This document shows positions 1 through 64,000 of a DNA stretch of 64,000 nucleotides, one piece after another. This stretch comes from Aromatoleum aromaticum EbN1. GTDB lineage: Bacteria; Pseudomonadota; Gammaproteobacteria; Burkholderiales; Rhodocyclaceae. Numbering within the stretch: the first letter of the stretch is position 1; the number at the start of each line of letters is the position of its first letter. Position numbers and translations under genes: made by a program. The notes below the pieces were generated by a model. The model made no database searches. It saw only the letters and a list, made by a program, of their open reading frames with translations, and had not been told where the DNA came from. The stretch spans positions 2,418,001 to 2,482,000 of the forward strand of contig NC_006513.1 of assembly GCF_000025965.1 (NCBI RefSeq). The letters are read 5' to 3'.

Positions 1-215
1 GGGACCCGGGCGAAATCGCCGTCCTTCGCGGGTATGCACGTCAGCGGGCCGAAGAGCCGTTTCTGCTTCAAAATACGACTCATGTGTTGAATCGCCTGTT
101 CGGAACAGCGAACCCGGTACTGACGGTGCTACGCAACGTCGGACTGAACCTCACCGACCGGCTGCCGGTCGTACGACACGCGCTCGTGCGGTATGCCGCC
201 GGCGGACGCTTCTGA
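1..215 (+). CDS. C-terminal end of a UbiH/UbiF/VisC/COQ6-family FAD hydroxylase (partial)
   Basis: Only the last 70 codons are present; the open frame enters at base 3 and stops at 213-215. The piece contains the tail pattern of flavin-dependent ubiquinone-biosynthesis hydroxylases: a YxRxR-like helix, then a helix with NPxLxxLRNxGLxLTDRLPxVR, then a short basic end. Family members hydroxylate the ring of ubiquinone precursors at the membrane. dsbC follows 15 bases later on the same strand, so the two are probably cotranscribed. The FAD-binding N-terminus lies outside the window, so I cannot tell UbiH from UbiF or UbiI. Confidence 0.75.
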   Translation, partial: DPGEIAVLRGYARQRAEEPFLLQNTTHVLNRLFGTANPVLTVLRNVGLNLTDRLPVVRHALVRYAAGGRF

Positions 216-230
216 TTTCTGGAGATACCG

Positions 231-956
231 ATGGTTGAACGTGCACTTCGTCCGGTCCTGGTGACCGCTTTTGTCGGCATGACATCGCTGGGCCTTGCCC
301 ACGCCGACGAAGGGAGCGTGCGAAAGGCAGTGGAAGGATTTGTCGGTTCCCCGGTCGTCGAGTCGGTCGCGAGGATTCCGTACGGCGAGCTTTACGAAGT
401 CGTACTGAAGAGCGGGGAAATCGTCTATACGGACGAAAAGATGAGCTTTCTGATCGACGGCAGGGTGATCGACACCAGTACGCGGCGCGATATCACTCAG
501 GCGCGCATGGCGCAGCTTTCGGCGATCGACGTCGGCACGCTTCCGCTCGACCAGGCGATCAAGCAGGTAAGGGGAAACGGCAAGCGGGTCATCGTCTCGT
601 TCGAAGATCCGAATTGCGCGTACTGCAAGCGTCTCGGCAAGGAGTTGGCGCAACTGAAGGACGTCACCGTCTATACTTTCCTGTATCCAATTCTGAGTCC
701 GGATTCAACCGAGAAGTCACGCAATATCTGGTGCGCCGATGACCGGGCGAAGGCGTGGAGCGACTGGATCCTGAATGCGAAAGTGCCGGCGTCGGCGAGT
801 TGCGACAGTTCGGTTGTCGAGCGCAACGTCACGCTCGGGCAGAAGCTCAAGATCAATGGAACGCCGACGATGTTCCTTGCCGACGGTCGGCGGCTGGGCG
901 GCTATCTCCCGGCGGCAGAGCTGGAGCAGGCGCTGCTGGAAGCAGGGAAGAAGTAG
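231..956 (+). CDS. dsbC: Thiol:disulfide interchange protein DsbC
   Basis: Periplasmic disulfide isomerase of 241 residues, the usual length. Residues 1-25 form a signal peptide ending in AHA. The N-terminal dimerisation domain covers roughly residues 27-90 and the thioredoxin-fold catalytic domain follows. The redox site reads C129-A-Y-C132 in the context PNCAYCKR; CGYC is more common, so alanine in the second position is a mild variant. A cis-proline loop (GTPTMF) lies near residue 213, and the second structural cysteine pair is present. The ATG has a GGAGAT ribosome-binding site 5 bases upstream. It probably forms an operon with the preceding hydroxylase gene and ends at a hairpin terminator. 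Confidence 0.93.
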   Translation: MVERALRPVLVTAFVGMTSLGLAHADEGSVRKAVEGFVGSPVVESVARIPYGELYEVVLKSGEIVYTDEKMSFLIDGRVIDTSTRRDITQARMAQLSAIDVGTLPLDQAIKQVRGNGKRVIVSFEDPNCAYCKRLGKELAQLKDVTVYTFLYPILSPDSTEKSRNIWCADDRAKAWSDWILNAKVPASASCDSSVVERNVTLGQKLKINGTPTMFLADGRRLGGYLPAAELEQALLEAGKK

Positions 957-965
957 GCGGAAAAC

Positions 966-987
966 GCCCGCACAGGGCGGGCTTTGT
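966..987 (+). terminator. Intrinsic terminator after dsbC
   Basis: A GCCCGC stem, a 5-base ACAGG loop and a GCGGGC stem are followed by TTTGT. The hairpin sits in the 53-base gap between the convergent dsbC and mltA genes. The T-run is short, so efficiency may be moderate. Confidence 0.6.
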
Positions 988-1009
988 CTGCGCCCCTGCG
1001 GTGCGTGGT

Positions 1010-2269
1010 TCAGGGCCGGGAGCTTCGGGGGAGCAGCACCCACAATTGTCCTTGCTGGCGCATCCGGCCGGCCTGCACTCCCGCTTCCGATCCGAATCCC
1101 CAGAAAAAATCCGCGCGCACGGCCCCTTTGATCGCTCCGCCGGTGTCCTGGGCGAACATCAGTCGCTGCAGCGGACGGTCCGATAGCGGCCAAGTCGTCG
1201 AAAGGTAGACCGGCGCGCCGAGCGGAACGGTGCGCGGATCGACAGCGATACTGCGCTCGTCGGTTAGCGGAACCCCCAGCGCGCCGATCGGTCCTCCCCC
1301 GCGGGCCGGCAGCTCGCGGAAGAAGACGTAGCTCGGGTTGGTGTTCAGCATTTCGGACAGGCGTTGCGGGTTTGCGTGCGCCCAGGTCTTGATGCCCTCC
1401 ATCGAGGCCTTCTCGATCGGCAACTCACCCTGGGCGACGAGCCAGCGTCCGATCGACTGGTACGGATGACCGTTTTGGTCGGCATAGCCGATGCGCACTT
1501 TCGTCCCGTCGGGCAGTTCCACTCGTCCGGATCCTTGCACTTGCAGGAAAAACAGGTCGATCGGATCGGAGGCCCAGAGCAGAGTCGGAGCGGGCGCGCG
1601 ATCCTGCATGCGCTCGATATCGGCACGGGTCCAGTACGGGACAACTTTGTTGCCGACAATCCTCCCGCGCAGGCGAAGATTCTTCAGGTCCGGATACAGG
1701 TTACCGAAGTCGACCGTCAGCATGTCGGACGGAACGCCATGGACCGGCCACGGATAACGTTCGGAACGCGTGCGGCTGCCCCGGATCAGGGGTTCGTAAT
1801 AGCCGGTGATGAGGCCCTCTCTCGTTCCGTCTGGATTGACGATCGCCCATGGCTCGAGGTGGGCTTCGAGGAAGCGGCGAACCAACGCGGCAGTGGGAGC
1901 GTCGCCGAGCGCCCGGGCTGCCTCGCAGGTCGCCTGCCACTGCGGCTGCCGCGCGATCGCGTTGCAAGACTCACGCAACGCGGGCCACGCACGGGCATGG
2001 TCGTCTTCGCCCCAGCCGGGGAGTTCGCTCCAGTCGATCCGCTGCAGAGGGTCGGCCGGTGCGGGTGGCGGCAGGACCGCCGCGGGCACACCGCCGGGGC
2101 AGGCCTGGCATGCGGGACATGCTTGGGCGGGGGGGCATGCGCGCACGACGGGCGCCGTTGCGGAAGAGGTTGTCATCGAAGGCGGGCGCGTTCCGCATGC
2201 GGAAAGCAGACCCAGCATTGCAACGGCCAGCAGAGCACGGATCGGGGAAAGTGAGGCGCGTGGTTTCAT
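1010..2269 (-). CDS. mltA: Membrane-bound lytic murein transglycosylase A (lipoprotein)
   Basis: Cleaves peptidoglycan glycan strands to 1,6-anhydro products at the inner face of the outer membrane. I chose the ATG at 2269 because it begins a lipoprotein signal: a basic start, a hydrophobic core, then the lipobox LLSAC with the lipidated Cys at residue 25. The frame stays open upstream, but without a signal. The MltA domain covers about residues 100-300 and the C-terminal 3D domain contains the catalytic aspartate in FAQDTGGAIKG. Length is 419 residues. An odd feature is a cysteine-rich linker just after the anchor, with Cys 45, 51, 54 and 57. Convergent with dsbC. Confidence 0.92.
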   Translation of the reverse strand: MKPRASLSPIRALLAVAMLGLLSACGTRPPSMTTSSATAPVVRACPPAQACPACQACPGGVPAAVLPPPAPADPLQRIDWSELPGWGEDDHARAWPALRESCNAIARQPQWQATCEAARALGDAPTAALVRRFLEAHLEPWAIVNPDGTREGLITGYYEPLIRGSRTRSERYPWPVHGVPSDMLTVDFGNLYPDLKNLRLRGRIVGNKVVPYWTRADIERMQDRAPAPTLLWASDPIDLFFLQVQGSGRVELPDGTKVRIGYADQNGHPYQSIGRWLVAQGELPIEKASMEGIKTWAHANPQRLSEMLNTNPSYVFFRELPARGGGPIGALGVPLTDERSIAVDPRTVPLGAPVYLSTTWPLSDRPLQRLMFAQDTGGAIKGAVRADFFWGFGSEAGVQAGRMRQQGQLWVLLPRSSRP

Positions 2270-2345
2270 GGGCGGGATCAGGTAGACTTGCGGCCGAGCC
2301 GGCGAGTATACCGGGCCGACAACCTGGTTCGAGCAGGAGAGCAGG

Positions 2346-2456
2346 ATGTGGGTGATTTTTCTGGAAGCGGGCGTTGCGCTGGCGCTGTTGCTCATCATCG
2401 TCTGGGCGACCTGGCCGAAACGCAATAACCGTCCGAGTGAGGATCGCGATGAATGA
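2346..2456 (+). CDS. Small single-pass membrane protein upstream of a DUF815 ATPase
   Basis: A 36-residue ORF: a short N-terminus (MWVIFLEAG), one hydrophobic helix of about 15 residues rich in Ala, Leu, Ile and Val, and a charged tail ending in SEDRDE. A purine-rich AGGAGAGCAGG lies just upstream of the ATG, a good ribosome-binding site. Its stop overlaps the start of the ATPase gene by 8 bases, which suggests translational coupling. I do not recognise a family. A membrane tether or small partner of the ATPase is inference from the overlap alone. Confidence 0.55.
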   Translation: MWVIFLEAGVALALLLIIVWATWPKRNNRPSEDRDE

Positions 2457-3309
2457 TGTTGCCAAGCTGCTGGCGCGGGCCGAACAGCTTATCGACCGGC
2501 TCGATCAGTTGCTGCCGGGTCCCGCACCCGCACCCGATTGGTCGGCTGCGAGGGCGTTCCTGTGGCGCAGGCGAAACGGTCGTCCAGGCCTGCAGCCAGT
2601 CATGCGCCCTCACGGGATTCGTCTCGCCGACTTGTGCGACGTCGACGACCAGAAAGCCCGCATCGACCAGAACACGCGCCAGTTCCTCGACGGGCGGCGC
2701 GCCAACAACGTGCTGCTGACCGGCGCGCGCGGCACCGGCAAGTCGTCGCTGGTGAAAGCGCTGCTGAATGCGTATGCGGACCGCGGGCTGCGGCTGATCG
2801 AGGTCGACAAGGAGGACCTGATGGATCTTCCGGACATCGTCGAACTGGTCGCGGGCCGTCCGGAGCGATTCATCCTGTTCTGCGACGACCTGTCGTTCGA
2901 AGAGGCCGAGCCGGCCTACAAGGCGCTGAAGAGCGTGCTCGACGGCTCGGTCGCGGCAGTCCCGGACAATGTGCTGATCTATGCAACGTCCAATCGACGA
3001 CACCTGATGCCCGAATACCACGACGAAAATCTCCAGGCGCGGCATGTCGATGGCGAAGTGCATCCCGGCGAGGCGGTCGAGGAGAAGATTTCGCTGTCCG
3101 AACGCTTCGGACTGTGGATTTCGTTCTACCCGTTCAGCCAGGATGAGTATCTGGCGATCGTCGCGCACTGGTTGGAGGAATTCGGCCTGGATCACGAGGC
3201 GATCGGGAATGCACGCCAGGAAGCCTTGCAGTGGGCGTTGTTGCGCGGCTCCCGTTCGGGCCGCGTCGCCTGGCAGTTCGCCCGCGACCACGCCGGGCGC
3301 TTCGAATAG
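2449..3309 (+). CDS. DUF815-family AAA+ ATPase
   Basis: 286-residue P-loop ATPase. The Walker A site is GARGTGKSS (about residue 92) and a Walker B-like LFCDDLSF lies about 50 residues later. A polar sensor-type segment (IYATSNRRHL) and a C-terminal helical lid follow. This is the DUF815 pattern; members are AAA+ proteins of unknown substrate. The ATG at 2449 lies inside the end of the preceding small membrane ORF (ATGAATGATG), which fixes the start. The Nudix gene follows after 12 bases, so the three genes probably share a transcript. No signal peptide or membrane segment, so cytoplasmic. Confidence 0.85.
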   Translation: MNDVAKLLARAEQLIDRLDQLLPGPAPAPDWSAARAFLWRRRNGRPGLQPVMRPHGIRLADLCDVDDQKARIDQNTRQFLDGRRANNVLLTGARGTGKSSLVKALLNAYADRGLRLIEVDKEDLMDLPDIVELVAGRPERFILFCDDLSFEEAEPAYKALKSVLDGSVAAVPDNVLIYATSNRRHLMPEYHDENLQARHVDGEVHPGEAVEEKISLSERFGLWISFYPFSQDEYLAIVAHWLEEFGLDHEAIGNARQEALQWALLRGSRSGRVAWQFARDHAGRFE

Positions 3310-3321
3310 CGGAAATCATCG

Positions 3322-4263
3322 ATGAAAAAGCGGGTGGAGGTGGCAGCCGGGGTGATCACGCGACCGGACGGGAGTTTTCTGCTGGGGCAGCGCGCCCCTG
3401 ACACGTTCTACCCGGGTTACTGGGAATTCCCGGGAGGGAAAGTCGAAGCCGGCGAGACTGCAGAGCAGGCCTTGGTGCGCGAGCTCGATGAGGAACTCGG
3501 GATCCGCGTGACCTGTATCCGGCCGTGGATTACGCGCGAGCATCGGTACGAGCACGCGCATGTGCGCCTGCATTTCTTCGAGGTGACGGCCTGGGATGGC
3601 GAGATCAACGACCATGTGCACAGTGCATTGTCGTGGGAACATGCCGGCTGGCTCGGTGTGGGGCCGATGCTGCCGGCGAACGGTCCGATCCTGAAAGCGC
3701 TGCACTTGCCGCGGTGGATGGGGATCACGCACGCGGTTGATATCGGCACTAAGGTGCAGCTTGCCCGTCTCGATGCCGCGCTCGAGCGCGGCCTGCGGCT
3801 GGTCCAGGTTCGCGAGCCAGGCATGCCGCGCGACGAACTGGCGTCGTTCGCCGGGGCAGTGATCCGTCGCGCGCGGGAATACCGCGCGCTCGTGGTGATC
3901 AACCAGGACTCAGGACTCGCTCACGAACTCGGCGCCGACGGCGTGCATCTTCCTGCGGCTGAACTGGGACGGACGACGGCGCGGCCTGCTTTCGAGTGGG
4001 TCGGGGCATCGTGTCATTGCCGCGCCGAACTCGAGCGAGCTGCCGGGCTGGGGTTGGACTACGCGCTGCTCGGCGCGGTGCGGCCGACGCTCACGCACCC
4101 GCACCGCGAGACGTTGGGGTGGCACGCTTTTGCGGAGCTGGTCCGCGACCTGCCGATTCCGGTGCTCGCCTTGGGCGGGCTCGTGGAAGCCGACATGGAG
4201 CCTGCTCGCAGCGCTGGGGCGCACGGGATCGCAGGGATTCGGGGCGTCTGGCTTCAGTCGTGA
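3322..4263 (+). CDS. Nudix hydrolase fused to a thiamine-phosphate-synthase-like domain
   Basis: 313 residues in two domains. Residues 1-135 are a MutT-type Nudix hydrolase; its Nudix box runs from residue 38 to 60, starting GGKVEAGE and containing RELDEELG. Residues 145-313 resemble ThiE/TenI, a TIM barrel with VQVREP, an ADGVHLP segment and a C-terminal ALGG loop. The fusion occurs in many proteobacteria. The Nudix half probably cleans oxidised (d)NTPs such as 8-oxo-dGTP; the role of the ThiE-like half is not established. The end overlaps the convergent yacG by 10 bases. Confidence 0.88.
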
Positions 4264-4451
4264 GGGGACTGGTCCGGCAGATCTTCGTTATCGGGGCGGG
4301 TCGATACCGGCACGCGATAGCTCTCCGACGCCCAGGCTCCGAGATCGATCTGCTTGCAGCGCTCCGAGCAGAATGGACGAAAAGGATTGTCGGTCGACCA
4401 CTTTGTCTTCGCGCCGCACTGCGGGCAGCTGACGATTCTCACCTTGGCCAT
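4254..4451 (-). CDS. yacG: DNA gyrase inhibitor / zinc-binding protein YacG
   Basis: 65-residue treble-clef zinc protein. The four ligands are Cys9 and Cys12 (CPQC) and Cys28 and Cys32 (CSERC), followed by the conserved KQIDLGAW segment and an acidic C-terminal tail. In E. coli YacG binds GyrB and inhibits gyrase. The neighbours zapD and coaE, in the order coaE-zapD-yacG on this strand, are the classical arrangement and support the call. It lies 14 bases downstream of zapD in transcription order. Confidence 0.93.
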
Positions 4452-4465
4452 GTCTCGCGGGGCAG

Positions 4466-5221
4466 TCAGAGACTGCAGAAGGTAATTTCGAACGGAATGT
4501 CGCGTTCAGCCAGCCGCGGGCGGACCACCGTCTCGGACAGCATGAAGCGGATATTGATTGCGTATTTGTTGGCACTGATCTCGGGCACGACCGCTTCCGC
4601 GGGCGCGAGCCGCAACTGCAGCATCTGCGCGCCGCGCCCTCCCATCGTCAGCTGGTACGTGCCGCCGCGCGCAAGCTGCCTTTCAGGCTGGGCGCTCGCC
4701 CGCAGCAGACGAAGCACGATCGTGAGGCCTTCGCGAATCGGGATCATCGGGCGTAGCCAGCCTTCCAGATCGCCGCGGCGTTGCTCGGGGTCGCGGTTGA
4801 GCCAGTAGTGATACGACGGGAGGTCGAACTGGCAAACCCCGCCCGGGATCGACGCGCGGCTGCGGATCGCCATCAGCCACTCGTTTTCCCGCAGGTACTG
4901 CCCGATTTTTCCCGCCATGGCGAGCAGGGACGACGACGCCTGCTCGATTTCGTACAGCGCCCCCGACAGCGCCTGTTCCGAGATCTCCGGATTGTGGCGA
5001 AACGAGATCAGGATCTGCCGCTGGCGCTCCAGTTCCTGCACCAGGTCCACCTTCAGGTCGGCACGCCCGGCGACCTCGAGCACCTCGAACAGCGTCAGCA
5101 GGGCGACGTGGTGGTCCTGGGGTGCATCGCCGCCGAGGAAGTGGGCGATCTTGGCGTACAAGTCCTCGAGGCGCAGTAGCGTCCGGATACGCTCGTTCAG
5201 AGGATATTCGTAGCTGATCAC
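4466..5221 (-). CDS. zapD: Cell division protein ZapD (YacF)
   Basis: Cross-links FtsZ protofilaments at the division ring. I chose the GTG at 5221 because the protein then starts with the family's typical [19 protein letters not shown]. It is 251 residues, close to the usual 247-255, and the extra upstream frame has no family similarity. The sequence is helical at the N-terminus with a beta-rich C-terminal half (FEITFCSL end). It sits between coaE and yacG on the same strand, the standard cluster. Confidence 0.92.
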
Positions 5222-5341
5222 CGGCTGTGCCCGCAAAGCCAGGGCGTCCTGGCTGGAGCGCCGGATGATAGCACAGCCCCCGAACCCCGGCCGTCCGGCT
5301 GGATTCTTTAGCGTCGGGCGCAAGATGCAGCGGTCCGGAGC

Positions 5342-5959
5342 TCAGCCTGTCGCGCGCGCGGCGGCGAGATACCGGGCGTGCAGGCGGTCGACCTGCGCAT
5401 AAAGCGACGCCAGGTCGCCACTGTTGTCGATCACGTCGTCCGCCGCGGCGAGCTTTTCTTCACGGCTCGACTGGACGGCGATGATCGCGCGAACCTGGTC
5501 TTCGGGCAAATGACTGCGGGTCATGACGCGGGCGATCTGCACATCCACCGGGCAATCCACGACACAGATGCGGTCGTATCGGTCGCGGTACGCGTTCGAT
5601 TCGATCAGCAGCGGCACAACGAGGACGGCGTACGGACCGCGTGCCTCGCGAATCTGGCGATCGCTCTCGGCGCGGATCGCCGGATGGATGATCGCTTCGA
5701 GTTGCCGGCGCGCCTGCGGATCGCTGAACGCGAGATCGCGCATCGCCTTGCGGTCGAGCGCGCCGTCGACGGTGATGACGGCGTCGCCGAATGCCGCACG
5801 GATCGGTTCGATCGCTGCGCCGCCGGGTGCGGTGAGTGCGTGGGCGATCAGGTCGGTGTCGATCACCGCAGCGCCGAGTTCGGCGAGACGATCCGCGGCT
5901 GCGCTCTTGCCGCTGCCGATGCCCCCGGTCAAGCCGACCAGGAAGTGATGGGAATTCAT
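5342..5959 (-). CDS. coaE: Dephospho-CoA kinase
   Basis: Catalyses the last step of coenzyme A synthesis, ATP-dependent 3'-phosphorylation of dephospho-CoA. The P-loop TGGIGSGKS is at residues 11-19, with an IDTDLIAH segment and the CoA-binding helix after it. About 205 residues, normal length. The ATG at 5959 overlaps the stop of the upstream SPOR gene in an ATGA, which supports this start over another ATG nine bases earlier. A late step of the same pathway's start, coaX, is encoded about 2.2 kb away on the same strand. Confidence 0.93.
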   Translation of the reverse strand: MNSHHFLVGLTGGIGSGKSAAADRLAELGAAVIDTDLIAHALTAPGGAAIEPIRAAFGDAVITVDGALDRKAMRDLAFSDPQARRQLEAIIHPAIRAESDRQIREARGPYAVLVVPLLIESNAYRDRYDRICVVDCPVDVQIARVMTRSHLPEDQVRAIIAVQSSREEKLAAADDVIDNSGDLASLYAQVDRLHARYLAAARATG

Positions 5960-6732
5960 GGATTGCATCCGGTCTTGGCGGCGCCAGCCTGAGCGGCGCC
6001 GCGGGATTTGTCGAAGGTCGCGAGTGCGGCCGAGGGGCCGCGTATCTCGATGCGATAAACGGGGGCGTGACGTGGAGTTACGCCCGCGCCCCGCACCCGC
6101 TTAGTGCGAAGAAAAGCAAGATGCTGCTGCGCTTTGGCTTCGGTCTTGAAGAGGCCGAGCGAAACCGCGAACTGGTTCGGCCCCGCCTCGTGGACGATGA
6201 AGTAATCGCGAATGCCGAGCGCGCGCAGCTCGGTCACCTTGCGGTCGGCGCCGTCACGGCCCCCTTCGGGAGGGATGCGCACCCACCAGGCGCTCGGAGC
6301 ACTGGTCGTGGTGCGCTCGACTTGCAGCCCGGCGACCGCTTGGGCCTGCGCGGTGAGCGCATCGGCCTGGCTTCCCGCGAGGCCGCGATAGGCGGCGCAC
6401 GCCAACGGTTCGACGGGCGTCTCCACCGCTACCGATGCGACATCGGGCTGGTGGGCGGCTGAATTGGCGGTGAGCGGGAGTTCGGTGGCCGGTGCGGTGA
6501 ATGGCGGGATGGCTGGCGCCGGGGCCGTCGGCTCGGCTTCGGCCGCACGCGCCTGTGCGCGATCGCTCGCCGGCTGCTGCGGGTGCAGGATGATGCGGCC
6601 GGGGTTGAGCTGGTTCGTGAGCCGCTCGGGTTCGCCGTCGGGCACGGCGGCCCCGAGCCAGCCTCGCGTCGATGCGAAGGCGAGCAGGTTCGACAGGATC
6701 AGGACGATAAAAATCAGGCGCATTGCGGGCAT
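5956..6732 (-). CDS. SPOR-domain membrane protein
   Basis: About 258 residues. One N-terminal transmembrane helix (MRLIFIVLILSNLLAFAS), an Ala/Pro-rich periplasmic linker of about 100 residues, then a C-terminal domain from about residue 150. That domain has WWVRIPP, a DYFIVHEAG strand, NQFAVSLGLFKTEA and a terminal helix, matching the peptidoglycan-binding SPOR fold. Such proteins bind denuded glycan at septa. ATG codons at 6732 and 6723 are both possible starts. The gene overlaps coaE by four bases (ATGA), so the two are translationally coupled; an SPOR protein in a cell-division cluster (zapD) fits. Confidence 0.8.
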   Translation of the reverse strand: MPAMRLIFIVLILSNLLAFASTRGWLGAAVPDGEPERLTNQLNPGRIILHPQQPASDRAQARAAEAEPTAPAPAIPPFTAPATELPLTANSAAHQPDVASVAVETPVEPLACAAYRGLAGSQADALTAQAQAVAGLQVERTTTSAPSAWWVRIPPEGGRDGADRKVTELRALGIRDYFIVHEAGPNQFAVSLGLFKTEAKAQQHLAFLRTKRVRGAGVTPRHAPVYRIEIRGPSAALATFDKSRGAAQAGAAKTGCNP

Positions 6733-6782
6733 GGGGTGCAAGCTTATCGGAGTGCCCGCGAAGTCATCGCTCGCCGCCCTGT

Positions 6783-8150
6783 TCAGCCGAATTTCGGCAG
6801 GTGCGCCAGCGACGCTGCCACCGCGTCGGCCGGATAGTCGTAGTTTTCGAGCTGGCCGGAGAAATAGCGGTCGTAGGAGCTCATGTCGAAGTGACCGTGG
6901 CCTGTCAGGTTGAACAGGATCGTCTTGGGTTCGCCGGTTTCCTTGCACTTGATCGCTTCGTCGATCGCGGCGCGAATCGCGTGGCACGATTCGGGCGCCG
7001 GAATGATGCCTTCGGTGCGCGCGAACAGCACGCCGGCTTCGAAAGTCGCGAGCTGGGGCACGGCGACGGCTTCGAGCAGCCCTTCGTGGTAGAGCTGCGA
7101 GACCAGCGGCGAGTCGCCGTGGTAGCGCAAGCCTCCGGCGTGAATGCCCGGGGGCATGAAATCGTGGCCCAGCGTGTACATCTTCATCATCGGCGTGAAG
7201 CCGGACGCGTCGCCGAAGTCGTAGGCGTACTCGCCTTTCGTCAGCGTCGGGCAGGAATTCGGCTCGACCGCGACGCAGCGCAGATTCTGCGCGCGCTTGT
7301 CGCCGGCCGCCTTGTCGGCAAGGAACGGGAACGCGATGCCGCCGAAGCTCGAACCGCCGCCGCAGGGGCCGAGGACGACGTCGGGATAGAGGCCGATCTT
7401 GTCGAACTGCTTCTTCGCTTCGAGGCCGATGATGCTCTGGTGCAGCAGCACGTGGTTGAGCACCGAGCCGAGCGTGTAGTTCGTGTCGCTGCGGCTGGCG
7501 GCTTCCTCGACCGCTTCCGAGATCGCGAGGCCGAGCGAGCCCTGGTTGTCCGGGTCCTTTGCGAGCGCGTCGCGCCCGGTTTGCGTCAGCTCGGACGGGC
7601 TGGCGAACACTTCGGCGCCCCACGTCTGCATCATCAGCCGGCGGTACGGTTTCTGATGGTAGCTGACCTTCACCATGTAGACACGCACTTCGAGGCCGAA
7701 CATCTGCCCGGCAAAGGCGATCGACGAGCCCCACTGGCCGGCGCCGGTTTCGGTCGCCAGGCGCTTGATCCCGGCCTGCCTGTTGTAAAAGGCCTGCGGC
7801 ACTGCCGAATTCGGCTTGTGCGAACCTGCCGGCGAGACGCCTTCGTTCTTGAAGAAGATCTTCGCCGGAGTGCCGAGTGCCCGTTCGAGCCGCACCGCCC
7901 GCATCAGCGGGCTGGGGCGCCAGATCTTGTAGGTCTCGCGCACTTCGTCGGGGATCGGAATCCAGCGCTCGGCGCTCAGCTCCTGCTCGAGGATTTGCGT
8001 CGGGAAGATCGCCATCATCTGCTCCGGGCTGACCGGCTTGCCGTCCGCGCCGAGCGATGGCGCCGGCGCGTGCGGCATGTCCGCGACGACGTTGTACCAG
8101 TGCGTCGGGATCTCGTTTTCTTCCAGCAGGATGCGGGTCGGTTCGGTCAC
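6783..8150 (-). CDS. TrpB2-type tryptophan synthase beta-like PLP enzyme
   Basis: 455 residues, longer than canonical TrpB (about 400) and of the TrpB2 subgroup. The PLP lysine is K112 in GSHKPNSA and the phosphate loop reads [21 protein letters not shown] and the C-terminal LTGHGHFD segment are also typical. TrpB2 makes tryptophan from indole and serine, usually without a stable TrpA partner. No trpA is adjacent and the canonical trp genes here (trpE, trpGDC) lie tens of kilobases away, so this copy may salvage indole or use other nucleophiles; that role is inference. Confidence 0.88.
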
Positions 8151-8205
8151 GTTGTCTGCTCCGTTGAATGCACAGAAAGGAATATCGGATTGCTGCGAGG
8201 GACGC

Positions 8206-8934
8206 TCATGCGGCTGCGTCCTCGCGCGCGACGACTGCGAGCCCTTTCAGGACGAGATTGTCGACGCGCGAAAAAGGGATGCCAAGTAGTTCTTCGAGCT
8301 GCGGCGCGGCGCCTCCGCTGAGCAGGCAGCGGGCGCCGGGCAGGTGCGCGATCTGGCGGAACATCCGTTCGATCGCTCCGGCCTGCGCGTTGCGGCAGCC
8401 GGAGACGATCGCGTCGGCCGTATTGCGCGGCGCACCGACGTAGCGCCCTTCGGCAAACGGCAGCTGGGCAGTGTTGCCGGCGAGTGCGCGACGCATCAGG
8501 TCTTCTCCCGGCAAGATGATTCCGCCGTCGAAGTCGCCCGACGCGGCGAGGACGTCGACGGTCGTCGCCGTGCCGGCGTTGACGACGAGGCAGGCCGCGC
8601 GGTGCAGCGCGCGGGCGCCGATCAGCGCGACCCACCGGTCGGCGCCGAGCTGTGCGGGATTGTCGTAACGGTTGCGCACGCCGCAGCGCTCCGCCGAGGC
8701 GTGGATCCACTGCGGCGCGCTACCGACACCGCGCAATGCGGCAGCAATTGCGGCGGCGATGTCGGCGCCGGCGACGTTCGTGCCGACGACCCGGCGCAGA
8801 CCGGGATGAGCCGCCACGATATCGCCCAGCGCGGCGACTTCGGCGTGGATAAGGGCCCCTTCGGCGATCCAGGCCTCTCCCCGGATCACGCCCCACTTGA
8901 TGCGGGTGTTGCCCGCGTCGATCAGCAGGATCAC
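8206..8934 (-). CDS. coaX: Type III pantothenate kinase
   Basis: First enzyme of coenzyme A synthesis, phosphorylating pantothenate. 242 residues of the ASKHA fold: an N-terminal phosphate loop ([10 protein letters not shown]), the conserved [11 protein letters not shown] segment near residue 105, an [10 protein letters not shown] motif and an adenosine loop with SGG near residue 210. Its start overlaps the birA stop in an ATGA. birA-coaX pairing is common in proteobacteria and supports both calls. Confidence 0.93.
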
Positions 8935-9740
8935 TGCCGGACTCGCAGCGACACTTCGCCGGAGAGGATGCGCACCAGCCCGTCGTCACTGCGGATCAGC
9001 AGCGCGCCGTCTTCATCGACGCCTGCGCAGATGCCGTCAAGTTCGCGGCCTTCGCCGCTGACGCGCACCGGCAGGTCGGCGAACGCGTTGCGTTGCTGCC
9101 AGGCGCCGCGCAGCGCCGGAAAGCCGGCTGCGGCGTAAGTCTCGAACAGCGCGTGCAATTCGGCGAGCAGCGAAGCGAGCAGCGCGCTGCGATCGGGCAG
9201 CTCGGCCAGGTGCGCGGCAAGATCGGTGACGCCTGGCTGGTCCGGGATCGAAGTGCCGGCGGGCAGTCGCAGGTTCAGGCCGATTCCGACAACCGCTGCC
9301 GGGGTGCGGGCGCGGCCCGGCAGCAGTTCGACGAGAATGCCGGCGAGCTTGTCGCCATGCACCAGCACGTCGTTCGGCCACTTCAACTGCAGCCCCTCGA
9401 CGCCGAGCTTCTCGAGCGCCCGGACGACGGCAAGGCCGGCCACCAGCGACAGTCCGGCAGGCACCGGCGCACCCGGTTGAAAGCGCCACAGCGCCGAGAA
9501 AGTCAGGCTGCCGCCGGGCCAGGACTGCCACAGCCGCCCGCGCCGGCCGCGACCGGCGGTCTGGCGATCCGCGACGACGACGGGAATCCGGCCGTCGTCG
9601 GCTGGGGGCGCATCGATGAGTTCGCTGTTCGTGGAGGCACATTCACCCAGGAGTCGCACGTCGAACGCACTCGCGAGCGTTCCGAGCGGCGCGGCGATCG
9701 CTGCGGCAGTGAAGGGCTGTTCGGTGGTCGGGGCAGTCAA
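8931..9740 (-). CDS. birA: Biotin--[acetyl-CoA-carboxylase] ligase, HTH-less form
   Basis: Attaches biotin to the biotin carboxyl carrier protein through biotinyl-AMP. The GRGRRGRLW biotin-binding loop, KWPNDV, a KLAGILVE strand and GIGLNL are all present, followed by a C-terminal SH3-like domain. The N-terminal DNA-binding domain of E. coli BirA is absent, so it is a ligase only. The start is uncertain: the frame is open far upstream into ntrC antisense sequence, and I chose the TTG at 9740, preceded by GGGAAAA, giving 269 residues. It overlaps coaX by four bases. Confidence 0.88.
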   Translation of the reverse strand: MTAPTTEQPFTAAAIAAPLGTLASAFDVRLLGECASTNSELIDAPPADDGRIPVVVADRQTAGRGRRGRLWQSWPGGSLTFSALWRFQPGAPVPAGLSLVAGLAVVRALEKLGVEGLQLKWPNDVLVHGDKLAGILVELLPGRARTPAAVVGIGLNLRLPAGTSIPDQPGVTDLAAHLAELPDRSALLASLLAELHALFETYAAAGFPALRGAWQQRNAFADLPVRVSGEGRELDGICAGVDEDGALLIRSDDGLVRILSGEVSLRVRQ

Positions 9741-9844
9741 GCCGGTTTTCCCGTGTCGTGGGTGAAAGCCGGCATTATCCGATATTGGACGGTCGCGCAC
9801 GAGCGTGGGGCGCAGTCGCAGGGGAGTTTCTTCGGCCTCGCGCG

Positions 9845-11272
<1,428 letters not shown>

Positions 11273-11315
11273 CAGTCATGCACTTTTTTGGTGCGATCGT
11301 GCCTGATCGTAATCC

Positions 11316-12383
11316 TCACGCACGGTCGGTAATCGGCAGCAGGATAGTGAAGCAGGTCCGCCCGCGACGGCTGTCGACCTCGATCATTCCCTGATGCTGC
11401 TCAATGAAGCTCTGGGCCAGCGACAGGCCCAGTCCGCTCCCGCCTTCCCGCCCCGAGACCAGTGGATAGAAGATCTTGTCGCGGATCTCTTCCGGAATGC
11501 CGGGGCCGTTGTCGATCACTTGCAATTCCAGTGCCAGTTTGAAACGCCGCTTCGCCAGCGTGACCTGCCGGGCGACCCGCGTGCGCAAGCGGATTTCCCC
11601 GCGGCCTCCCATCGCCTGTGCGGCGTTTCGCGCGATGTTGAGAATCGCCTGGATCAGTTGTTCGCGGTCGGCGGTGAACTCCGGCAAGCTGGTGTCGTAG
11701 TCGCGCCGCACCGCGAGCTCGGGAAACTCGGCAAGAATCAGGCGCCGCACGCGTTCGAGCACGTCGTGGATGTTGAGCTGCCCGGGACGCATCATGCAGT
11801 GCGAGGTCAGCAGCCGGCTCATCAGGTCCTGCAGCCGGTCGGCTTCGGCGATGATGACTTCAGTGTATTCGCGCAGTTGCGGGTCCCCCAGCTCGCGTTC
11901 GAGCAGCTGCGCCGAGCCGCGGATGCCGCCGAGCGGGTTCTTGATCTCGTGCGCGAGGTTGCGGATCAGCTCGCGGCTCGCCTGTTGCTGCTGCAGGAGC
12001 TGCTCTTCGCGTGCGACACGCAGCTGGGCGTCGATCGGGCGGAATTCGAGCAGCAGGCGAACGCCTACGGCTTCGGCTGGGCTGACGGTGCAATCGAGGT
12101 GAAGCGGCTCGGCGTCGGAACGTGCGATCTTCAGGTTCTGGCCCGTGTAGCTCCAGTTCTTGTGCAGCGCATTGTGCAGCGCCGCCCTCAGCCCGGCCGG
12201 CTCGCCGAGCAGCGCCGACAATGGCTGTCCGAGCAGGCGACGCTGGCTGACTTCGAAAAGGTTCTCGGCGCCTGCGTTGAGGTAGCGGATGACGAGCTCG
12301 GCGTCGACGAGGACGATCGCCGAAGACAGCAGATCCAGACCGGCGAACGGGCCGGGGTTCGAAGGGCGGTGTAGGTCGGGCAT
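11316..12383 (-). CDS. glnL: Nitrogen regulation sensor histidine kinase NtrB
   Basis: Cytoplasmic kinase/phosphatase that controls NtrC phosphorylation in response to PII. A PAS domain covers residues 15-110. The phosphorylated H145 lies in NLAHEIKNPLGGIRG, and the HATPase domain has NARN-type, DNGPGIP and GGSGLGLSLA boxes. The ATG at 12383 gives 355 residues; an upstream in-frame start would add an unrelated stretch. No membrane segments, as expected for NtrB. Lies directly upstream of ntrC. Confidence 0.96.
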   Translation of the reverse strand: MPDLHRPSNPGPFAGLDLLSSAIVLVDAELVIRYLNAGAENLFEVSQRRLLGQPLSALLGEPAGLRAALHNALHKNWSYTGQNLKIARSDAEPLHLDCTVSPAEAVGVRLLLEFRPIDAQLRVAREEQLLQQQQASRELIRNLAHEIKNPLGGIRGSAQLLERELGDPQLREYTEVIIAEADRLQDLMSRLLTSHCMMRPGQLNIHDVLERVRRLILAEFPELAVRRDYDTSLPEFTADREQLIQAILNIARNAAQAMGGRGEIRLRTRVARQVTLAKRRFKLALELQVIDNGPGIPEEIRDKIFYPLVSGREGGSGLGLSLAQSFIEQHQGMIEVDSRRGRTCFTILLPITDRA

Positions 12384-12437
12384 AAGCGTCCTGGGGAGTC
12401 CGAAGAGGTCTCGCAAAAAACGCGCCAGGCCCCTTCG

Positions 12438-12914
12438 CTACTTGAGGTTGCCGATTTCCTTTTTCAGTGCGTCGACATTGCGCTGGTGCAGTTCGACCTT
12501 GTCCTTGTAGGGCTGCAGCCGGTCGAGCACCTTCTGGTAGTTGCGCTCGTTGCCGAGCCGGATCGCCTCCTGCTCGACGAGCGCTTTTTTGGCTTCGGCG
12601 AGCGCTGTTTCCTCGACGAGGAGCTCTTTCTCGAGCACCTGGCGCCGTGTGCCGTCGCGCGCGCGCTGCGCTTCGGGAGTAACGCGCGGGAAATCGCTCG
12701 GTGTCGCGCGCGGCTGCGAGGCGGGGGCGCGGGGCGGGGCAGGGATCGACGACACGGGCTGGTCTTCGCTCAGTTCCTTGCAGCTGCGGGCGAAAGTACT
12801 GTCGTTGGTGTAGGTGACGCTGCCGCTGCTGTCGACGCATTTATAGACGCTTGCATGCGCGGGCGCGGTGGCGACCAGAATGAGGACGGCAGGGAAAAGG
12901 CGGATGTCGAGCAT
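12438..12914 (-). CDS. DUF4124 periplasmic protein with coiled coil
   Basis: 158 residues. A signal peptide ends in APAHA near residue 19; the DUF4124 core VYKCVDSSGSVTYTND follows directly. After a Pro/Ala-rich linker, residues 75-158 form a charged helix with heptad-like Leu/Val/Ala spacing, a likely coiled coil. I chose the ATG at 12914 because it starts the signal peptide. DUF4124 proteins have no defined function. Its place between glnA and ntrB recurs in related genomes, as I recall, but nothing in the sequence ties it to nitrogen control. Normal stop, 54 bases before ntrB. Confidence 0.78.
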   Translation of the reverse strand: MLDIRLFPAVLILVATAPAHASVYKCVDSSGSVTYTNDSTFARSCKELSEDQPVSSIPAPPRAPASQPRATPSDFPRVTPEAQRARDGTRRQVLEKELLVEETALAEAKKALVEQEAIRLGNERNYQKVLDRLQPYKDKVELHQRNVDALKKEIGNLK

Positions 12915-12993
12915 GAGGGCTGGCAGGAAATCCATTGGGGAAGCATGGGCCGTGCGGAAAGATCGCCGGCGGGTGGCGGCGATTAGACCTCAT

Positions 12994-13020
12994 AAAAAAG
13001 GGACGGGCAATGCCCGTCCC
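12994..13020 (-). terminator. Intrinsic terminator after glnA
   Basis: Read on the minus strand, a 9-base GGGACGGGC stem with a 3-base loop is followed by six Ts. It lies 26 bases past the glnA stop and before the DUF4124 gene, so ntrBC would need readthrough or its own promoter. A classic rho-independent terminator. Confidence 0.88.
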
Positions 13021-13045
13021 TCCCGTGACCCGGGTAATGCGCAGA

Positions 13046-14455
13046 TCAGAGGCTGTAGTACATGTCGAACTCGACCGGGTGGGTCGTGATGCGCATGCGG
13101 TCGACTTCCTCGCCTTTCAGTGCGAGGTACGCGTCGATGAAGTCGTTCGAGAACACACCGCCGCGGGTCAGGAACTCGCGATCGTTGTCGAGATACTCGA
13201 GCGCCTGGTCGAGGCTCGTGCAGACGGTCGGGATCTTCGCGTCCTCTTCCGGCGGCAGGTCGTACAGGTTCTTGTCGGCCGGATCGCCCGGGTGGATCTT
13301 GTTCTGGATGCCGTCCAGACCCGCCATCATCAGCGCCGAGAACGCGAGGTACGGGTTGGCCAGGGGATCCGGGAAGCGCGCCTCGATGCGGCGGCCCTTC
13401 GGGTTCGCCACGTACGGGATGCGGATCGACGCCGAACGGTTGCGCGCCGAGTACGCGAGCTTGGTCGGGGCTTCGTAGTGCGGCACGAGGCGCTTGTACG
13501 AGTTCGTGCCGGGGTTCGTGATCGCGTTCAGCGCGCGCGCGTGCTTGATGATGCCGCCGATGTAGTAAAGCGCCATTTCCGACAGGCCGGCGTAGCCGTT
13601 GCCGGCGAAGAGGTTCTGGCCGTCTTTCCAGATCGACTGGTGAACGTGCATGCCCGAGCCGTTGTCGCCGACGATCGGCTTCGGCATGAAAGTCGCAGTC
13701 TTGCCGTACTGGTGCGCGACGTTATGCACGATGTACTTCAGCACCTGCGTCCAGTCGGCGCGCTTCGTCAGCGTGCTGAACTTGGTGCCGATCTCGCACT
13801 GGCCGGCGTTCGCCACTTCGTGGTGATGCACTTCGACCGGCACGCCGCACGCTTCGAGTGCGAGCACCATCGCGGCGCGGATGTCGTTGAGGCTGTCGAC
13901 CGGCGGGACCGGGAAATAGCCGCCCTTGATGCGCGGACGGTGACCGGTGTTGCCGCCTTCGAACTTGTCTGCCGTCGACCACGCAGCCTCTTCGGAGATG
14001 ATCTTGCTGTAGACGCCCGACATGTCCACCGACCATTCGACCGAATCGAAGATGAAGAACTCGGGTTCGGGGCCGAAGAACGCGGTGTCGCCGACGCCGG
14101 TGCTCTTCAGATAGGCTTCGGCGCGCTTCGCGATCGAGCGCGGATCGCGGTCGTAGCCCTTGCCATCGGACGGCTCGATGACGTCGCAAGTCAGCACGAC
14201 CGTGGTTTCGTCGAAAAACGGGTCGATGTACGCCGAACCTGCTTCCGGCAGCAGGATCATGTCGGAAGCCTGAATGCCTTTCCAGCCGGCGAGCGACGAG
14301 CCGTCGAACGGGTGACCGTGCTCGAAATGGTCTTCCTCGAACGCCGAAACAGGCAGGCCGACGTGATGTTCCTTGCCGCGGGTATCGGTAAAGCGCAGGT
14401 CGACGAAGCGGACTTCGTTCTCCTGGATCATCTTCATGACTTCTTGGGCGTTCAT
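13046..14455 (-). CDS. glnA: Glutamine synthetase, type I (GlnA)
   Basis: Dodecameric enzyme that makes glutamine from glutamate, ammonia and ATP. 469 residues, standard for GSI-beta. Visible signatures are the N-terminal [16 protein letters not shown], the DGSS active-site segment, the MHVHQS ATP-site segment, and NLYDLPPEE, which holds the tyrosine that is adenylylated in GSI-beta. The ATG at 14455 follows AGGAG at five bases; a GTG six bases earlier abuts that Shine-Dalgarno sequence and is unlikely. Control is by a predicted sigma-54/NtrC promoter upstream, with a strong terminator behind. Confidence 0.97.
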
Positions 14456-14518
14456 ATTCACTCCTGGTCAGATCGGGCGATAGCGATTAACGGCGAAACT
14501 TCCGTTGCGCGGCAATAA

Positions 14519-14533
14519 GCAGCATCCGTGCCA
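14519..14533 (-). promoter_or_regulatory. Sigma-54 promoter of glnA
   Basis: On the minus strand the sequence is TGGCACGGATGCTGC. It matches the consensus TGGCACGNNNNTTGC at all fixed positions except one (C for T in the -12 box), with the exact GG-to-GC spacing. Transcription would start near 14507, giving a leader of roughly 50 bases to the glnA ATG. Confidence 0.85.
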
Positions 14534-14660
14534 TGGGCGTTTGGCGTGTCCGGCATTGTGCCACAAGGCAAGAGGGCGGCGCGGGAGCGTTATCACGATT
14601 GCCGTACCAGTCGGAATCCGGCAGCTACCCTCGCCGCCAGCGAGCAAATTTGCGGTTGAA

Positions 14661-14708
14661 TGCACCATTTCGGGATCCTGTACGAGGCGTGCGCACCATC
14701 ATGGTGCA
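14661..14708. promoter_or_regulatory. Two NtrC binding sites upstream of glnA
   Basis: At 14692-14708 is CGCACCATCATGGTGCA, a nearly perfect match to the NtrC dyad TGCACCA-N3-TGGTGCA. A second, weaker site at 14661-14677 has one perfect half (TGCACCA). The centres are 31 bases apart, about three helical turns, as with the paired enhancer sites of enteric glnA. They lie about 160-190 bases upstream of the predicted glnA start site. The surrounding 355-base gap between glnA and the rhodanese gene shows no other gene. Confidence 0.8.
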
Positions 14709-14810
14709 GTACAGGCCGTTGCAGGAAGGAGGAGCGGGAACGCGCTCGCTGGTGGGCGCTCTGCGAGCGGAGCGATATACTTCTCCGACTTGTCTATCCG
14801 GATGACGGCA

Positions 14811-15263
14811 ATGGGAAAACTGACTGATCTGCTCGGGCTCGCGCGGCGCCGCGCGCAGGAGCTGAATTTGCCGTACGCGGGCGCGCTGACGCCCGCCGAG
14901 GCGTACGAAGTCTGGCAACTCGCGCCGGGAGCGCGGCTCGTCGATGTCCGTACGCGTGCCGAGTGGGACTGGGTCGGCCGCGTGCCCGATGCAGTGGAGA
15001 TCGAGTGGTTGAGCTATCCGGGGAACCAGGCGAATCCCCACTTCCTCGCGCAGCTGAAACGTGAAGTCGATCCCGAGGCGCTGGTGATGTTCATGTGCCG
15101 CTCCGGCGGCCGCTCCGACAAGGCGGCGCGTGCAGCGAGCGAGGCGGGTTATCCGGAGTGCTACAACGTCCTCGAAGGTTTCGAGGGGGACCTCGACGCG
15201 AACGGCCGGCGCAACCGCATCGGCGGCTGGCGCCATGCCGGCCTGCCGTGGCGGCAGAGTTGA
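14811..15263 (+). CDS. Rhodanese-like sulfurtransferase
   Basis: 150-residue single-domain rhodanese. The fold signature LVDVRTRAEWDWVG is followed by the active-site loop CRSGGRS, whose cysteine would carry the persulfide, and by the C-terminal EGFEGDLD segment. The alternative ATG at 14802 adds three residues; neither has a strong ribosome-binding site. Divergent from glnA. The substrate is not evident. nadA, which encodes a 4Fe-4S enzyme, follows on the same strand, but a sulfur-supply link is only inference. Confidence 0.85.
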   Translation: MGKLTDLLGLARRRAQELNLPYAGALTPAEAYEVWQLAPGARLVDVRTRAEWDWVGRVPDAVEIEWLSYPGNQANPHFLAQLKREVDPEALVMFMCRSGGRSDKAARAASEAGYPECYNVLEGFEGDLDANGRRNRIGGWRHAGLPWRQS

Positions 15264-15286
15264 TCCGGTTCGCAGCGTGACGGTGT

Positions 15287-15314
15287 CCATGGCAACCCCT
15301 GCGAGTTGCCATGG
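15287..15314. promoter_or_regulatory. Perfect 10-base inverted repeat upstream of nadA
   Basis: CCATGGCAAC and GTTGCCATGG flank an 8-base spacer. It lies 24 bases after the rhodanese stop and 45 bases before the nadA ATG. No T-tract follows, so it is not a typical terminator; it could be an operator or an mRNA hairpin. The regulator is unknown. Confidence 0.55.
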
Positions 15315-15358
15315 TCTGAATTACATTGCTACCGATTGAGATACGAAAGAGATACCGA

Positions 15359-16462
15359 ATGATGCAAGTTGCCCCCATCAGTTTCGATCGTTTCAACGCG
15401 CTCCGGGACGACGAGGCGCAAGCCCGCATCCGCGCCGCGCGGGCGCGGCTTGGCGACCGGGCCGTGCTGTTGTGCCATCATTACCAGCGCGCCGACGTCT
15501 ACCAGCATGCGGACCTGACCGGCGACTCGCTGAAGCTGTCGCGTCTCGCCTCGCAGACCGATGCCGAATTCATCGTGTTCTGCGGCGTGCATTTCATGGC
15601 CGAAGTGGCCGACATCATGTCGCAGCCGCACCAGAAGGCGATCCTGCCCGACCTGGCCGCGGGCTGCTCGATGGCCGACATGGCGAGCCTGGCGAAAGTC
15701 ACGCGCTGCTGGCGGGAACTTGCGGAAGTGCTCGGTGCGCCTGACGAACTCATCACGCCGGTCACCTACATCAATTCGGCGGCCGACCTGAAAGCCTTCT
15801 GCGGCGAGCATGGCGGCATCGTGTGCACCTCGACGAACGCACCGACGATCCTCGACTGGGCGTTTGCACAGCGGCCGAAAGTGCTGTTCTTCCCCGACCA
15901 GCACCTGGGGCGCTGGACCGGCTACAAGAAAGGCATTCCGCTCGACGAGATGGTCGTATGGGATCCGGACCTCGAATACGGCGGGCTGACGCCGGAACAG
16001 ATCCGCAACGCGAAGATCCTGTTGTGGAAAGGGCACTGCTCGGTGCACCAGATGTTTCAGGAAAGCCATATCCGGCGCTGGCGCATGCAGCACCCGGAAG
16101 GCTTCGTGATCTCGCACCCCGAGAGCAACCTCGAAGTCTGCATCAACTCCGATTACGTCGGTTCGACCGAATACATCATCAACACGATCAAGGCCGGCGC
16201 GCCGAACACGCACTGGCTCGTCGGCACCGAACTGAACCTGGTCGACCGTCTTGCGGGGGAAGTCAAAGCCGAAGGCAAGATCGTCCAGTTCATGGCCCCT
16301 ACGGTGTGCATGTGCTCGACGATGCAGCGTATCGACCCGCAGCATCTTGCCTGGACGCTCGAAAACCTCGCCGATGGAAATATCGTCAACCTCATCCGGG
16401 TGCCGGCGCACGAAGCGCAGCTCGCGAAGGTCGCACTGGACCGCATGCTGTCGGTGTCGTGA
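15359..16462 (+). CDS. nadA: Quinolinate synthase A
   Basis: Condenses iminoaspartate with dihydroxyacetone phosphate to quinolinate in NAD synthesis, using a 4Fe-4S cluster. 367 residues. The LLCHHYQRADV start region, CGVHFMAEVADI, PDLAAGCSMADM, CTSTNAP and MCSTMQRI segments carry the conserved residues, including cluster cysteines near residues 97, 184 and 295. The ATG at 15359, preceded by a GAGA ribosome-binding site, starts MMQV; an upstream in-frame codon would add a non-conserved tail. It is followed with a 1-base overlap by the phosphatase-fold gene. No nadB or nadC is nearby. Confidence 0.95.
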   Translation: MMQVAPISFDRFNALRDDEAQARIRAARARLGDRAVLLCHHYQRADVYQHADLTGDSLKLSRLASQTDAEFIVFCGVHFMAEVADIMSQPHQKAILPDLAAGCSMADMASLAKVTRCWRELAEVLGAPDELITPVTYINSAADLKAFCGEHGGIVCTSTNAPTILDWAFAQRPKVLFFPDQHLGRWTGYKKGIPLDEMVVWDPDLEYGGLTPEQIRNAKILLWKGHCSVHQMFQESHIRRWRMQHPEGFVISHPESNLEVCINSDYVGSTEYIINTIKAGAPNTHWLVGTELNLVDRLAGEVKAEGKIVQFMAPTVCMCSTMQRIDPQHLAWTLENLADGNIVNLIRVPAHEAQLAKVALDRMLSVS

Positions 16463-17223
16463 TGGGCACGGTGCCGGCCCTGCGCGTCTGCACCTACAAC
16501 ATCCACAAGGGATTCTCGCAGTTCAATCGCCGCATGGTGGTGCATGAACTGCGCGAACGTCTGCGCACCCTCGACGTGGATGTGGTGTTCCTGCAAGAAG
16601 TGCAGGGTCTGCACCTGGGGCACGCGAACCTCCATCCGAACTGGCCGGGCTCGCCGCAGCACGAATTCCTGGCCGAGGACGTGTGGAGCCAGTTCGCATA
16701 CGGTGGCAATGCGGTCTATGACCACGGGCATCATGGCAATGCGGTCCTGAGCCGCTACCCGATCGTCTCCTCGATGAACCAGGATGTGTCCGACCACCGC
16801 TTCGAGCGGCGCGGGATACTCCATTGCGAAGTCGAGGTGCCCGGCATCGGCGAGCCGGTGCATTGCGTGTGTGCGCATCTGGGCCTGATGGCGGGCAGCC
16901 GGCGCCGCCAGATGGGGGCGCTCGCCGAGCGGATGGAACAGGTCGCTCCCGGCGGCGCACCGCTGATCATCGCCGGCGACTTCAATGACTGGCGCAACCG
17001 CGCTGCCCAACTGCTCGGCCGCAGGCTGGGCCTGCGCGAAGCGTTCGACCGGGGCCGCGGAGAACCGGCGCGCAGTTTCCCGAGCACCGTTCCGGTGCTG
17101 TGCCTCGACCGGATCTACGTGCGCGGTTTCCGGGTTCGCCAGGCGCAGGTCCATTGCGGGCTGCCGTGGTCGCGAATTTCCGATCATGCGGCGCTCACTG
17201 CGGAGCTGGAGTTCGGCGGGTGA
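16462..17223 (+). CDS. Endonuclease/exonuclease/phosphatase-family protein
   Basis: 253 residues with the DNase I-like fold: TYNIHKGF near the start, the metal-binding glutamate in FLQEVQG, a GDFNDWRN segment near residue 175 and the C-terminal SDHAALTAEL histidine motif. Related proteins next to clsB are annotated as phosphodiesterases of unknown substrate. The ATG overlaps the nadA stop (TGATG) and the gene overlaps clsB by four bases, so nadA-EEP-clsB is probably one operon. No signal peptide, so cytoplasmic. Confidence 0.87.
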   Translation: MGTVPALRVCTYNIHKGFSQFNRRMVVHELRERLRTLDVDVVFLQEVQGLHLGHANLHPNWPGSPQHEFLAEDVWSQFAYGGNAVYDHGHHGNAVLSRYPIVSSMNQDVSDHRFERRGILHCEVEVPGIGEPVHCVCAHLGLMAGSRRRQMGALAERMEQVAPGGAPLIIAGDFNDWRNRAAQLLGRRLGLREAFDRGRGEPARSFPSTVPVLCLDRIYVRGFRVRQAQVHCGLPWSRISDHAALTAELEFGG

Positions 17224-18377
17224 CGGAGTTTCTCCCCGGCAACGCGATCACGCTGCTGGAGAATGGCGGAGACTTCTTCCCCGCACTGCAAGAGGCGATC
17301 GACGGCGCGCGGAAGGAAATCTTCCTCGAAACCTACATCTTCGAGAACGACGCGACCGGCAGCCTGATCGCCACTGCGCTTCGACGCGCCGCTATGCGCG
17401 GCGTGGCGGTGCGGCTGCTGGTCGACGGGTTCGGCGGGCGCCAATTCGTCCGCACGCTGATGCCCGAACTGATCCCGGACGGTGTCGGGGTGATGATCTA
17501 CCGCCGCGAGCTGCGCATGCTGGCGTTGCGCCGACACCGGCTGCGTCGCATGCATCGCAAGCTGGCCGTCATCGACGGGGCGGTCGCGTTCGTCGGCGGC
17601 ATAAACATCGTCGACGACCTGCAGGGCGGCCTGTTCGAACGCCCGCGCTTCGACTATGCGGTGCGCGTCGAAGGGCCACTGCTCGGACCGATGCTCGAGT
17701 CGATGCACCGCCTGTGGCGGCTCGTGTCGTGGGCGAGGCTCGGTCGCCGGCTGCACGACCCGCTGCTCGTTCTGGCGAAGACCGCGCCTGCCGGGACGGT
17801 GCGCGCCGCATTCGTCACGCGCGACAACCTGCGGCGCCGGCGCGACATCGAGGACGCCTATCTCGAGGCGATCGGCAGCGCGCGCACCGAGGTGCTGATC
17901 GCCTGCGCGTATTTTTTCCCCGGCCGGCGTTTCCGTCAGGCTCTGGTCGATGCTGCCGAACGCGGAGTGCGCGTGTCGCTGCTGCTGCAGGGCGTGTCCG
18001 ACCACCCGATGCTGTGCCATGCGACGCGTGCGCTGTATCCGTTCTTTCTCGGGCGCAGCATCCACCTGTTCGAATATCACCATAGCCATCTCCACGCGAA
18101 AGTCGCGGTCGTCGATCGGCGCTGGGCGACGGTCGGTTCGAGCAACATCGACCCGTTCAGCCTGCTGCTCGCGCGCGAAGCCAACGTCGTCATCGACGAC
18201 GTCGGTTTCGCGACCGAGCTCAATGGGAGCCTCCAGAGGGCGATCGCGAGCGGTGCGCGAGAACTGCGCCGCGAGGACTGGCGCCGGCTGCCGACGCTGC
18301 GCCGCGTCACCAGCTGGATTTCGTACCAGCTGGTGCGACTGGCAATCGGGGTGGCCGGCTACGGTGGCAAACATTGA
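17220..18377 (+). CDS. clsB: Cardiolipin synthase B
   Basis: 385-residue phospholipase D-superfamily protein. Two HKD motifs are visible: H112-x-K114-x4-D119 (HRKLAVID) and H292-x-K294-x4-D299 (HAKVAVVD), each followed by a G[GS]xN segment. ClsB joins phosphatidyl groups to make cardiolipin and can also make phosphatidylglycerol. The GTG start at 17220 overlaps the previous stop in a GTGA. A phosphatase-fold gene beside clsB matches the enteric ybhP-clsB arrangement and supports the call. Confidence 0.9.
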   Translation: MTEFLPGNAITLLENGGDFFPALQEAIDGARKEIFLETYIFENDATGSLIATALRRAAMRGVAVRLLVDGFGGRQFVRTLMPELIPDGVGVMIYRRELRMLALRRHRLRRMHRKLAVIDGAVAFVGGINIVDDLQGGLFERPRFDYAVRVEGPLLGPMLESMHRLWRLVSWARLGRRLHDPLLVLAKTAPAGTVRAAFVTRDNLRRRRDIEDAYLEAIGSARTEVLIACAYFFPGRRFRQALVDAAERGVRVSLLLQGVSDHPMLCHATRALYPFFLGRSIHLFEYHHSHLHAKVAVVDRRWATVGSSNIDPFSLLLAREANVVIDDVGFATELNGSLQRAIASGARELRREDWRRLPTLRRVTSWISYQLVRLAIGVAGYGGKH

Positions 18378-18495
18378 GATCTGGCGCCTGCCCGGCCTGA
18401 ACTCGCGCGGGAGCAGATACTCTATAAAAAGCTGAGAAGCGCATTTGGCGCGATCATCGCGCGAAGTGATTTTTCCGACGACAAGGAGGTTTGCG

Positions 18496-18729
18496 ATGGA
18501 ACTCTCGACCCACTCGCTGAGCAACCTGTTCGCCCAGCTCGGCTTGCCCTCGGATGAGGCGTCGATCGAACGATTCATCGCCAGCCATTCACCGCTTCCC
18601 GAGAACATCGCGCTTGCCGATGCGTCGTTCTGGACGCCGGCCCAGGCAGCTTTCCTGCGCGAGGAGATCAGTGACGACGCGGACTGGGCCGAGATCGTCG
18701 ATCAGCTCAATCTGAGCCTGCGATCCTGA
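18496..18729 (+). CDS. DUF2789-family protein
   Basis: 77 residues: an N-terminal THSLSNLFAQLGLPSD helix, then a PLPENIALADASFWTPAQAAFL block and an acidic C-terminus (EEISDDADWAEIVDQL). That pattern matches DUF2789, a family of small proteins of unknown function. A strong AAGGAGG ribosome-binding site lies 6-7 bases before the ATG. The 118-base gap from clsB contains an AT-rich patch (TACTCTATAAAAAG) that could be a promoter. No membrane segment. Confidence 0.82.
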   Translation: MELSTHSLSNLFAQLGLPSDEASIERFIASHSPLPENIALADASFWTPAQAAFLREEISDDADWAEIVDQLNLSLRS

Positions 18730-18817
18730 GGGATGTCCTCACACATGGCCGCACCCCGCGCCCGAGTGCCGGCCGGGAGCGAATGACGGTCGACGTCGGC
18801 AAAGCAGGAGCCGGATC

Positions 18818-19528
18818 ATGGAAAGCCGCACCATCTCGGTCATCAGCGGGGCGAGCCGCGGACTCGGCCGCGCTGCCGCCTACCGCTTGGCGATGATGCC
18901 GGACCACTTGGTGATTGCCACGGCGCGCAATCCGGCCGATCTTGCACCGTTGTGCTCGAAGCTGGAGCTGAGCGGACATTCGCTGGAAACCTGCCGCCTC
19001 GACGTGACCGAGGATGCGTCCGTGGACGCGCTGCGCGACTGGATCGCAGAACGCTTCAGCCGTGTCGATGTGCTGATCAACAACGCCGGCGTGCTCCTCG
19101 ACCGTTATTCGACGAGCATTCTCGAGCTGCCGGTCGACACGCTTCGCGCGACGCTCGAAACCAACCTGTTCGGCGCGTTGCGCGTCTCCCAGGCGCTGCT
19201 GCCGCTGATGCGCGCGAGTCGTGCGGGGCGCGTCGTCAATCTCGCGTCGGGGATGGGGCAGCTCGCTGAAATGGAAGCCGGAGCGCCCGCGTATCGTATC
19301 TCGAAAACCGCCCTGAATGCTTTGACGCGCATCCTCGCGACGGAAATGGCCGAGTACCGCATCAAGGTGAATTCGGTATGCCCAGGCTGGTGCCGCACCG
19401 ATCTTGGCGGGCCCGAAGCGCCGCGCTCGCCCGAAGAGGGCATCGACAGCGTGGTATGGCTGGCGACGCTGCCCGACGACGGCCCTACCGGCGGATTCTT
19501 CCGCGACCGCCAGCCGATCCCGTGGTGA
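18818..19528 (+). CDS. Short-chain dehydrogenase/reductase
   Basis: 236-residue classical SDR. The nucleotide-binding TxxxGxG-type loop is SGASRGLG near residue 11, the NNAG strand is near residue 87, and the catalytic Ser...YRISK (Tyr-x3-Lys) lies at about residues 154-158, followed by VCPGWCRTDLGG. The acid at the end of the second strand is absent (TARN), which favours NADP(H). The closest pattern is the carbonyl-reductase-like SDRs; the substrate cannot be inferred. A GGAGCC site lies 7-8 bases before the ATG. Single-gene unit facing the convergent gluQ. Confidence 0.88.
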   Translation: MESRTISVISGASRGLGRAAAYRLAMMPDHLVIATARNPADLAPLCSKLELSGHSLETCRLDVTEDASVDALRDWIAERFSRVDVLINNAGVLLDRYSTSILELPVDTLRATLETNLFGALRVSQALLPLMRASRAGRVVNLASGMGQLAEMEAGAPAYRISKTALNALTRILATEMAEYRIKVNSVCPGWCRTDLGGPEAPRSPEEGIDSVVWLATLPDDGPTGGFFRDRQPIPW

Positions 19529-19577
19529 GGCTTCGCGCGGACGCAAAGGGGCCGGTGATGTCCGGTAGCGGTGATTT

Positions 19578-20525
19578 TCAAAGGGAGGATGGGTTTTCGC
19601 GTGCGCGGGCGGAAAATGCGCCGGGCGCTTCCGCCTGCAGCTGCCGCGGTACGTCGACGAGGGACCAGTGCGTCACGGCCCATTTCCATGTCTCGCGCAA
19701 CGAGGCACGGCCGAGCGCGGGGGGCGGATTCTGGCCGAGAAAGGTGAGCGCGGCGAACAGCGCCCGGGCTGGCGGTAGCGCCGCCACCGGTGCGGCCAGC
19801 GTCTGCTTCGACAGCTTTTCGCCCGCCGTGTTGACGACGACCGGCAGGTGGGCATAGGCCGGCGTCGGGTAGCCGAGCAGATGCTGCAGATGGATCTGGC
19901 GCCCGGTCGAACCGAGGAGATCGGCGCCGCGCACGATGTCGGTCACGCCCGCCGCCGCATCATCGACCACCACCGCGAGCTGGTACGCGAACTGGCCATC
20001 GCCGCGCAGCACCACGTAGTCGCCGACTTCGGTCGCGAGATCTTCCTCCTGCGGCCCCTGGATGCGGTCCGCGAACGCGATCCTTCCGTGCGCCCGCACG
20101 CGCCACGCATGCGCGCTGCGCCCGGGCGGCAGGCCGTTGCGGCACGTGCCCGGGTAGAGCCGCGAGCCGTCGCGCGCGAGCGCCGAATCGGCCATCTCGC
20201 GGCGCGTGCAGGCGCACGGGAAGACCTGGCCCGCGGCTCTGAGGCGCTCGAAAGCGTCGCGGTAGGCGTCGAGCCGCGCGCTCTGCCACACGGGTTTGCC
20301 GTCCCATTCGAAGCCGAAACGCTCGAGCGTCGCGAGGATGTCCTGCGCAGCGCCGGGCACGGTGCGCGGCGTGTCGACATCCTCGATGCGGAGCCGCCAT
20401 TGGCCGTGATGCGCGCGGGCGTCGAGAAAACTGCCGACGGCCGCGACCAGCGAGCCGAAATGCAACGGCCCGCTCGGGGACGGCGCGAAGCGGCCGACGT
20501 ACGGGGGCGCGGCGTCGTCGATCAT
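19578..20525 (-). CDS. gluQ: Glutamyl-Q tRNA(Asp) synthetase
   Basis: Attaches glutamate to the queuosine at the wobble base of tRNA(Asp). 315 residues: a GluRS-like catalytic core with FAPSPSGPLHFGS (HIGH equivalent) and KLSKQ (KMSKS equivalent), a zinc-binding CxC...Y...C set (CAC, then YPGTC), and no anticodon-binding domain. The start at 20525 overlaps the stop of a small upstream ORF (ATGA). The family is often next to dksA; that gene is not here. Confidence 0.92.
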   Translation of the reverse strand: MIDDAAPPYVGRFAPSPSGPLHFGSLVAAVGSFLDARAHHGQWRLRIEDVDTPRTVPGAAQDILATLERFGFEWDGKPVWQSARLDAYRDAFERLRAAGQVFPCACTRREMADSALARDGSRLYPGTCRNGLPPGRSAHAWRVRAHGRIAFADRIQGPQEEDLATEVGDYVVLRGDGQFAYQLAVVVDDAAAGVTDIVRGADLLGSTGRQIHLQHLLGYPTPAYAHLPVVVNTAGEKLSKQTLAAPVAALPPARALFAALTFLGQNPPPALGRASLRETWKWAVTHWSLVDVPRQLQAEAPGAFSARARENPSSL

Positions 20526-20773
20526 GCCTTGGCCGGCAGCGCCATCCTCGTGGCGGGAGGTGCGGCGAAGTCGGCAAAGCGCCTCGGGTGCCGGCCGACG
20601 GGGGCGAGATCGTGCGGCAACTGCGGGGACGCGAGACAGGCGAATTCGACCTCCCGCAGCGCCGTCAGGCGGCCTGCGGCGATCAGCTCCGCGATCGCGT
20701 CGCCGACTCCCGGCGCGATGCCGAAGTCGGCGACGCAGGCAATGATCGGCCGGGTTTCGGGAAGATGGGGCAT
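20522..20773 (-). CDS. Hypothetical 83-residue protein overlapping gluQ
   Basis: A small ORF in RPIIACVADFGIAPGVGDAI style, with mixed Ala/Leu/Pro content, whose stop overlaps the gluQ start in an ATGA. The overlap suggests coupled translation, but no ribosome-binding site is visible before the ATG and I recognise no family. It could be a real leader gene or chance coding in GC-rich DNA. Confidence 0.38.
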   Translation of the reverse strand: MPHLPETRPIIACVADFGIAPGVGDAIAELIAAGRLTALREVEFACLASPQLPHDLAPVGRHPRRFADFAAPPATRMALPAKA

Positions 20774-21137
20774 GGTGTGACTTTATCGCGGACGTCCCGT
20801 CAACGTGTGAAGGTACGGCTGTGCTTACTCCCGGTTGTCTCCGCGCCCGAAGATTTTTTCGAATGTGAAGCCGTGCCTCGCCCCGATCTGCTCTATCCGC
20901 GTCCCGATGCTCCTGTCGTGGCGCGTTTCTTCGCCGCCACGCGCATCGGGCTGACCTGGAACGCGCTGCTGATGTACGCTCTCACCGAGCTCATCGCGCT
21001 GCATTGCCTGCTCGCGCTGAACCTGACTCCGGCAGCTTGCGCAGGATTTTCAACACTGATTTTCAACGCTTAAACTCCTGTCCTGCCCGCATGCCTCTAC
21101 GGCATCGGACATCCTCAACCCCCTGGCCGCTAACACC
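20774..21137. other. Intergenic region before the parvulin gene
   Basis: 364 bases without a convincing gene. On the plus strand an open frame to 21073 encodes a hydrophobic stretch (WNALLMYALTELIALHCLLAL) but lacks a good start or ribosome-binding site. Two copies of GATTTTCAAC lie 13 bases apart at 21045 and 21058, close to a likely promoter for the downstream gene. Nothing else stands out. Confidence 0.5.
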
Positions 21138-21938
21138 ATGGACAACATTGTCACCTTTTACAGAAACAGCCCCGAGGCGATCACCGTCAATGGCGAGCGA
21201 ATCAGCGAAGAGACGATCACCGCGGTCATGGCCCAGTTCCCGGACGCGCCCGATCCCCGGCAAGCGGCCGCGCGCTCGCTGGTAGTGCGCACGCTGCTGC
21301 GCCAGCGCGCCGCAAACCTCGGAATCGAGGCCGACAACGAGGAGGCGGCAGTCGAAAAACTGCTGGAGCGCGAAGTCAAGCTCGAGCCGGTCGCCGACGA
21401 GGAAATCCGTCGCTATTTCGACGCCAACCGGCAAAGATTCCGCAGCGGTGCGCTTTTCGAAGTCCGCCACATCCTGTTCGACACGACACGCGACGGGAGT
21501 GACAGGGCAACCGCGCAAAAGGCAGAGCGCGCGCTGTTCCACCTCAGGAACAATCCGGAAGCGTTCGAACGGGTTGCAGCGGAGGAATCATGTTGCACGA
21601 GCGCGAAGATCGGCGGAGCGCTGGGCCAGATCTCGGAGGGCGCGGTCGTCCCCGAATTCTGGGTGGCTCTCGTCAATTTCGGCAAGGCGGGGCTATTGCC
21701 CCAGCTCGTCGAGACCCGCTTCGGCCACCATATCGTCATGATCGACCATCTCGCGCTTGGCGAAGCACTGCCGTTCGAAGCGGTGCAGGCCAGGATTCGC
21801 GATTATCTGACCGGTCGTCTGGAACAATTGACGTACCAGCAGTACGTCGCGCAGTTGATCGGCCAGGCACACATTGTCGGCATCGACCTTGGCGATCAGG
21901 GACCGAAGCCAGCCGGTCCCGGCCTTCCTGCCGAGTGA
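21138..21938 (+). CDS. Parvulin-type peptidyl-prolyl cis-trans isomerase (NifM-like)
   Basis: 266 residues. A helical N-terminal half is followed by a PpiC domain at about residues 110-210 with EVRHILFDT, GGALGQISEG and a terminal FGHHIVMIDH. There is no signal peptide, so it should act in the cytoplasm, unlike SurA or PpiD. Similar cytoplasmic parvulins include NifM, and others occur near denitrification genes. Here no nif or nar genes are adjacent, so the client is unknown. The CC pair before the GG segment (ESCCTSAK) is typical of the NifM-like subgroup (SxCPTS). Confidence 0.82.
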   Translation: MDNIVTFYRNSPEAITVNGERISEETITAVMAQFPDAPDPRQAAARSLVVRTLLRQRAANLGIEADNEEAAVEKLLEREVKLEPVADEEIRRYFDANRQRFRSGALFEVRHILFDTTRDGSDRATAQKAERALFHLRNNPEAFERVAAEESCCTSAKIGGALGQISEGAVVPEFWVALVNFGKAGLLPQLVETRFGHHIVMIDHLALGEALPFEAVQARIRDYLTGRLEQLTYQQYVAQLIGQAHIVGIDLGDQGPKPAGPGLPAE

Positions 21939-22078
21939 CACGAAGCAGGACGCAAGCCGCGGCAGCACGCAGGATCGTCGGCCTTTATCGCAAGTTGCCG
22001 TACGACAAACCCCGTAACCACAGAAGCTTGCGGGGTTGGTGCTGCCGGATGCCGGATGCCTGATTCCGCAGTCCGGGG

Positions 22079-23170
22079 TCAGACGTTGAACAGGAAGTTC
22101 AACACGTCGCCGTCCTTGACGACGTAGTCCTTGCCTTCGGCGCGCATCTTGCCGGCTTCCTTCGCGCCCTGTTCGCCCTTGTACGCGATGAAATCGTCGA
22201 ACGCGATCGTCTGCGCGCGGATGAAGCCGCGCTCGAAGTCAGTGTGGATCACGCCGGCCGCCTGCGGCGCGGTATCGCCGACGTGGATCGTCCAGGCGCG
22301 CACTTCCTTGACGCCGGCGGTGAAGTAGGTCTGCAGGCCGAGGAGCTTGTAGCCGGCGCGGATCAGCCGGTTCAGGCCCGGTTCCTCGAGGCCTAGGTCG
22401 GCGAGAAATTCGCTCTTGTCGGCGTCGTCGAGTTCGGCGATCTCGGCTTCGATCGCAGCGCAGATCGCGACGACCTCGGCTTTCTCGGCAGCCGCGTGAG
22501 CGACGACGGCGTCCAGATGCGGGTTGTTTTCGAAGCCGCCTTCCTTGACGTTCGCGACGTACAGCACCGGTTTTGCGGTGATCAGGCAGAACGGCTTCAG
22601 GCTCGCCCATTCTTCCTTCGCCAGGTCGAGCGCGCGCACCGGCTTCGCCTGGTCGAGCTGCGCAATGCATTTTTCGAGCACTGCGACGAGGACTTTCGCA
22701 TCCTTGTCGCCCGCGGCGGCGGGACGCTTGTAGCGGGCGAGCGCCTTGTCGACGGTCGCCATGTCGGCGAGCGCGAGTTCGGTGTCGATGACTTCGATGT
22801 CGCGGATCGGATCGACGCTGCCCGACACGTGCACGACGTTCTCGTCGGCAAAGCAGCGCACGACATGCACGATCGCGTCGGTCTCGCGGATGTTCGCGAG
22901 GAACTGGTTGCCGAGGCCTTCGCCTTTCGACGCGCCGGCCACGAGGCCGGCTATGTCGACGAATTCGACGATTGCCGGCTGAACTTTCTGCGGCTTGACG
23001 ATCGTGGAAAGCGCGTCGAGCCGCGGGTCAGGCACTTCGACGATTCCGACGTTCGGCTCGATCGTGCAGAACGGGTAATTTTCGGCAGCGATGCCGGATT
23101 TCGTCAGGGCGTTGAAGAGGGTCGACTTGCCGACGTTCGGCAGGCCGACGATTCCACATTTGAGGCTCAT
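22079..23170 (-). CDS. ychF: Ribosome-binding ATPase YchF
   Basis: 363 residues of the Obg-related OLA1/YchF family. The G1 P-loop is GLPNVGKST (9-17), [16 protein letters not shown] supplies G3, and the altered G4 gives ATP preference. A coiled-coil insertion and a C-terminal TGS-like domain ([16 protein letters not shown]) follow. It binds ribosomes and is linked to stress responses. The ATG at 23170 is preceded by GGAAAGAG. In many proteobacteria ychF follows pth; here a parvulin gene is convergent instead. Confidence 0.96.
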
Positions 23171-23391
23171 TTAGAACTCTTTCCGGTCAAGTGGTTACGC
23201 TGGTGTCAGTGCGCCATCAACACCGGATCATGAAGACGAGCCAGCGAACGGCGAAGAGAGACCGAGGATGGACGGTTGGATGTCTGAACTGGTTCTGATG
23301 ACACAGTTTCGACACGGGGACGGGCATTCTAACATTCAGCGATACGACGATAGGCCGGCGGCCGCGCGCTCCCCTACGGCTCCCATTGCCG

Positions 23392-24288
23392 TCAATCCCG
23401 CTTCGCGCCCTCCAGTCCCGAACGGCTGATCGCCAGCGTCGCCGGGTGGGAGATGCGGCGCTCGACCGAGATCGCGTAATAGGCTTCGCTCACTGCAGAC
23501 GCTTCGCCGAGGCAGCGCACGCCGTGCTGGTGGCATACCTGTTCAGCGATCAGCGTCGCAGCGGGGAACACGCCGACGCCTGCTTCACCGAACGCTTTCA
23601 TCAGCGCAGCGTCGTCGAATTCGCCGACGATGTGCGGCGCGATGTGCTGTTCTTCGAACCACTGCATCAGCGGCCGCCGCACCGCGGCATCGGCGCCCGG
23701 AATCAGCATCGGCTGGCGGACGAGGTTCGCCGGGAAACTGCCCGTCAGGCTTTCGGCGAGCGACGGGGCGGCGAAAAAGCTGATCGACGATTCCCCCAGC
23801 TTGTGGTTGTAGCCGCGCACGTCCGTGTGGGCCGGCATCGGGCTGTCGGCGAGCACGACGTCGAGCTTGTGGATCGCCAGGTCGCCGAGCAGCCGGACCA
23901 TCTTGTCCTCGCGGCAGACGATGCGCACCGGTTCGGCAAGCTTCATCGACGGCGCGAGCAGCAGCCACGCGATCGCTTTCGGCACGACATCGGCGATTCC
24001 GACGCGGAACGGAATCGCGCGACCGGCGGCACGGTTGTGCAGCGCCTCCTCGAGTTCGCTGCCAACGCGGAAAATCTCCTCGGCGTAATCGAGCACCATC
24101 TGGCCGGTTTCGGTCAGGGCGAGCCCGCGTCCGCGACGGCGGAACAGCGAGACGCCGAGGCTCGCCTCGAGGATTGCGATCTGGCCGCTCAGCGTTTGCG
24201 GAGCGAGGCCCGAGCGCTCGCTTGCGCGCACGATGCCACCTGCGCGCGCAACGTTCCAGAAGTGGTGGAGCTGCTTGAAATTGAGCAT
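23392..24288 (-). CDS. nhaR: LysR-family regulator, NhaR-like
   Basis: 298 residues. The N-terminal winged HTH (residues 3-60: LNFKQLHHFWNVARAGG, LAPQTLSGQI) and a LysR effector domain match NhaR, the activator of the Na+/H+ antiporter NhaA. The ATG at 24288 has GAGAGGG upstream; earlier in-frame codons lack similarity. No nhaA is adjacent, so the target may be elsewhere, or this paralogue may have another role. Divergent from the HPF-like gene, with 122 bases between that may hold both promoters. Confidence 0.85.
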   Translation of the reverse strand: MLNFKQLHHFWNVARAGGIVRASERSGLAPQTLSGQIAILEASLGVSLFRRRGRGLALTETGQMVLDYAEEIFRVGSELEEALHNRAAGRAIPFRVGIADVVPKAIAWLLLAPSMKLAEPVRIVCREDKMVRLLGDLAIHKLDVVLADSPMPAHTDVRGYNHKLGESSISFFAAPSLAESLTGSFPANLVRQPMLIPGADAAVRRPLMQWFEEQHIAPHIVGEFDDAALMKAFGEAGVGVFPAATLIAEQVCHQHGVRCLGEASAVSEAYYAISVERRISHPATLAISRSGLEGAKRD

Positions 24289-24410
24289 CGCGCCCTCTCG
24301 ACTCTTCGGTAAAACATGATAAAAATTCCGTTGAACTCGTATTTTATCGAACAGTCTGAAGCTTAGTATCAACGAACAGATGCCGGTATCAACCACAAGG
24401 GAGAAGAAGC

Positions 24411-24764
24411 ATGCGCATCGATCTGCAATGTAGCGGTCTGGAAGCACCGTCGGGTCTGCGGGACTATGTCGCGCGGCGAATGCGTTTCGCGATCGGCCGC
24501 TTTCGCGACCAGATTCAGTGGGCGCGCATCAAGGTCGCGGACGTGAACGGACCGCGCGGCGGGGCCGACAAACGTTGTGTGGTACAACTGCGGCTGCGCA
24601 ATTGCCCGGATGTGATCTTTTCGGTGACCGGGACGGATGCGCGCCCGCTCGTCGATCTGGCCGCGGAACGGGTTTCCCAGGTGCTGGTGCGCCGCCTCGC
24701 CCGTTTGCGGCAGTTCAGCCGGGAGGCAGCAGCCGGCCCCGATCCCGTCATGGCCGGAACCTGA
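24411..24764 (+). CDS. Ribosome hibernation promoting factor-like protein
   Basis: 117 residues: the beta-alpha-beta-beta-beta-alpha layout of the HPF/RaiA (sigma-54 modulation) family, with IDLQCSGLEAPSGLRDYV, a basic first helix (RRMRFAIGRF) and a C-terminal helix. It lacks the long-HPF dimerisation domain. HPF-type proteins bind the 30S decoding centre and inactivate ribosomes in stationary phase. This one is more divergent than the rpoN-linked paralogue, so ribosome binding is inference. AAGAAG precedes the ATG. The YccA-like gene follows 49 bases later. Confidence 0.8.
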   Translation: MRIDLQCSGLEAPSGLRDYVARRMRFAIGRFRDQIQWARIKVADVNGPRGGADKRCVVQLRLRNCPDVIFSVTGTDARPLVDLAAERVSQVLVRRLARLRQFSREAAAGPDPVMAGT

Positions 24765-24813
24765 CCCGGGCGGCGGGCTCAAAACAACTTCGATTCAAGG
24801 AGGTAGACATTCA

Positions 24814-25479
24814 ATGGAAAACCGAATCGGTACGATGACGAGGTCGGAGGCCTCGGTCCTCTCGACGAACAGGGTCATCCGCAACACCTACATGCTGCTG
24901 TCGTTGACGCTGGCATTCTCGGCGCTCACCGCCGGCGCGTCGCTCGCGCTCGGCCTGCCGCACCCGGGCATCATCCTCACGCTGGTGGGGTATTTCGGCC
25001 TGCTGTTCCTGACGACGAAGTTCCGCGACAGCGGGCTGGGCATCCTGTTCGTGTTCGCGCTCACCGGCTTCATGGGCTACACGCTCGGCCCGATCGTGTC
25101 CCACTACCTCGCGATGCCCAACGGCGGGCAGGTGGTGATGCAGGCGATGGGCGGTACCGCGGCGATTTTCCTTGGCCTGTCGGCGTACGCGCTGACCAGC
25201 CGCAAGGACTTCTCGTTCATGGGCGGCTTCCTGGTGGTCGGCATCCTCGTCGCCTTCCTCGCCGGCCTGGGCGCCATCTTCTTCGAGATGCCCGGCTTGT
25301 CGCTCGCGGTGTCGGCAATGTTCGTACTGCTGATGTCCGGTCTCATCCTCTACGAGACCAGCAACATCATCCACGGCGGTGAGACGAACTACGTGATGGC
25401 GACGGTGACTTTGTACGTGTCGATCTACAACCTCTTCACGAGCCTGCTGCACATCCTCGGCGTGATGAACAACGACTGA
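24814..25479 (+). CDS. Bax inhibitor-1 / YccA-family membrane protein
   Basis: 221 residues with about seven transmembrane helices from residue 24 to the end and the family signature ending in YETSNIIHGGETNYV...YVSIYNLF. YccA is an inner-membrane protein and substrate/modulator of FtsH. The ATG at 24814 follows AAGGAGG, a strong site. The N-terminal 23 residues are polar and cytoplasmic. A rho-independent terminator follows closely, so the HPF-like gene and this gene form a short unit. Confidence 0.9.
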   Translation: MENRIGTMTRSEASVLSTNRVIRNTYMLLSLTLAFSALTAGASLALGLPHPGIILTLVGYFGLLFLTTKFRDSGLGILFVFALTGFMGYTLGPIVSHYLAMPNGGQVVMQAMGGTAAIFLGLSAYALTSRKDFSFMGGFLVVGILVAFLAGLGAIFFEMPGLSLAVSAMFVLLMSGLILYETSNIIHGGETNYVMATVTLYVSIYNLFTSLLHILGVMNND

Positions 25480-25502
25480 ACGTTGCCGCTGCGGCGGCCA
25501 TG

Positions 25503-25539
25503 CGGGGCGGTTCGCGCAGGCGGACCGCCCCGTTTTTTT
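25503..25539 (+). terminator. Intrinsic terminator after the YccA-like gene
   Basis: A 9-base stem CGGGGCGGT / ACCGCCCCG with a 12-base loop, followed by seven Ts. It lies 23 bases after the stop and serves the plus strand; the P-type ATPase gene converges on it. Confidence 0.9.
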
Positions 25540-25578
25540 GCGCGACCGCTCCTGGCTGCTGCGCGGCGCCGCAATCGT

Positions 25579-28272
<2,694 letters not shown>

Positions 28273-28330
28273 GCGGTCGGTGGTGCCAGTCGGTGATGCG
28301 ATAAATGCCCGCTCCACGGCTCTGCCGGCT

Positions 28331-29665
28331 TCAGTCTGCGGGCGGAGTTGGAGCCGGGGAATCCGGCGTCACGGCAGCCGATGGGTCCGGGATGCGGGTT
28401 GCAAGCACCTTGTCGATGCGCTTGCCGTCGAGATCGACGACTTCCAGCCGCCACTCTCCCCACTGGGAAACATCCCCGGTATGCGGCAAGCGGCCGAGCA
28501 GCCACATCACCATGCCGCTCAGCGTGTGGTAGCGTCCCCTTTCTTCCTCCGGTACCGTCTTGAGTTCGAGACGGTCTTTCAGTTCCGGGATCGGGATCAT
28601 GCCGTCGAGCAGCCAGGAGCCGTCTTCGCGCTGCACCGCCCAGGCTTCTTCCAGGCTGTGCGGGTGGAATTCGCCGGTGACGGCCTCGAGCACGTCCTGC
28701 AGTGTCACCATGCCCTGGATTTCGCCGTATTCGTCGATGACGAAGACCATCTGCGTGCTCGACGCGCGGAACTGGTCGAGCAGTTCCATGCCCGTCAGCG
28801 ACTCGGGCACGTAGACCGGCGGCTGCAGCTGCTGCGTGAGATCGGTCTTGCCGCCTTTGAGCGTCTGGTTGAAAAGCTGTTTCGACGAAATGATGCCGAG
28901 GATGTCGTCGAGCCCGCCGCGACACACCGGGAAGCGCGAATGATCGGACTCGGCCATGCGCGCGAGGTTCTCGTCGAGCGGGCGCGTGACGTCCAGCCAT
29001 ACGATGTCGGCGCGCGGGACCATCAACGAACCGATCTGGCGGTCGTCGAGGCGGAACACGTTGCGCACCATCGTGTGCTCGTTCTTTTCGATGATGCCGG
29101 CTTCCGATCCCTCTTCGAGCAGCGCGTGGATTTCTTCTTCGGTGATGCTCGGGGCGCCTTCGTCGCGCTTGCCCAGCAGACGCAGCAGCAGCGCGGTCGA
29201 CCACATCAGCAGGCGCACGAACGGGCGTGATCCGATCGCGAGCGCCTTCATCGGGCGGGCCACGAGGATCGCGATGCCTTCCGGGTTGATCTGGCCGATC
29301 CGTTTCGGCACCAGCTCGCCGACAACGATCGAGACATAGGTGATCACGACGACGACCAGCACTGTCGCACCGACTTCGCTCGGATGCTGGTCGAGGCCGA
29401 GCGTCTGCAGCCAGCTGGCAAGTGGGGCCGCGAGCGCGGCTTCGCCGACGATGCCGTTGAGGATGCCGATCGACGTGATGCCGATCTGGATCGTGGACAG
29501 GAAGCGGGTCGGCTCCTCGCCGAGCTCGATCGCGACGTGGGCGGACGCGTCGCCATCTTCGGCGAGACGCGCAAGCCGGCTGCGGCGGGCAGTGACGAGG
29601 GCGATCTCGGACATCGCGAAGGCCCCGTTCAGCAGAATCAGGGCGACGAGAATGAAAATTTCCAT
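28331..29665 (-). CDS. CNNM/DUF21 membrane protein with CBS pair and CorC domain (hemolysin family)
   Basis: 444 residues. A DUF21 transmembrane domain (1-180) with MEIFILVALILLNGAFAMSE is followed by two CBS motifs (about 205-325, including VPRADIVWLD and VFVIDEYGEIQGMVTLQDVLE) and a C-terminal CorC/transporter-associated domain. The family (TlyC, YtfL, YoaE) is tied to Mg2+/Co2+ efflux; the hemolysin name is historical. The ATG at 29665 starts the first helix; the frame extends upstream without membrane character. Same strand as the downstream P-type ATPase. Confidence 0.9.
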   Translation of the reverse strand: MEIFILVALILLNGAFAMSEIALVTARRSRLARLAEDGDASAHVAIELGEEPTRFLSTIQIGITSIGILNGIVGEAALAAPLASWLQTLGLDQHPSEVGATVLVVVVITYVSIVVGELVPKRIGQINPEGIAILVARPMKALAIGSRPFVRLLMWSTALLLRLLGKRDEGAPSITEEEIHALLEEGSEAGIIEKNEHTMVRNVFRLDDRQIGSLMVPRADIVWLDVTRPLDENLARMAESDHSRFPVCRGGLDDILGIISSKQLFNQTLKGGKTDLTQQLQPPVYVPESLTGMELLDQFRASSTQMVFVIDEYGEIQGMVTLQDVLEAVTGEFHPHSLEEAWAVQREDGSWLLDGMIPIPELKDRLELKTVPEEERGRYHTLSGMVMWLLGRLPHTGDVSQWGEWRLEVVDLDGKRIDKVLATRIPDPSAAVTPDSPAPTPPAD

Positions 29666-30182
29666 TTTCGGGCTATCCGGGAAAAGCGTGCCAGGACCGG
29701 GCCACAGCCCGGGTGCTGCAGGCACGACGCGGCGCCGCCGGTAGGGCGGCGGCAAGCGAAAGGGCGAAGCGGAGGGGCTGCGACACCGAAGATGCCGCGA
29801 TCCGGGCGACCGGGGCAGGGGCGGACGAGGGCGAGGGCGGGATCGATCGGGAGCGAGCGAGCGTGTTCGGGCGATGGCGGGAGAAAACGTTCTCCGGGCA
29901 ACATCGCCGGGAGCTTTCGCTGCTGTGGCGCTTGCCGCGCAGGGCGGCTTTCGGTGTGGCCGAAAAGGCCGTCATCGGGGTGTTTCGACTACTCATGGCG
30001 CGGAGATTGTGTCGTCCCCGCTGCTCCTTTGCGTTGTATGCCTGCATGCATCATGCCTCAGCGGTCCGGGGCTGTCACGTCCTGGGCGGTCGCAGCAGGG
30101 GGGGATGGAGCGTGCGGCAGGTCCGCGGCTTTGCAGCGACAAGCGTTACAATGTCGCACTTTTTTTCGCTTGGAACGGTCGG
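29666..30182. other. Intergenic region between the divergent CNNM gene and accA
   Basis: 517 bases, GC-rich, with no gene I can support on either strand; open frames are short and lack codon bias or ribosome-binding sites. It must hold both divergent promoters. A TACAAT hexamer at 30147-30152, 31 bases before the accA ATG, could be a -10 box, but no good -35 sits at the right spacing. Confidence 0.5.
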
Positions 30183-31151
30183 ATGAAGACCACCTTTCTG
30201 GATTTCGAACAACCTGTTGCCGATCTGGAAGCAAAGATCGAGAAGCTGAGATTCGTCCAGGACGATTCGGCAGTGGATATTTCGGAGGAGATCGCGCGCC
30301 TCGAAGCGAAGAGCCAGACGCTGTCCAAGAACCTGTACGCGAAACTCACCCCGTGGCAGATCGCGCAGGTCTCGCGTCATCCCCAGCGGCCCTACACCCT
30401 GGACTACGCGCGCCATATCTTTACCGACTTCGTCGAGCTGCACGGCGACCGCACGTACGCCGACGACAAGGCGATCGTCGGCGGCCTCGCCCGCTTCAAC
30501 GGCCAGAGCTGCGTCGTCATCGGCCACCAGAAAGGCCGCGATACGAAGGAAAAGATCCTGCGCAACTTCGGCATGCCGCGGCCGGAAGGCTATCGCAAGG
30601 CGCTGCGGCTGATGCGGCTGGCGGAGAAGTTCGGCCTGCCGGTGTTCACTTTCGTCGACACCCCCGGCGCGTATCCCGGGATCGACGCCGAGGAGCGCGG
30701 CCAGTCCGAGGCGATCGGCCGCAATCTTTACGTGATGGCCGAACTCAAGGTGCCGATCATCACGACGATCATCGGCGAAGGCGGTTCCGGCGGCGCGCTG
30801 GCGATCGCGGTCGGTGACCAGGTGATGATGCTGCAGTACGCGACATACTCGGTGATCTCGCCGGAAGGCTGCGCGTCGATCCTGTGGAAGAGCGCCGAGA
30901 AGGCGTCCGAGGCGGCCGAGACGATGGGCATCACCGCAGCGCGGCTGAAGTCGCTCGGCCTCATCGACCGGGTCGTCAACGAACCGGCGGGCGGCGCGCA
31001 TCGGGATCATCGCGCGATGGCGCAGACTCTCAAGCGTGCGCTGCAGGACGCATTGCGCCAGGTGGCGGATCTTTCCCCGGCCGAACTGGTCGAGAAGCGG
31101 CTCGAGCGCCTGATGAGCTATGGCCGGTTCAAGGAACAGAAGGTCGCCTGA
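30183..31151 (+). CDS. accA: Acetyl-CoA carboxylase carboxyltransferase alpha subunit
   Basis: 322 residues, the normal length. The alpha-specific N-terminus ([18 protein letters not shown]) precedes the crotonase-like core with [20 protein letters not shown] and the oxyanion [11 protein letters not shown] segment. With AccD it transfers the carboxyl group from carboxybiotin to acetyl-CoA, the first step of fatty acid synthesis. The biotin for the complex is attached by the BirA encoded near 9 kb. The gene overlaps or abuts tilS, a frequent betaproteobacterial order. Confidence 0.97.
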
Positions 31152-32457
31152 CCCCCTTCCGCCGCTTGTCGATGCTGTCGCCGGCGTGCTCGTGGCGGCA
31201 GCGGTGGCGCCCCGACAGCGCCTGTGCGTCGCGTTCAGCGGCGGGGCAGACTCGACGACGCTGCTGCATCTGCTCGCCCGCCTGCGGCCGCGCTTCGGCT
31301 TCGACCTCTGCGCGGCCCACGTCCATCACGCCCTGAGTCCGAACGCCGACGCGTGGCTCGACTTCTGCGCACGACAGTGTGCGGCGCTCGACGTGGCTTT
31401 CCACCCGTTTCGCGAGCAGGTTGCGCGCGACCATCCGGCAGGGCTCGAGGCGGCCGCGCGCGAAGTCCGCCATGCCGCGCTCTCGCGTGTCACGTGCGAC
31501 TGGCTCGTGTTCGGCCACCACCAGGACGACCAGGCCGAAACGCTGCTGTTCCGGCTGCTGCGCGGCGCGGGCGTGCGCGGCGCAGCGGCGATGGCAGCGA
31601 TCGAGCCGGGATTCCCGGGACGGCTGCGGCCGCTGCTCGGCGTGCGCCGCGCCGACATCCGCGCGTTCGCGCAGGCAGCGTCACTCGAATGGATCGAGGA
31701 CGAGAGCAACGCCGATCCGCGCCATGCCCGCAATTTCCTGCGTCACCACGTATTTCCGCTGTTCGGCGAAGCTTTTCCCGGCGCGGTCCCGGCGCTCGCG
31801 CGGGCGAGCGGCCATTTTCGCGAGGCGGACGGACTGCTCGGCGATCTCGCGGCGCTCGACTACGCCGCCTGCGGCGGCTCGCCATGGCTGCGGGACCGGC
31901 TGCTGATGCTGTCCGACGAGCGGGTGCGCAACCTCTTGCGCTGGCGGATCCGGCAGATGGGGTGCGAGGCGCCGGCGCGCGCACGGCTCGTCGAGGCCGT
32001 CCGGCAACTGCGCGCGACGCACGCCCCGCTGTACCTGCCGCTCGGTACAGCCGCGTGCTGCACTTACCGGGATCGGCTGTGGCTGGAGCCGCAGCGCGAC
32101 GGCGCTCCCGAGCAGCCCCTGCCCTGGCGGCAGGAGCCGGCGCTGTGCTGGGGTGCCGGCGTCGTGCGCTTCGAGCCGGTGACCGGCGCGGGCATCGGCC
32201 GAGGGGCGCTGCAGCGTGCCATGGACGTCGCGCTGGTGCCGCGCTGGCCGGGGCTGATGTTGCGGCAGGACAGCGGGCGCCCGCTGCGCAGTTTCAAGAA
32301 CCTGTGCCAGGAAGCCGGCATTCCGGCGTGGCTGCGCCCGCGGCTGCCGGTGCTGCGCGTCGACGGCGAGGCGGCGTGGATCGGCGAGATCGGGGTGGCG
32401 GCCGAATTTCGCTGCGGTCCAGGCGAAGCCGGACTGCTGCTGGTGTGGCAGCGCTGA
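31120..32457 (+). CDS. tilS: tRNA(Ile)-lysidine synthase
   Basis: Converts C34 of tRNA(Ile2) to lysidine so that it reads AUA. About 445 residues from this start. The N-type PP-loop is SGGADS (40-45), followed by [20 protein letters not shown] and the RRAD segment; the C-terminal domain ends with the [13 protein letters not shown] and [10 protein letters not shown] blocks. The start is uncertain: the ATG at 31120 overlaps accA by 32 bases, while GTG codons 20-25 residues upstream of the PP-loop would also give a full catalytic domain. Confidence 0.92.
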
Positions 32458-32482
32458 ATTCATCGCCTGCCGGGATGGCTTC

Positions 32483-33091
32483 CTAGCGTCCGCCGACCAG
32501 ATTGATCAGCTGGGCGAGTTCGACGGCCGAGCGCACTGCCATTTTGTCGAAGACTTTCGAGCGATGCGCCTCGACGGTGCGCATCGAGATGTTCAGGTGG
32601 TCCGCGATGACCTTGTTGTACTTGCCGGCGAGGATCTGCTCCATCACTTCGCGCTCGCGCGCGGTCAGCAGCGCGAGCCGTGCTTCGACTGTTTCACGCG
32701 TCGCGGCGGCGAGCTGGCGTTGCGCGTCGGCGTCGAGGGCGCGCACCACGACGTCGACAAGGTCACTGTCGTTGAACGGCTTTTCGATGAAGTCGAAGGC
32801 GCCTTTCTTCAGCGCCGCCACCGCCATCGGCACATCGCCGTGGCCGGTGATGAACACCACCGGCAGCAGGTTGCCGCGCGCGCGCAGCGCGTCGAAGCAC
32901 TCGAGCCCGCTCATGCCTTCCATGCGGATGTCGATCACTGCGCAGCCGCGCCAGTCCGGCTGCACCGCGGCAAGGAATTCTTCGGCGCTCGGCCACGTCG
33001 TGCACGCCACGTCGCGCGTCTTGAACAGCCACTGCAGCGCGTCGCGGATCGCTTCGTCGTCGTCGATGATGTGGGCGCAGGCGGGATTCAT
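32483..33091 (-). CDS. dctR: DctR-like response regulator (FixJ type)
   Basis: 202 residues. The receiver domain has D54 in VIDIRMEG and FITGHGDVPMAV; a LuxR/GerE HTH at about 140-200 has LTAREREVMEQI and SMRTVEAHRSKVFDKM. It is the cognate regulator of the DctS kinase, overlapping it by four bases (ATGA). In Rhodobacter DctSR switches on the DctPQM transporter with dicarboxylates; the transporter is encoded divergently here, which supports the same role. Confidence 0.9.
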   Translation of the reverse strand: MNPACAHIIDDDEAIRDALQWLFKTRDVACTTWPSAEEFLAAVQPDWRGCAVIDIRMEGMSGLECFDALRARGNLLPVVFITGHGDVPMAVAALKKGAFDFIEKPFNDSDLVDVVVRALDADAQRQLAAATRETVEARLALLTAREREVMEQILAGKYNKVIADHLNISMRTVEAHRSKVFDKMAVRSAVELAQLINLVGGR

Positions 33092-35064
33092 GAGAGTTCG
33101 ACCGGGAACGACAGGATGAAGATGGTACCGCCGTCCGGATTGCTTTCGAACCCCAGGCGTCCATGGTGAAGTTCGGCGATCGAGCGGCAGATGTTCAGGC
33201 CCATTCCCATTCCTTCGGGCTTGGTCGTGAAGAACGGTTCGAACAGGCGGCGCGCGATGTCCGGGTCGATGCCGCGGCCGGAATCGGCGACCCGCACCAC
33301 GAGCTGGCCGCCTTCCTCGCGCGTCGCGACGCGCACCGTGCGCCGTCCCGGCGGATTGTCGTGCATCGCATCCATGCCGTTGCGCACCAGGTTGACGATG
33401 ACCTGCTCGATCATCACCGGATCGGCGGGGATGTCCGGCAGGCGCGGCGCCAGGTCGGTTTCGATGCGCATGCGCCGCTTGCGCGCGTCGGCTTCGATCA
33501 GGCCGATCGCTTCGCGGATCACCGTGTTGAAGTCCAGCGTCTCGCGTTTGGGCTCGGCGCGGCGGACGAAATCATGGACGCGGCGGATGATCTCGCCGGC
33601 GCGCCGCGCCTGGCGGCCGAGTTTGGCATGGATGTCGCGCAACTCGTCGCGATCGATCGTGGCCTGCTCGAGGCGGTTCAGGCAGCCGGTGTTGTAGCTC
33701 GCGATCGCGGCCAGCGGCTGGTTCAGCTCGTGGGCGAGCGTCGAGGCCATTTCGCCCATCGTCACCAGCCGTGAAGTCGCCTGCAGGCGTTCTTCCTGCT
33801 GGCGCCCGAGCTCGCGCGCGCGTTTCTGCTCGGTGATGTCGAGCAGCGACCCCATCCAGCCGGTGTGGCAACCGGCGGCGTCGATCAACGGCGCTTCGAA
33901 GATCAGCGCATCGAGCCGCTCGCCGTTCTTGCGGCGCAGGCGCAGTTCGACGCCTTCGGGCGGCGCGGCGCCTGAGAGGATCATGTCGTGGACTTCCTGC
34001 GTGCGTTCGAGGTGATCGGGATCCCAGTACGGCATCGGCGGCAGGCGGCCGATCAGCTCTTCAGGGCTGTAGCCGACCATCCTGCAGAATGCCGGATTGA
34101 CGTAGGTGATGCGGCCGTCGAGATCGCGGGCGCGCAGCCCGGTCAGCAGCGAATCTTCCATCGCCTTGCGGAACAGCGACTCGCTGCGCAATGCCTGTTC
34201 GGCGCTGTGGCGGCGCACCAGCTGGCGGCGCAGCTGCCACACGCTCCACACGATGATGCCGGCGAGCAGCACGGTCGAGGCGATCAGCAGCACCGGCACC
34301 CAGCGCGTCTCGCCGCGGTAGGCGGTGATGTGCAGGCTCAGCCCGTGCCCCGGCGGGTCGAAAGGGATCGTGTAGTTCAGGTCCCCGGACAGCGGCGCGA
34401 CTTTCGACTTGGCGACGATCTGCCGGCCGTCGGCATCCACCACGCTGACGCGGTAGCGCTCCGAGAACCACCACGGCAGCTCGCGCGCGATCAGTTCGTG
34501 CAGCGAGTAGATCCCGACCACGGCGCCGATGAACGCGTCCTCGGAGTGGATCGGCACGTGGACCTCGAATTGATGGCTGCCGTCGGCGACCTCGTAGGCC
34601 GGCCCGTAGGCGCGCCGGCCGATCGCGCGGGCAAGGCGGAAAACCGAGTCCGCTGGCACGGCGCCCACGCTCTCGCCGATCAGGTGACTGCCGGACATCG
34701 GCGGCATCTCGCCTTCCCGGCGGCCTTCGGCGTCGAGCCATATCACGCGCACGAGCCCGCTCTCGGGACGCAGCAGCTGGCGCAGCTTCGCGTCGGTCGA
34801 GGGCGGATGAGTGTCGTGCGCGAAGAGTTCGGGGCCGATCTGGGCGAGCAGCGAAGCGTTGCGGTCGAGCTGGAACTGGAGGTTCTGTTCCATCCACAGC
34901 ACGTCGTTGATCAGCGTCATCCGCTGCTCGTCCCGGTCGGCGCTGCGCGTCAGCCATACCAGCGCCGCGATGATCGCGAGAAACAGCGGCAGCGTCAGGT
35001 ACGGCAGCACGGCGAGCCATTTCGCCGGGGCCGGCGTTGGCGCGGGGTCGGGCCGGCGGCTCAT
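33088..35064 (-). CDS. dctS: DctS-like dicarboxylate sensor histidine kinase
   Basis: 658 residues. TM1 (about 17-38) and TM2 (257-276) enclose a periplasmic sensor of about 215 residues. A cytoplasmic PAS/PAC region (295-412), HisKA with H445 in STLAHELNQPLAAIASY, and an HATPase domain ending GMGMGLNICRSIAE follow. This layout and the position opposite dctPQM match DctS. The N-terminus is proline-rich (PDPAPTPAPAK). Confidence 0.9.
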   Translation of the reverse strand: MSRRPDPAPTPAPAKWLAVLPYLTLPLFLAIIAALVWLTRSADRDEQRMTLINDVLWMEQNLQFQLDRNASLLAQIGPELFAHDTHPPSTDAKLRQLLRPESGLVRVIWLDAEGRREGEMPPMSGSHLIGESVGAVPADSVFRLARAIGRRAYGPAYEVADGSHQFEVHVPIHSEDAFIGAVVGIYSLHELIARELPWWFSERYRVSVVDADGRQIVAKSKVAPLSGDLNYTIPFDPPGHGLSLHITAYRGETRWVPVLLIASTVLLAGIIVWSVWQLRRQLVRRHSAEQALRSESLFRKAMEDSLLTGLRARDLDGRITYVNPAFCRMVGYSPEELIGRLPPMPYWDPDHLERTQEVHDMILSGAAPPEGVELRLRRKNGERLDALIFEAPLIDAAGCHTGWMGSLLDITEQKRARELGRQQEERLQATSRLVTMGEMASTLAHELNQPLAAIASYNTGCLNRLEQATIDRDELRDIHAKLGRQARRAGEIIRRVHDFVRRAEPKRETLDFNTVIREAIGLIEADARKRRMRIETDLAPRLPDIPADPVMIEQVIVNLVRNGMDAMHDNPPGRRTVRVATREEGGQLVVRVADSGRGIDPDIARRLFEPFFTTKPEGMGMGLNICRSIAELHHGRLGFESNPDGGTIFILSFPVELS

Positions 35065-35088
35065 CGTGTCGATGCGAGGGGAGCGGAG

Positions 35089-35104
35089 TTGTGGATGACC
35101 ACAA
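35089..35104. promoter_or_regulatory. Inverted repeat in the dctS-dctP divergent region
   Basis: TTGTGG-ATGA-CCACAA is a perfect 6-base dyad with a 4-base centre, 25 bases upstream of the dctS start and 112 bases upstream of dctP. It is a candidate operator, possibly for DctR. A search of the 151-base region for a sigma-54 motif gave nothing convincing. Confidence 0.4.
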
Positions 35105-35215
35105 TATGGCCGGATCGAGGGCGGTACTAGACTTTACCTGTATCCCGGGCCTTAGGCTTGGTTTTGCCAGCACTCGGGTACTCGAGAATCGACAAATTCA
35201 CCGGAGGAGAGAGTA

Positions 35216-36220
35216 ATGAAAATTCGCGCACTTTTGGTTGGCCTGTTTGCTGTCGGCCTGTCCGCTGCGGCGGTTGCCGCCGAGCCCATCGTCATCAAGT
35301 TCAGCCACGTCGTGGCAAACGACACGCCCAAAGGCAAGGCGGCCGAAAAATTCAAGGAGCTCGCCGACAAATACACCAAAGGGGCGGTGAAGGTCGAAGT
35401 CTACGCGAACAGCACGCTTTACAAGGACAAGGAAGAAATGGAGGCGCTGCAGCTCGGTGCGGTGCAGATGCTCGCGCCGTCGCTCGCCAAGTTCGGTCCG
35501 CTCGGCGTGCGCGAGTTCGAGGTCTTCGACCTGCCTTACATCTTCGATGGCTACGATGCGCTGCACAAGGTCACGACCGGGGACGTTGGCAAGGAACTGC
35601 TCGGCAAGCTCGAAAAACGCGGCATCAAGGGCCTCGCATTCTGGGACAATGGCTTCAAGTCCTTCTCCGCGAACACTCCGATCAAGAAGCCCGAGGACCT
35701 GAAGGGCAAGAAGATGCGCGTGCAGTCGTCGAAGGTGCTCGAGGAGCAGATGCGCGCGCTCGGAGCGATTCCACAGGTGATGGCGTTCTCCGAGGTCTAC
35801 CAGGCGCTGCAGACCGGCGTCGTCGACGGCACCGAGAACCCGCATTCGAACCTGTACACGCAGAAGATGCATGAAGTGCAGAAGCACATGACGCTGACCG
35901 ACCACGGCTACCTCGGCTACGCGGTGATCACGAACAAGAAGTTCTGGGACGGCCTGCCGGCCGAGACGCGCAGCCAGCTCGAACAGGCAGTGAAGGAGTC
36001 GACCGAGTTCGCGAACCAGATCGCGAAGGAAGAAAACGACAAGGCGCTCGAAGCGGTGCGCGCGTCGGGCAAGACGGAGATCTACCAGCCGACCGACGCC
36101 GAGAAGATGGTGTTCAAGAAGGCACTGGTGCCGGTGCACAAGAAGATGGAATCGCGCATCGGTGCCGAGACCATCCAGTCCATCTACAAGGACACCGGGT
36201 TCGACCCGTCCAAGCTGTAA
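35216..36220 (+). CDS. dctP: TRAP transporter solute-binding protein DctP
   Basis: 334 residues. A signal peptide ends AAVAA near residue 22, then a DctP domain begins with IKFSHVVANDTPKGKAA. It contains the conserved substrate-binding arginine region (KGKKMRVQSSKVLEEQ) and the family segment GVVDGTENPHSNLYT. It binds C4-dicarboxylates such as succinate, malate or fumarate in the periplasm and delivers them to DctQM. The ribosome-binding site GGAGGAGAG is strong, fitting high expression. First gene of dctPQM, divergent from dctSR. Confidence 0.94.
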   Translation: MKIRALLVGLFAVGLSAAAVAAEPIVIKFSHVVANDTPKGKAAEKFKELADKYTKGAVKVEVYANSTLYKDKEEMEALQLGAVQMLAPSLAKFGPLGVREFEVFDLPYIFDGYDALHKVTTGDVGKELLGKLEKRGIKGLAFWDNGFKSFSANTPIKKPEDLKGKKMRVQSSKVLEEQMRALGAIPQVMAFSEVYQALQTGVVDGTENPHSNLYTQKMHEVQKHMTLTDHGYLGYAVITNKKFWDGLPAETRSQLEQAVKESTEFANQIAKEENDKALEAVRASGKTEIYQPTDAEKMVFKKALVPVHKKMESRIGAETIQSIYKDTGFDPSKL

Positions 36221-36236
36221 TCCATCATCCGCTGAA

Positions 36237-36280
36237 CGCCCGCCGGCCCCTGCGCAACACCGCGTGCCGGCGGGCGTTTT
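36237..36280 (+). terminator. Hairpin between dctP and dctQ
   Basis: A perfect 11-base stem CGCCCGCCGGC / GCCGGCGGGCG encloses an 18-base loop and is followed by four Ts. It ends 17 bases before the dctQ ATG. The short T-run suggests partial termination or 3'-end protection of the dctP message, which would make more binding protein than permease. Confidence 0.7.
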
Positions 36281-36297
36281 CGTGACGGGAGTATCCC

Positions 36298-37014
36298 ATG
36301 CTAAAAATCCTTGACCACATCGAGGAGTGGCTCATCACCTTCCTCATGGGTGTGGCCACGATCATCATCTTCGTATCGGTCGTGCACCGCTACGGCTCCG
36401 GTCTGGCGATTCCCGGCCTGCAGGACTGGCTGCTGTCGCTGCATTTCGGCTGGGCGCAGGAGCTGTGCATCATCATGTTCGTCTGGATGGCCAAGTTCGG
36501 CGCCGCCTATGGCGTGCGCACCGGCATCCACGTCGGCGTCGACGTGCTGATCAACCGGCTGTCCGCCTCCAACCGCGCCAGGTTCGTTGTCATCGGGCTC
36601 GGTGCCGGCGCGCTCTTCACCGGCATCGTCGGGACGCTCGGCCTGACGTTCGTGCTCGAGAACGGCGCCCATTATCAGTTCCTGACGTGGTTCGGCATGG
36701 ACACCGGCGACCTGTATGAAGGACCGACGACGCCGGACCTCGAGTGGCCGACGTGGATCGTGTATTCGGCGATCCCGCTGGGGTCGTACCTGATGTGCTT
36801 CCGATTCCTGCAGGTGATGGCGGCGTTCCTGCGCACCGGCGAGCTGCCGACGCACGACCACGGCCATGTCGAAGGCATCGACGAGGAGCACCTGCCGGTC
36901 GACGCGAACTTCTATGACATGGACGATAACCTGCACCCCCACGACCTCACGCATAAACAGCTGGGTGAAAACGGCAAGAAGGGCGGCAATCGTGCCCGGG
37001 GAGACAAGCAATGA
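36298..37014 (+). CDS. dctQ: TRAP transporter small permease DctQ
   Basis: 238 residues, longer than most DctQ proteins (about 170-220). The four-helix DctQ core runs from residue 12 to about 180 (EEWLITFLMGVATII, WAQELCIIMFVWMAKFGAAYG, VRTGIHVGVD). The last ~55 residues form a hydrophilic tail rich in His and Asp (for example THDHGHVEG, DMDDNLHPHD). DctQ anchors and assists the DctM channel. It overlaps dctM by four bases, so the two are coupled. Confidence 0.92.
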   Translation: MLKILDHIEEWLITFLMGVATIIIFVSVVHRYGSGLAIPGLQDWLLSLHFGWAQELCIIMFVWMAKFGAAYGVRTGIHVGVDVLINRLSASNRARFVVIGLGAGALFTGIVGTLGLTFVLENGAHYQFLTWFGMDTGDLYEGPTTPDLEWPTWIVYSAIPLGSYLMCFRFLQVMAAFLRTGELPTHDHGHVEGIDEEHLPVDANFYDMDDNLHPHDLTHKQLGENGKKGGNRARGDKQ

Positions 37015-38294
37015 GCGCCGCCATCATCTTCGTATTGCTCCTGGTGCTGATGCTCACCGGGATGCCGATCTCGATCTCGCTCGGCCTCACGGTCCTGACC
37101 TTCCTCTTCACGATGACCGAAGTGCCGATCGAGTCGGTCGCGCTGAAATTGTTCACCGGTATCGAGAAGTTCGAGATCATGGCGATCCCGTTCTTCATCC
37201 TCGCGGGCAACTTCCTGACGCACGGGGGTGTGGCGCGGCGGATGATCAACTTCGCGACCGCGATGGTCGGCCACTGGTACGGCGGTCTGGGTCTTGGCGG
37301 CGTCGTCGCGTGCGCGTTGTTCGCCGCGGTATCGGGCTCGAGCCCGGCGACGGTCGTCGCGATCGGCGCGATCCTGCTGCCGGCGATGGTCAGGCAGGGC
37401 TTCCCGAACAAGTTCGGCGCCGGCGTGATCACGACTTCGGGCGCGCTCGGCATCCTGATCCCGCCGTCGATCGTCATGGTCATGTACTCGGTGTCGACGA
37501 ACACTTCGGTCGGCTCGCTGTTCATGGCCGGCGTCGTGCCGGGCCTGCTGCTCGCGATGTTTCTCGGCTTCACGACCTGGTACCGCGCGCGCAAGTACGA
37601 CTACCCGCGCCAGCCGAAGGCGAGCTGGGGGCAGCGGCTGCGCGCGTTCAAGGAATCCGCGTGGGGTCTGTTCCTGATCGTCGTCGTCATGGGCGGGATC
37701 TACTCCGGCATCTTCACGCCGACCGAGGCGGCTGCGATGAGTGCGGTGTATGCGTTCTTCGTCGCGGTGTTCGTCTACAAGGACCTCGGCATGAAGGACG
37801 TGCCGAAGGTGCTGCTGAACTCCGCGAACATGAGCGCGATGCTGCTGTACATCATCACCAACGCGGTGCTGTTCTCGTTCCTGCTGACGCATGAAAACAT
37901 TCCGCAGGAGATGGCGGACTTCATGATCGGCACCGGCGTCGGCATGATCGGCTTCCTGATCATGGCCAACATCCTGATGCTGATCGCCGGCAACTTCATG
38001 GAGCCGTCGTCGATCGTGCTGATCCTCGCGCCGATCCTGTTCCCGATCGCGATCAAGCTCGGCATCGACCCGGTGCATTTCGGCATCATCATGGTCGTCA
38101 ACATGGAAGTCGGCATGTGCCATCCGCCGGTCGGCCTGAATCTTTACGTCGCCAGCGGCATCACGAAGATGGGCATCACCGAGCTGACGGTGGCAGTGTG
38201 GCCGTGGCTGCTGTCGATGCTGGTATTCCTGATCCTCGTCACCTACGTCCCGGCCATCTCGCTGGCCCTGCCGCGCGCGCTCGGCATGATGTAG
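37011..38294 (+). CDS. dctM: TRAP transporter large permease DctM
   Basis: 427 residues with 11-12 predicted transmembrane helices. DctM family markers are IPFFILAGNFLTHGGVARRM, ALFAAVSGSSPATVVAIG, TSGALGILIPPSIVMV and GMCHPPVGLNLYV. It forms the Na+-driven elevator-type channel with DctQ and imports the dicarboxylate handed over by DctP. Its start lies in the ATGA overlap with dctQ and a strong terminator follows the stop. Confidence 0.95.
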   Translation: MSAAIIFVLLLVLMLTGMPISISLGLTVLTFLFTMTEVPIESVALKLFTGIEKFEIMAIPFFILAGNFLTHGGVARRMINFATAMVGHWYGGLGLGGVVACALFAAVSGSSPATVVAIGAILLPAMVRQGFPNKFGAGVITTSGALGILIPPSIVMVMYSVSTNTSVGSLFMAGVVPGLLLAMFLGFTTWYRARKYDYPRQPKASWGQRLRAFKESAWGLFLIVVVMGGIYSGIFTPTEAAAMSAVYAFFVAVFVYKDLGMKDVPKVLLNSANMSAMLLYIITNAVLFSFLLTHENIPQEMADFMIGTGVGMIGFLIMANILMLIAGNFMEPSSIVLILAPILFPIAIKLGIDPVHFGIIMVVNMEVGMCHPPVGLNLYVASGITKMGITELTVAVWPWLLSMLVFLILVTYVPAISLALPRALGMM

Positions 38295-38316
38295 CGAGGC
38301 CGTGTCGTCGCACAGC

Positions 38317-38346
38317 AAAGGCCCGCCTTTCGAGGCGGGCCTTTTT
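38317..38346 (+). terminator. Intrinsic terminator after dctM
   Basis: The stem GGCCCGCC / GGCGGGCC, extended by AAA/TTT pairs, has a 6-base loop and is followed by TTTTT. It lies 23 bases after the dctM stop and ends the dctPQM operon. Confidence 0.92.
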
Positions 38347-38436
38347 ACTTCCAGACGGTGCGATCGGGCGAGCTAGAATACGTGTCCCCTCGTGCATCGG
38401 CGGGAGCATTTGCGTGGATTGCTGGGCAGGAGATAC

Positions 38437-39390
38437 ATGGCGATATATCTGAATGAAGCCGAAGTCGGCGGCCTCCTCGACATGCCGATGGTGCTCGGCG
38501 CGGTCGAGCAGGTCATGGCCGCTCACGGGCGCGGCGAAACGATCGATTTGCCGCGGCAGCGCGTACGTCTGCCGGCGACGATGACCCACCTGCTGCAGGG
38601 CGGTGTTCCCGCCGTCAACCTCTCCGGGCTGAAGGTCTATACGAGCGCCGGCGGCCGCAACCGCTTCTGGGTGCACCTTTTCGACGCGACCAGCGGTGAT
38701 CCGGTCGCCGTGCTCGAGGCCGACCGTCTCGGCATGATGCGCACCGGCGCCGCGGGCGGGATCGCCGCGAAATGGCTGGCGCGAGCCGATGCCCGCGTTG
38801 CGGGCGTGTTCGGTGCCGGCTGGCAGGCGCAGGGGCAGATCCTCGCGCTGTGCGCGGTACGGCCGGTCGAACGCATAAAAGTGTTCGCGCGCAACCCGGA
38901 GCGGCTGCAGGCTTTCTGCACACAGATGAGCCTTGAAACCGGCCGCGAGGTGATACCCGCGGCGAGCGCCGAGGACACGGTGCGCGGCGCCGATGTCGTC
39001 GTCACGATCACGACGTCGCCAAAGCCGCTGTTCGACGCCGCGTGGCTCGCTCCGGGCACGCACGTCACCGCCGCCGGCTCGAACAGCCTCGCCCGTCAGG
39101 AGCTGTCGGAGGCGGCGGTGAGGCGCGCCGACGTGATCTGCGTCGATTCGCGCGAGATCGCGCTGCGCGAAGCGGGCGACCTGCTGCCGCTGCTCGAAAA
39201 AGGGCGCACGCAGCCGGGACGATGGGTGGAGCTCGGTGAAGTGGTCGCCGGGATCCGCCCGGGACGCACGAGCGACGTCCAGGTCACGCTGTTCGAATCG
39301 CAGGGCATGGCGATCCAGGACATCGCCGTGGCGGCGCAAGTCGTCGCGCGCGCCCGCGAACGCGGCCTCGGCACCGCGCTGCCTTACTGA
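38437..39390 (+). CDS. Ornithine cyclodeaminase / mu-crystallin family protein
   Basis: 317 residues. The Rossmann motif reads GAGWQAQ (after VAGVFGA) near residue 130, and the family block LKVYTSAGGRNRFWVHLFD lies near residue 68, with ADRLGMMRTGAAGGIAA following. Members include ornithine cyclodeaminase, alanine dehydrogenase and delta1-pyrroline-2-carboxylate or ketimine reductases; the residues visible do not separate these. The ATG at 38437 has GGCAGGAG upstream. Unlinked to dctPQM by the terminator between them. Confidence 0.85.
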   Translation: MAIYLNEAEVGGLLDMPMVLGAVEQVMAAHGRGETIDLPRQRVRLPATMTHLLQGGVPAVNLSGLKVYTSAGGRNRFWVHLFDATSGDPVAVLEADRLGMMRTGAAGGIAAKWLARADARVAGVFGAGWQAQGQILALCAVRPVERIKVFARNPERLQAFCTQMSLETGREVIPAASAEDTVRGADVVVTITTSPKPLFDAAWLAPGTHVTAAGSNSLARQELSEAAVRRADVICVDSREIALREAGDLLPLLEKGRTQPGRWVELGEVVAGIRPGRTSDVQVTLFESQGMAIQDIAVAAQVVARARERGLGTALPY

Positions 39391-39439
39391 AAGCTGCGCG
39401 GGCAGCATGCTTGCGCACTCGAGACATGGAACGAATGCA

Positions 39440-40144
39440 ATGCCGAAGTTGATCCTCAGCATGGACGGCCTGGTCCTCAAGGAAATCGTCCTCGACAAGC
39501 CGCGCACGACGATCGGACGCAAGGCAAATAATGACGTCCAGATCGACAACCTGGCGATCAGCGGCCAGCACGCCGTGATCACGACGATCCTCGATGACGC
39601 TTTTCTCGAGGACCAGAACAGCACCAACGGCACCTACGTGAATGGCCAGCCGATCAGGAAACATGTGCTGCGCAACAACGACCTCGTCGAACTCGGCAAG
39701 TACCGACTCAAGTACATCGTCGAACCGCCCGCGCCGGCGGTGCACGCGTTCGGCTATGCCGGGCCGGTTGCGGACGGACCGGGGCTCGTGCCTCCCGAGA
39801 TCGCACCTGCCGCCCCCCCTGCTGCAGCGGCGCCGGAGATGCGGTCCCCTCCGGCTTCGCCGTCGGCCGTGAGCGCTGGCGCGCTGGGCGTCATGCAGCT
39901 GCTCAACGGCCCGAATGCGGGACGGGAACTGGAGCTGACGAAGTCGCTGACGACGCTCGGCAAGCCGGGCAAGCAAGTGGCTGCGATCACACGACGGGTG
40001 AACGGATATTTCCTCACCCACATCGAAGGCGAAGTGTTCCCGCTCGTCAATGGGTGCCCGCTGGACGGGCAGGCGCGCCGCCTCGACGAACACGACATCG
40101 TCGAGCTGGCCGGGGTCAAGATGGAGTTTTTCCTGCGCCCTTGA
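39440..40144 (+). CDS. FHA-domain protein (two FHA-like modules)
   Basis: 234 residues. The N-terminal FHA domain has GRKANNDVQI with the phosphopeptide-binding Gly-Arg at 26-27, Ser41-Gly-Gln-His44 and NGTYVNG near 63-69. An Ala/Pro-rich linker (110-145) leads to a second FHA-like domain (150-234) in which the binding residues are not obvious. FHA domains read phosphothreonine, so a Ser/Thr kinase partner is expected, but none is encoded in this window. The following genes are on the same strand and may act with it. Confidence 0.85.
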   Translation: MPKLILSMDGLVLKEIVLDKPRTTIGRKANNDVQIDNLAISGQHAVITTILDDAFLEDQNSTNGTYVNGQPIRKHVLRNNDLVELGKYRLKYIVEPPAPAVHAFGYAGPVADGPGLVPPEIAPAAPPAAAAPEMRSPPASPSAVSAGALGVMQLLNGPNAGRELELTKSLTTLGKPGKQVAAITRRVNGYFLTHIEGEVFPLVNGCPLDGQARRLDEHDIVELAGVKMEFFLRP

Positions 40145-40289
40145 TTGCCCGGGATACTGTGGGCTATCGGCATCGCATCGTGAAGTAATGCACGCTGCAC
40201 GACCGAAGGTAGTGGTAGCGTGCTGGGTCACCTTCACCGGAGCGACGCTCGTAGCCTGCCGCGGCGGACTCCCGGCGCGATCCCAACCC

Positions 40290-41057
40290 ATGAAGCTCAG
40301 GATACTCGGCTGCAGCGGCGGAATCGGCGGACGGGCTTCGGGCACGACGGCGTTCCTCGCCGATGACGACATTCTCGTCGACGCGGGCACTGGCGTCGGC
40401 GAGCTGGAACTCGACGAGTTGCTGCGCATCGATCACGTTTTCGTCACGCACGCACATCTCGACCATATCGTGTCGATTCCGCTGCTCGTCGATTCGGTCG
40501 GCGAACTCCGCGACACGCCGCTGACGGTGTACGCCACGGCGGAGACCATCCGCATGCTGCGCCTGCACGTCTTCAACTGGCAGATCTGGCCGGATTTCAC
40601 GACCATCCCGGATTGCCACCGGTCGTACCTCAGGTTTCATCCCGTCGAACCCGGCCACCCGATCCGGCTCGGAGCGCGAATGGTCACGCCGCTGCCGGCC
40701 CGCCACAGCGTGCCGACGGTCGCCTACTGTCTCGACAGTGGCGAGGGCAAGCTCGTCTATACCGGCGACACCGAGTATTCGACCGAACTGATCGCCGCGA
40801 TCAACGCGCTCGACCACGTGCGCCACCTCATCGTCGAGACCGCTTTCCCCGAAAGCCAGCACGGCCTCGCGCTCACGGCGCGCCACCTGTGTCCCAGCCT
40901 GCTGCATGCGATGCTCGACGAGATCGCCGGGGCGCCCGAAGTCCACATCGCCCACCTCAAGCCGGGCCAGTGCGAACGCATCATGGGCGAGATCGCAGCC
41001 GGAGCCGGACGTCTGCATCCGGTGAGGCTCGAGCAGGGCATGATCCTCGAGTTCTGA
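40290..41057 (+). CDS. Metallo-beta-lactamase-fold hydrolase (cAMP phosphodiesterase class II-like)
   Basis: 255 residues. The metal site HAHLDH is at 54-59, with ARHSVPTVAY, GDTEYS and a C-terminal IAHLKPGQ supplying the other ligands. The N-terminal LGCSGG and the overall pattern resemble class II 3',5'-cyclic nucleotide phosphodiesterases and related RNase Z-like hydrolases. The substrate is not proven. I chose the ATG at 40290; a longer frame from about 40188 would add a poorly conserved leader. It lies between the FHA and GspE-like genes. Confidence 0.82.
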   Translation: MKLRILGCSGGIGGRASGTTAFLADDDILVDAGTGVGELELDELLRIDHVFVTHAHLDHIVSIPLLVDSVGELRDTPLTVYATAETIRMLRLHVFNWQIWPDFTTIPDCHRSYLRFHPVEPGHPIRLGARMVTPLPARHSVPTVAYCLDSGEGKLVYTGDTEYSTELIAAINALDHVRHLIVETAFPESQHGLALTARHLCPSLLHAMLDEIAGAPEVHIAHLKPGQCERIMGEIAAGAGRLHPVRLEQGMILEF

Positions 41058-41131
41058 ATTTCCTGGCGACGCCGGCTAGAATGGCCAGCCTCTGCACGCC
41101 CCCGTTGAAAGCCCCGACACCAGGAACAGGA

Positions 41132-43489
41132 ATGTCCATGACAGCAGCGCCCGGACGGGCCAGGAAAGGTAGCGACGTCGCCGGCCGTCTCGCGTTTTTC
41201 AAAGGACTGCAGGCGATCACGGCACGCATCGATGCCGCCGACGACGTCGATCGCGTCGTCCTCGACCTTTCCGCCGACCTGTGCACGCTGTTCGACGCCG
41301 ACAGCCTGTGCTTCTTCGCCCTCGATGAGGCCGGCACGACGCTCGTCTTGCGCGTCAGGACCGGCCCGGCGCCCGTCGAAGCGCGACTCCCGGTCGCAGC
41401 GCGCAGCATCGCCGGCTACGTCGCACTGCGCCGGCAGCCCGTCAATATTCGCGACGTGCATGACCAGACCGCGCTCCGCGCGCTTTCCCCGGAGCTGCGC
41501 TTTCCCCGGAACGGCGACGAGCGCAGCGGCTACCGCACGCGGCAGGTGCTTGCGGCGCCGCTCATCGATCCCGCGAGCGGCGCGCTGCAAGGCGTGATGC
41601 TGCTGATCAACGTCACGCGCGGCGAGGAATTTTCGGGCGTCGCGAAGGACGGCCTGCTCGGGCTCGCGCAGGCCCTGGGCGTCGCATACGCCCGACAGGG
41701 CAAAGCGCCGGCGGCGCTGCGCTCGCGCTACGATGCGCTGGTCGTCGACGGGCGCCTCGGCGCGGACGAACTCGACGAGGCGGTGCGCCGCGCCCGCGAA
41801 TGGGGTGCGACGGTCGATGAAGTGCTCGTCGCGACTCGCGGCATCGCGCTGTCCGAGCTTGGCGATGCGGCGTCGCGCTTCTTCCACGTGCCGTACGAGC
41901 CTTACCGCCAGGATCGCGTCAAGCAGCTCGACCTGCTGCGCCACATCAAGCGCGAGTACGTGCAGCAGACGGGATGGCTGCCGCTCGAGGAGACTCCCGA
42001 AGGCATCGTCGTGCTAGCGTGGGACCCCGAGCAGGTCCGTGCGTCGCGCATCGCGCACAACGTGTTCCCGAAGCGCCGGCTCGCCTTCCGCGTGACGACG
42101 CGCGACGAATTCGACCGCACCGTCGATCAGTATTTCGAGCCTTCGATGGAGCTCGGTTCGGTGTCCGATCTGCTGCAGGACCTGCCCGAAGACGAGCAGG
42201 ACCTGGTCGCCGACGACGTCCTGGCGGCGGCGGACAACGAACTCGTCAAGCTCGTGAACAAGGTCATCATCGACGCGTATCGGCAGGGTGCGTCGGACAT
42301 CCATGTCGAGCCGCGCCCGGGCAAGGACAAGACGCACATCCGCTTCCGCAAGGACGGCACGCTCGTGCCGTACATCCAGGTGCCGGCGAGCTACCGCAAT
42401 GCGCTCGTGACGCGCCTCAAGATCATGTGCGACCTCGACATCTCGGAGCGGCGCAAGCCGCAGGACGGCAAGATCCGCTTCCGCAAGTTCGCGCCGCTCG
42501 ACATCGAGCTGCGCGTCGCGACGGTGCCGACCGCCGGCGGCATGGAGGACGTCGTGATGCGCCTGCTCGGCCACAGCGAGCCGATCCGGCTCGAGCAGCT
42601 CGGCCTGACCGCGCACAACCTCGAGCGCCTCCGGCGCACGATCGCCAAGCCCTACGGCCTGTTCTTCGTCTGCGGGCCGACCGGCTCGGGCAAGACGACG
42701 ACGCTGCACTCCATCCTCGGCCACCTCAACACGCCGGAAACGAAGATCTGGACTGCCGAAGACCCCGTCGAGATCACGCAGAAAGGGCTGCGCCAGGTTC
42801 AGGTCAACCGCAAGGCCGGCCTCGATTTTGCGACGATGATGCGCGCATTCCTCCGCGCCGATCCGGACGTCATCATGGTCGGCGAAATGCGCGACCTCGA
42901 GACGGTGTCGGTGGGCATCGAGGCGTCGCTGACCGGCCACCTCGTGCTGTCGACGCTGCACACCAACAGCGCGCCGGAATCGATCGTGCGCCTGCTCGAC
43001 ATGGGCATGGACCCGTTCAATTTCGGCGACGCGCTGCTCGGCGTGCTCGCGCAGCGGCTGGCGAAGCGGCTGTGCACCCATTGCCGGCAAGCCTACCGCG
43101 CCGACGAGGCCGAAGTCGTGCAACTGCTCGACGAGTACTGCGAAGACATGCACGCGACGCCTGAATTCCACGCCGATCCGCTGGCCGCCCGCGCCGCGGT
43201 GTTCGATCGGCTGCGCGCGACGCATGCGGATGCCGAAGGGCGCTTCACGCTTTACCGGCCGGTCGGCTGCCCGGAGTGCAACTCCGGCTACAAGGGGCGG
43301 GTCGGACTGCATGAGCTGATGCTCGCCTCGCCCGAGATCAGGCGGATGATCCAGGAGCGCGCGCGCGTCGCGCAGCTGCTGGGTGTCGCGCTCGCCGAGG
43401 GCTTGCGCACGCTGCGCCAGGACGGCATCGAGAAAGTGCTCGGCGGCATCACCGACATGGCGCAGGTGCGGCGCGTCTGCGTGCGTTGA
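41132..43489 (+). CDS. GspE/PilB-family ATPase with N-terminal GAF domain
   Basis: 785 residues. A GAF-like sensor domain (about 20-185), a MshEN/GSPII_E-N region (about 195-340), then the secretion ATPase core. Walker A is GPTGSGKTT at 515-523, followed by an Asp box, Walker B with LRADPDVIMVGEMRD, a His box with LSTLHTN, and a CTHC...CPEC zinc set near the C-terminus. Such ATPases drive type IV pilus or type II secretion assembly. No pilus or secretion genes are adjacent. The GAF domain is not in standard PilB/GspE and suggests small-molecule control, perhaps by a cyclic nucleotide. AGGAACAGG precedes the ATG. Confidence 0.87.
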   Translation: MSMTAAPGRARKGSDVAGRLAFFKGLQAITARIDAADDVDRVVLDLSADLCTLFDADSLCFFALDEAGTTLVLRVRTGPAPVEARLPVAARSIAGYVALRRQPVNIRDVHDQTALRALSPELRFPRNGDERSGYRTRQVLAAPLIDPASGALQGVMLLINVTRGEEFSGVAKDGLLGLAQALGVAYARQGKAPAALRSRYDALVVDGRLGADELDEAVRRAREWGATVDEVLVATRGIALSELGDAASRFFHVPYEPYRQDRVKQLDLLRHIKREYVQQTGWLPLEETPEGIVVLAWDPEQVRASRIAHNVFPKRRLAFRVTTRDEFDRTVDQYFEPSMELGSVSDLLQDLPEDEQDLVADDVLAAADNELVKLVNKVIIDAYRQGASDIHVEPRPGKDKTHIRFRKDGTLVPYIQVPASYRNALVTRLKIMCDLDISERRKPQDGKIRFRKFAPLDIELRVATVPTAGGMEDVVMRLLGHSEPIRLEQLGLTAHNLERLRRTIAKPYGLFFVCGPTGSGKTTTLHSILGHLNTPETKIWTAEDPVEITQKGLRQVQVNRKAGLDFATMMRAFLRADPDVIMVGEMRDLETVSVGIEASLTGHLVLSTLHTNSAPESIVRLLDMGMDPFNFGDALLGVLAQRLAKRLCTHCRQAYRADEAEVVQLLDEYCEDMHATPEFHADPLAARAAVFDRLRATHADAEGRFTLYRPVGCPECNSGYKGRVGLHELMLASPEIRRMIQERARVAQLLGVALAEGLRTLRQDGIEKVLGGITDMAQVRRVCVR

Positions 43490-43528
43490 ACGGTTAGAAT
43501 CCGCGGCTCGAACGAACAGGAGAACTTC

Positions 43529-44224
43529 ATGCCCCGCATCGCCCCCAGCCTGCTCTCGGCGGATTTCGCCCGCCTGGGCGAAGAGGTCCGGAATGTGGTC
43601 GCGGCCGGCGCCGACTGGATCCACTTCGACGTCATGGACAACCATTACGTGCCGAACCTCACGATCGGTCCGCTCGTCTGCGAAGCGATCCGGCCGCACA
43701 CGAGCGCGCCGATCGACGTCCACCTGATGGTCAAGCCGGTCGACCGCATCGTCCCGGACTTCGCCAAGGCCGGGGCGAACATCATCACTTTCCATCCGGA
43801 GGCGTCCGAGCACGTCGACCGTACGCTGCAGCTGATCCGCGACTGCGGCTGCCAGGCAGGCCTGGTGTTCAACCCGGCGACACCGCTGCACCATCTCGAC
43901 CATGTGCTCGACAGCATCGACATCGTGCTGCTGATGAGCGTCAATCCCGGCTTCGGCGGGCAGAAGTTCATTCCCGGCACGTTGCCGAAACTGCGCGCGG
44001 CGCGCGAGAAGCTCGATGCGTACGAGGCGGCGAGCGGGCGGCGGATCCTGCTGCAGATCGACGGCGGCGTGAAAGTCGACAACATCGCGCAGATCGCTGC
44101 CGCCGGCGCCGACACCTTCGTCGCCGGCTCGGCCGTGTTCGGCGCCGGGCGCGACGCCGACCCGCACCGCTACGACAGCGTGATCGCCGCGCTGCGCGCC
44201 GAACTGGCGAAGGTGGGCGCGTGA
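43529..44224 (+). CDS. rpe: Ribulose-phosphate 3-epimerase
   Basis: 231-residue TIM barrel that interconverts ribulose-5-phosphate and xylulose-5-phosphate. [16 protein letters not shown], the metal-site [27 protein letters not shown] and the DGGV phosphate loop are all present. The ATG at 43529 follows an AGGAG at 5-7 bases. It overlaps gph by four bases, and the order rpe-gph-trpE is conserved in many proteobacteria. Confidence 0.95.
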
Positions 44225-44940
44225 GTGCTTCACCAGATTGCAGGAAACCCGAGGGTGCAGCATTGAACGCGCGGCGCTTCCCGGTGCGGGCGGTGCTGTT
44301 CGATCTCGACGGCACGCTGCTCGACACGATCGCGGACCTCGCCGAAGGCGCGAACCGCATGCTCGCCGAACTCGGCCGGCCGACGCGGCCGCTCGCCGAG
44401 ATCCATTCCTTCGTCGGCAAAGGCATCCCGCATCTCGTGCGGCGCTGCATGACCGAGAACGCCCGGGCGAGCGAGGCCGAGATCGAAAGCGCGGTGATGG
44501 TCTTCCGTCGTCACTACTCTGAAGTAAACGGCCGGCACACGACGATCTATCCCGGTGTCGCCGAGACTCTCGACGCGATGCGGGCGATGAATCTGCGGCT
44601 CGCATGCGTGACGAACAAGGCCGGAGCCTTCACGCTGCCGCTGCTCGAACGCATGCGGCTCGACCGCTACTTCGACGCCGTCGTCAGCGGCGACACGCTG
44701 CCGGTGAAAAAACCCGACCCGGCGGTGCTGCACCACGCCTGCAACCTGCTTGGCATCGCCAGCGCGCAGGCGCTGATGATCGGCGACTCGGCCAACGACG
44801 CGCTCGCGGCGCGCGCCGCCGGCATGCCGGTGCTGCTCGTGACCTATGGATATAGCGAAGGCATGCCCGTGGACACCATCGAATGCGATGGGCTACTATC
44901 GATCGCCACCGGGGCGCTCGAGCGCATCGAAGTCGTCTGA
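44221..44940 (+). CDS. gph: Phosphoglycolate phosphatase
   Basis: 239-residue HAD phosphatase. Motif I is DLDGTLLDT, motif II is in ACVTNKAG, the motif III lysine is in KKPDP, and motif IV is MIGDSANDA. It removes 2-phosphoglycolate, formed by Rubisco or DNA repair. The GTG start at 44221 overlaps the rpe stop (GTGA). It precedes the trp leader region by about 90 bases, as in other genomes with rpe-gph-trpE. Confidence 0.93.
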
Positions 44941-45033
44941 CCGATCTGCTGTCCCGCTTGCACCCACCATGAACGAATCGACATGACCCACGACGACCGG
45001 GCTTTGGACAAGGAACGCAACGAGACCACCGCC

Positions 45034-45081
45034 ATGCGCTGTTGCTGGCGGCGCTGGTGCTCGTGGCCCGCGGGCCACTAA
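45034..45081 (+). CDS. trpL: Candidate trp leader peptide (three Trp codons)
   Basis: A 15-codon ORF upstream of trpE reads [15 protein letters not shown] and contains three tryptophan codons at positions 5, 8 and 11. The expected frequency of Trp is about 1%, and the location is exactly where an attenuation leader would be. The frame also has an upstream ATG at 44983 that would lengthen it to 32 residues; neither start has a strong ribosome-binding site. In another frame the same bases encode a hydrophobic run, so the Trp richness could be incidental to a GC-rich sequence. See the RNA structure entry that follows. Confidence 0.42.
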
Positions 45082-45117
45082 AACGCGACCGCTTTCGCGG
45101 GCTGCCGGCGCGCCCGC
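45063..45117 (+). promoter_or_regulatory. Mutually exclusive hairpins downstream of the trp leader (candidate attenuator)
   Basis: GTGGCCCGCGGGCCAC (45063-45078) is a perfect palindrome over the last Trp codon. GCCCGCG at 45066-45072 can pair with CGCGGGC at 45096-45102, while GCGGGC at 45097-45102 can instead pair with GCCCGC at 45112-45117. That is the topology of an antiterminator/terminator switch. No U-tract follows the last stem, so it is not a standard intrinsic terminator; Rho-dependent or translational control is possible. Confidence 0.38.
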
Positions 45118-45158
45118 ACCCCCCTTGTTCCGATCGAACCGTTTCCCGTGGAGTCACC

Positions 45159-46646
45159 ATGCTCGAACATGAATTCAACGCGCTGGCCGCGCAGGGCTAC
45201 AACCGCATCCCGGTCACGCTCGAAACCTTCGCCGACCTCGACACGCCGCTGTCGATCTACCTGAAGCTCGCGAACGAACCCTACAGCTATCTGCTCGAAT
45301 CGGTGCAGGGCGGCGAGCGCTTCGGCCGCTACTCGATGATCGGTCTCGCGGCCTCGACGCGCATCGAGGTCTACGGCCGCTCGGCGCTGCTGCTGACCGG
45401 CAACCGCCTCGTCGAGCGGCGCGACTACGGCGATCCGCTGAACTACGTCGCCGAGTTCATGGCGCGCATCAAGGTGCCGCCGCGCGACGGCCTGCCGCGT
45501 TTCGCCGGCGGCCTGGTCGGCTGTTTCGGCTACGACACGGTGCGCTACATCGAGCCGCGCCTCGCGAAGACCGAGAAGACCGACACGATCGGCACGCCCG
45601 ACATCCTGCTGCTGCTGTCGGAGGAGATCGCGATCGTCGACAACCTCTCCGGCAAGCTGACGCTGGTCGTCTATGCGGAACCCGAAGTGCCCGGCGCGTT
45701 CAAGCGCGCGAAGAAACGCCTGCGCGACCTGCTCGCGCGGCTGCGCGCGCCGGCGGTGATTCCCGAGGATGTGCACGCCGAATCGCAGCCCGCCGTGTCC
45801 AGCTTCGGCGAGGAAGGGTTCAAGGCGGCGGTGAACCGCGCGAAGCAGTACATCATCGACGGCGACATCATGCAGGTCGTGCTGTCGCAGCGCATGAGCA
45901 AGCCTTACGCAGCGAGCCCGATGGCGCTGTACCGCGCGATCCGCACGCTGAACCCGTCGCCTTACATGTTCTATTTCAACTTCGAGGATTTCCACGTCGT
46001 CGGCGCATCGCCCGAAATCCTCGTCCGGCTCGACCAGGACGGCGACGCGAAGCGCGTCACGGTGCGCCCGATCGCGGGCACGCGCCCGCGCGGCGCGACC
46101 GCAGCGGACGACCTTGCGCTCGAAGCGGACCTGCTCGCCGACGAGAAGGAACGCGCCGAGCACCTGCAGCTGCTCGACCTCGGGCGCAACGACGCCGGCC
46201 GCGTCGCCGAGATCGGCAGCGTCAAGGTCACCGAGCAATTCACGGTCGAGCGTTACTCGCACGTGATGCACATCGTCTCGAACGTCGAAGGACGCCTGAA
46301 GGACGGGCTCAACGCGCTCGCCGTGCTGCGTGCGACGTTCCCGGCGGGCACGGTGTCGGGTGCGCCGAAGCTCCGCGCCATGGAGATCATCGACGAGCTC
46401 GAGCCGGTCAAGCGCGGCATCTATGCCGGCGCCGCCGGCTACATCGGTTTTCACGGCGACATGGATCTGGCGATCGCGATCCGCACCGCAGTCATCAAGG
46501 ACGGCCACATCCACGTCCAGGCGGGCGCCGGCATCGTCGCTGATTCGAACCCCGACGCCGAATGGACGGAGACGCAGAACAAGGCACGTGCGATGCTGCG
46601 TGCGGCGGAGATGGCGGAATCGGGTCTGGACACGCGGGTCGACTGA
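45159..46646 (+). CDS. trpE: Anthranilate synthase component I
   Basis: 495 residues. It converts chorismate to anthranilate with glutamine-derived ammonia from TrpG. The feedback site LLES is at 45-48, the catalytic core has [10 protein letters not shown], and GRNDAGRV (where most homologues have GRNDVGRV), then TVSGAPK and [13 protein letters not shown] follow. The ATG at 45159 starts [18 protein letters not shown], the typical beta/gammaproteobacterial N-terminus; the frame is open upstream but without conservation. Its partner trpG lies about 12 kb downstream. Confidence 0.96.
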
Positions 46647-46833
46647 CACGTCGGACAGCGCGCTCCCGCATGGCCGTCCTGTCATCGCAGGCAGCGCCGG
46701 AGGCAGGCAGCGGACAGAATCTCGACGTTGTGTTGAACCGGATCGTCGGATCAGCCTCTGAATGAGCGATGGTGCGATCGCGCATTCACCGGCTGTTCTT
46801 TCCCTGTCACCCTGCACACTCTGGGAGGCCCCG

Positions 46834-47271
46834 ATGACCGAAACTCTGACCATTGCCTGTCCGCACTGCCACGTCCTGAACCGCTTGCCCGGCGGGCGTT
46901 TGAGCGACGACCCGAACTGCGGCAAATGCCATCAGGCGCTCTTCACCAGCCATCCGGTCGAACTCGACGCCGCGAGCTTTGACGTGCACGCCGGTCATGG
47001 CGACCTGCCGCTACTCGTCGATTTCTGGGCGTCGTGGTGCGGTCCGTGCCGAACGATGGCGCCTGCGTTCGAGGAGGCCGCGGCGAAGCTCGAGCCGCAT
47101 GTCCGGCTCGGGAAAGTCAATACCGAGGAGGCGCAAGATCTCGCGGCACGCTACGCGATCCGCAGCATTCCGACGATGGTGCTGTTCCGCGCCGGCCGCG
47201 AAGTCGCACGCCAGTCCGGGGCGATGAACACTGGCCAGATCCTGCAGTGGGCGAAAGCGCAGGGACTGTGA
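46834..47271 (+). CDS. trxC: Thioredoxin 2
   Basis: 145 residues. An N-terminal zinc domain with CPHC (11-14) and CGKC (about 29-32) is followed by a thioredoxin domain with WCGPC and the cis-Pro in SIPTMV. TrxC is an oxidative-stress cytoplasmic disulfide reductase. The ATG at 46834 follows GGGAGG at 8 bases; an upstream in-frame start would add a leader without conservation. It lies 187 bases after trpE; the gap shows no other gene. Confidence 0.92.
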
Positions 47272-47380
47272 GGGCGTCCGCCCGCGTGCCACGGCGCTGC
47301 GCACGACGCAAGAGTTGCCGAGACCGGGCGGGGCGCGGATACTGCCGGCCTTCGAAACCGATAGCCTGAGGAACCCTGTC

Positions 47381-47716
47381 ATGATCCCCGCCTGCCCCAA
47401 ATGCGCGATGGAGAACACCTACCCGGACGGCGACAATTACATCTGCGCCGATTGCGCCCACGAGTGGCCGATCGCGGCAGCCGCCGACGCGGACGATGAA
47501 GCCGATGCAGCGGTGAAGGATGCCAACGGTAACGTGCTGGCGGATGGCGACTCCGTCGTGCTGATCAAGGACCTGAAAGTCAAGGGATCCTCGATCACGC
47601 TGAAAGTCGGCACGAAAGTGAAGAGCATCCGTCTCGTCGGCGGAGACCACGAGGTCGACTGTCGGATGGACGCCGGCAGCTTCATGCTGAAGGCCTGCTA
47701 CCTGAAGAAGGTCTGA
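47381..47716 (+). CDS. phnA: PhnA/YjdM-type zinc-ribbon protein
   Basis: 111 residues. A rubredoxin-like zinc ribbon with CPKC (near residue 5) and CADC (near 25) is followed by the PhnA core with [23 protein letters not shown] and a C-terminal LKACYLKKV. The family was named from the phn operon but is not needed for phosphonate use; its function is unclear. The ATG at 47381 follows TGAGGAA. It is convergent with the Wzz-like gene, with 41 bases between, and there are no phn genes nearby. Confidence 0.87.
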
Positions 47717-47757
47717 GCGGCCTTCTTCCTGCCGGCCGCGCCCCGGCCCGGCCGAGG

Positions 47758-49752
47758 TCAGGCGGAGCGTACTTGGCGCAGCGCCGGATGAACCTGTTCG
47801 ATCTCTTCGAGCGGATGCTTCCTGCCCGCCGGCGACAGCGCCGTGTAGGCGCCCAGCATGTCGGCGGGGAGCCGCCCGACGATGCCGAACAGGTCTGCGA
47901 AGCGCACCCCCTGGCGCACCAGGTAAGCGATGTAGCTGTGGCGCAGCGCCGCGCACGTGATCTCGTCCGCGCCGGGGATGCCCGCATCGTGTGCGGCATA
48001 AAGAAGCGTCGCGTCGAGCGCGTCCGGCGTCCCGTCACTCGCGGCGTCGACGACAGGGCTGTCGTCCGTTTGCGGATGGTGTTCGCGGTACCGGCCCAGC
48101 TGTGCCGCCAGTGCCGCAGACAGCGGCACGACGCGGTCGGGCAGGAGAATCTGCCTGCCGGGCAGATCGACCGCAGGCCATTTCAGCCGCGCGAGTTCAT
48201 CGAACGACAGGCCGGAAAGCAGCGCGAGCGCGCCGAGGCGGGCGTCGTCGGGCAGTTCGTCGAGCAGGTGGGCGATCTCGGCTTCGTCGAGTTCGCGCGG
48301 CAGTTGCGCGGCGCTGGCGAGCAGCGCCGACGGCGCGAACTGGCCAAGCGCCTCCGGTGAGCGCATCGGCAGCTGCACGCTGCGCGGCCATGCGGGCGCG
48401 ATGACGAGCGACGGAGCCGGAGTGGTGCGGTTGAACAGCTCGACGATCCAGGTCGTCAGCAGCGCGAGCAGCAGCGACGCCGTCACGCCGATCGCCGCGT
48501 CCCGGCCGTATTGCGGCCGCCAGGGCTCGGCCGGCGGGAAAGCCGCTTCGAGCGTCGTGACTTCCGGAACGCGGATCCTCTCCGCGGCCTGCAGTCCGGT
48601 CGCCCTGACGACCGCCGCCCGGTGCATCTCCTCGAGTCCGGTCAGCTCCTCCTGCATCGCCTTGAACTCGCCCAGACGCGCCGTGAACGCCTGGACCGTC
48701 CGCCGCTCGCCGCCCGCCTGTTGAGCCAGCCGGTCGACGGCCGCGCGCGCCGCTGCGACTTCCTCTTCGGCGTCGCTCAGCGCTGCCTGCTGCCCTCTTT
48801 CGCGGACCTGTTTCATCTGTTCGTCCAGGCTCGCGATCCGCGTGCGCAAGGCCTTGGCGCGCGGATCGAACGCGAGGAAGTCCGGGGTGTAGGCCCGCTC
48901 CAGCTCGTGCTGCTCCTCGCGCAACTGCGAGGCACGCTGCTCGATGTTCGACAGCGTCGGGTTGTCGCGCGCCCGGACGATCGACTTGCCGGCGGCGATC
49001 GAATCGCGCAGCGAACGCAGTTTCGCTTCGGCTGCGACGAGTCGGTCGTTCGCCGCGTTCAGCGATTGTCCGACGCCCTTGACCTGGCTGAGGACGTGGT
49101 TTTCGTCGCGCTCGAGCGCGACGATGTCGTGGTTGCGGCGATAGTCGTCGAGCGCGCGCCGCTTTTCGGCGACGCGCTCTTCGAGCTTCGTGGCCTCGTC
49201 CTGCGCCCTGGTCGCGCGGCTGCCCGAATCCTGGCGATAACGTTCGGCGAGCTGGCCGCGGTAAGTGTCGATCAACGCGTTGACGAGCGGAGCGAGCGCG
49301 TCGGCCGGCCTGCCGCTCGCTGTGAGCTCGACGACGTCCGTTCCCTCGACCGGTGTCGCGTCGAGCATCCGCCGGTAGTCCTCGATGCTATCGCCGCCAT
49401 CGCCGGAGCCGGCAGGCAGCGGTGTGCCGATGCCGGCGAGCCGGGCAGCGGCTTTCTCGACGAGCGGACGGCTCGTGAGCACTTCGACTTCGGTCAGGAA
49501 CGCAGCCCGGACCGCGGTTCTGCGCTCATCGGCAGTGTCGCCGTTGCCCGGCATGTCGATCCGCAGCCGCGCGGCGGTGCGGTATTCGGCGGGACGCGAG
49601 TAGTCGTAGATCAGGCTCGCGGCGGCGAGCAGCAGGAAGCTCAGGCCGAAGACGGCAACGCGCCGCCGCTTGGGCGGTGCCGAGTACGCGGTCGGGGCGA
49701 GGCCGGGCCAGAACGGATCGACAGTGGCCGGGCCGGTGTCGTCGCGGATCAT
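47758..49752 (-). CDS. Wzz/GNVR-type chain-length protein fused to a tyrosine-recombinase-like domain
   Basis: 664 residues. A Wzz-type part spans 1-440: TM1 at about 32-50, a long periplasmic coiled-coil region (about 175-380), a Pro-rich FPPAEPWRP before TM2, and TM2 at 418-438. In polysaccharide co-polymerases the tail would be absent or a BY-kinase. Here residues 490-640 resemble the catalytic domain of tyrosine recombinases: GLSFDELARLKWPAVDL, VVPLSAAL, ALRHSYIAYLVRQGV and a tyrosine-containing AYTALSP. Of the catalytic set only R604 and Y636 are kept; S516, A601 and R627 replace Arg, His and His/Trp. It is probably inactive as a recombinase. No polysaccharide genes are adjacent. Confidence 0.75.
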   Translation of the reverse strand: MIRDDTGPATVDPFWPGLAPTAYSAPPKRRRVAVFGLSFLLLAAASLIYDYSRPAEYRTAARLRIDMPGNGDTADERRTAVRAAFLTEVEVLTSRPLVEKAAARLAGIGTPLPAGSGDGGDSIEDYRRMLDATPVEGTDVVELTASGRPADALAPLVNALIDTYRGQLAERYRQDSGSRATRAQDEATKLEERVAEKRRALDDYRRNHDIVALERDENHVLSQVKGVGQSLNAANDRLVAAEAKLRSLRDSIAAGKSIVRARDNPTLSNIEQRASQLREEQHELERAYTPDFLAFDPRAKALRTRIASLDEQMKQVRERGQQAALSDAEEEVAAARAAVDRLAQQAGGERRTVQAFTARLGEFKAMQEELTGLEEMHRAAVVRATGLQAAERIRVPEVTTLEAAFPPAEPWRPQYGRDAAIGVTASLLLALLTTWIVELFNRTTPAPSLVIAPAWPRSVQLPMRSPEALGQFAPSALLASAAQLPRELDEAEIAHLLDELPDDARLGALALLSGLSFDELARLKWPAVDLPGRQILLPDRVVPLSAALAAQLGRYREHHPQTDDSPVVDAASDGTPDALDATLLYAAHDAGIPGADEITCAALRHSYIAYLVRQGVRFADLFGIVGRLPADMLGAYTALSPAGRKHPLEEIEQVHPALRQVRSA

Positions 49753-50025
49753 GGTGCCAATCCATTTTGAATATCATGGCAGCATGACGCGGGATGCGAA
49801 GGGGCGCAGCCTGTCGCTGCTGCACAAACGCGCGAAGCGAATTCTTCCATGGGCCTGTCTCCTTCCTCGCCGCATCGCGTAGACTTGACGGACGGATCGA
49901 GTGGATGAACTGCGTATGCCTATTGAAGCATTCCGGCGGCGAAAACTCATGCAGGTATTCATCCGCTTACAGTCTTGCCGGACAGGCGCTCGCGCCGCGT
50001 CCTCCGGCGCGCGGCAGCGCAAGGT

Positions 50026-50589
50026 TCAGTTGAAGCCGGGCGTGAAATCGGGCGTCGTGCCCTCGCCTGCGGCAAGGGACGGGCGGCCCCGCAGGGCGGT
50101 GAGAATGCCCGCGAGGATGTCGGCCGGGGGAGGGGGGCAGCCGGGAACAGTGACGTCCACCGGGATGACATTCGATATACGCCCGCAGCTCGCGTAGCTC
50201 TCGCCGAAAATGCCGCCGGTGCAGCCGCAGTCTCCGATTGCGACGACGAGCTTCGGCGCCGGGATCGCATCGTAGGTGCGCTTCAGCGCGAGCTCCATGT
50301 GCCGCGACACCGGCCCGGTGACGAGCAGCATGTCGGCATGACGCGGGCTTGCGACGAACTTGATGCCGAGTCCCTCGATGTTGTAGTAGGGGTTGTTCAG
50401 CGCGTGGATCTCGAGTTCGCAGCCGTTGCACGAGCCGCCGTCGACATGTCGGATCGCCAGCGCGCGGCCGAGGATCGCGAGAATGTCGGCGTGGATCAGG
50501 TGTGCCCGGTGGCGCGACGGGGAAAGGGTCGGAGAGGCCGATGTGCCGGGACGGCGATGGCGGGCGATGTACTTGAGAATGTGCCACAT
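50026..50589 (-). CDS. hyfI: NuoB/HyfI-like small subunit of a hydrogenase-related complex
   Basis: 187 residues. The 4Fe-4S (N2-type) ligands are in place: C54-x2-C57, C121 (GDCGC) and C151 (PGCPPPP). The rest of the fold, with the DGGSCNGCELE start and the GGIFG loop, matches the small subunit of group 4 [NiFe] hydrogenases and complex I. The start overlaps the large-subunit stop by one base (TGATG). It is the last gene of an operon read leftward from 58188. The symbol follows hydrogenase-4 naming by position only. Confidence 0.87.
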   Translation of the reverse strand: MWHILKYIARHRRPGTSASPTLSPSRHRAHLIHADILAILGRALAIRHVDGGSCNGCELEIHALNNPYYNIEGLGIKFVASPRHADMLLVTGPVSRHMELALKRTYDAIPAPKLVVAIGDCGCTGGIFGESYASCGRISNVIPVDVTVPGCPPPPADILAGILTALRGRPSLAAGEGTTPDFTPGFN

Positions 50590-52133
50590 CACAGATCCTG
50601 CGCGGAATAGCCGAGGTTGAAGGACTTGTTGATCAGCGGGAAGTCGGCGACGATGTTGTCGATGCTCGCGTGCTCGATCACCGGCCAGTTCTGCCACGAC
50701 GGATCGTGGCAATGGCAGCGCGCGATGCGCCCGCGCGCATCGGTTTCGAGCGCGACGAATATTTCGCCGCGCCAGCCTTCGATCCAGCCGGCACCGGACG
50801 CCGCGTCGCGAATCGCGACCGGGGCATCGAGCGGGCCGTCCGGCAGCGCGGCGAGCAGCGCGTCGATCAGCCGCAGCGACTCGAAGCATTCGTCGAAGCG
50901 CACTGCGACGCGGGCTGCGACGTCGCCGTTGAACTGCGTGGACGCAGTCACCGCGAGCTTGTCGTACGGCGGCCACGGAAAGTCCACGCGCAGGTCCGCG
51001 ACCTGCCCGCTCGCGCGCCCGGCGAGCCCGGTCAGCCCGAGCCGCGCGGCGAGTTCCGGAGCGACCCGGCCGGTCGTCACGAAACGGTCCTGCAAACCGG
51101 CGTGCTCGTCGTAGATGTCCTTCAGTTCGGCAACCTCGGCGACGAGCGCAACTGCGTCGCGACGCAGTTGCGCCGCCGCGGCGGCGTCGAGATCGCGCGC
51201 AACGCCCCCCGGGCGGATGCAGTCCATCAGCAGCCGGTGGCCGAACGCCTCGAAGTTCGCCCGCAGCCAGTCTTCGCGCAGGCGCGAGAACTGCGCGAGC
51301 GCGAAGCCGAACGCGGCGTCGTTGCCGAGTGCGCCGAGGTCGCCGAGGTGGTTCGCGACGCGCTCGCGCTCGAGCAGCAGCGCGCGCAGCCACGCGGCCC
51401 GCTCCGGCACCGCCACGCCAGCAGCCGACTCGGCCGCCATTGCGTAGGCCCACGCATACGCCACGGTGCTGTCGCCGGACACGCGCCCCGCCAGCCGCGC
51501 CCCTTCGTCGATGTCCATGCCCATGAAGCGGCGCTCGATGCCTTTGTGCGTGTAGCCGAACCGCTCCTCGAGGCGCAGCACTTTCTCGCCGACGACCGAG
51601 AAGCGGAAATGCCCCGGCTCGATCGTGCCGGCATGCACCGGCCCGACCGCAATCTCATGCACGCCGTCGCCTTCGACAAAGACGAAGGGGTAGTTGTCGG
51701 GCTGCGGCGCGAAGCGCTCCTGGCCGGTGTTCTCGATGCGCAGCGGGAAGTAGTCGGCCGGCCACGCGCCGTGGCGCAGCCACGGGCGGGAGTCCCCGCT
51801 GTCCTCGGCGTCGATGCCGACGAGGTCGTGTGCGGCGCGCTGCATGCGGACTGCGGGGACGAAGAAGCGCGAGATGTCCGGGTAAGCCGGGCGCACGACG
51901 TCGAGTCCGAGCTCCGCCCAAAGCAAGCCTTCCGCGGTTGCGTACGCGGCCCCCACCGCAAAACCGTCGCCCATCGCGCGCCGGTCGCTGCCCCACAGGC
52001 TCACGAGGCGGCCTTTCGCTGTGGCGACCGCGAGCGCGAGCGCGCTCCACTGCGTGGCATCGACGCGGGCGCGATGCATCGGCAGCGGCGCAGCGAGCCG
52101 TTCGAAGCGGCAATCGAGTCCGGAAAATTGCAT
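50589..52133 (-). CDS. hyfG: NuoCD/HyfG-like large subunit lacking the [NiFe] cysteines
   Basis: 514 residues: an N-terminal NuoC-like part (1-130) then a NuoD/hydrogenase-like part. The N-terminal CxxC of [NiFe] hydrogenases is replaced in RVSGDS (residues 217-222; both Cys are Ser). At the C-terminus DPCxxC is replaced by DPSWQNW (477-483). No residue set for Ni-Fe binding remains, so it should not catalyse H2 turnover. The ATG at 52133 has GGGAGACC upstream. The NKSFNLGYSAQDL tail resembles Ehr-type proteins such as mycobacterial HycE. The 155 bases before it contain a repeat. Confidence 0.87.
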   Translation of the reverse strand: MQFSGLDCRFERLAAPLPMHRARVDATQWSALALAVATAKGRLVSLWGSDRRAMGDGFAVGAAYATAEGLLWAELGLDVVRPAYPDISRFFVPAVRMQRAAHDLVGIDAEDSGDSRPWLRHGAWPADYFPLRIENTGQERFAPQPDNYPFVFVEGDGVHEIAVGPVHAGTIEPGHFRFSVVGEKVLRLEERFGYTHKGIERRFMGMDIDEGARLAGRVSGDSTVAYAWAYAMAAESAAGVAVPERAAWLRALLLERERVANHLGDLGALGNDAAFGFALAQFSRLREDWLRANFEAFGHRLLMDCIRPGGVARDLDAAAAAQLRRDAVALVAEVAELKDIYDEHAGLQDRFVTTGRVAPELAARLGLTGLAGRASGQVADLRVDFPWPPYDKLAVTASTQFNGDVAARVAVRFDECFESLRLIDALLAALPDGPLDAPVAIRDAASGAGWIEGWRGEIFVALETDARGRIARCHCHDPSWQNWPVIEHASIDNIVADFPLINKSFNLGYSAQDL

Positions 52134-52288
52134 GTCAGGTCTCCCGCCGGGCCGCCCCAAGGGAGGCCTGCGCCCCCTCGGGGGGGTGAGGCAGGGGTTT
52201 CGCGGCGCACTGCGCCGTGCCTGCCGAACGGGCCGGCTGTGCAAAGCCGGCCCTTCGCGAACAAAGTGAGTGTGGGGGTCGTTTCACT
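52134..52288. repeat. GC-rich intergenic repeat inside the hydrogenase-related operon
   Basis: 155 bases between hyfF- and hyfG-like genes. They contain strong hairpins (GGGCCGGC / GCCGGCCC with an 8-base loop; CCCCCTCGGGGGG) and motifs such as GGGCCGCCCCAAGG and GTGTGGGGGTC. From memory these resemble dispersed intergenic repeats in betaproteobacteria. It may be a REP-type element or an mRNA processing site between two parts of the operon. No ORF of note. Confidence 0.5.
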
Positions 52289-53743
52289 CTAGCCTCCGAT
52301 CATGCGCGCGGCCTCGCGGTACCAGCCGTCGAGCCAGGGCGGGATGTAGAGCCCGAGCATCAGCGCGAGCCCGAGATGGACGAACACCGGCAGCAGCGCG
52401 GGCGGATGCGGGAGCGGGCGCAGCGAGGTTTCGCCGAACACCATCGGCTGGACGTGGCCGAAGATCGCCGCGAAGGCGACGCCGAGCGCGACGAGCAGGA
52501 ACGGCGTCGCCCACGGCAGCTCGCGCATCGCCGTCGTCAGGATCAGGAACTCGCTCGCGAATACGCCGAATGGCGGCATGCCGAGGATCGCGAGCGTGCC
52601 GAGCATCAGTGCCCAGCCGACGGTCGGATTCACTTTCAGCAGGCCGCGGATGTCGTCCATCAGTTGCGAGCCGGCTTTCTGCGCCGCATGGCCGACGGCG
52701 AAAAAGATCGCCGACTTAACCAGCGCATGTACCGTCATGTGCAGCAGCCCGGCGAAGTTCGCGATCGGGCCGCCGAGGCCGAACGCGAACGTCATCAGGC
52801 CCATGTGCTCGATCGACGAGTACGCGAACATGCGCTTGACGTCACGCTGGCGCGACAGGAAGAAGGTCGCGACGACGACCGTGACCAGGCCGAAGCCGAT
52901 CATCATGCGCCCCGGCAGGCCGTTCGCAAGGGCGCCGTCGGCGAGCACCTTGCAGCGCAGCACCGCGTACAGCGCGACGTTGAGCAGCAGCCCCGACAGC
53001 ACCGCCGAGATCGGCGTCGGGCCTTCGGCGTGCGCGTCGGGCAGCCAGTTATGCACCGGCACGAGGCCGACTTTCGTGCCGTAGCCGAGCAGCAGGAACA
53101 CGAACGCGAGCGACAGGATCGACGGGTCGAGCAGGTGCTTCGATTCGGCAAGATGCGTCCACAGCAGCGCTCCGTCGCCACCGCCGATCGCGCGTTCCGC
53201 GGCGAGGTAGAGCAGGATCGTGCCGAAGAGTGCCTGGGCGATGCCGACGCCGCACAGGATGAAGTATTTCCACGCCGCTTCGAGGCTCGCCGCGGTGCGA
53301 TACACCGACACCAGCAGCACGGTCGTCAGCGTCGCGGCTTCCATCGCGACCCACAGGATGCCGAGATTGTTGGTCGTCAGCGCGAGCAGCATCATGCCGT
53401 TGAAGAGCTGGTACATGCTGTGGAAGAGCCGCATGCGCTGCGGCGTCATCTTGCCGTGGTCGCGCTCGATGCGCATGTAGGGGCGGGAGAACAGCGACGT
53501 CGTGAAACCGACGAACGCGGTCAGCGTCACGAGGAACACGTTGAGCGCATCGACGAAAAACCACTCGTTCCACGCGAGCAGCGGCCCGCCGCGGATCACC
53601 TGCACGGTCAGCCACGCCGCCGCGGCCAGCGTAGCGAGACTGACCGCAGCGTTCAACTCCGGCGCCCATTCGCGTTCGCCCCACAGCGCGAGCAGCGCAC
53701 CGCCGGCGAGCGGAATCGCGAGGACGAGCAGCAGCGCTTCCAT
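52289..53743 (-). CDS. hyfF: HyfF-like membrane antiporter subunit (NuoM/N family)
   Basis: 484 residues, about 13-14 transmembrane helices. It has the proton-translocation features of MrpD/NuoN-type subunits: the glutamate in WVAMEAATLTTVL, the lysine-rich helix LLLGYGTKVGLVPVHNWLPDAHAEG and the AYSSIEHMGLM segment. The start at 53743 overlaps the hyfE-like stop by one base. It provides a likely ion-pumping module to the complex. Confidence 0.9.
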   Translation of the reverse strand: MEALLLVLAIPLAGGALLALWGEREWAPELNAAVSLATLAAAAWLTVQVIRGGPLLAWNEWFFVDALNVFLVTLTAFVGFTTSLFSRPYMRIERDHGKMTPQRMRLFHSMYQLFNGMMLLALTTNNLGILWVAMEAATLTTVLLVSVYRTAASLEAAWKYFILCGVGIAQALFGTILLYLAAERAIGGGDGALLWTHLAESKHLLDPSILSLAFVFLLLGYGTKVGLVPVHNWLPDAHAEGPTPISAVLSGLLLNVALYAVLRCKVLADGALANGLPGRMMIGFGLVTVVVATFFLSRQRDVKRMFAYSSIEHMGLMTFAFGLGGPIANFAGLLHMTVHALVKSAIFFAVGHAAQKAGSQLMDDIRGLLKVNPTVGWALMLGTLAILGMPPFGVFASEFLILTTAMRELPWATPFLLVALGVAFAAIFGHVQPMVFGETSLRPLPHPPALLPVFVHLGLALMLGLYIPPWLDGWYREAARMIGG

Positions 53744-54402
53744 CAGTCCTCCTTGAGCTTTTCCAGATGGCGGATGTCGAGGCTGTCGAACTGTTCGCGG
53801 ATCTGGAACATGAACACGCCGAGGATCAGAATGCCGACCAGCACGTCGAATGCGATGCCGAGCTCGACGATCATCGGCATGCCCGAGGTCGCCGCGGTCG
53901 CCGCGAAGAACAGGCCGTTCTCCATCGACAGGAAGCCGATGACCTGGGGCACCGCTTTCGCGCGCACGATCATCATCAGGAACGACAGCAGTACACACGC
54001 GAGCGCGATGCCGAGCGTGCCACGCGCGATCGACGCTGATAGCCCGGCGATCGGTGCGGCCAGATTGAACGCGAAGATCACCAGCACGATGCCGATCAGC
54101 ATCGTTGTCGGGATGTTGAAGAGGGTCTCGACGTCCCAACGAACGTTGAGCCGTTCGATGACCCGGTGCAGCAGGATCGGGATCAGGATCACCTTCAATA
54201 CGAAGGTCATTGCGGCCGAGTAGTAGAGGTGATGCTGACCCGTGAGAAAGCCGACGATCAGCGTCGCCGCCGCCAGCGCCGCGCCCTGCAGCGTGAAGAG
54301 GTGGATCAGCGTCAGGATGCGCCGCTGCGCGATCATCGCGAACGCGAGCACCAGTAGCACGACGGCGAACAGGTTGATCGACTGGGCGAGCAGCGAGGTC
54401 AT
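53743..54402 (-). CDS. hyfE: HyfE-like membrane subunit
   Basis: 219 residues with about six to seven helices (AQSINLFAVVLLVLAFAM, VPQVIGFLSMENGLFFAATA). This is the HyfE/NuoK-related part; the E in SMENG resembles the NuoK glutamate. It occurs with HyfF in hydrogenase-4-like complexes. The gene is followed by hyfF with a 1-base overlap and preceded by the hyfC-like gene after 6 bases, so it belongs to the same operon. Confidence 0.88.
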   Translation of the reverse strand: MTSLLAQSINLFAVVLLVLAFAMIAQRRILTLIHLFTLQGAALAAATLIVGFLTGQHHLYYSAAMTFVLKVILIPILLHRVIERLNVRWDVETLFNIPTTMLIGIVLVIFAFNLAAPIAGLSASIARGTLGIALACVLLSFLMMIVRAKAVPQVIGFLSMENGLFFAATAATSGMPMIVELGIAFDVLVGILILGVFMFQIREQFDSLDIRHLEKLKED

Positions 54403-54408
54403 CGGTCC

Positions 54409-55356
54409 TTACGCTCCGAGCAGCACATGCACGAGCAGCGCAATCACTGCGAGCAAAAATGCGGTGGCAAGGAATTCCGGCACGCGGAAGAGGCGCATCT
54501 TCGCGTTGATCGTCTCGATCAGCGCGAGCAGCACGCCGCCGATCGCGAGCTTCGCGACGAGCACCGGAATCGCGAACAGGATCGTCAGCGGCGTGCCGGC
54601 TTCGGCGATACCCCACGGCACGAACAGCGCGAGGCCGATGCACGAATACGCGAAGAGCTTCAGCGACGCCGCCCATTCGACGAGCGCGAGATGGCGGCCG
54701 GAGTACTCGAGGATCAGCGCCTCGTGGATCATCGTCAGCTCGAGGTGGGTCGCCGGGTTGTCGACCGGCACGCGCGCGTTCTCCGCGAGCGACACCATCG
54801 TGAAGGCGACGCCGGCCACCGCCAGGCTCGGGTAGATCGCGAACGGCTCGTGCGCGAGCGTCTCGACGATCTTCGCGAGCGACGTCGATTGCGTGATCAG
54901 CGACGCGGAAAACAGCACCATCAGCAGCGCCGGCTCGGCGAGGAAGCCGACCAGCATCTCGCGGCGCGCGCCGAGCGTGCCGAAAGACGTGCCGATGTCC
55001 ATCGCCGCGAGCGAGATGAACACGCGTGCGAGCGCAAACAGGCCGACCAGCGCGATCGCGTCGGCGGCCGGGGCGAGCGGCAGGTCGGTCGACAGCGTCG
55101 GGGCAATGCCGCACGCGAGCGCCATGCAGCCGAACATGACGTAGGGCGCGACACGGAACAGCGGCGAGGCCGTCTCGGCGACGACCGATTCCTTGTTGAA
55201 CAGCTTGTGCAGCACGCGGTAGGGCTGCAGCAGGCTCGGCGCACGCCGGTTCTGCAGCCACGCGCGCCACTGGTTGATCCAGCCGGTCAACAGCGGCGCG
55301 AGCGCCAGAGCGAGGACGATTGCGAGCAGCTGCGCGAAGAGGCCGGTAAAGGTCAT
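54409..55356 (-). CDS. hyfC: HyfC-like membrane anchor subunit (NuoH family)
   Basis: 315 residues, about eight helices. NuoH-type features include the matrix-side loop with ENARVPVDNPATHLELTMIHEA and the LQPYRVLHKLFNKE N-terminal loop. In complex I and related hydrogenases this subunit links the soluble arm to the pump subunits. The ATG at 55356 overlaps the hyfB-like stop in an ATGA. Confidence 0.9.
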   Translation of the reverse strand: MTFTGLFAQLLAIVLALALAPLLTGWINQWRAWLQNRRAPSLLQPYRVLHKLFNKESVVAETASPLFRVAPYVMFGCMALACGIAPTLSTDLPLAPAADAIALVGLFALARVFISLAAMDIGTSFGTLGARREMLVGFLAEPALLMVLFSASLITQSTSLAKIVETLAHEPFAIYPSLAVAGVAFTMVSLAENARVPVDNPATHLELTMIHEALILEYSGRHLALVEWAASLKLFAYSCIGLALFVPWGIAEAGTPLTILFAIPVLVAKLAIGGVLLALIETINAKMRLFRVPEFLATAFLLAVIALLVHVLLGA

Positions 55357-57353
55357 GCTTTCGCCACCAGCAGCAGCACGATCAGCGTGACGAAGCTGTA
55401 CAGCAGGTAGATCGCGATGCGCCCCCGCTGCAGCCGCCCGACCACGCGTGCGACGCGCTCCGTGAGGCGCGCGAGAGGGAGGTACAGCCAGTGCCAGAAA
55501 TGGTCCTCGATCGTCACCCGATACACCGGCCGCGCGTCGAAGGGCGCCGGCAGCTCGCGTCGCATGCGGAACACCGGCTCGAAGATCTGGCGGATCGGCT
55601 GGCCGAAGCCCTCGGCAGTGTCCTGCATGCGTGCGGTCTGCGCCGGATAGCCGCAGTCCCACGCCGGCGCGCGGCGCAGCCGGCCGTGGTAGAAGCGGCG
55701 CACGAGCACGGCCGCGAGCAGGACCGAGAGGCCGACGACAACGAGGAATACCAGCGGGTTGTAGCTCGCGCGCTCGAGCGAGCTCGGCGCGAGCAGCAGC
55801 CAGCCGTTCGCCCGCACCGTGGCGCCGATGCCGCCGCCGACGAGGAGCTGCGTGACGCGGTCGATGATGCCGATGATCGGCACCGGGAACAGGCCGAGCA
55901 GCACGCAGCCGGCGCCGAGCCATACAAGGCCGGCGCGTTCGAGCGGCGATGCCGGGTGGGCTTCGGCGAGCTTCGGTTCGCGCGGCTGGCCGAGAAAGAT
56001 CACGCCGAAGAACTTCACCATCGTGTAGCCGGCGAGCGCCGCGACCAGCGCGATGCCTGCGGCGAGCACCGGCACCAGCATGTTGAGGAAGGAGTCCGGC
56101 AGGTCGGTCGTGAACAGGAAGCTCTGCAGCAGCAGCCATTCGGAGACGAAACCGGAAAACGGCGGCAGCCCCGAGCTCGCGAGCACGCCGACGAGCGACA
56201 GCCACGCGACCCACGGCATGCGTCGCATCAGCCCACCGAGCTTGCCGAGGCTGCGCTCGCCGGTCGAGTGCAGCACCGAGCCCGTCGCGAGGAACAGCAG
56301 GCTCTTGAAAAACGCGTGGCCGATGACGTGGTACAGCGCTGCGGTCAGCGCCAGCGCGGACAGCGCGGTCATCCCGTACGCATTGAACAGCACGCCGAGG
56401 CCGAGGCCGACGAAGAGGAGCCCGATGTTCTCGATCGACGAATAGGCGAGCAGGCGCTTCATGTCGGTCTGCACCGCGCTGAACACGACGCCATACAGCG
56501 CCGTCGCCAGTCCCACTGCGAGCAGCAGCACGCCCCACCACCACTGCTGCGCGCCGAGAAGATCGAAGCTCACGCGCAGCAGGCCGTAGATCGCGGTCTT
56601 CAGCATCACGCCGCTCATCAGCGCCGACACCGGCGACGGCGCAGCCGGATGCGCTTCGGGCAGCCACACGTGCAGCGGCAGGATGCCTGCTTTCGCGCCG
56701 AAACCGACCGTCGCGAGCAGGAATGCGGCCGAGGCCCACAGCGGCGGCAGTGATTGCGCGCGCATGTTGGCGAACGTGTAGTCGCCGGTGTTCGCCTGCA
56801 GCACGCCGAAGCACAGCAGGATCGCGATCGCGCCGACGTGCGCGACGAGCAGGTACAGGAAGCCCGCTGCGCGGATCGCCGGCACGCGGTGGTTCGCCGT
56901 GACGAGGAAGAACGACGACAGCGCCATCGTCTCCCACATCACCATGAACGCATAGGCGTCGTCGGCGAGCACGACCATCGCCATGCTGGCGAGGAAGAGG
57001 TGATATTCGAGGCACATCAGGCCCGGCGGCGTGCCTTCGCCGAGGCGGAAATAGCCCGCGGCGAAGATCGAGATGCCGACGCCGGTCGCGCCGATCACGA
57101 ACAGGAAGAACGCCGACAGGCCGTCGAGCCGCAGGTGGAACGGCAGATCCGGCAGGCCGAGCGCGAGGATCGCGGTCTGCGGCGTGTCGAACATCGCCGC
57201 GAGCGCGAATCCGGCCAGTGCGAGCCCGAGCGCGGCGCCCGCCGGGAACAGCGTGCGGGCGACGAACGCGGTGTTGCGCAGCGCCGCGATTCCGGCGAGC
57301 CCGAGCGCGAGCCAGCCGGCGATGACGATCAGGATCCAGTCGAGAAGCAGCAC
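55353..57353 (-). CDS. hyfB: HyfB-like membrane antiporter subunit (NuoL/Mrp family)
   Basis: 666 residues and about 16 helices. The antiporter motif MWETMALSSFFLVTANHR, the conserved lysine helix FGAKAGILPLHVWLPEAHPAAPSPVSALMSG and AYSSIENIGLLFVGLGLG are visible. The extended C-terminus (from 540) ends in VTLIVLLLVAKA. The best start is the GTG at 57353, since no ATG lies between it and the upstream gene; it lacks a strong ribosome-binding site and is 13 bases from the preceding stop, so translation may be coupled. Confidence 0.88.
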   Translation of the reverse strand: MLLLDWILIVIAGWLALGLAGIAALRNTAFVARTLFPAGAALGLALAGFALAAMFDTPQTAILALGLPDLPFHLRLDGLSAFFLFVIGATGVGISIFAAGYFRLGEGTPPGLMCLEYHLFLASMAMVVLADDAYAFMVMWETMALSSFFLVTANHRVPAIRAAGFLYLLVAHVGAIAILLCFGVLQANTGDYTFANMRAQSLPPLWASAAFLLATVGFGAKAGILPLHVWLPEAHPAAPSPVSALMSGVMLKTAIYGLLRVSFDLLGAQQWWWGVLLLAVGLATALYGVVFSAVQTDMKRLLAYSSIENIGLLFVGLGLGVLFNAYGMTALSALALTAALYHVIGHAFFKSLLFLATGSVLHSTGERSLGKLGGLMRRMPWVAWLSLVGVLASSGLPPFSGFVSEWLLLQSFLFTTDLPDSFLNMLVPVLAAGIALVAALAGYTMVKFFGVIFLGQPREPKLAEAHPASPLERAGLVWLGAGCVLLGLFPVPIIGIIDRVTQLLVGGGIGATVRANGWLLLAPSSLERASYNPLVFLVVVGLSVLLAAVLVRRFYHGRLRRAPAWDCGYPAQTARMQDTAEGFGQPIRQIFEPVFRMRRELPAPFDARPVYRVTIEDHFWHWLYLPLARLTERVARVVGRLQRGRIAIYLLYSFVTLIVLLLVAKA

Positions 57354-57366
57354 GTGCGCGTGGCTT

Positions 57367-58188
57367 TCAGCGCCGGCGCTTGCCGGATGGCCACGAGTCG
57401 TCGCGATCCTCGCGGCGGTGGTCGAGCCGGTGCTGGATCCGCTGCGCCAGCGGAACCAGGCCGAACGGATGGTCGAGGGCGAGCGCCCGGGCACGGTCGA
57501 GCAGTTGCGCCCGGCGCGGCGGAAAATGCGGGCTCTTGCTCGCGAACACGATGCGGTTCGAATCCTCGTCGGCACGCACGGCGACCATCCTGCCGTCGAA
57601 GCTGTCGCGGATGCGCGACACATACAGTCCGTAGCGCCGGTCGCCCGACCACAGGTTCACCACCATCATGCCGCCCTCCGCAAGCATCGCGTAGCAGTGA
57701 TCGTAGAAGCCGGCCGAGCACAGCTGCTCCGGCATCCCCCCGGCATCGAAGCCATCGACGATCAGCACGTCGGGCGCCTCGACCGGGTCGCGCACGTATT
57801 CGGCTCCGTCGCGACACAATACCTGCAAACGCGGTCCGTCCGGCGGGATTCTGAAGGCATCGCGAAGGGCGATCACCTCCGGGTTGATTTCGATGGCGGT
57901 GACGCGCGTCCCGGGCATCGTCTTGAGACAGTACTTGAGCAGCGAACCGCCGCCCAGGCCGATCATCGCGACGTGACGTGGCGCGGGATGGAACAGCAGG
58001 AAGCCCATCATCGTGCGGGTGTAGTCGAGCGCGAGCGCGTCCGGCTCGTCCAGCGCCATCTGGCTCTGGATCGTGAGGCCGTCGAACTGCAGCGTACGCT
58101 GGCCGTCGGCGTCGACGATGAACGGATGACCGTCGCCACGCAGCGCCAGCAAACCGCACCACCCCAGAAGGGTTTCCCCGTCGCTCAC
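57367..58188 (-). CDS. Aminopropyltransferase/spermidine synthase-like SAM-fold protein
   Basis: 273 residues. The Rossmann motif I is MIGLGGGSLLKYCLKT with EINPEV following; DVLIVDGFD supplies the acidic residue usual in aminopropyltransferases. It may make polyamines or be an unrelated methyltransferase. I chose the GTG at 58188, because AAGGAGG lies 6 bases before it; upstream frames lack such a site. It leads the hydrogenase-related operon and is divergent from a CopG-like gene; why it belongs there is unknown. Confidence 0.8.
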   Translation of the reverse strand: MSDGETLLGWCGLLALRGDGHPFIVDADGQRTLQFDGLTIQSQMALDEPDALALDYTRTMMGFLLFHPAPRHVAMIGLGGGSLLKYCLKTMPGTRVTAIEINPEVIALRDAFRIPPDGPRLQVLCRDGAEYVRDPVEAPDVLIVDGFDAGGMPEQLCSAGFYDHCYAMLAEGGMMVVNLWSGDRRYGLYVSRIRDSFDGRMVAVRADEDSNRIVFASKSPHFPPRRAQLLDRARALALDHPFGLVPLAQRIQHRLDHRREDRDDSWPSGKRRR

Positions 58189-58260
58189 CCGCAGCCTCCT
58201 TGCGTTTGCCCATTGCGTTCGCAACAGGTGCACACTACATTCCAACCCATAGCGCTTTCA

Positions 58261-58279
58261 ATGTTAATTTGATGTTAAT
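58261..58279. repeat. Tandem ATGTTAAT repeat before the CopG-like gene
   Basis: ATGTTAAT occurs at 58261 and 58272, 11 bases apart (about one helical turn), in the 95-base divergent gap. Such spacing is common in ribbon-helix-helix operators, so self-control by the following gene is possible but untested. One copy includes an alternative ATG (58272) for that gene. Confidence 0.35.
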
Positions 58280-58283
58280 CGAT

Positions 58284-58469
58284 ATGAAAGAAAGCCGTAC
58301 CGCCCGCCTGACGCTGCTGATCGATCCGCAGAAGAAGAAGCTTTTCGAGGAAATCTGCGCCAGCAAGGACCTGACCCCGTCGCAGGTCGTGCGTCGCCTG
58401 ATCCGCCGGTACGTCCAGGAGAACGCGGGTAGCCGCGAGCTGCCGGAATGGCTGAAGGACAACGACTGA
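58284..58469 (+). CDS. CopG/Arc-type ribbon-helix-helix protein
   Basis: 61 residues: RTARLTLLIDPQKKKLFEEICASKDLTPSQVVRRLIRRYVQE gives the single beta-strand and two helices of an RHH DNA-binding domain, followed by a short acidic tail. A 12-base-earlier ATG would add four residues. It may regulate itself and the divergent aminopropyltransferase/hydrogenase-related operon, judging by position. No toxin gene follows it, so an antitoxin role is not supported. trpG starts 166 bases later. Confidence 0.78.
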   Translation: MKESRTARLTLLIDPQKKKLFEEICASKDLTPSQVVRRLIRRYVQENAGSRELPEWLKDND

Positions 58470-58635
58470 GCGCGGCTTCCGGCGCCACGCCGTTGTTGTG
58501 CCCTGCAGGCTCCGGGGGTGAAAATGACTCTCTTTTGCGCCGTTTCCAGCCTGTTCCCGCCTCTGCCGCACACAGACCGGGCCAAGCGCAGCGTGCTCGG
58601 GAGCTTTCCCGATACGCATCAATAGGATGAGATCC

Positions 58636-59202
58636 ATGCTGCTGATGATCGACAACTACGACAGCTTCACCTACAACCTCGTCCAGTATTTCGGTGAGCT
58701 CGGGGCGGACGTCAAGGTGTATCGCAACGACGAGATCACGCTCGAACAGCTCGCGCTGATGAAACCCGCGCAGCTGGTGATTTCGCCCGGCCCGTGCACG
58801 CCGGCCGAAGCGGGAATCTCGGTCGCGGCGATCCGCGAGTTCGCCGGCAAGCTGCCGATCCTCGGCGTCTGCCTCGGGCACCAGAGCATCGGCGCGGCAT
58901 TCGGCGGCCGCGTCGTCCATGCGCAGCGCCCGATGCACGGCAAGACGTCGCCGGTGTTACACGAAGGCCAGGGCGTGTTCCGCGGGCTGCCGAATCCGCT
59001 CACCTGCACCCGCTATCATTCGCTCGCGATCGAACGCGACAGCCTGCCCGACTGTCTCGAGATTACGGCGTGGACCGAAGACGGCGAGATCATGGGCGTG
59101 CGCCACCGCACGCTTGCGGTCGAGGGGGTGCAGTTCCACCCCGAGTCGATCCTTTCCGACCACGGCCACCAGCTGCTGCGGAACTTCCTCGAACAGAACT
59201 GA
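58636..59202 (+). CDS. trpG: Anthranilate synthase component II (glutamine amidotransferase)
   Basis: 188 residues of the class I amidotransferase family. [14 protein letters not shown], the oxyanion PGPCTP, nucleophile C79 in GVCLGHQ and the C-terminal FHPES are present. It feeds ammonia to TrpE and may also serve aminodeoxychorismate synthase (PabA), since these are often shared. AGGA lies 8 bases before the ATG at 58636; an ATG nine bases earlier is possible. First gene of trpGDC. Confidence 0.94.
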
Positions 59203-59267
59203 AACCGGCGCCGCGACGCCGCGAAACGCTCCCGCGCACTTTTACGAATTGCTCCTACAGGCCCAAC

Positions 59268-60299
59268 ATGACCATCACCGCTCAGGAAGCGCTGCAGCGC
59301 ACGATCGACCACCGCGAAATCTTCTACGACGAGATGCTGTCGCTGATGCGGCAGATCATGGCCGGGGAAATCTCCCCGCTGATGACGGCGGCGATCATCA
59401 CCGGCCTGCGCGTCAAGAAGGAGACGATCGGCGAGATCACTGCGGCGGCGACGGTGATGCGCGAGTTGGCGACGAAAGTGACCGTACCGGGGCCGGACCG
59501 CAACTTCCTCGACGTCGTCGGCACGGGTGGCGACGGCGCGAACACCTTCAACATCTCGACGACGACGATCTTCGTCGCTGCGGCGGCGGGCGCCCGCGTC
59601 GCGAAGCACGGCGGGCGCAGCGTGTCGTCGAAGAGCGGTGCAGCCGACGTGCTCGAAGCGCTCGGCGTCAAGCTCGGCCTTGCGCCGGAACAGGTCGCCG
59701 AGTCGATCGAGGCGACCGGCATCGGCTTCATGTACGCCCCCGCGCACCACAGTGCGATGAAGAACGTGGCTGCCGTGCGCCGCGAGATGGGCGTGCGCAC
59801 GATCTTCAACATCCTCGGCCCGCTGACGAACCCGGCCAGCGCGCCGAACACGTTGATGGGCGTGTTCCATCCCGACCTCGTCGGCATCCAGGCGCGCGTG
59901 ATGCAGCGCCTTGGCGCGAACCACGTGCTCGTCGTCTACGGCATGGATGGCATGGACGAAGTCAGTCTCGGCGCATCGACGATGGTCGGCGAGCTCAAGG
60001 ACGGCGAGATCCGCGAATACCAGATTCACCCGGAAGACTTCGGGCTGCAGATGATGGGCACGCGCAACCTGGCAGTCGAGTCGGCCGAGCAGTCGAAGGC
60101 AACGCTGCTCGGCGTGCTCGACAACCGGCCCGGCCCGGCGCGCGAGATCGTGATCCTGAACGCCGGCGTCGCGCTCTACACTGCGAACCTCGTCGATTCG
60201 ATCGCGGTCGGCATCGGTCGTGCGCGCGAACTCATCGAGAGCGGCGCGGCGCGCGCGAAACTCGACGAGTTCATCGCCTTCAACCGCAAGTTCGCGTGA
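59268..60299 (+). CDS. trpD: Anthranilate phosphoribosyltransferase
   Basis: 343 residues, standard length. The PRPP/anthranilate binding features are [38 protein letters not shown] and [19 protein letters not shown]. It joins anthranilate to PRPP, the second step of the Trp pathway. It lies 65 bases after trpG; trpC follows after 8 bases, so the three are an operon. Confidence 0.96.
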
Positions 60300-60307
60300 G
60301 CGCAACG

Positions 60308-61096
60308 ATGAGCGACATCCTGGACAAGATCCTTTCGGTCAAGCGCGACGAAGTTGCCGCCGGCAGCGTGGCACGCCCTCTCGCGCAGGTCCGCGCCGAA
60401 GTCGAAGCGCTCGCTGCGCCGCGGAATTTCGTCGGCGCGATCCGCGCGAAGATCGCCGCCGGAGACGCTGCGGTGATCGCCGAGATCAAGAAGGCGAGCC
60501 CGTCGAAAGGGGTGATCCGCGAGGATTTCCGCCCTGCCGAGATCGCGTTGCAGTACGAGCGCGGCGGCGCGGCCTGCCTGTCGGTGCTGACCGACCGGCA
60601 GTTTTTCCAGGGGGCGCCGGCGTATCTGCAGGCGGCGCGCGCGGCCTGCAGCCTGCCGGTGCTGCGCAAGGATTTCCTCGTCGACCCGTGGCAGGTGTAT
60701 GAGGCGCGTGCGATGGGTGCGGATGCGGTGCTGCTGATCGTCGCAGCGCTCGACCTCGCGGCGATGCGCGACATGGAAGCGGTCGCCGGGAGCCTCGGCA
60801 TGGCGGTGCTGGTGGAGGCGCACGACGCGGCCGAACTCGATGTTGCGCTGCAGCTCTCCACGCCGCTCGTCGGCATCAACAACCGCAACCTGCGCACGTT
60901 CGACGTCAGCCTGCAGACGACGCTCGATCTGCTCGCGCGCGTCCCGGCCGGGCGCATCGTCGTCACCGAGTCGGGCATCCTCGCGCCCGCGGACGTCGCG
61001 CTGATGCGGGCGAACGCGGTCAATGCCTTCCTCGTCGGCGAAGCGTTCATGCGCGTGCCGGATCCGGGTGAGGGATTGCGCTCGCTGTTCGGCTGA
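60308..61096 (+). CDS. trpC: Indole-3-glycerol phosphate synthase
   Basis: 262-residue monofunctional TIM barrel. [12 protein letters not shown] holds the catalytic lysine and glutamate, and [18 protein letters not shown] and the VTESGI segment complete the site. It converts CdRP to indole-3-glycerol phosphate. trpF, trpA and canonical trpB are not in the window; they are often elsewhere in betaproteobacteria. A tamB-type gene begins 12 bases downstream. Confidence 0.96.
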
Positions 61097-61108
61097 GCCG
61101 GACCGACG

Positions 61109-64000
61109 ATGGCGCCCGCAGTCGAGACTTCGGTGCGGCGCCGGTTTTTCCGCATCGCGGGCGGACTGTTGCTGCTCGGGCTGCTGCTCGTCGTGGCGGC
61201 GGCGCTGTTTGCAACGTGGCTGGTGCGCACAGAATCCGGCCTGCGCTTTGCCGCCGACGCCGTCGGACGCCTGAGCGGCGGGCAGGTCGTCGTCGAGAAC
61301 GCGTCCGGTCGTCTCGCCGGGCCGCTGCGGATCGACGCGCTGCGCGTCGCCACCCCGGACCTGCGGCTGCGGCTCGACAACCTCGCGCTGCAGTGGAACG
61401 CGGCAGCGCTGTTCGACCGCCATCTCGACATCGCGTCCCTCGCGATCGACGAAATCACGCTTGCGCGCCGGCCCGCTGACGCACCCGCTCCCGCACAAGG
61501 TCCTCCCGCCACGCTCGAACTGCCGCTCTCGCTGTCGCTGCGGGCGCTGCAGGTCGGGCGTGGTGCGCTGCTCGACTGGCCGGCCGAAGGCGGCGATGCG
61601 GCGCCGGCCGGCGCAGTGAAGTTCGAACTCTCGTCGCTCGCGGCCACGCTCGCGAGCGACGGGCGGCACCATCGCATCGAAGCCCTCTCTGCGACGCTGC
61701 CGGTCGGTCAGGCCAGCCTGTCGGGCGAAATGGACGGCGGCGCCGCGCCGTTCGCGCTGTCGGCCAGCGGCGGGCTGCACGGCGAGCGGGCCGGCCGTGC
61801 CTACACGCTGAACCTTCGCGCCGACGGCGACCTCGTTGCGCCGCACCTGCTCGTCGAGGCCGAAGGCGCGGGGCTTGCCGGCAGCGCCGATGTCGTCGCC
61901 GCGCCGTTCGAGCCGGTGCCGCTGCGCCGCCTGCAGGCCGCGCTCGGCGACATCGACCCGTCCGCGTTCCAGGCGGACGCGCCACAGGCCGCGCTGCGCC
62001 TCGAAGTCGACCTCACGTCGGCCCCCGGCGAAGCGTGGGTACTCTCCGGGCCGGTCACGATCGAAAACCAGGCGCCCGGCACGATCGACCGCAACGCGCT
62101 GCCGGTCGAGCGCATCGCGGCGCAACTGCGCTGGACGCCGACCGAAACGAGTGCCGATTCGCTGCTCGTCGAACTTCCCGGCGCCGGCACCGCCGCGGGA
62201 AACGTCCACTGGTCGCCGGATGCCGACACGGCGTTCGGGCGCGTGACCGCGATGCTGCAGCTCGCCGGCATCGATCCTGCCCGGCTCGATGCACGCCTGC
62301 CGAAAGGCAACGTCGCCGGAACCGTCGAAGCGGCAGGTGACGCCTCCCAACAGACGGCGCGGCTCGACCTGCGCGTCGGCGCTGCGCGGATCCGTGCCGA
62401 TGGCGAACTGACGGCGCCGACGGACGACGGCGGGCGAACCCTCGTCGCAACCGGTCAGCTCGCGTCATTCGATCCGCACGCGCTGTTCGCGCGCGCGCCG
62501 GCCGCGAGCCTGAACATGAGCTTCGACTTGCGTGGCGAACTCGGCGAGCGGCGGCGTTTCGATGCCCGCTGGCAACTGCAGCCGAGCCGGCTCGAAAGCC
62601 GGCCGCTGAGCGGAGGCGGCCACGTCGTCATCGACGGCGAGCGGCTCGTCGACAGCGACCTCGATCTGACGCTTGCCGGCAACCGCGTGCAGGTGAAAGG
62701 CGCGTGGGGCGAGCGTGGCGACGAGCTCGAGATCGACGTGGATGCGCCGGCGCTCGCCGCGCTCGGCGATGAATTCGGCGGTCGCGCGCGGATCGAAGGG
62801 ACCGTCAGCGGCACGCTCGAACGCCCCGGCGCGACGCTCGACCTGTCGGCGACGGCGCTGCGCCTGCCGGGCGGGCTGCGCGTCGCGGGACTCGATGCGC
62901 AGGGGCGGTTCGCCGACGGCATCGACGGGCGGCTCGAACTCGCGCTCGACGTCACTGGATTGGGCCGCGGCGAGGACGAGAACCTCATCGATCGCGCGAA
63001 GCTTGGCGTTCGCGGGAAAGGTGCGGACCACGTCATCGACTTCACGGCGAGCGGCCTCGAGGACGACACGCTGCGCATGCGCCTCGAAGGCGGCCTCGTG
63101 AGGAAGCCCGATGCTGGCGGTTCGGCGAACGCCGCAAGCGGGGCCGGGGGCGCGGCCAAACCCGACTCCGCGCCGACCGGCGATCCGCGCGCCCGCTTCG
63201 CATGGCAGGGGCGTGCTGTGGCGCTCGAGACCGGTGGGCGTTTCAAAGCGCAGCTGACTTCGCCGGCGCAGCTCTACATCGGGGCCGAACGCATCGCGCT
63301 CGGGACGGCTGCGTTCGACGCCGGCGAGCGCGGCCGCATCCGGCTCGACGAGACGCAATGGACGCCGCAGCTCATCGCCGCACGCGGGGCGCTGACCGGT
63401 CTCGCGCTGCGCCTCGCGAGCCGGCCCGACGGACGCCGCGAGGGGCGCGTCGGGCGCGAGCGCGGGGCGCTGGTGCTCGGCGCCGAATGGGACCTGCAAC
63501 TCGGGCAGAGCGCGAACGGCACCGCGCGCATGTTCCGCGAGTCGGGCGACCTCACCGTCAGCGGCGAGCTGCCGGCGCGGCTCGGCCTCGAACATCTCGA
63601 AGCCCGCTTGACCGCGCGCGACAACCGGCTGGCGCTGTCGCTGGACGCGCGAGGGTCCGAGCTCGGCGAACTGGTCGGTTCCGCGACCGCGCTGGCCGAG
63701 CGCGACCCGGCGGCAGGCTGGCGGCTCGCGCCCGACGCAGCGCTGCTCGGCTCGGCACGGCTGGAGATGCCGTCGATCGCGTGGCTCGGGCGCCTGATGC
63801 AGGAAAACATCGTCACCGGCGGCAGCCTCGCCGCCGATTTCGCGCTCGCGGGCACGCCGTCCGACCCGCGCGCGAGCGGCAGCATCGACGGAACCGGGCT
63901 GTCGGTCGCCCTCGTCGACCAAGGGCTGCAGCTGACCGGGGGCGAACTCCGCGCGCAGTTCGACCGCGACCGGCTGCGTCTTGTCCGGCTCGAGTTCGTG
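61109..64000 (+). CDS. tamB: TamB-family inner-membrane protein (partial, start only)
   Basis: 964 codons are visible before the window ends; full TamB proteins are about 1200-1400 residues. An N-terminal signal anchor (about 12-38: FRIAGGLLLLGLLLVVAAALFATWLV) precedes RTESGLRFAADAVGRL and ASGRLAGPLRIDALRV, the family's typical start. The rest is a long series of beta-strand repeats with alternating hydrophobic and polar residues, which form a periplasm-spanning lipid-transfer groove. TamB acts with TamA in outer-membrane biogenesis and phospholipid transport; TamA is not in the window. The domain at the C-terminus is not visible. Confidence 0.88.
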   Translation, partial: MAPAVETSVRRRFFRIAGGLLLLGLLLVVAAALFATWLVRTESGLRFAADAVGRLSGGQVVVENASGRLAGPLRIDALRVATPDLRLRLDNLALQWNAAALFDRHLDIASLAIDEITLARRPADAPAPAQGPPATLELPLSLSLRALQVGRGALLDWPAEGGDAAPAGAVKFELSSLAATLASDGRHHRIEALSATLPVGQASLSGEMDGGAAPFALSASGGLHGERAGRAYTLNLRADGDLVAPHLLVEAEGAGLAGSADVVAAPFEPVPLRRLQAALGDIDPSAFQADAPQAALRLEVDLTSAPGEAWVLSGPVTIENQAPGTIDRNALPVERIAAQLRWTPTETSADSLLVELPGAGTAAGNVHWSPDADTAFGRVTAMLQLAGIDPARLDARLPKGNVAGTVEAAGDASQQTARLDLRVGAARIRADGELTAPTDDGGRTLVATGQLASFDPHALFARAPAASLNMSFDLRGELGERRRFDARWQLQPSRLESRPLSGGGHVVIDGERLVDSDLDLTLAGNRVQVKGAWGERGDELEIDVDAPALAALGDEFGGRARIEGTVSGTLERPGATLDLSATALRLPGGLRVAGLDAQGRFADGIDGRLELALDVTGLGRGEDENLIDRAKLGVRGKGADHVIDFTASGLEDDTLRMRLEGGLVRKPDAGGSANAASGAGGAAKPDSAPTGDPRARFAWQGRAVALETGGRFKAQLTSPAQLYIGAERIALGTAAFDAGERGRIRLDETQWTPQLIAARGALTGLALRLASRPDGRREGRVGRERGALVLGAEWDLQLGQSANGTARMFRESGDLTVSGELPARLGLEHLEARLTARDNRLALSLDARGSELGELVGSATALAERDPAAGWRLAPDAALLGSARLEMPSIAWLGRLMQENIVTGGSLAADFALAGTPSDPRASGSIDGTGLSVALVDQGLQLTGGELRAQFDRDRLRLVRLEFV

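Follow-up and report, generated by a model that had tools for sequence, protein, structure and literature searches.

How polysaccharide co-polymerases (PCPs) set chain length is still debated, and a gene of Aromatoleum aromaticum EbN1 adds a further question: what does a domain resembling a tyrosine recombinase do at the end of a membrane protein of this kind? The gene lies in a 64,000-nucleotide stretch (the window) of the 4,296,230-base EbN1 chromosome, and its frame is open without interruption from 49752 down to 47758 on the minus strand (664 amino acids followed by a stop codon, Table 1). Upstream of it, the minus-strand genes between 50026 and 57600 resemble, mostly by eye, a group-4 hydrogenase or complex-I-like operon, in which Pfam confirms the 49 kDa and 30 kDa complex I domains at 50589-52241 and gives no match at 53743-54402. 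On the plus strand, at 40613-43489, a secretion/pilus-type ATPase (T2SSE) shares one frame with MshEN and GAF, and its start codon may sit downstream of the listed one.

We examined the first 440 residues, which the initial annotation had described as a PCP with two helices and a coiled coil. The NCBIfam profile of the XrtA-system chain length determinant (TIGR03007) matched the single protein with an E-value of 2.6e-9, its 35.8 bits lying below the curated cut-off of 278.85 that marks an equivalog, and the EpsF profile matched at 3e-5, also under its curated cut-off. Across the 56 aligned members of the family, TIGR03007 was found at E<=0.001 in 55 and Pfam Wzz at E<=0.01 in 18 (best 1.3e-7), the EbN1 protein not being among these 18. 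The AlphaFold2 model of the full-length protein (pLDDT 81.2, pTM only 0.41) has helices at residues 28-52 and 415-440 and strands at 56-66, 130-134 and 140-147, with long helices between; residues 415-440 are the predicted second membrane helix, preceded by a proline-rich motif, and P413 and Y415 are invariant in the 56-row alignment. A Foldseek search with this model gave Wzc first (9r68, E 1.3e-10) and also matched KpsE, WzzE and XerA; since the query-normalised TM-scores are only 0.15-0.32, these are local similarities. The PCP description is thus supported by TIGR03007, by the predicted structure and by the matches to Wzc, KpsE and WzzE. The gene does not sit in a glycan locus in EbN1, a setting that is usual for a PCP, but not strictly defining.

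The same annotation had read residues 490-640 as tyrosine-recombinase-like, and here profiles, structure prediction and structure search all returned integrase-fold matches. With the single protein, XerA_Arch (NCBIfam) matched residues 482-622 at 8.8e-7, under its curated cut-off, XerA in the PDB (4a8e) was matched at 8.7e-5, and Pfam PF00589 reached 15-18 bits, under its cut-off of 27.1 (E 0.019 with the whole protein and 0.0018 when only the tail was used). A family profile of the tail matched XerA at 1.1e-12 and XerD in the PDB at 1.8e-8, and among the 56 aligned members XerA_Arch was present at E<=0.001 in 47 and Phage_integrase (PF00589) at E<=0.01 in 34 (best 4.5e-10). AlphaFold2 predicted the tail with a pLDDT of 86.7 and a pTM of 0.83; when this model was compared with the PDB by Foldseek, a check that had been proposed at the outset, XerA was the best match (9.0e-7, TMq 0.65), and the best 50 of the 128 matches at E<=10 were all tyrosine recombinases, phage or transposon integrases or the related repressor MrpR. 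Both folds are thus predictions on which profiles, AlphaFold2 and Foldseek agree. Residues 444-664 match no kinase family in Pfam or NCBIfam, and hence no BY-kinase domain of the kind that carries Walker motifs. The earlier wording that the domain stands in place of a kinase is fair as topology, but the EbN1 XrtA locus has a kinase and a PCP as separate genes anyway.

Table 1. Features of the fusion gene, in positions of the window
Feature	Position	Strand	Basis
Whole fusion gene: PCP, linker and pseudo-tyrosine-recombinase, 664 aa	47758..49752	minus	ORF and full-length homologues
First membrane helix, residues 28-52	49597..49671	minus	AlphaFold2 helix over a hydrophobic stretch; probably transmembrane
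PCP periplasmic alpha/beta base, long coiled coil and second membrane helix, residues 53-440	48433..49596	minus	Profiles, AlphaFold2, Foldseek; membrane location predicted
Mostly disordered linker, residues 441-480	48313..48432	minus	pLDDT <50 at 446-479; probably on the cytoplasmic side
Tyrosine-recombinase catalytic-domain fold, degenerate and acidic, residues 482-651	47800..48309	minus	Profiles, AlphaFold2, Foldseek, alignment
S516, site of catalytic Arg-I (Arg in 0/56 rows)	48205..48207	minus	Alignment
A601, site of catalytic His-II (His in 0/56 rows)	47950..47952	minus	Alignment
R604, site of catalytic Arg-II (Arg in 52/56)	47941..47943	minus	Alignment
Y636, site of catalytic Tyr (Tyr in 50/56)	47845..47847	minus	Alignment
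C-terminal tail past the recombinase fold, residues 652-664; P656 nearly invariant	47761..47799	minus	56-row alignment

The recurrence of the fusion in relatives, another check proposed with the initial annotation, was confirmed by 55 further homologues from beta- and gamma-proteobacteria, which rule out a sequencing error or fusion artefact. These were aligned with the EbN1 protein; the few rows cut by contig ends (e.g. L070 and L074) were retained, and four duplicates of named loci (L035, L037, L039 and L041) and two fragments (L087 and L089) were dropped beforehand. A first survey of 60 other genomes gave seven with both halves and four more with a match to the PCP part only. The fusion was present in 10 of the 399 genomes of the order, where at most three candidates were scored per genome, and in 6 of the 369 genomes of the class, EbN1 being included in both counts; the class survey gave three further matches, in frames of 235-384 codons, that resemble ordinary recombinases. 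Matches were also obtained at 47 named loci, two of them short fragments and a few others cut by contig ends. A recheck with the full profile covered the six Nitrosomonas-type genomes scored as negative and also G041; the latter matched in the PCP part only. Among the named carriers are Aromatoleum, Thauera, Candidatus Nitrotoga, Candidatus Accumulibacter, Nitrosomonas, Nitrosovibrio, Methylobacter, Methylotuvimicrobium and an Ectothiorhodospiraceae bin.

For comparison, 25 loci with ordinary recombinases (L096-L098 and L101-L122) yielded 17 distinct domains of at least 110 aa, of which L117, a near-copy of L114, and L121, a short piece, were left out of the tail tree and the count of catalytic residues, leaving 15. 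The key residues had originally been described as reduced to R604 and Y636, with S516, A601 and R627 replacing the others, and the alignment with these 15 recombinases bears this out: S516, A601, R604, R627 and Y636 align with R-I, H-II, R-II, H/W-III and Tyr, respectively. All five catalytic residues are present in 15/15 of the ordinary recombinases, which were called by homology in EbN1 and related genomes. In the fusion rows, Arg-I and His-II are found in none of the 56 and His-III in four, and in L033, L063 and L070 Arg-II and Tyr are gone too. By eye, the fusion rows lack the GKG.K hairpin that most of the recombinases have, and the EbN1 protein is the shortest of them there. The residue set of a tyrosine recombinase (R, K, H, R, H/W, Y) is incomplete, the hairpin lysine being judged by eye. 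Since R-I and H-II are lost in every row, the whole family, and not the EbN1 member alone, appears catalytically dead, which sharpens the earlier suggestion that the domain is probably non-catalytic. It is almost certain that the tail is a recombinase fold without catalytic activity, joined to a PCP. The retention of R-II and Tyr in most rows could hint at some residual role. G514, R540, D589, L611, G615, L621 and G626 are invariant over the 56 fusion rows, and Q614 (55/56) and P641 (53/56) are conserved in the fusion and not in ordinary recombinases.

The loss of catalysis alone decides nothing on DNA binding, because a catalytically dead relative, MrpR of prophage SPbeta, still binds DNA in the account that passages of PMC10516654 give of it. 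Fusion tails, cut from residue 465 onward, have a negative net charge in 53 of 56 rows (median -8, pI 5.06; -12 in the EbN1 protein), the three remaining, Nitrosomonas-type rows being slightly positive (+1 to +2), whereas the ordinary recombinase domains of these genomes and their relatives, trimmed to the family-profile match with ten more residues, are positive in 17/17 (median +8, pI 10.2), these 17 including the near-copy and the short piece. In addition, no core-binding domain precedes the fold; in the AlphaFold2 model, residues 446-479 are disordered instead. The tail thus has no core-binding domain and, judged by net charge, no basic DNA surface, an acidic total being still compatible with a local basic patch. 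A membrane-anchored DNA-binding protein, in which the dead fold would serve in regulation or anchor chromosomal DNA at the membrane, has a solved precedent in MrpR (PMC10516654, in the passages concerned; row 48 of the Foldseek list for the tail) and would agree with the retention of R-II and Tyr. However, the same passages give MrpR an N-terminal core-binding domain, where the fusion has a disordered linker, and the tail is acidic where recombinase domains are basic. We consider this explanation improbable, and the tail probably no longer binds DNA. Of the roles first proposed for the domain, namely DNA binding, a scaffold or protein contact, DNA binding is therefore the less likely branch, because the tail is acidic and a disordered linker replaces the core-binding domain.

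A membrane-bound XerD-like face could also touch FtsK or Xer proteins, as a decoy or docking partner of the chromosome machinery, and the catalytic domain of XerD has indeed been solved with the FtsK gamma domain (5dcf, row 16 of the Foldseek list). Against this, no Xer or division gene occurs among 20 neighbours scanned with Pfam, and the fusion gene is sporadic, whereas Xer and FtsK are general; such a role seems highly unlikely.

We also considered how the fusion arose and whether its tail is maintained. In a tree of the PCP half, 21 fusion rows lie on one side of a 100/100 branch, with 14 XrtA PCPs and three others on the opposite side, and in a tree of the tail 21 fusion rows are likewise separated from the 15 recombinases by a 100/100 branch. 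The PCP tree omits two rows in which a frame other than the PCP was the longest, and the program warns of long branches. The trees fit one origin of the fusion, which, according to the program, they permit rather than demonstrate. A search of plasmid and phage collections for a mobile origin gave no match at E 1e-5. In 10 Aromatoleum pairs, the dN/dS of the tail was 0.24-0.47, with the highest value based on a dS of only 0.027, and that of the PCP half 0.12-0.18, showing that the tail is under purifying selection, though less constrained than the PCP half. The roughly twofold higher value of the tail is what might be expected if it were a degenerating passenger, a captured piece of recombinase without a function of its own. 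Yet the ratio is still 0.24-0.47, seven tail residues are invariant over 56 rows and beta- and gamma-proteobacteria alike have retained the tail, so that we give this explanation very little weight.

The surroundings of the gene were then compared across the family. No neighbour is conserved throughout, most scanned neighbours are unrelated to glycans, and the gene-like ORF clusters adjoining the fusion are mostly common to one genus or family only, such as the ppc/hemC region in Nitrosomonas and a glycosyltransferase with a fatty-acid hydroxylase in Methylococcaceae. Among 20 chosen neighbours scanned with Pfam, five had no match; the others included uvrC (twice), NAD kinase, cytochrome b561, a response regulator, a FecR/LysM protein, a glycosyltransferase 2, an ABC transporter, a nucleotidyltransferase (PF14907), a fatty-acid hydroxylase, a transposase, a lytic transglycosylase and a CDP-alcohol phosphatidyltransferase. 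The two uvrC genes lie downstream of the fusion in distant lineages, Accumulibacter-like (L030) and Methyloprofundus (L060), by chance or through an old linkage. In a gammaproteobacterial bin, an HprK-related kinase A (TIGR04352, over cut-off) and the PF14907 nucleotidyltransferase lie upstream of the fusion (L055:7312-9338). A sigma-54 promoter, an idea taken from the RpoN-dependent PEP-CTERM gene described in a passage of PMC9850573, was rejected, as candidates were not enriched upstream of the fusion (6 of 54 usable stretches, against 10% of Markov shuffles; two of the 56 stretches were too short).

The initial statement that no polysaccharide genes adjoin the gene holds in EbN1; however, EbN1 has an XrtA locus at a distance of about 35 kb, and a few relatives do have sugar-nucleotide genes nearby. 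One sugar-epimerase cluster covers four loci and yet contains two kinds of gene: galE, within about 5.5 kb of the fusion in L053 and L078, and a TviC-like epimerase (below cut-off), which lies 1-3 kb downstream in L063 together with a nucleotide-sugar dehydrogenase (TIGR03026, over cut-off) and within about 5.5 kb in L070. In seven methanotroph loci (L056, L065, L071, L073, L080, L082 and L088), the fusion is followed downstream by a glycosyltransferase gene of the same orientation, which in six of them overlaps it or lies no more than 45 bases away and in L088 lies 253 bases away, and in five of the seven a fatty-acid-hydroxylase-type gene comes next. The one glycosyltransferase scanned with NCBIfam, that of L065, scores as TIGR04283, which NCBI names for arsenosugar biosynthesis and not for exopolysaccharide.

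The EbN1 XrtA exopolysaccharide locus has its own PCP, and nine of its ten scanned ORFs score over curated cut-offs, namely the PCP, an autokinase, an outer-membrane protein, an ATPase, a WecB-type epimerase, a deacetylase, a FemAB protein, exosortase A and a glycosyltransferase. Exopolysaccharide and flocs have been linked with exosortase or PEP-CTERM genes in passages of PMC9850573 and PMC11072679. In the order, XrtA is over its cut-off in 98 of 399 genomes, namely in 10/10 carriers of the fusion compared to 88/389 others (Fisher p 5.6e-7, uncorrected for kinship); the XrtA and fusion tallies were taken as the same 399-genome set, having the same handles and tallies. Among ten listed genomes of a Nitrosomonas-type genus (g36) with an exosortase-type match, XrtA is over the cut-off in 4/4 carriers and 0/6 non-carriers, and a TIGR03007 match at 1e-20 is also absent from these six; the 229 genomes outside the list may contain more of g36. 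Genus g26 gives three carriers with XrtA and one checked non-carrier, G041, in which XrtA is not over the cut-off. An exosortase was found in 20/20 carriers and 19/27 non-carriers of a chosen comparison set, and XrtA over the cut-off in 19 of 20 carrier genomes examined; in carrier G679, an exosortase is present and XrtA is not over the cut-off. The link is one-way, because 8 of 12 Aromatoleum non-carriers also have XrtA. Hence, the fusion looks dependent on the XrtA system, but not required by it. A replacement of the ordinary XrtA PCP by the fusion is ruled out, since 19 of 20 carriers keep that PCP over its cut-off.

No gene of the XrtA locus was found as a conserved neighbour of the fusion. 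This, together with G679 and with the dehydrogenase and epimerase genes near the fusion in L063, L053, L070 and L078, would suit a protein that acts on another glycan, such as O-antigen or capsule, as an independent co-polymerase or as a scaffold of the exporter, the association with XrtA then reflecting a biofilm lifestyle or kinship. Since carriage tracks XrtA within genus g36 among the listed genomes, and no glycan gene is a general neighbour, we regard this as a possible but less convincing explanation. The reading that we prefer, with a probability of about 0.5, is that the fusion protein serves the XrtA/PEP-CTERM exopolysaccharide system as an accessory co-polymerase, in which the dead recombinase fold may be reused as a cytoplasmic protein-assembly module. 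The sugar-nucleotide genes close to the fusion in L053, L063, L070 and L078 count in favour of this reading too.

As an accessory co-polymerase, the N-terminal part would build the usual PCP assembly from its pair of membrane helices and its periplasmic coiled coil, next to the polymerase or export machinery. The flexible linker would display the dead fold on what is probably the cytoplasmic side, where Wzc holds its kinase. The tail would most likely be a protein-contact module, packing with its own copies round the PCP ring or docking a cytoplasmic partner, and its contacts may tune the length or attachment of the polymer. In the inner membrane, PCPs assemble into rings, and true recombinases associate cyclically, each passing its C-terminal segment to a neighbour; a PCP ring with a cyclic recombinase fold beneath it would therefore suggest a cytoplasmic ring or docking site. 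Because the active site and the DNA-friendly charge are lost, many bacteria of soil and water seem to have turned a former DNA enzyme into a building block of a slime-making machine. We tentatively extend this to a bolder proposal, for which the odds are somewhat against: the fold would be wholly out of DNA work, and its capacity for cyclic assembly would build or gate a cytoplasmic ring under the co-polymerase, making the fusion a third kind of PCP.

A search of open-licence papers found no description of a fusion between a PCP and a recombinase, so that, as far as our searches could tell, the domain architecture is new for the PCP family and adds a new cytoplasmic domain to co-polymerases. 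If our interpretation is correct, a tyrosine-recombinase domain has been reused across a whole family as a membrane-bound and apparently non-DNA protein module. The fusion is carried, among others, by nitrifiers, Accumulibacter, Thauera and methanotrophs, which are known from sludge flocs and biofilms and for which exopolysaccharide is of practical weight, and the link to XrtA offers a testable place for the fusion protein.

In comparison with known systems, the fusion shares with Wzc-type PCPs, its best full-length fold match, the arrangement of a PCP with a cytoplasmic C-terminal domain, but it carries a recombinase fold where Wzc carries a BY-kinase. The XrtA-system chain length determinants (TIGR03007) have a similar PCP layout; however, their frames of about 510-570 codons, one of them in the EbN1 XrtA locus, are shorter than the 664 aa of the fusion, and the 14 placed in the PCP tree fall on its other side. 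XerA and XerD resemble the tail in catalytic-domain fold and sequence, whereas the fusion lacks the catalytic Arg-I and His and the core-binding domain, is acidic and is joined to a PCP. With MrpR, as portrayed in the passages cited, it has in common a recombinase fold reused after the loss of catalysis, MrpR differing in its core-binding domain and DNA binding where the fusion has a disordered linker. The third kind of PCP tentatively proposed here would join the bare Wzz type and the Wzc type with its kinase.
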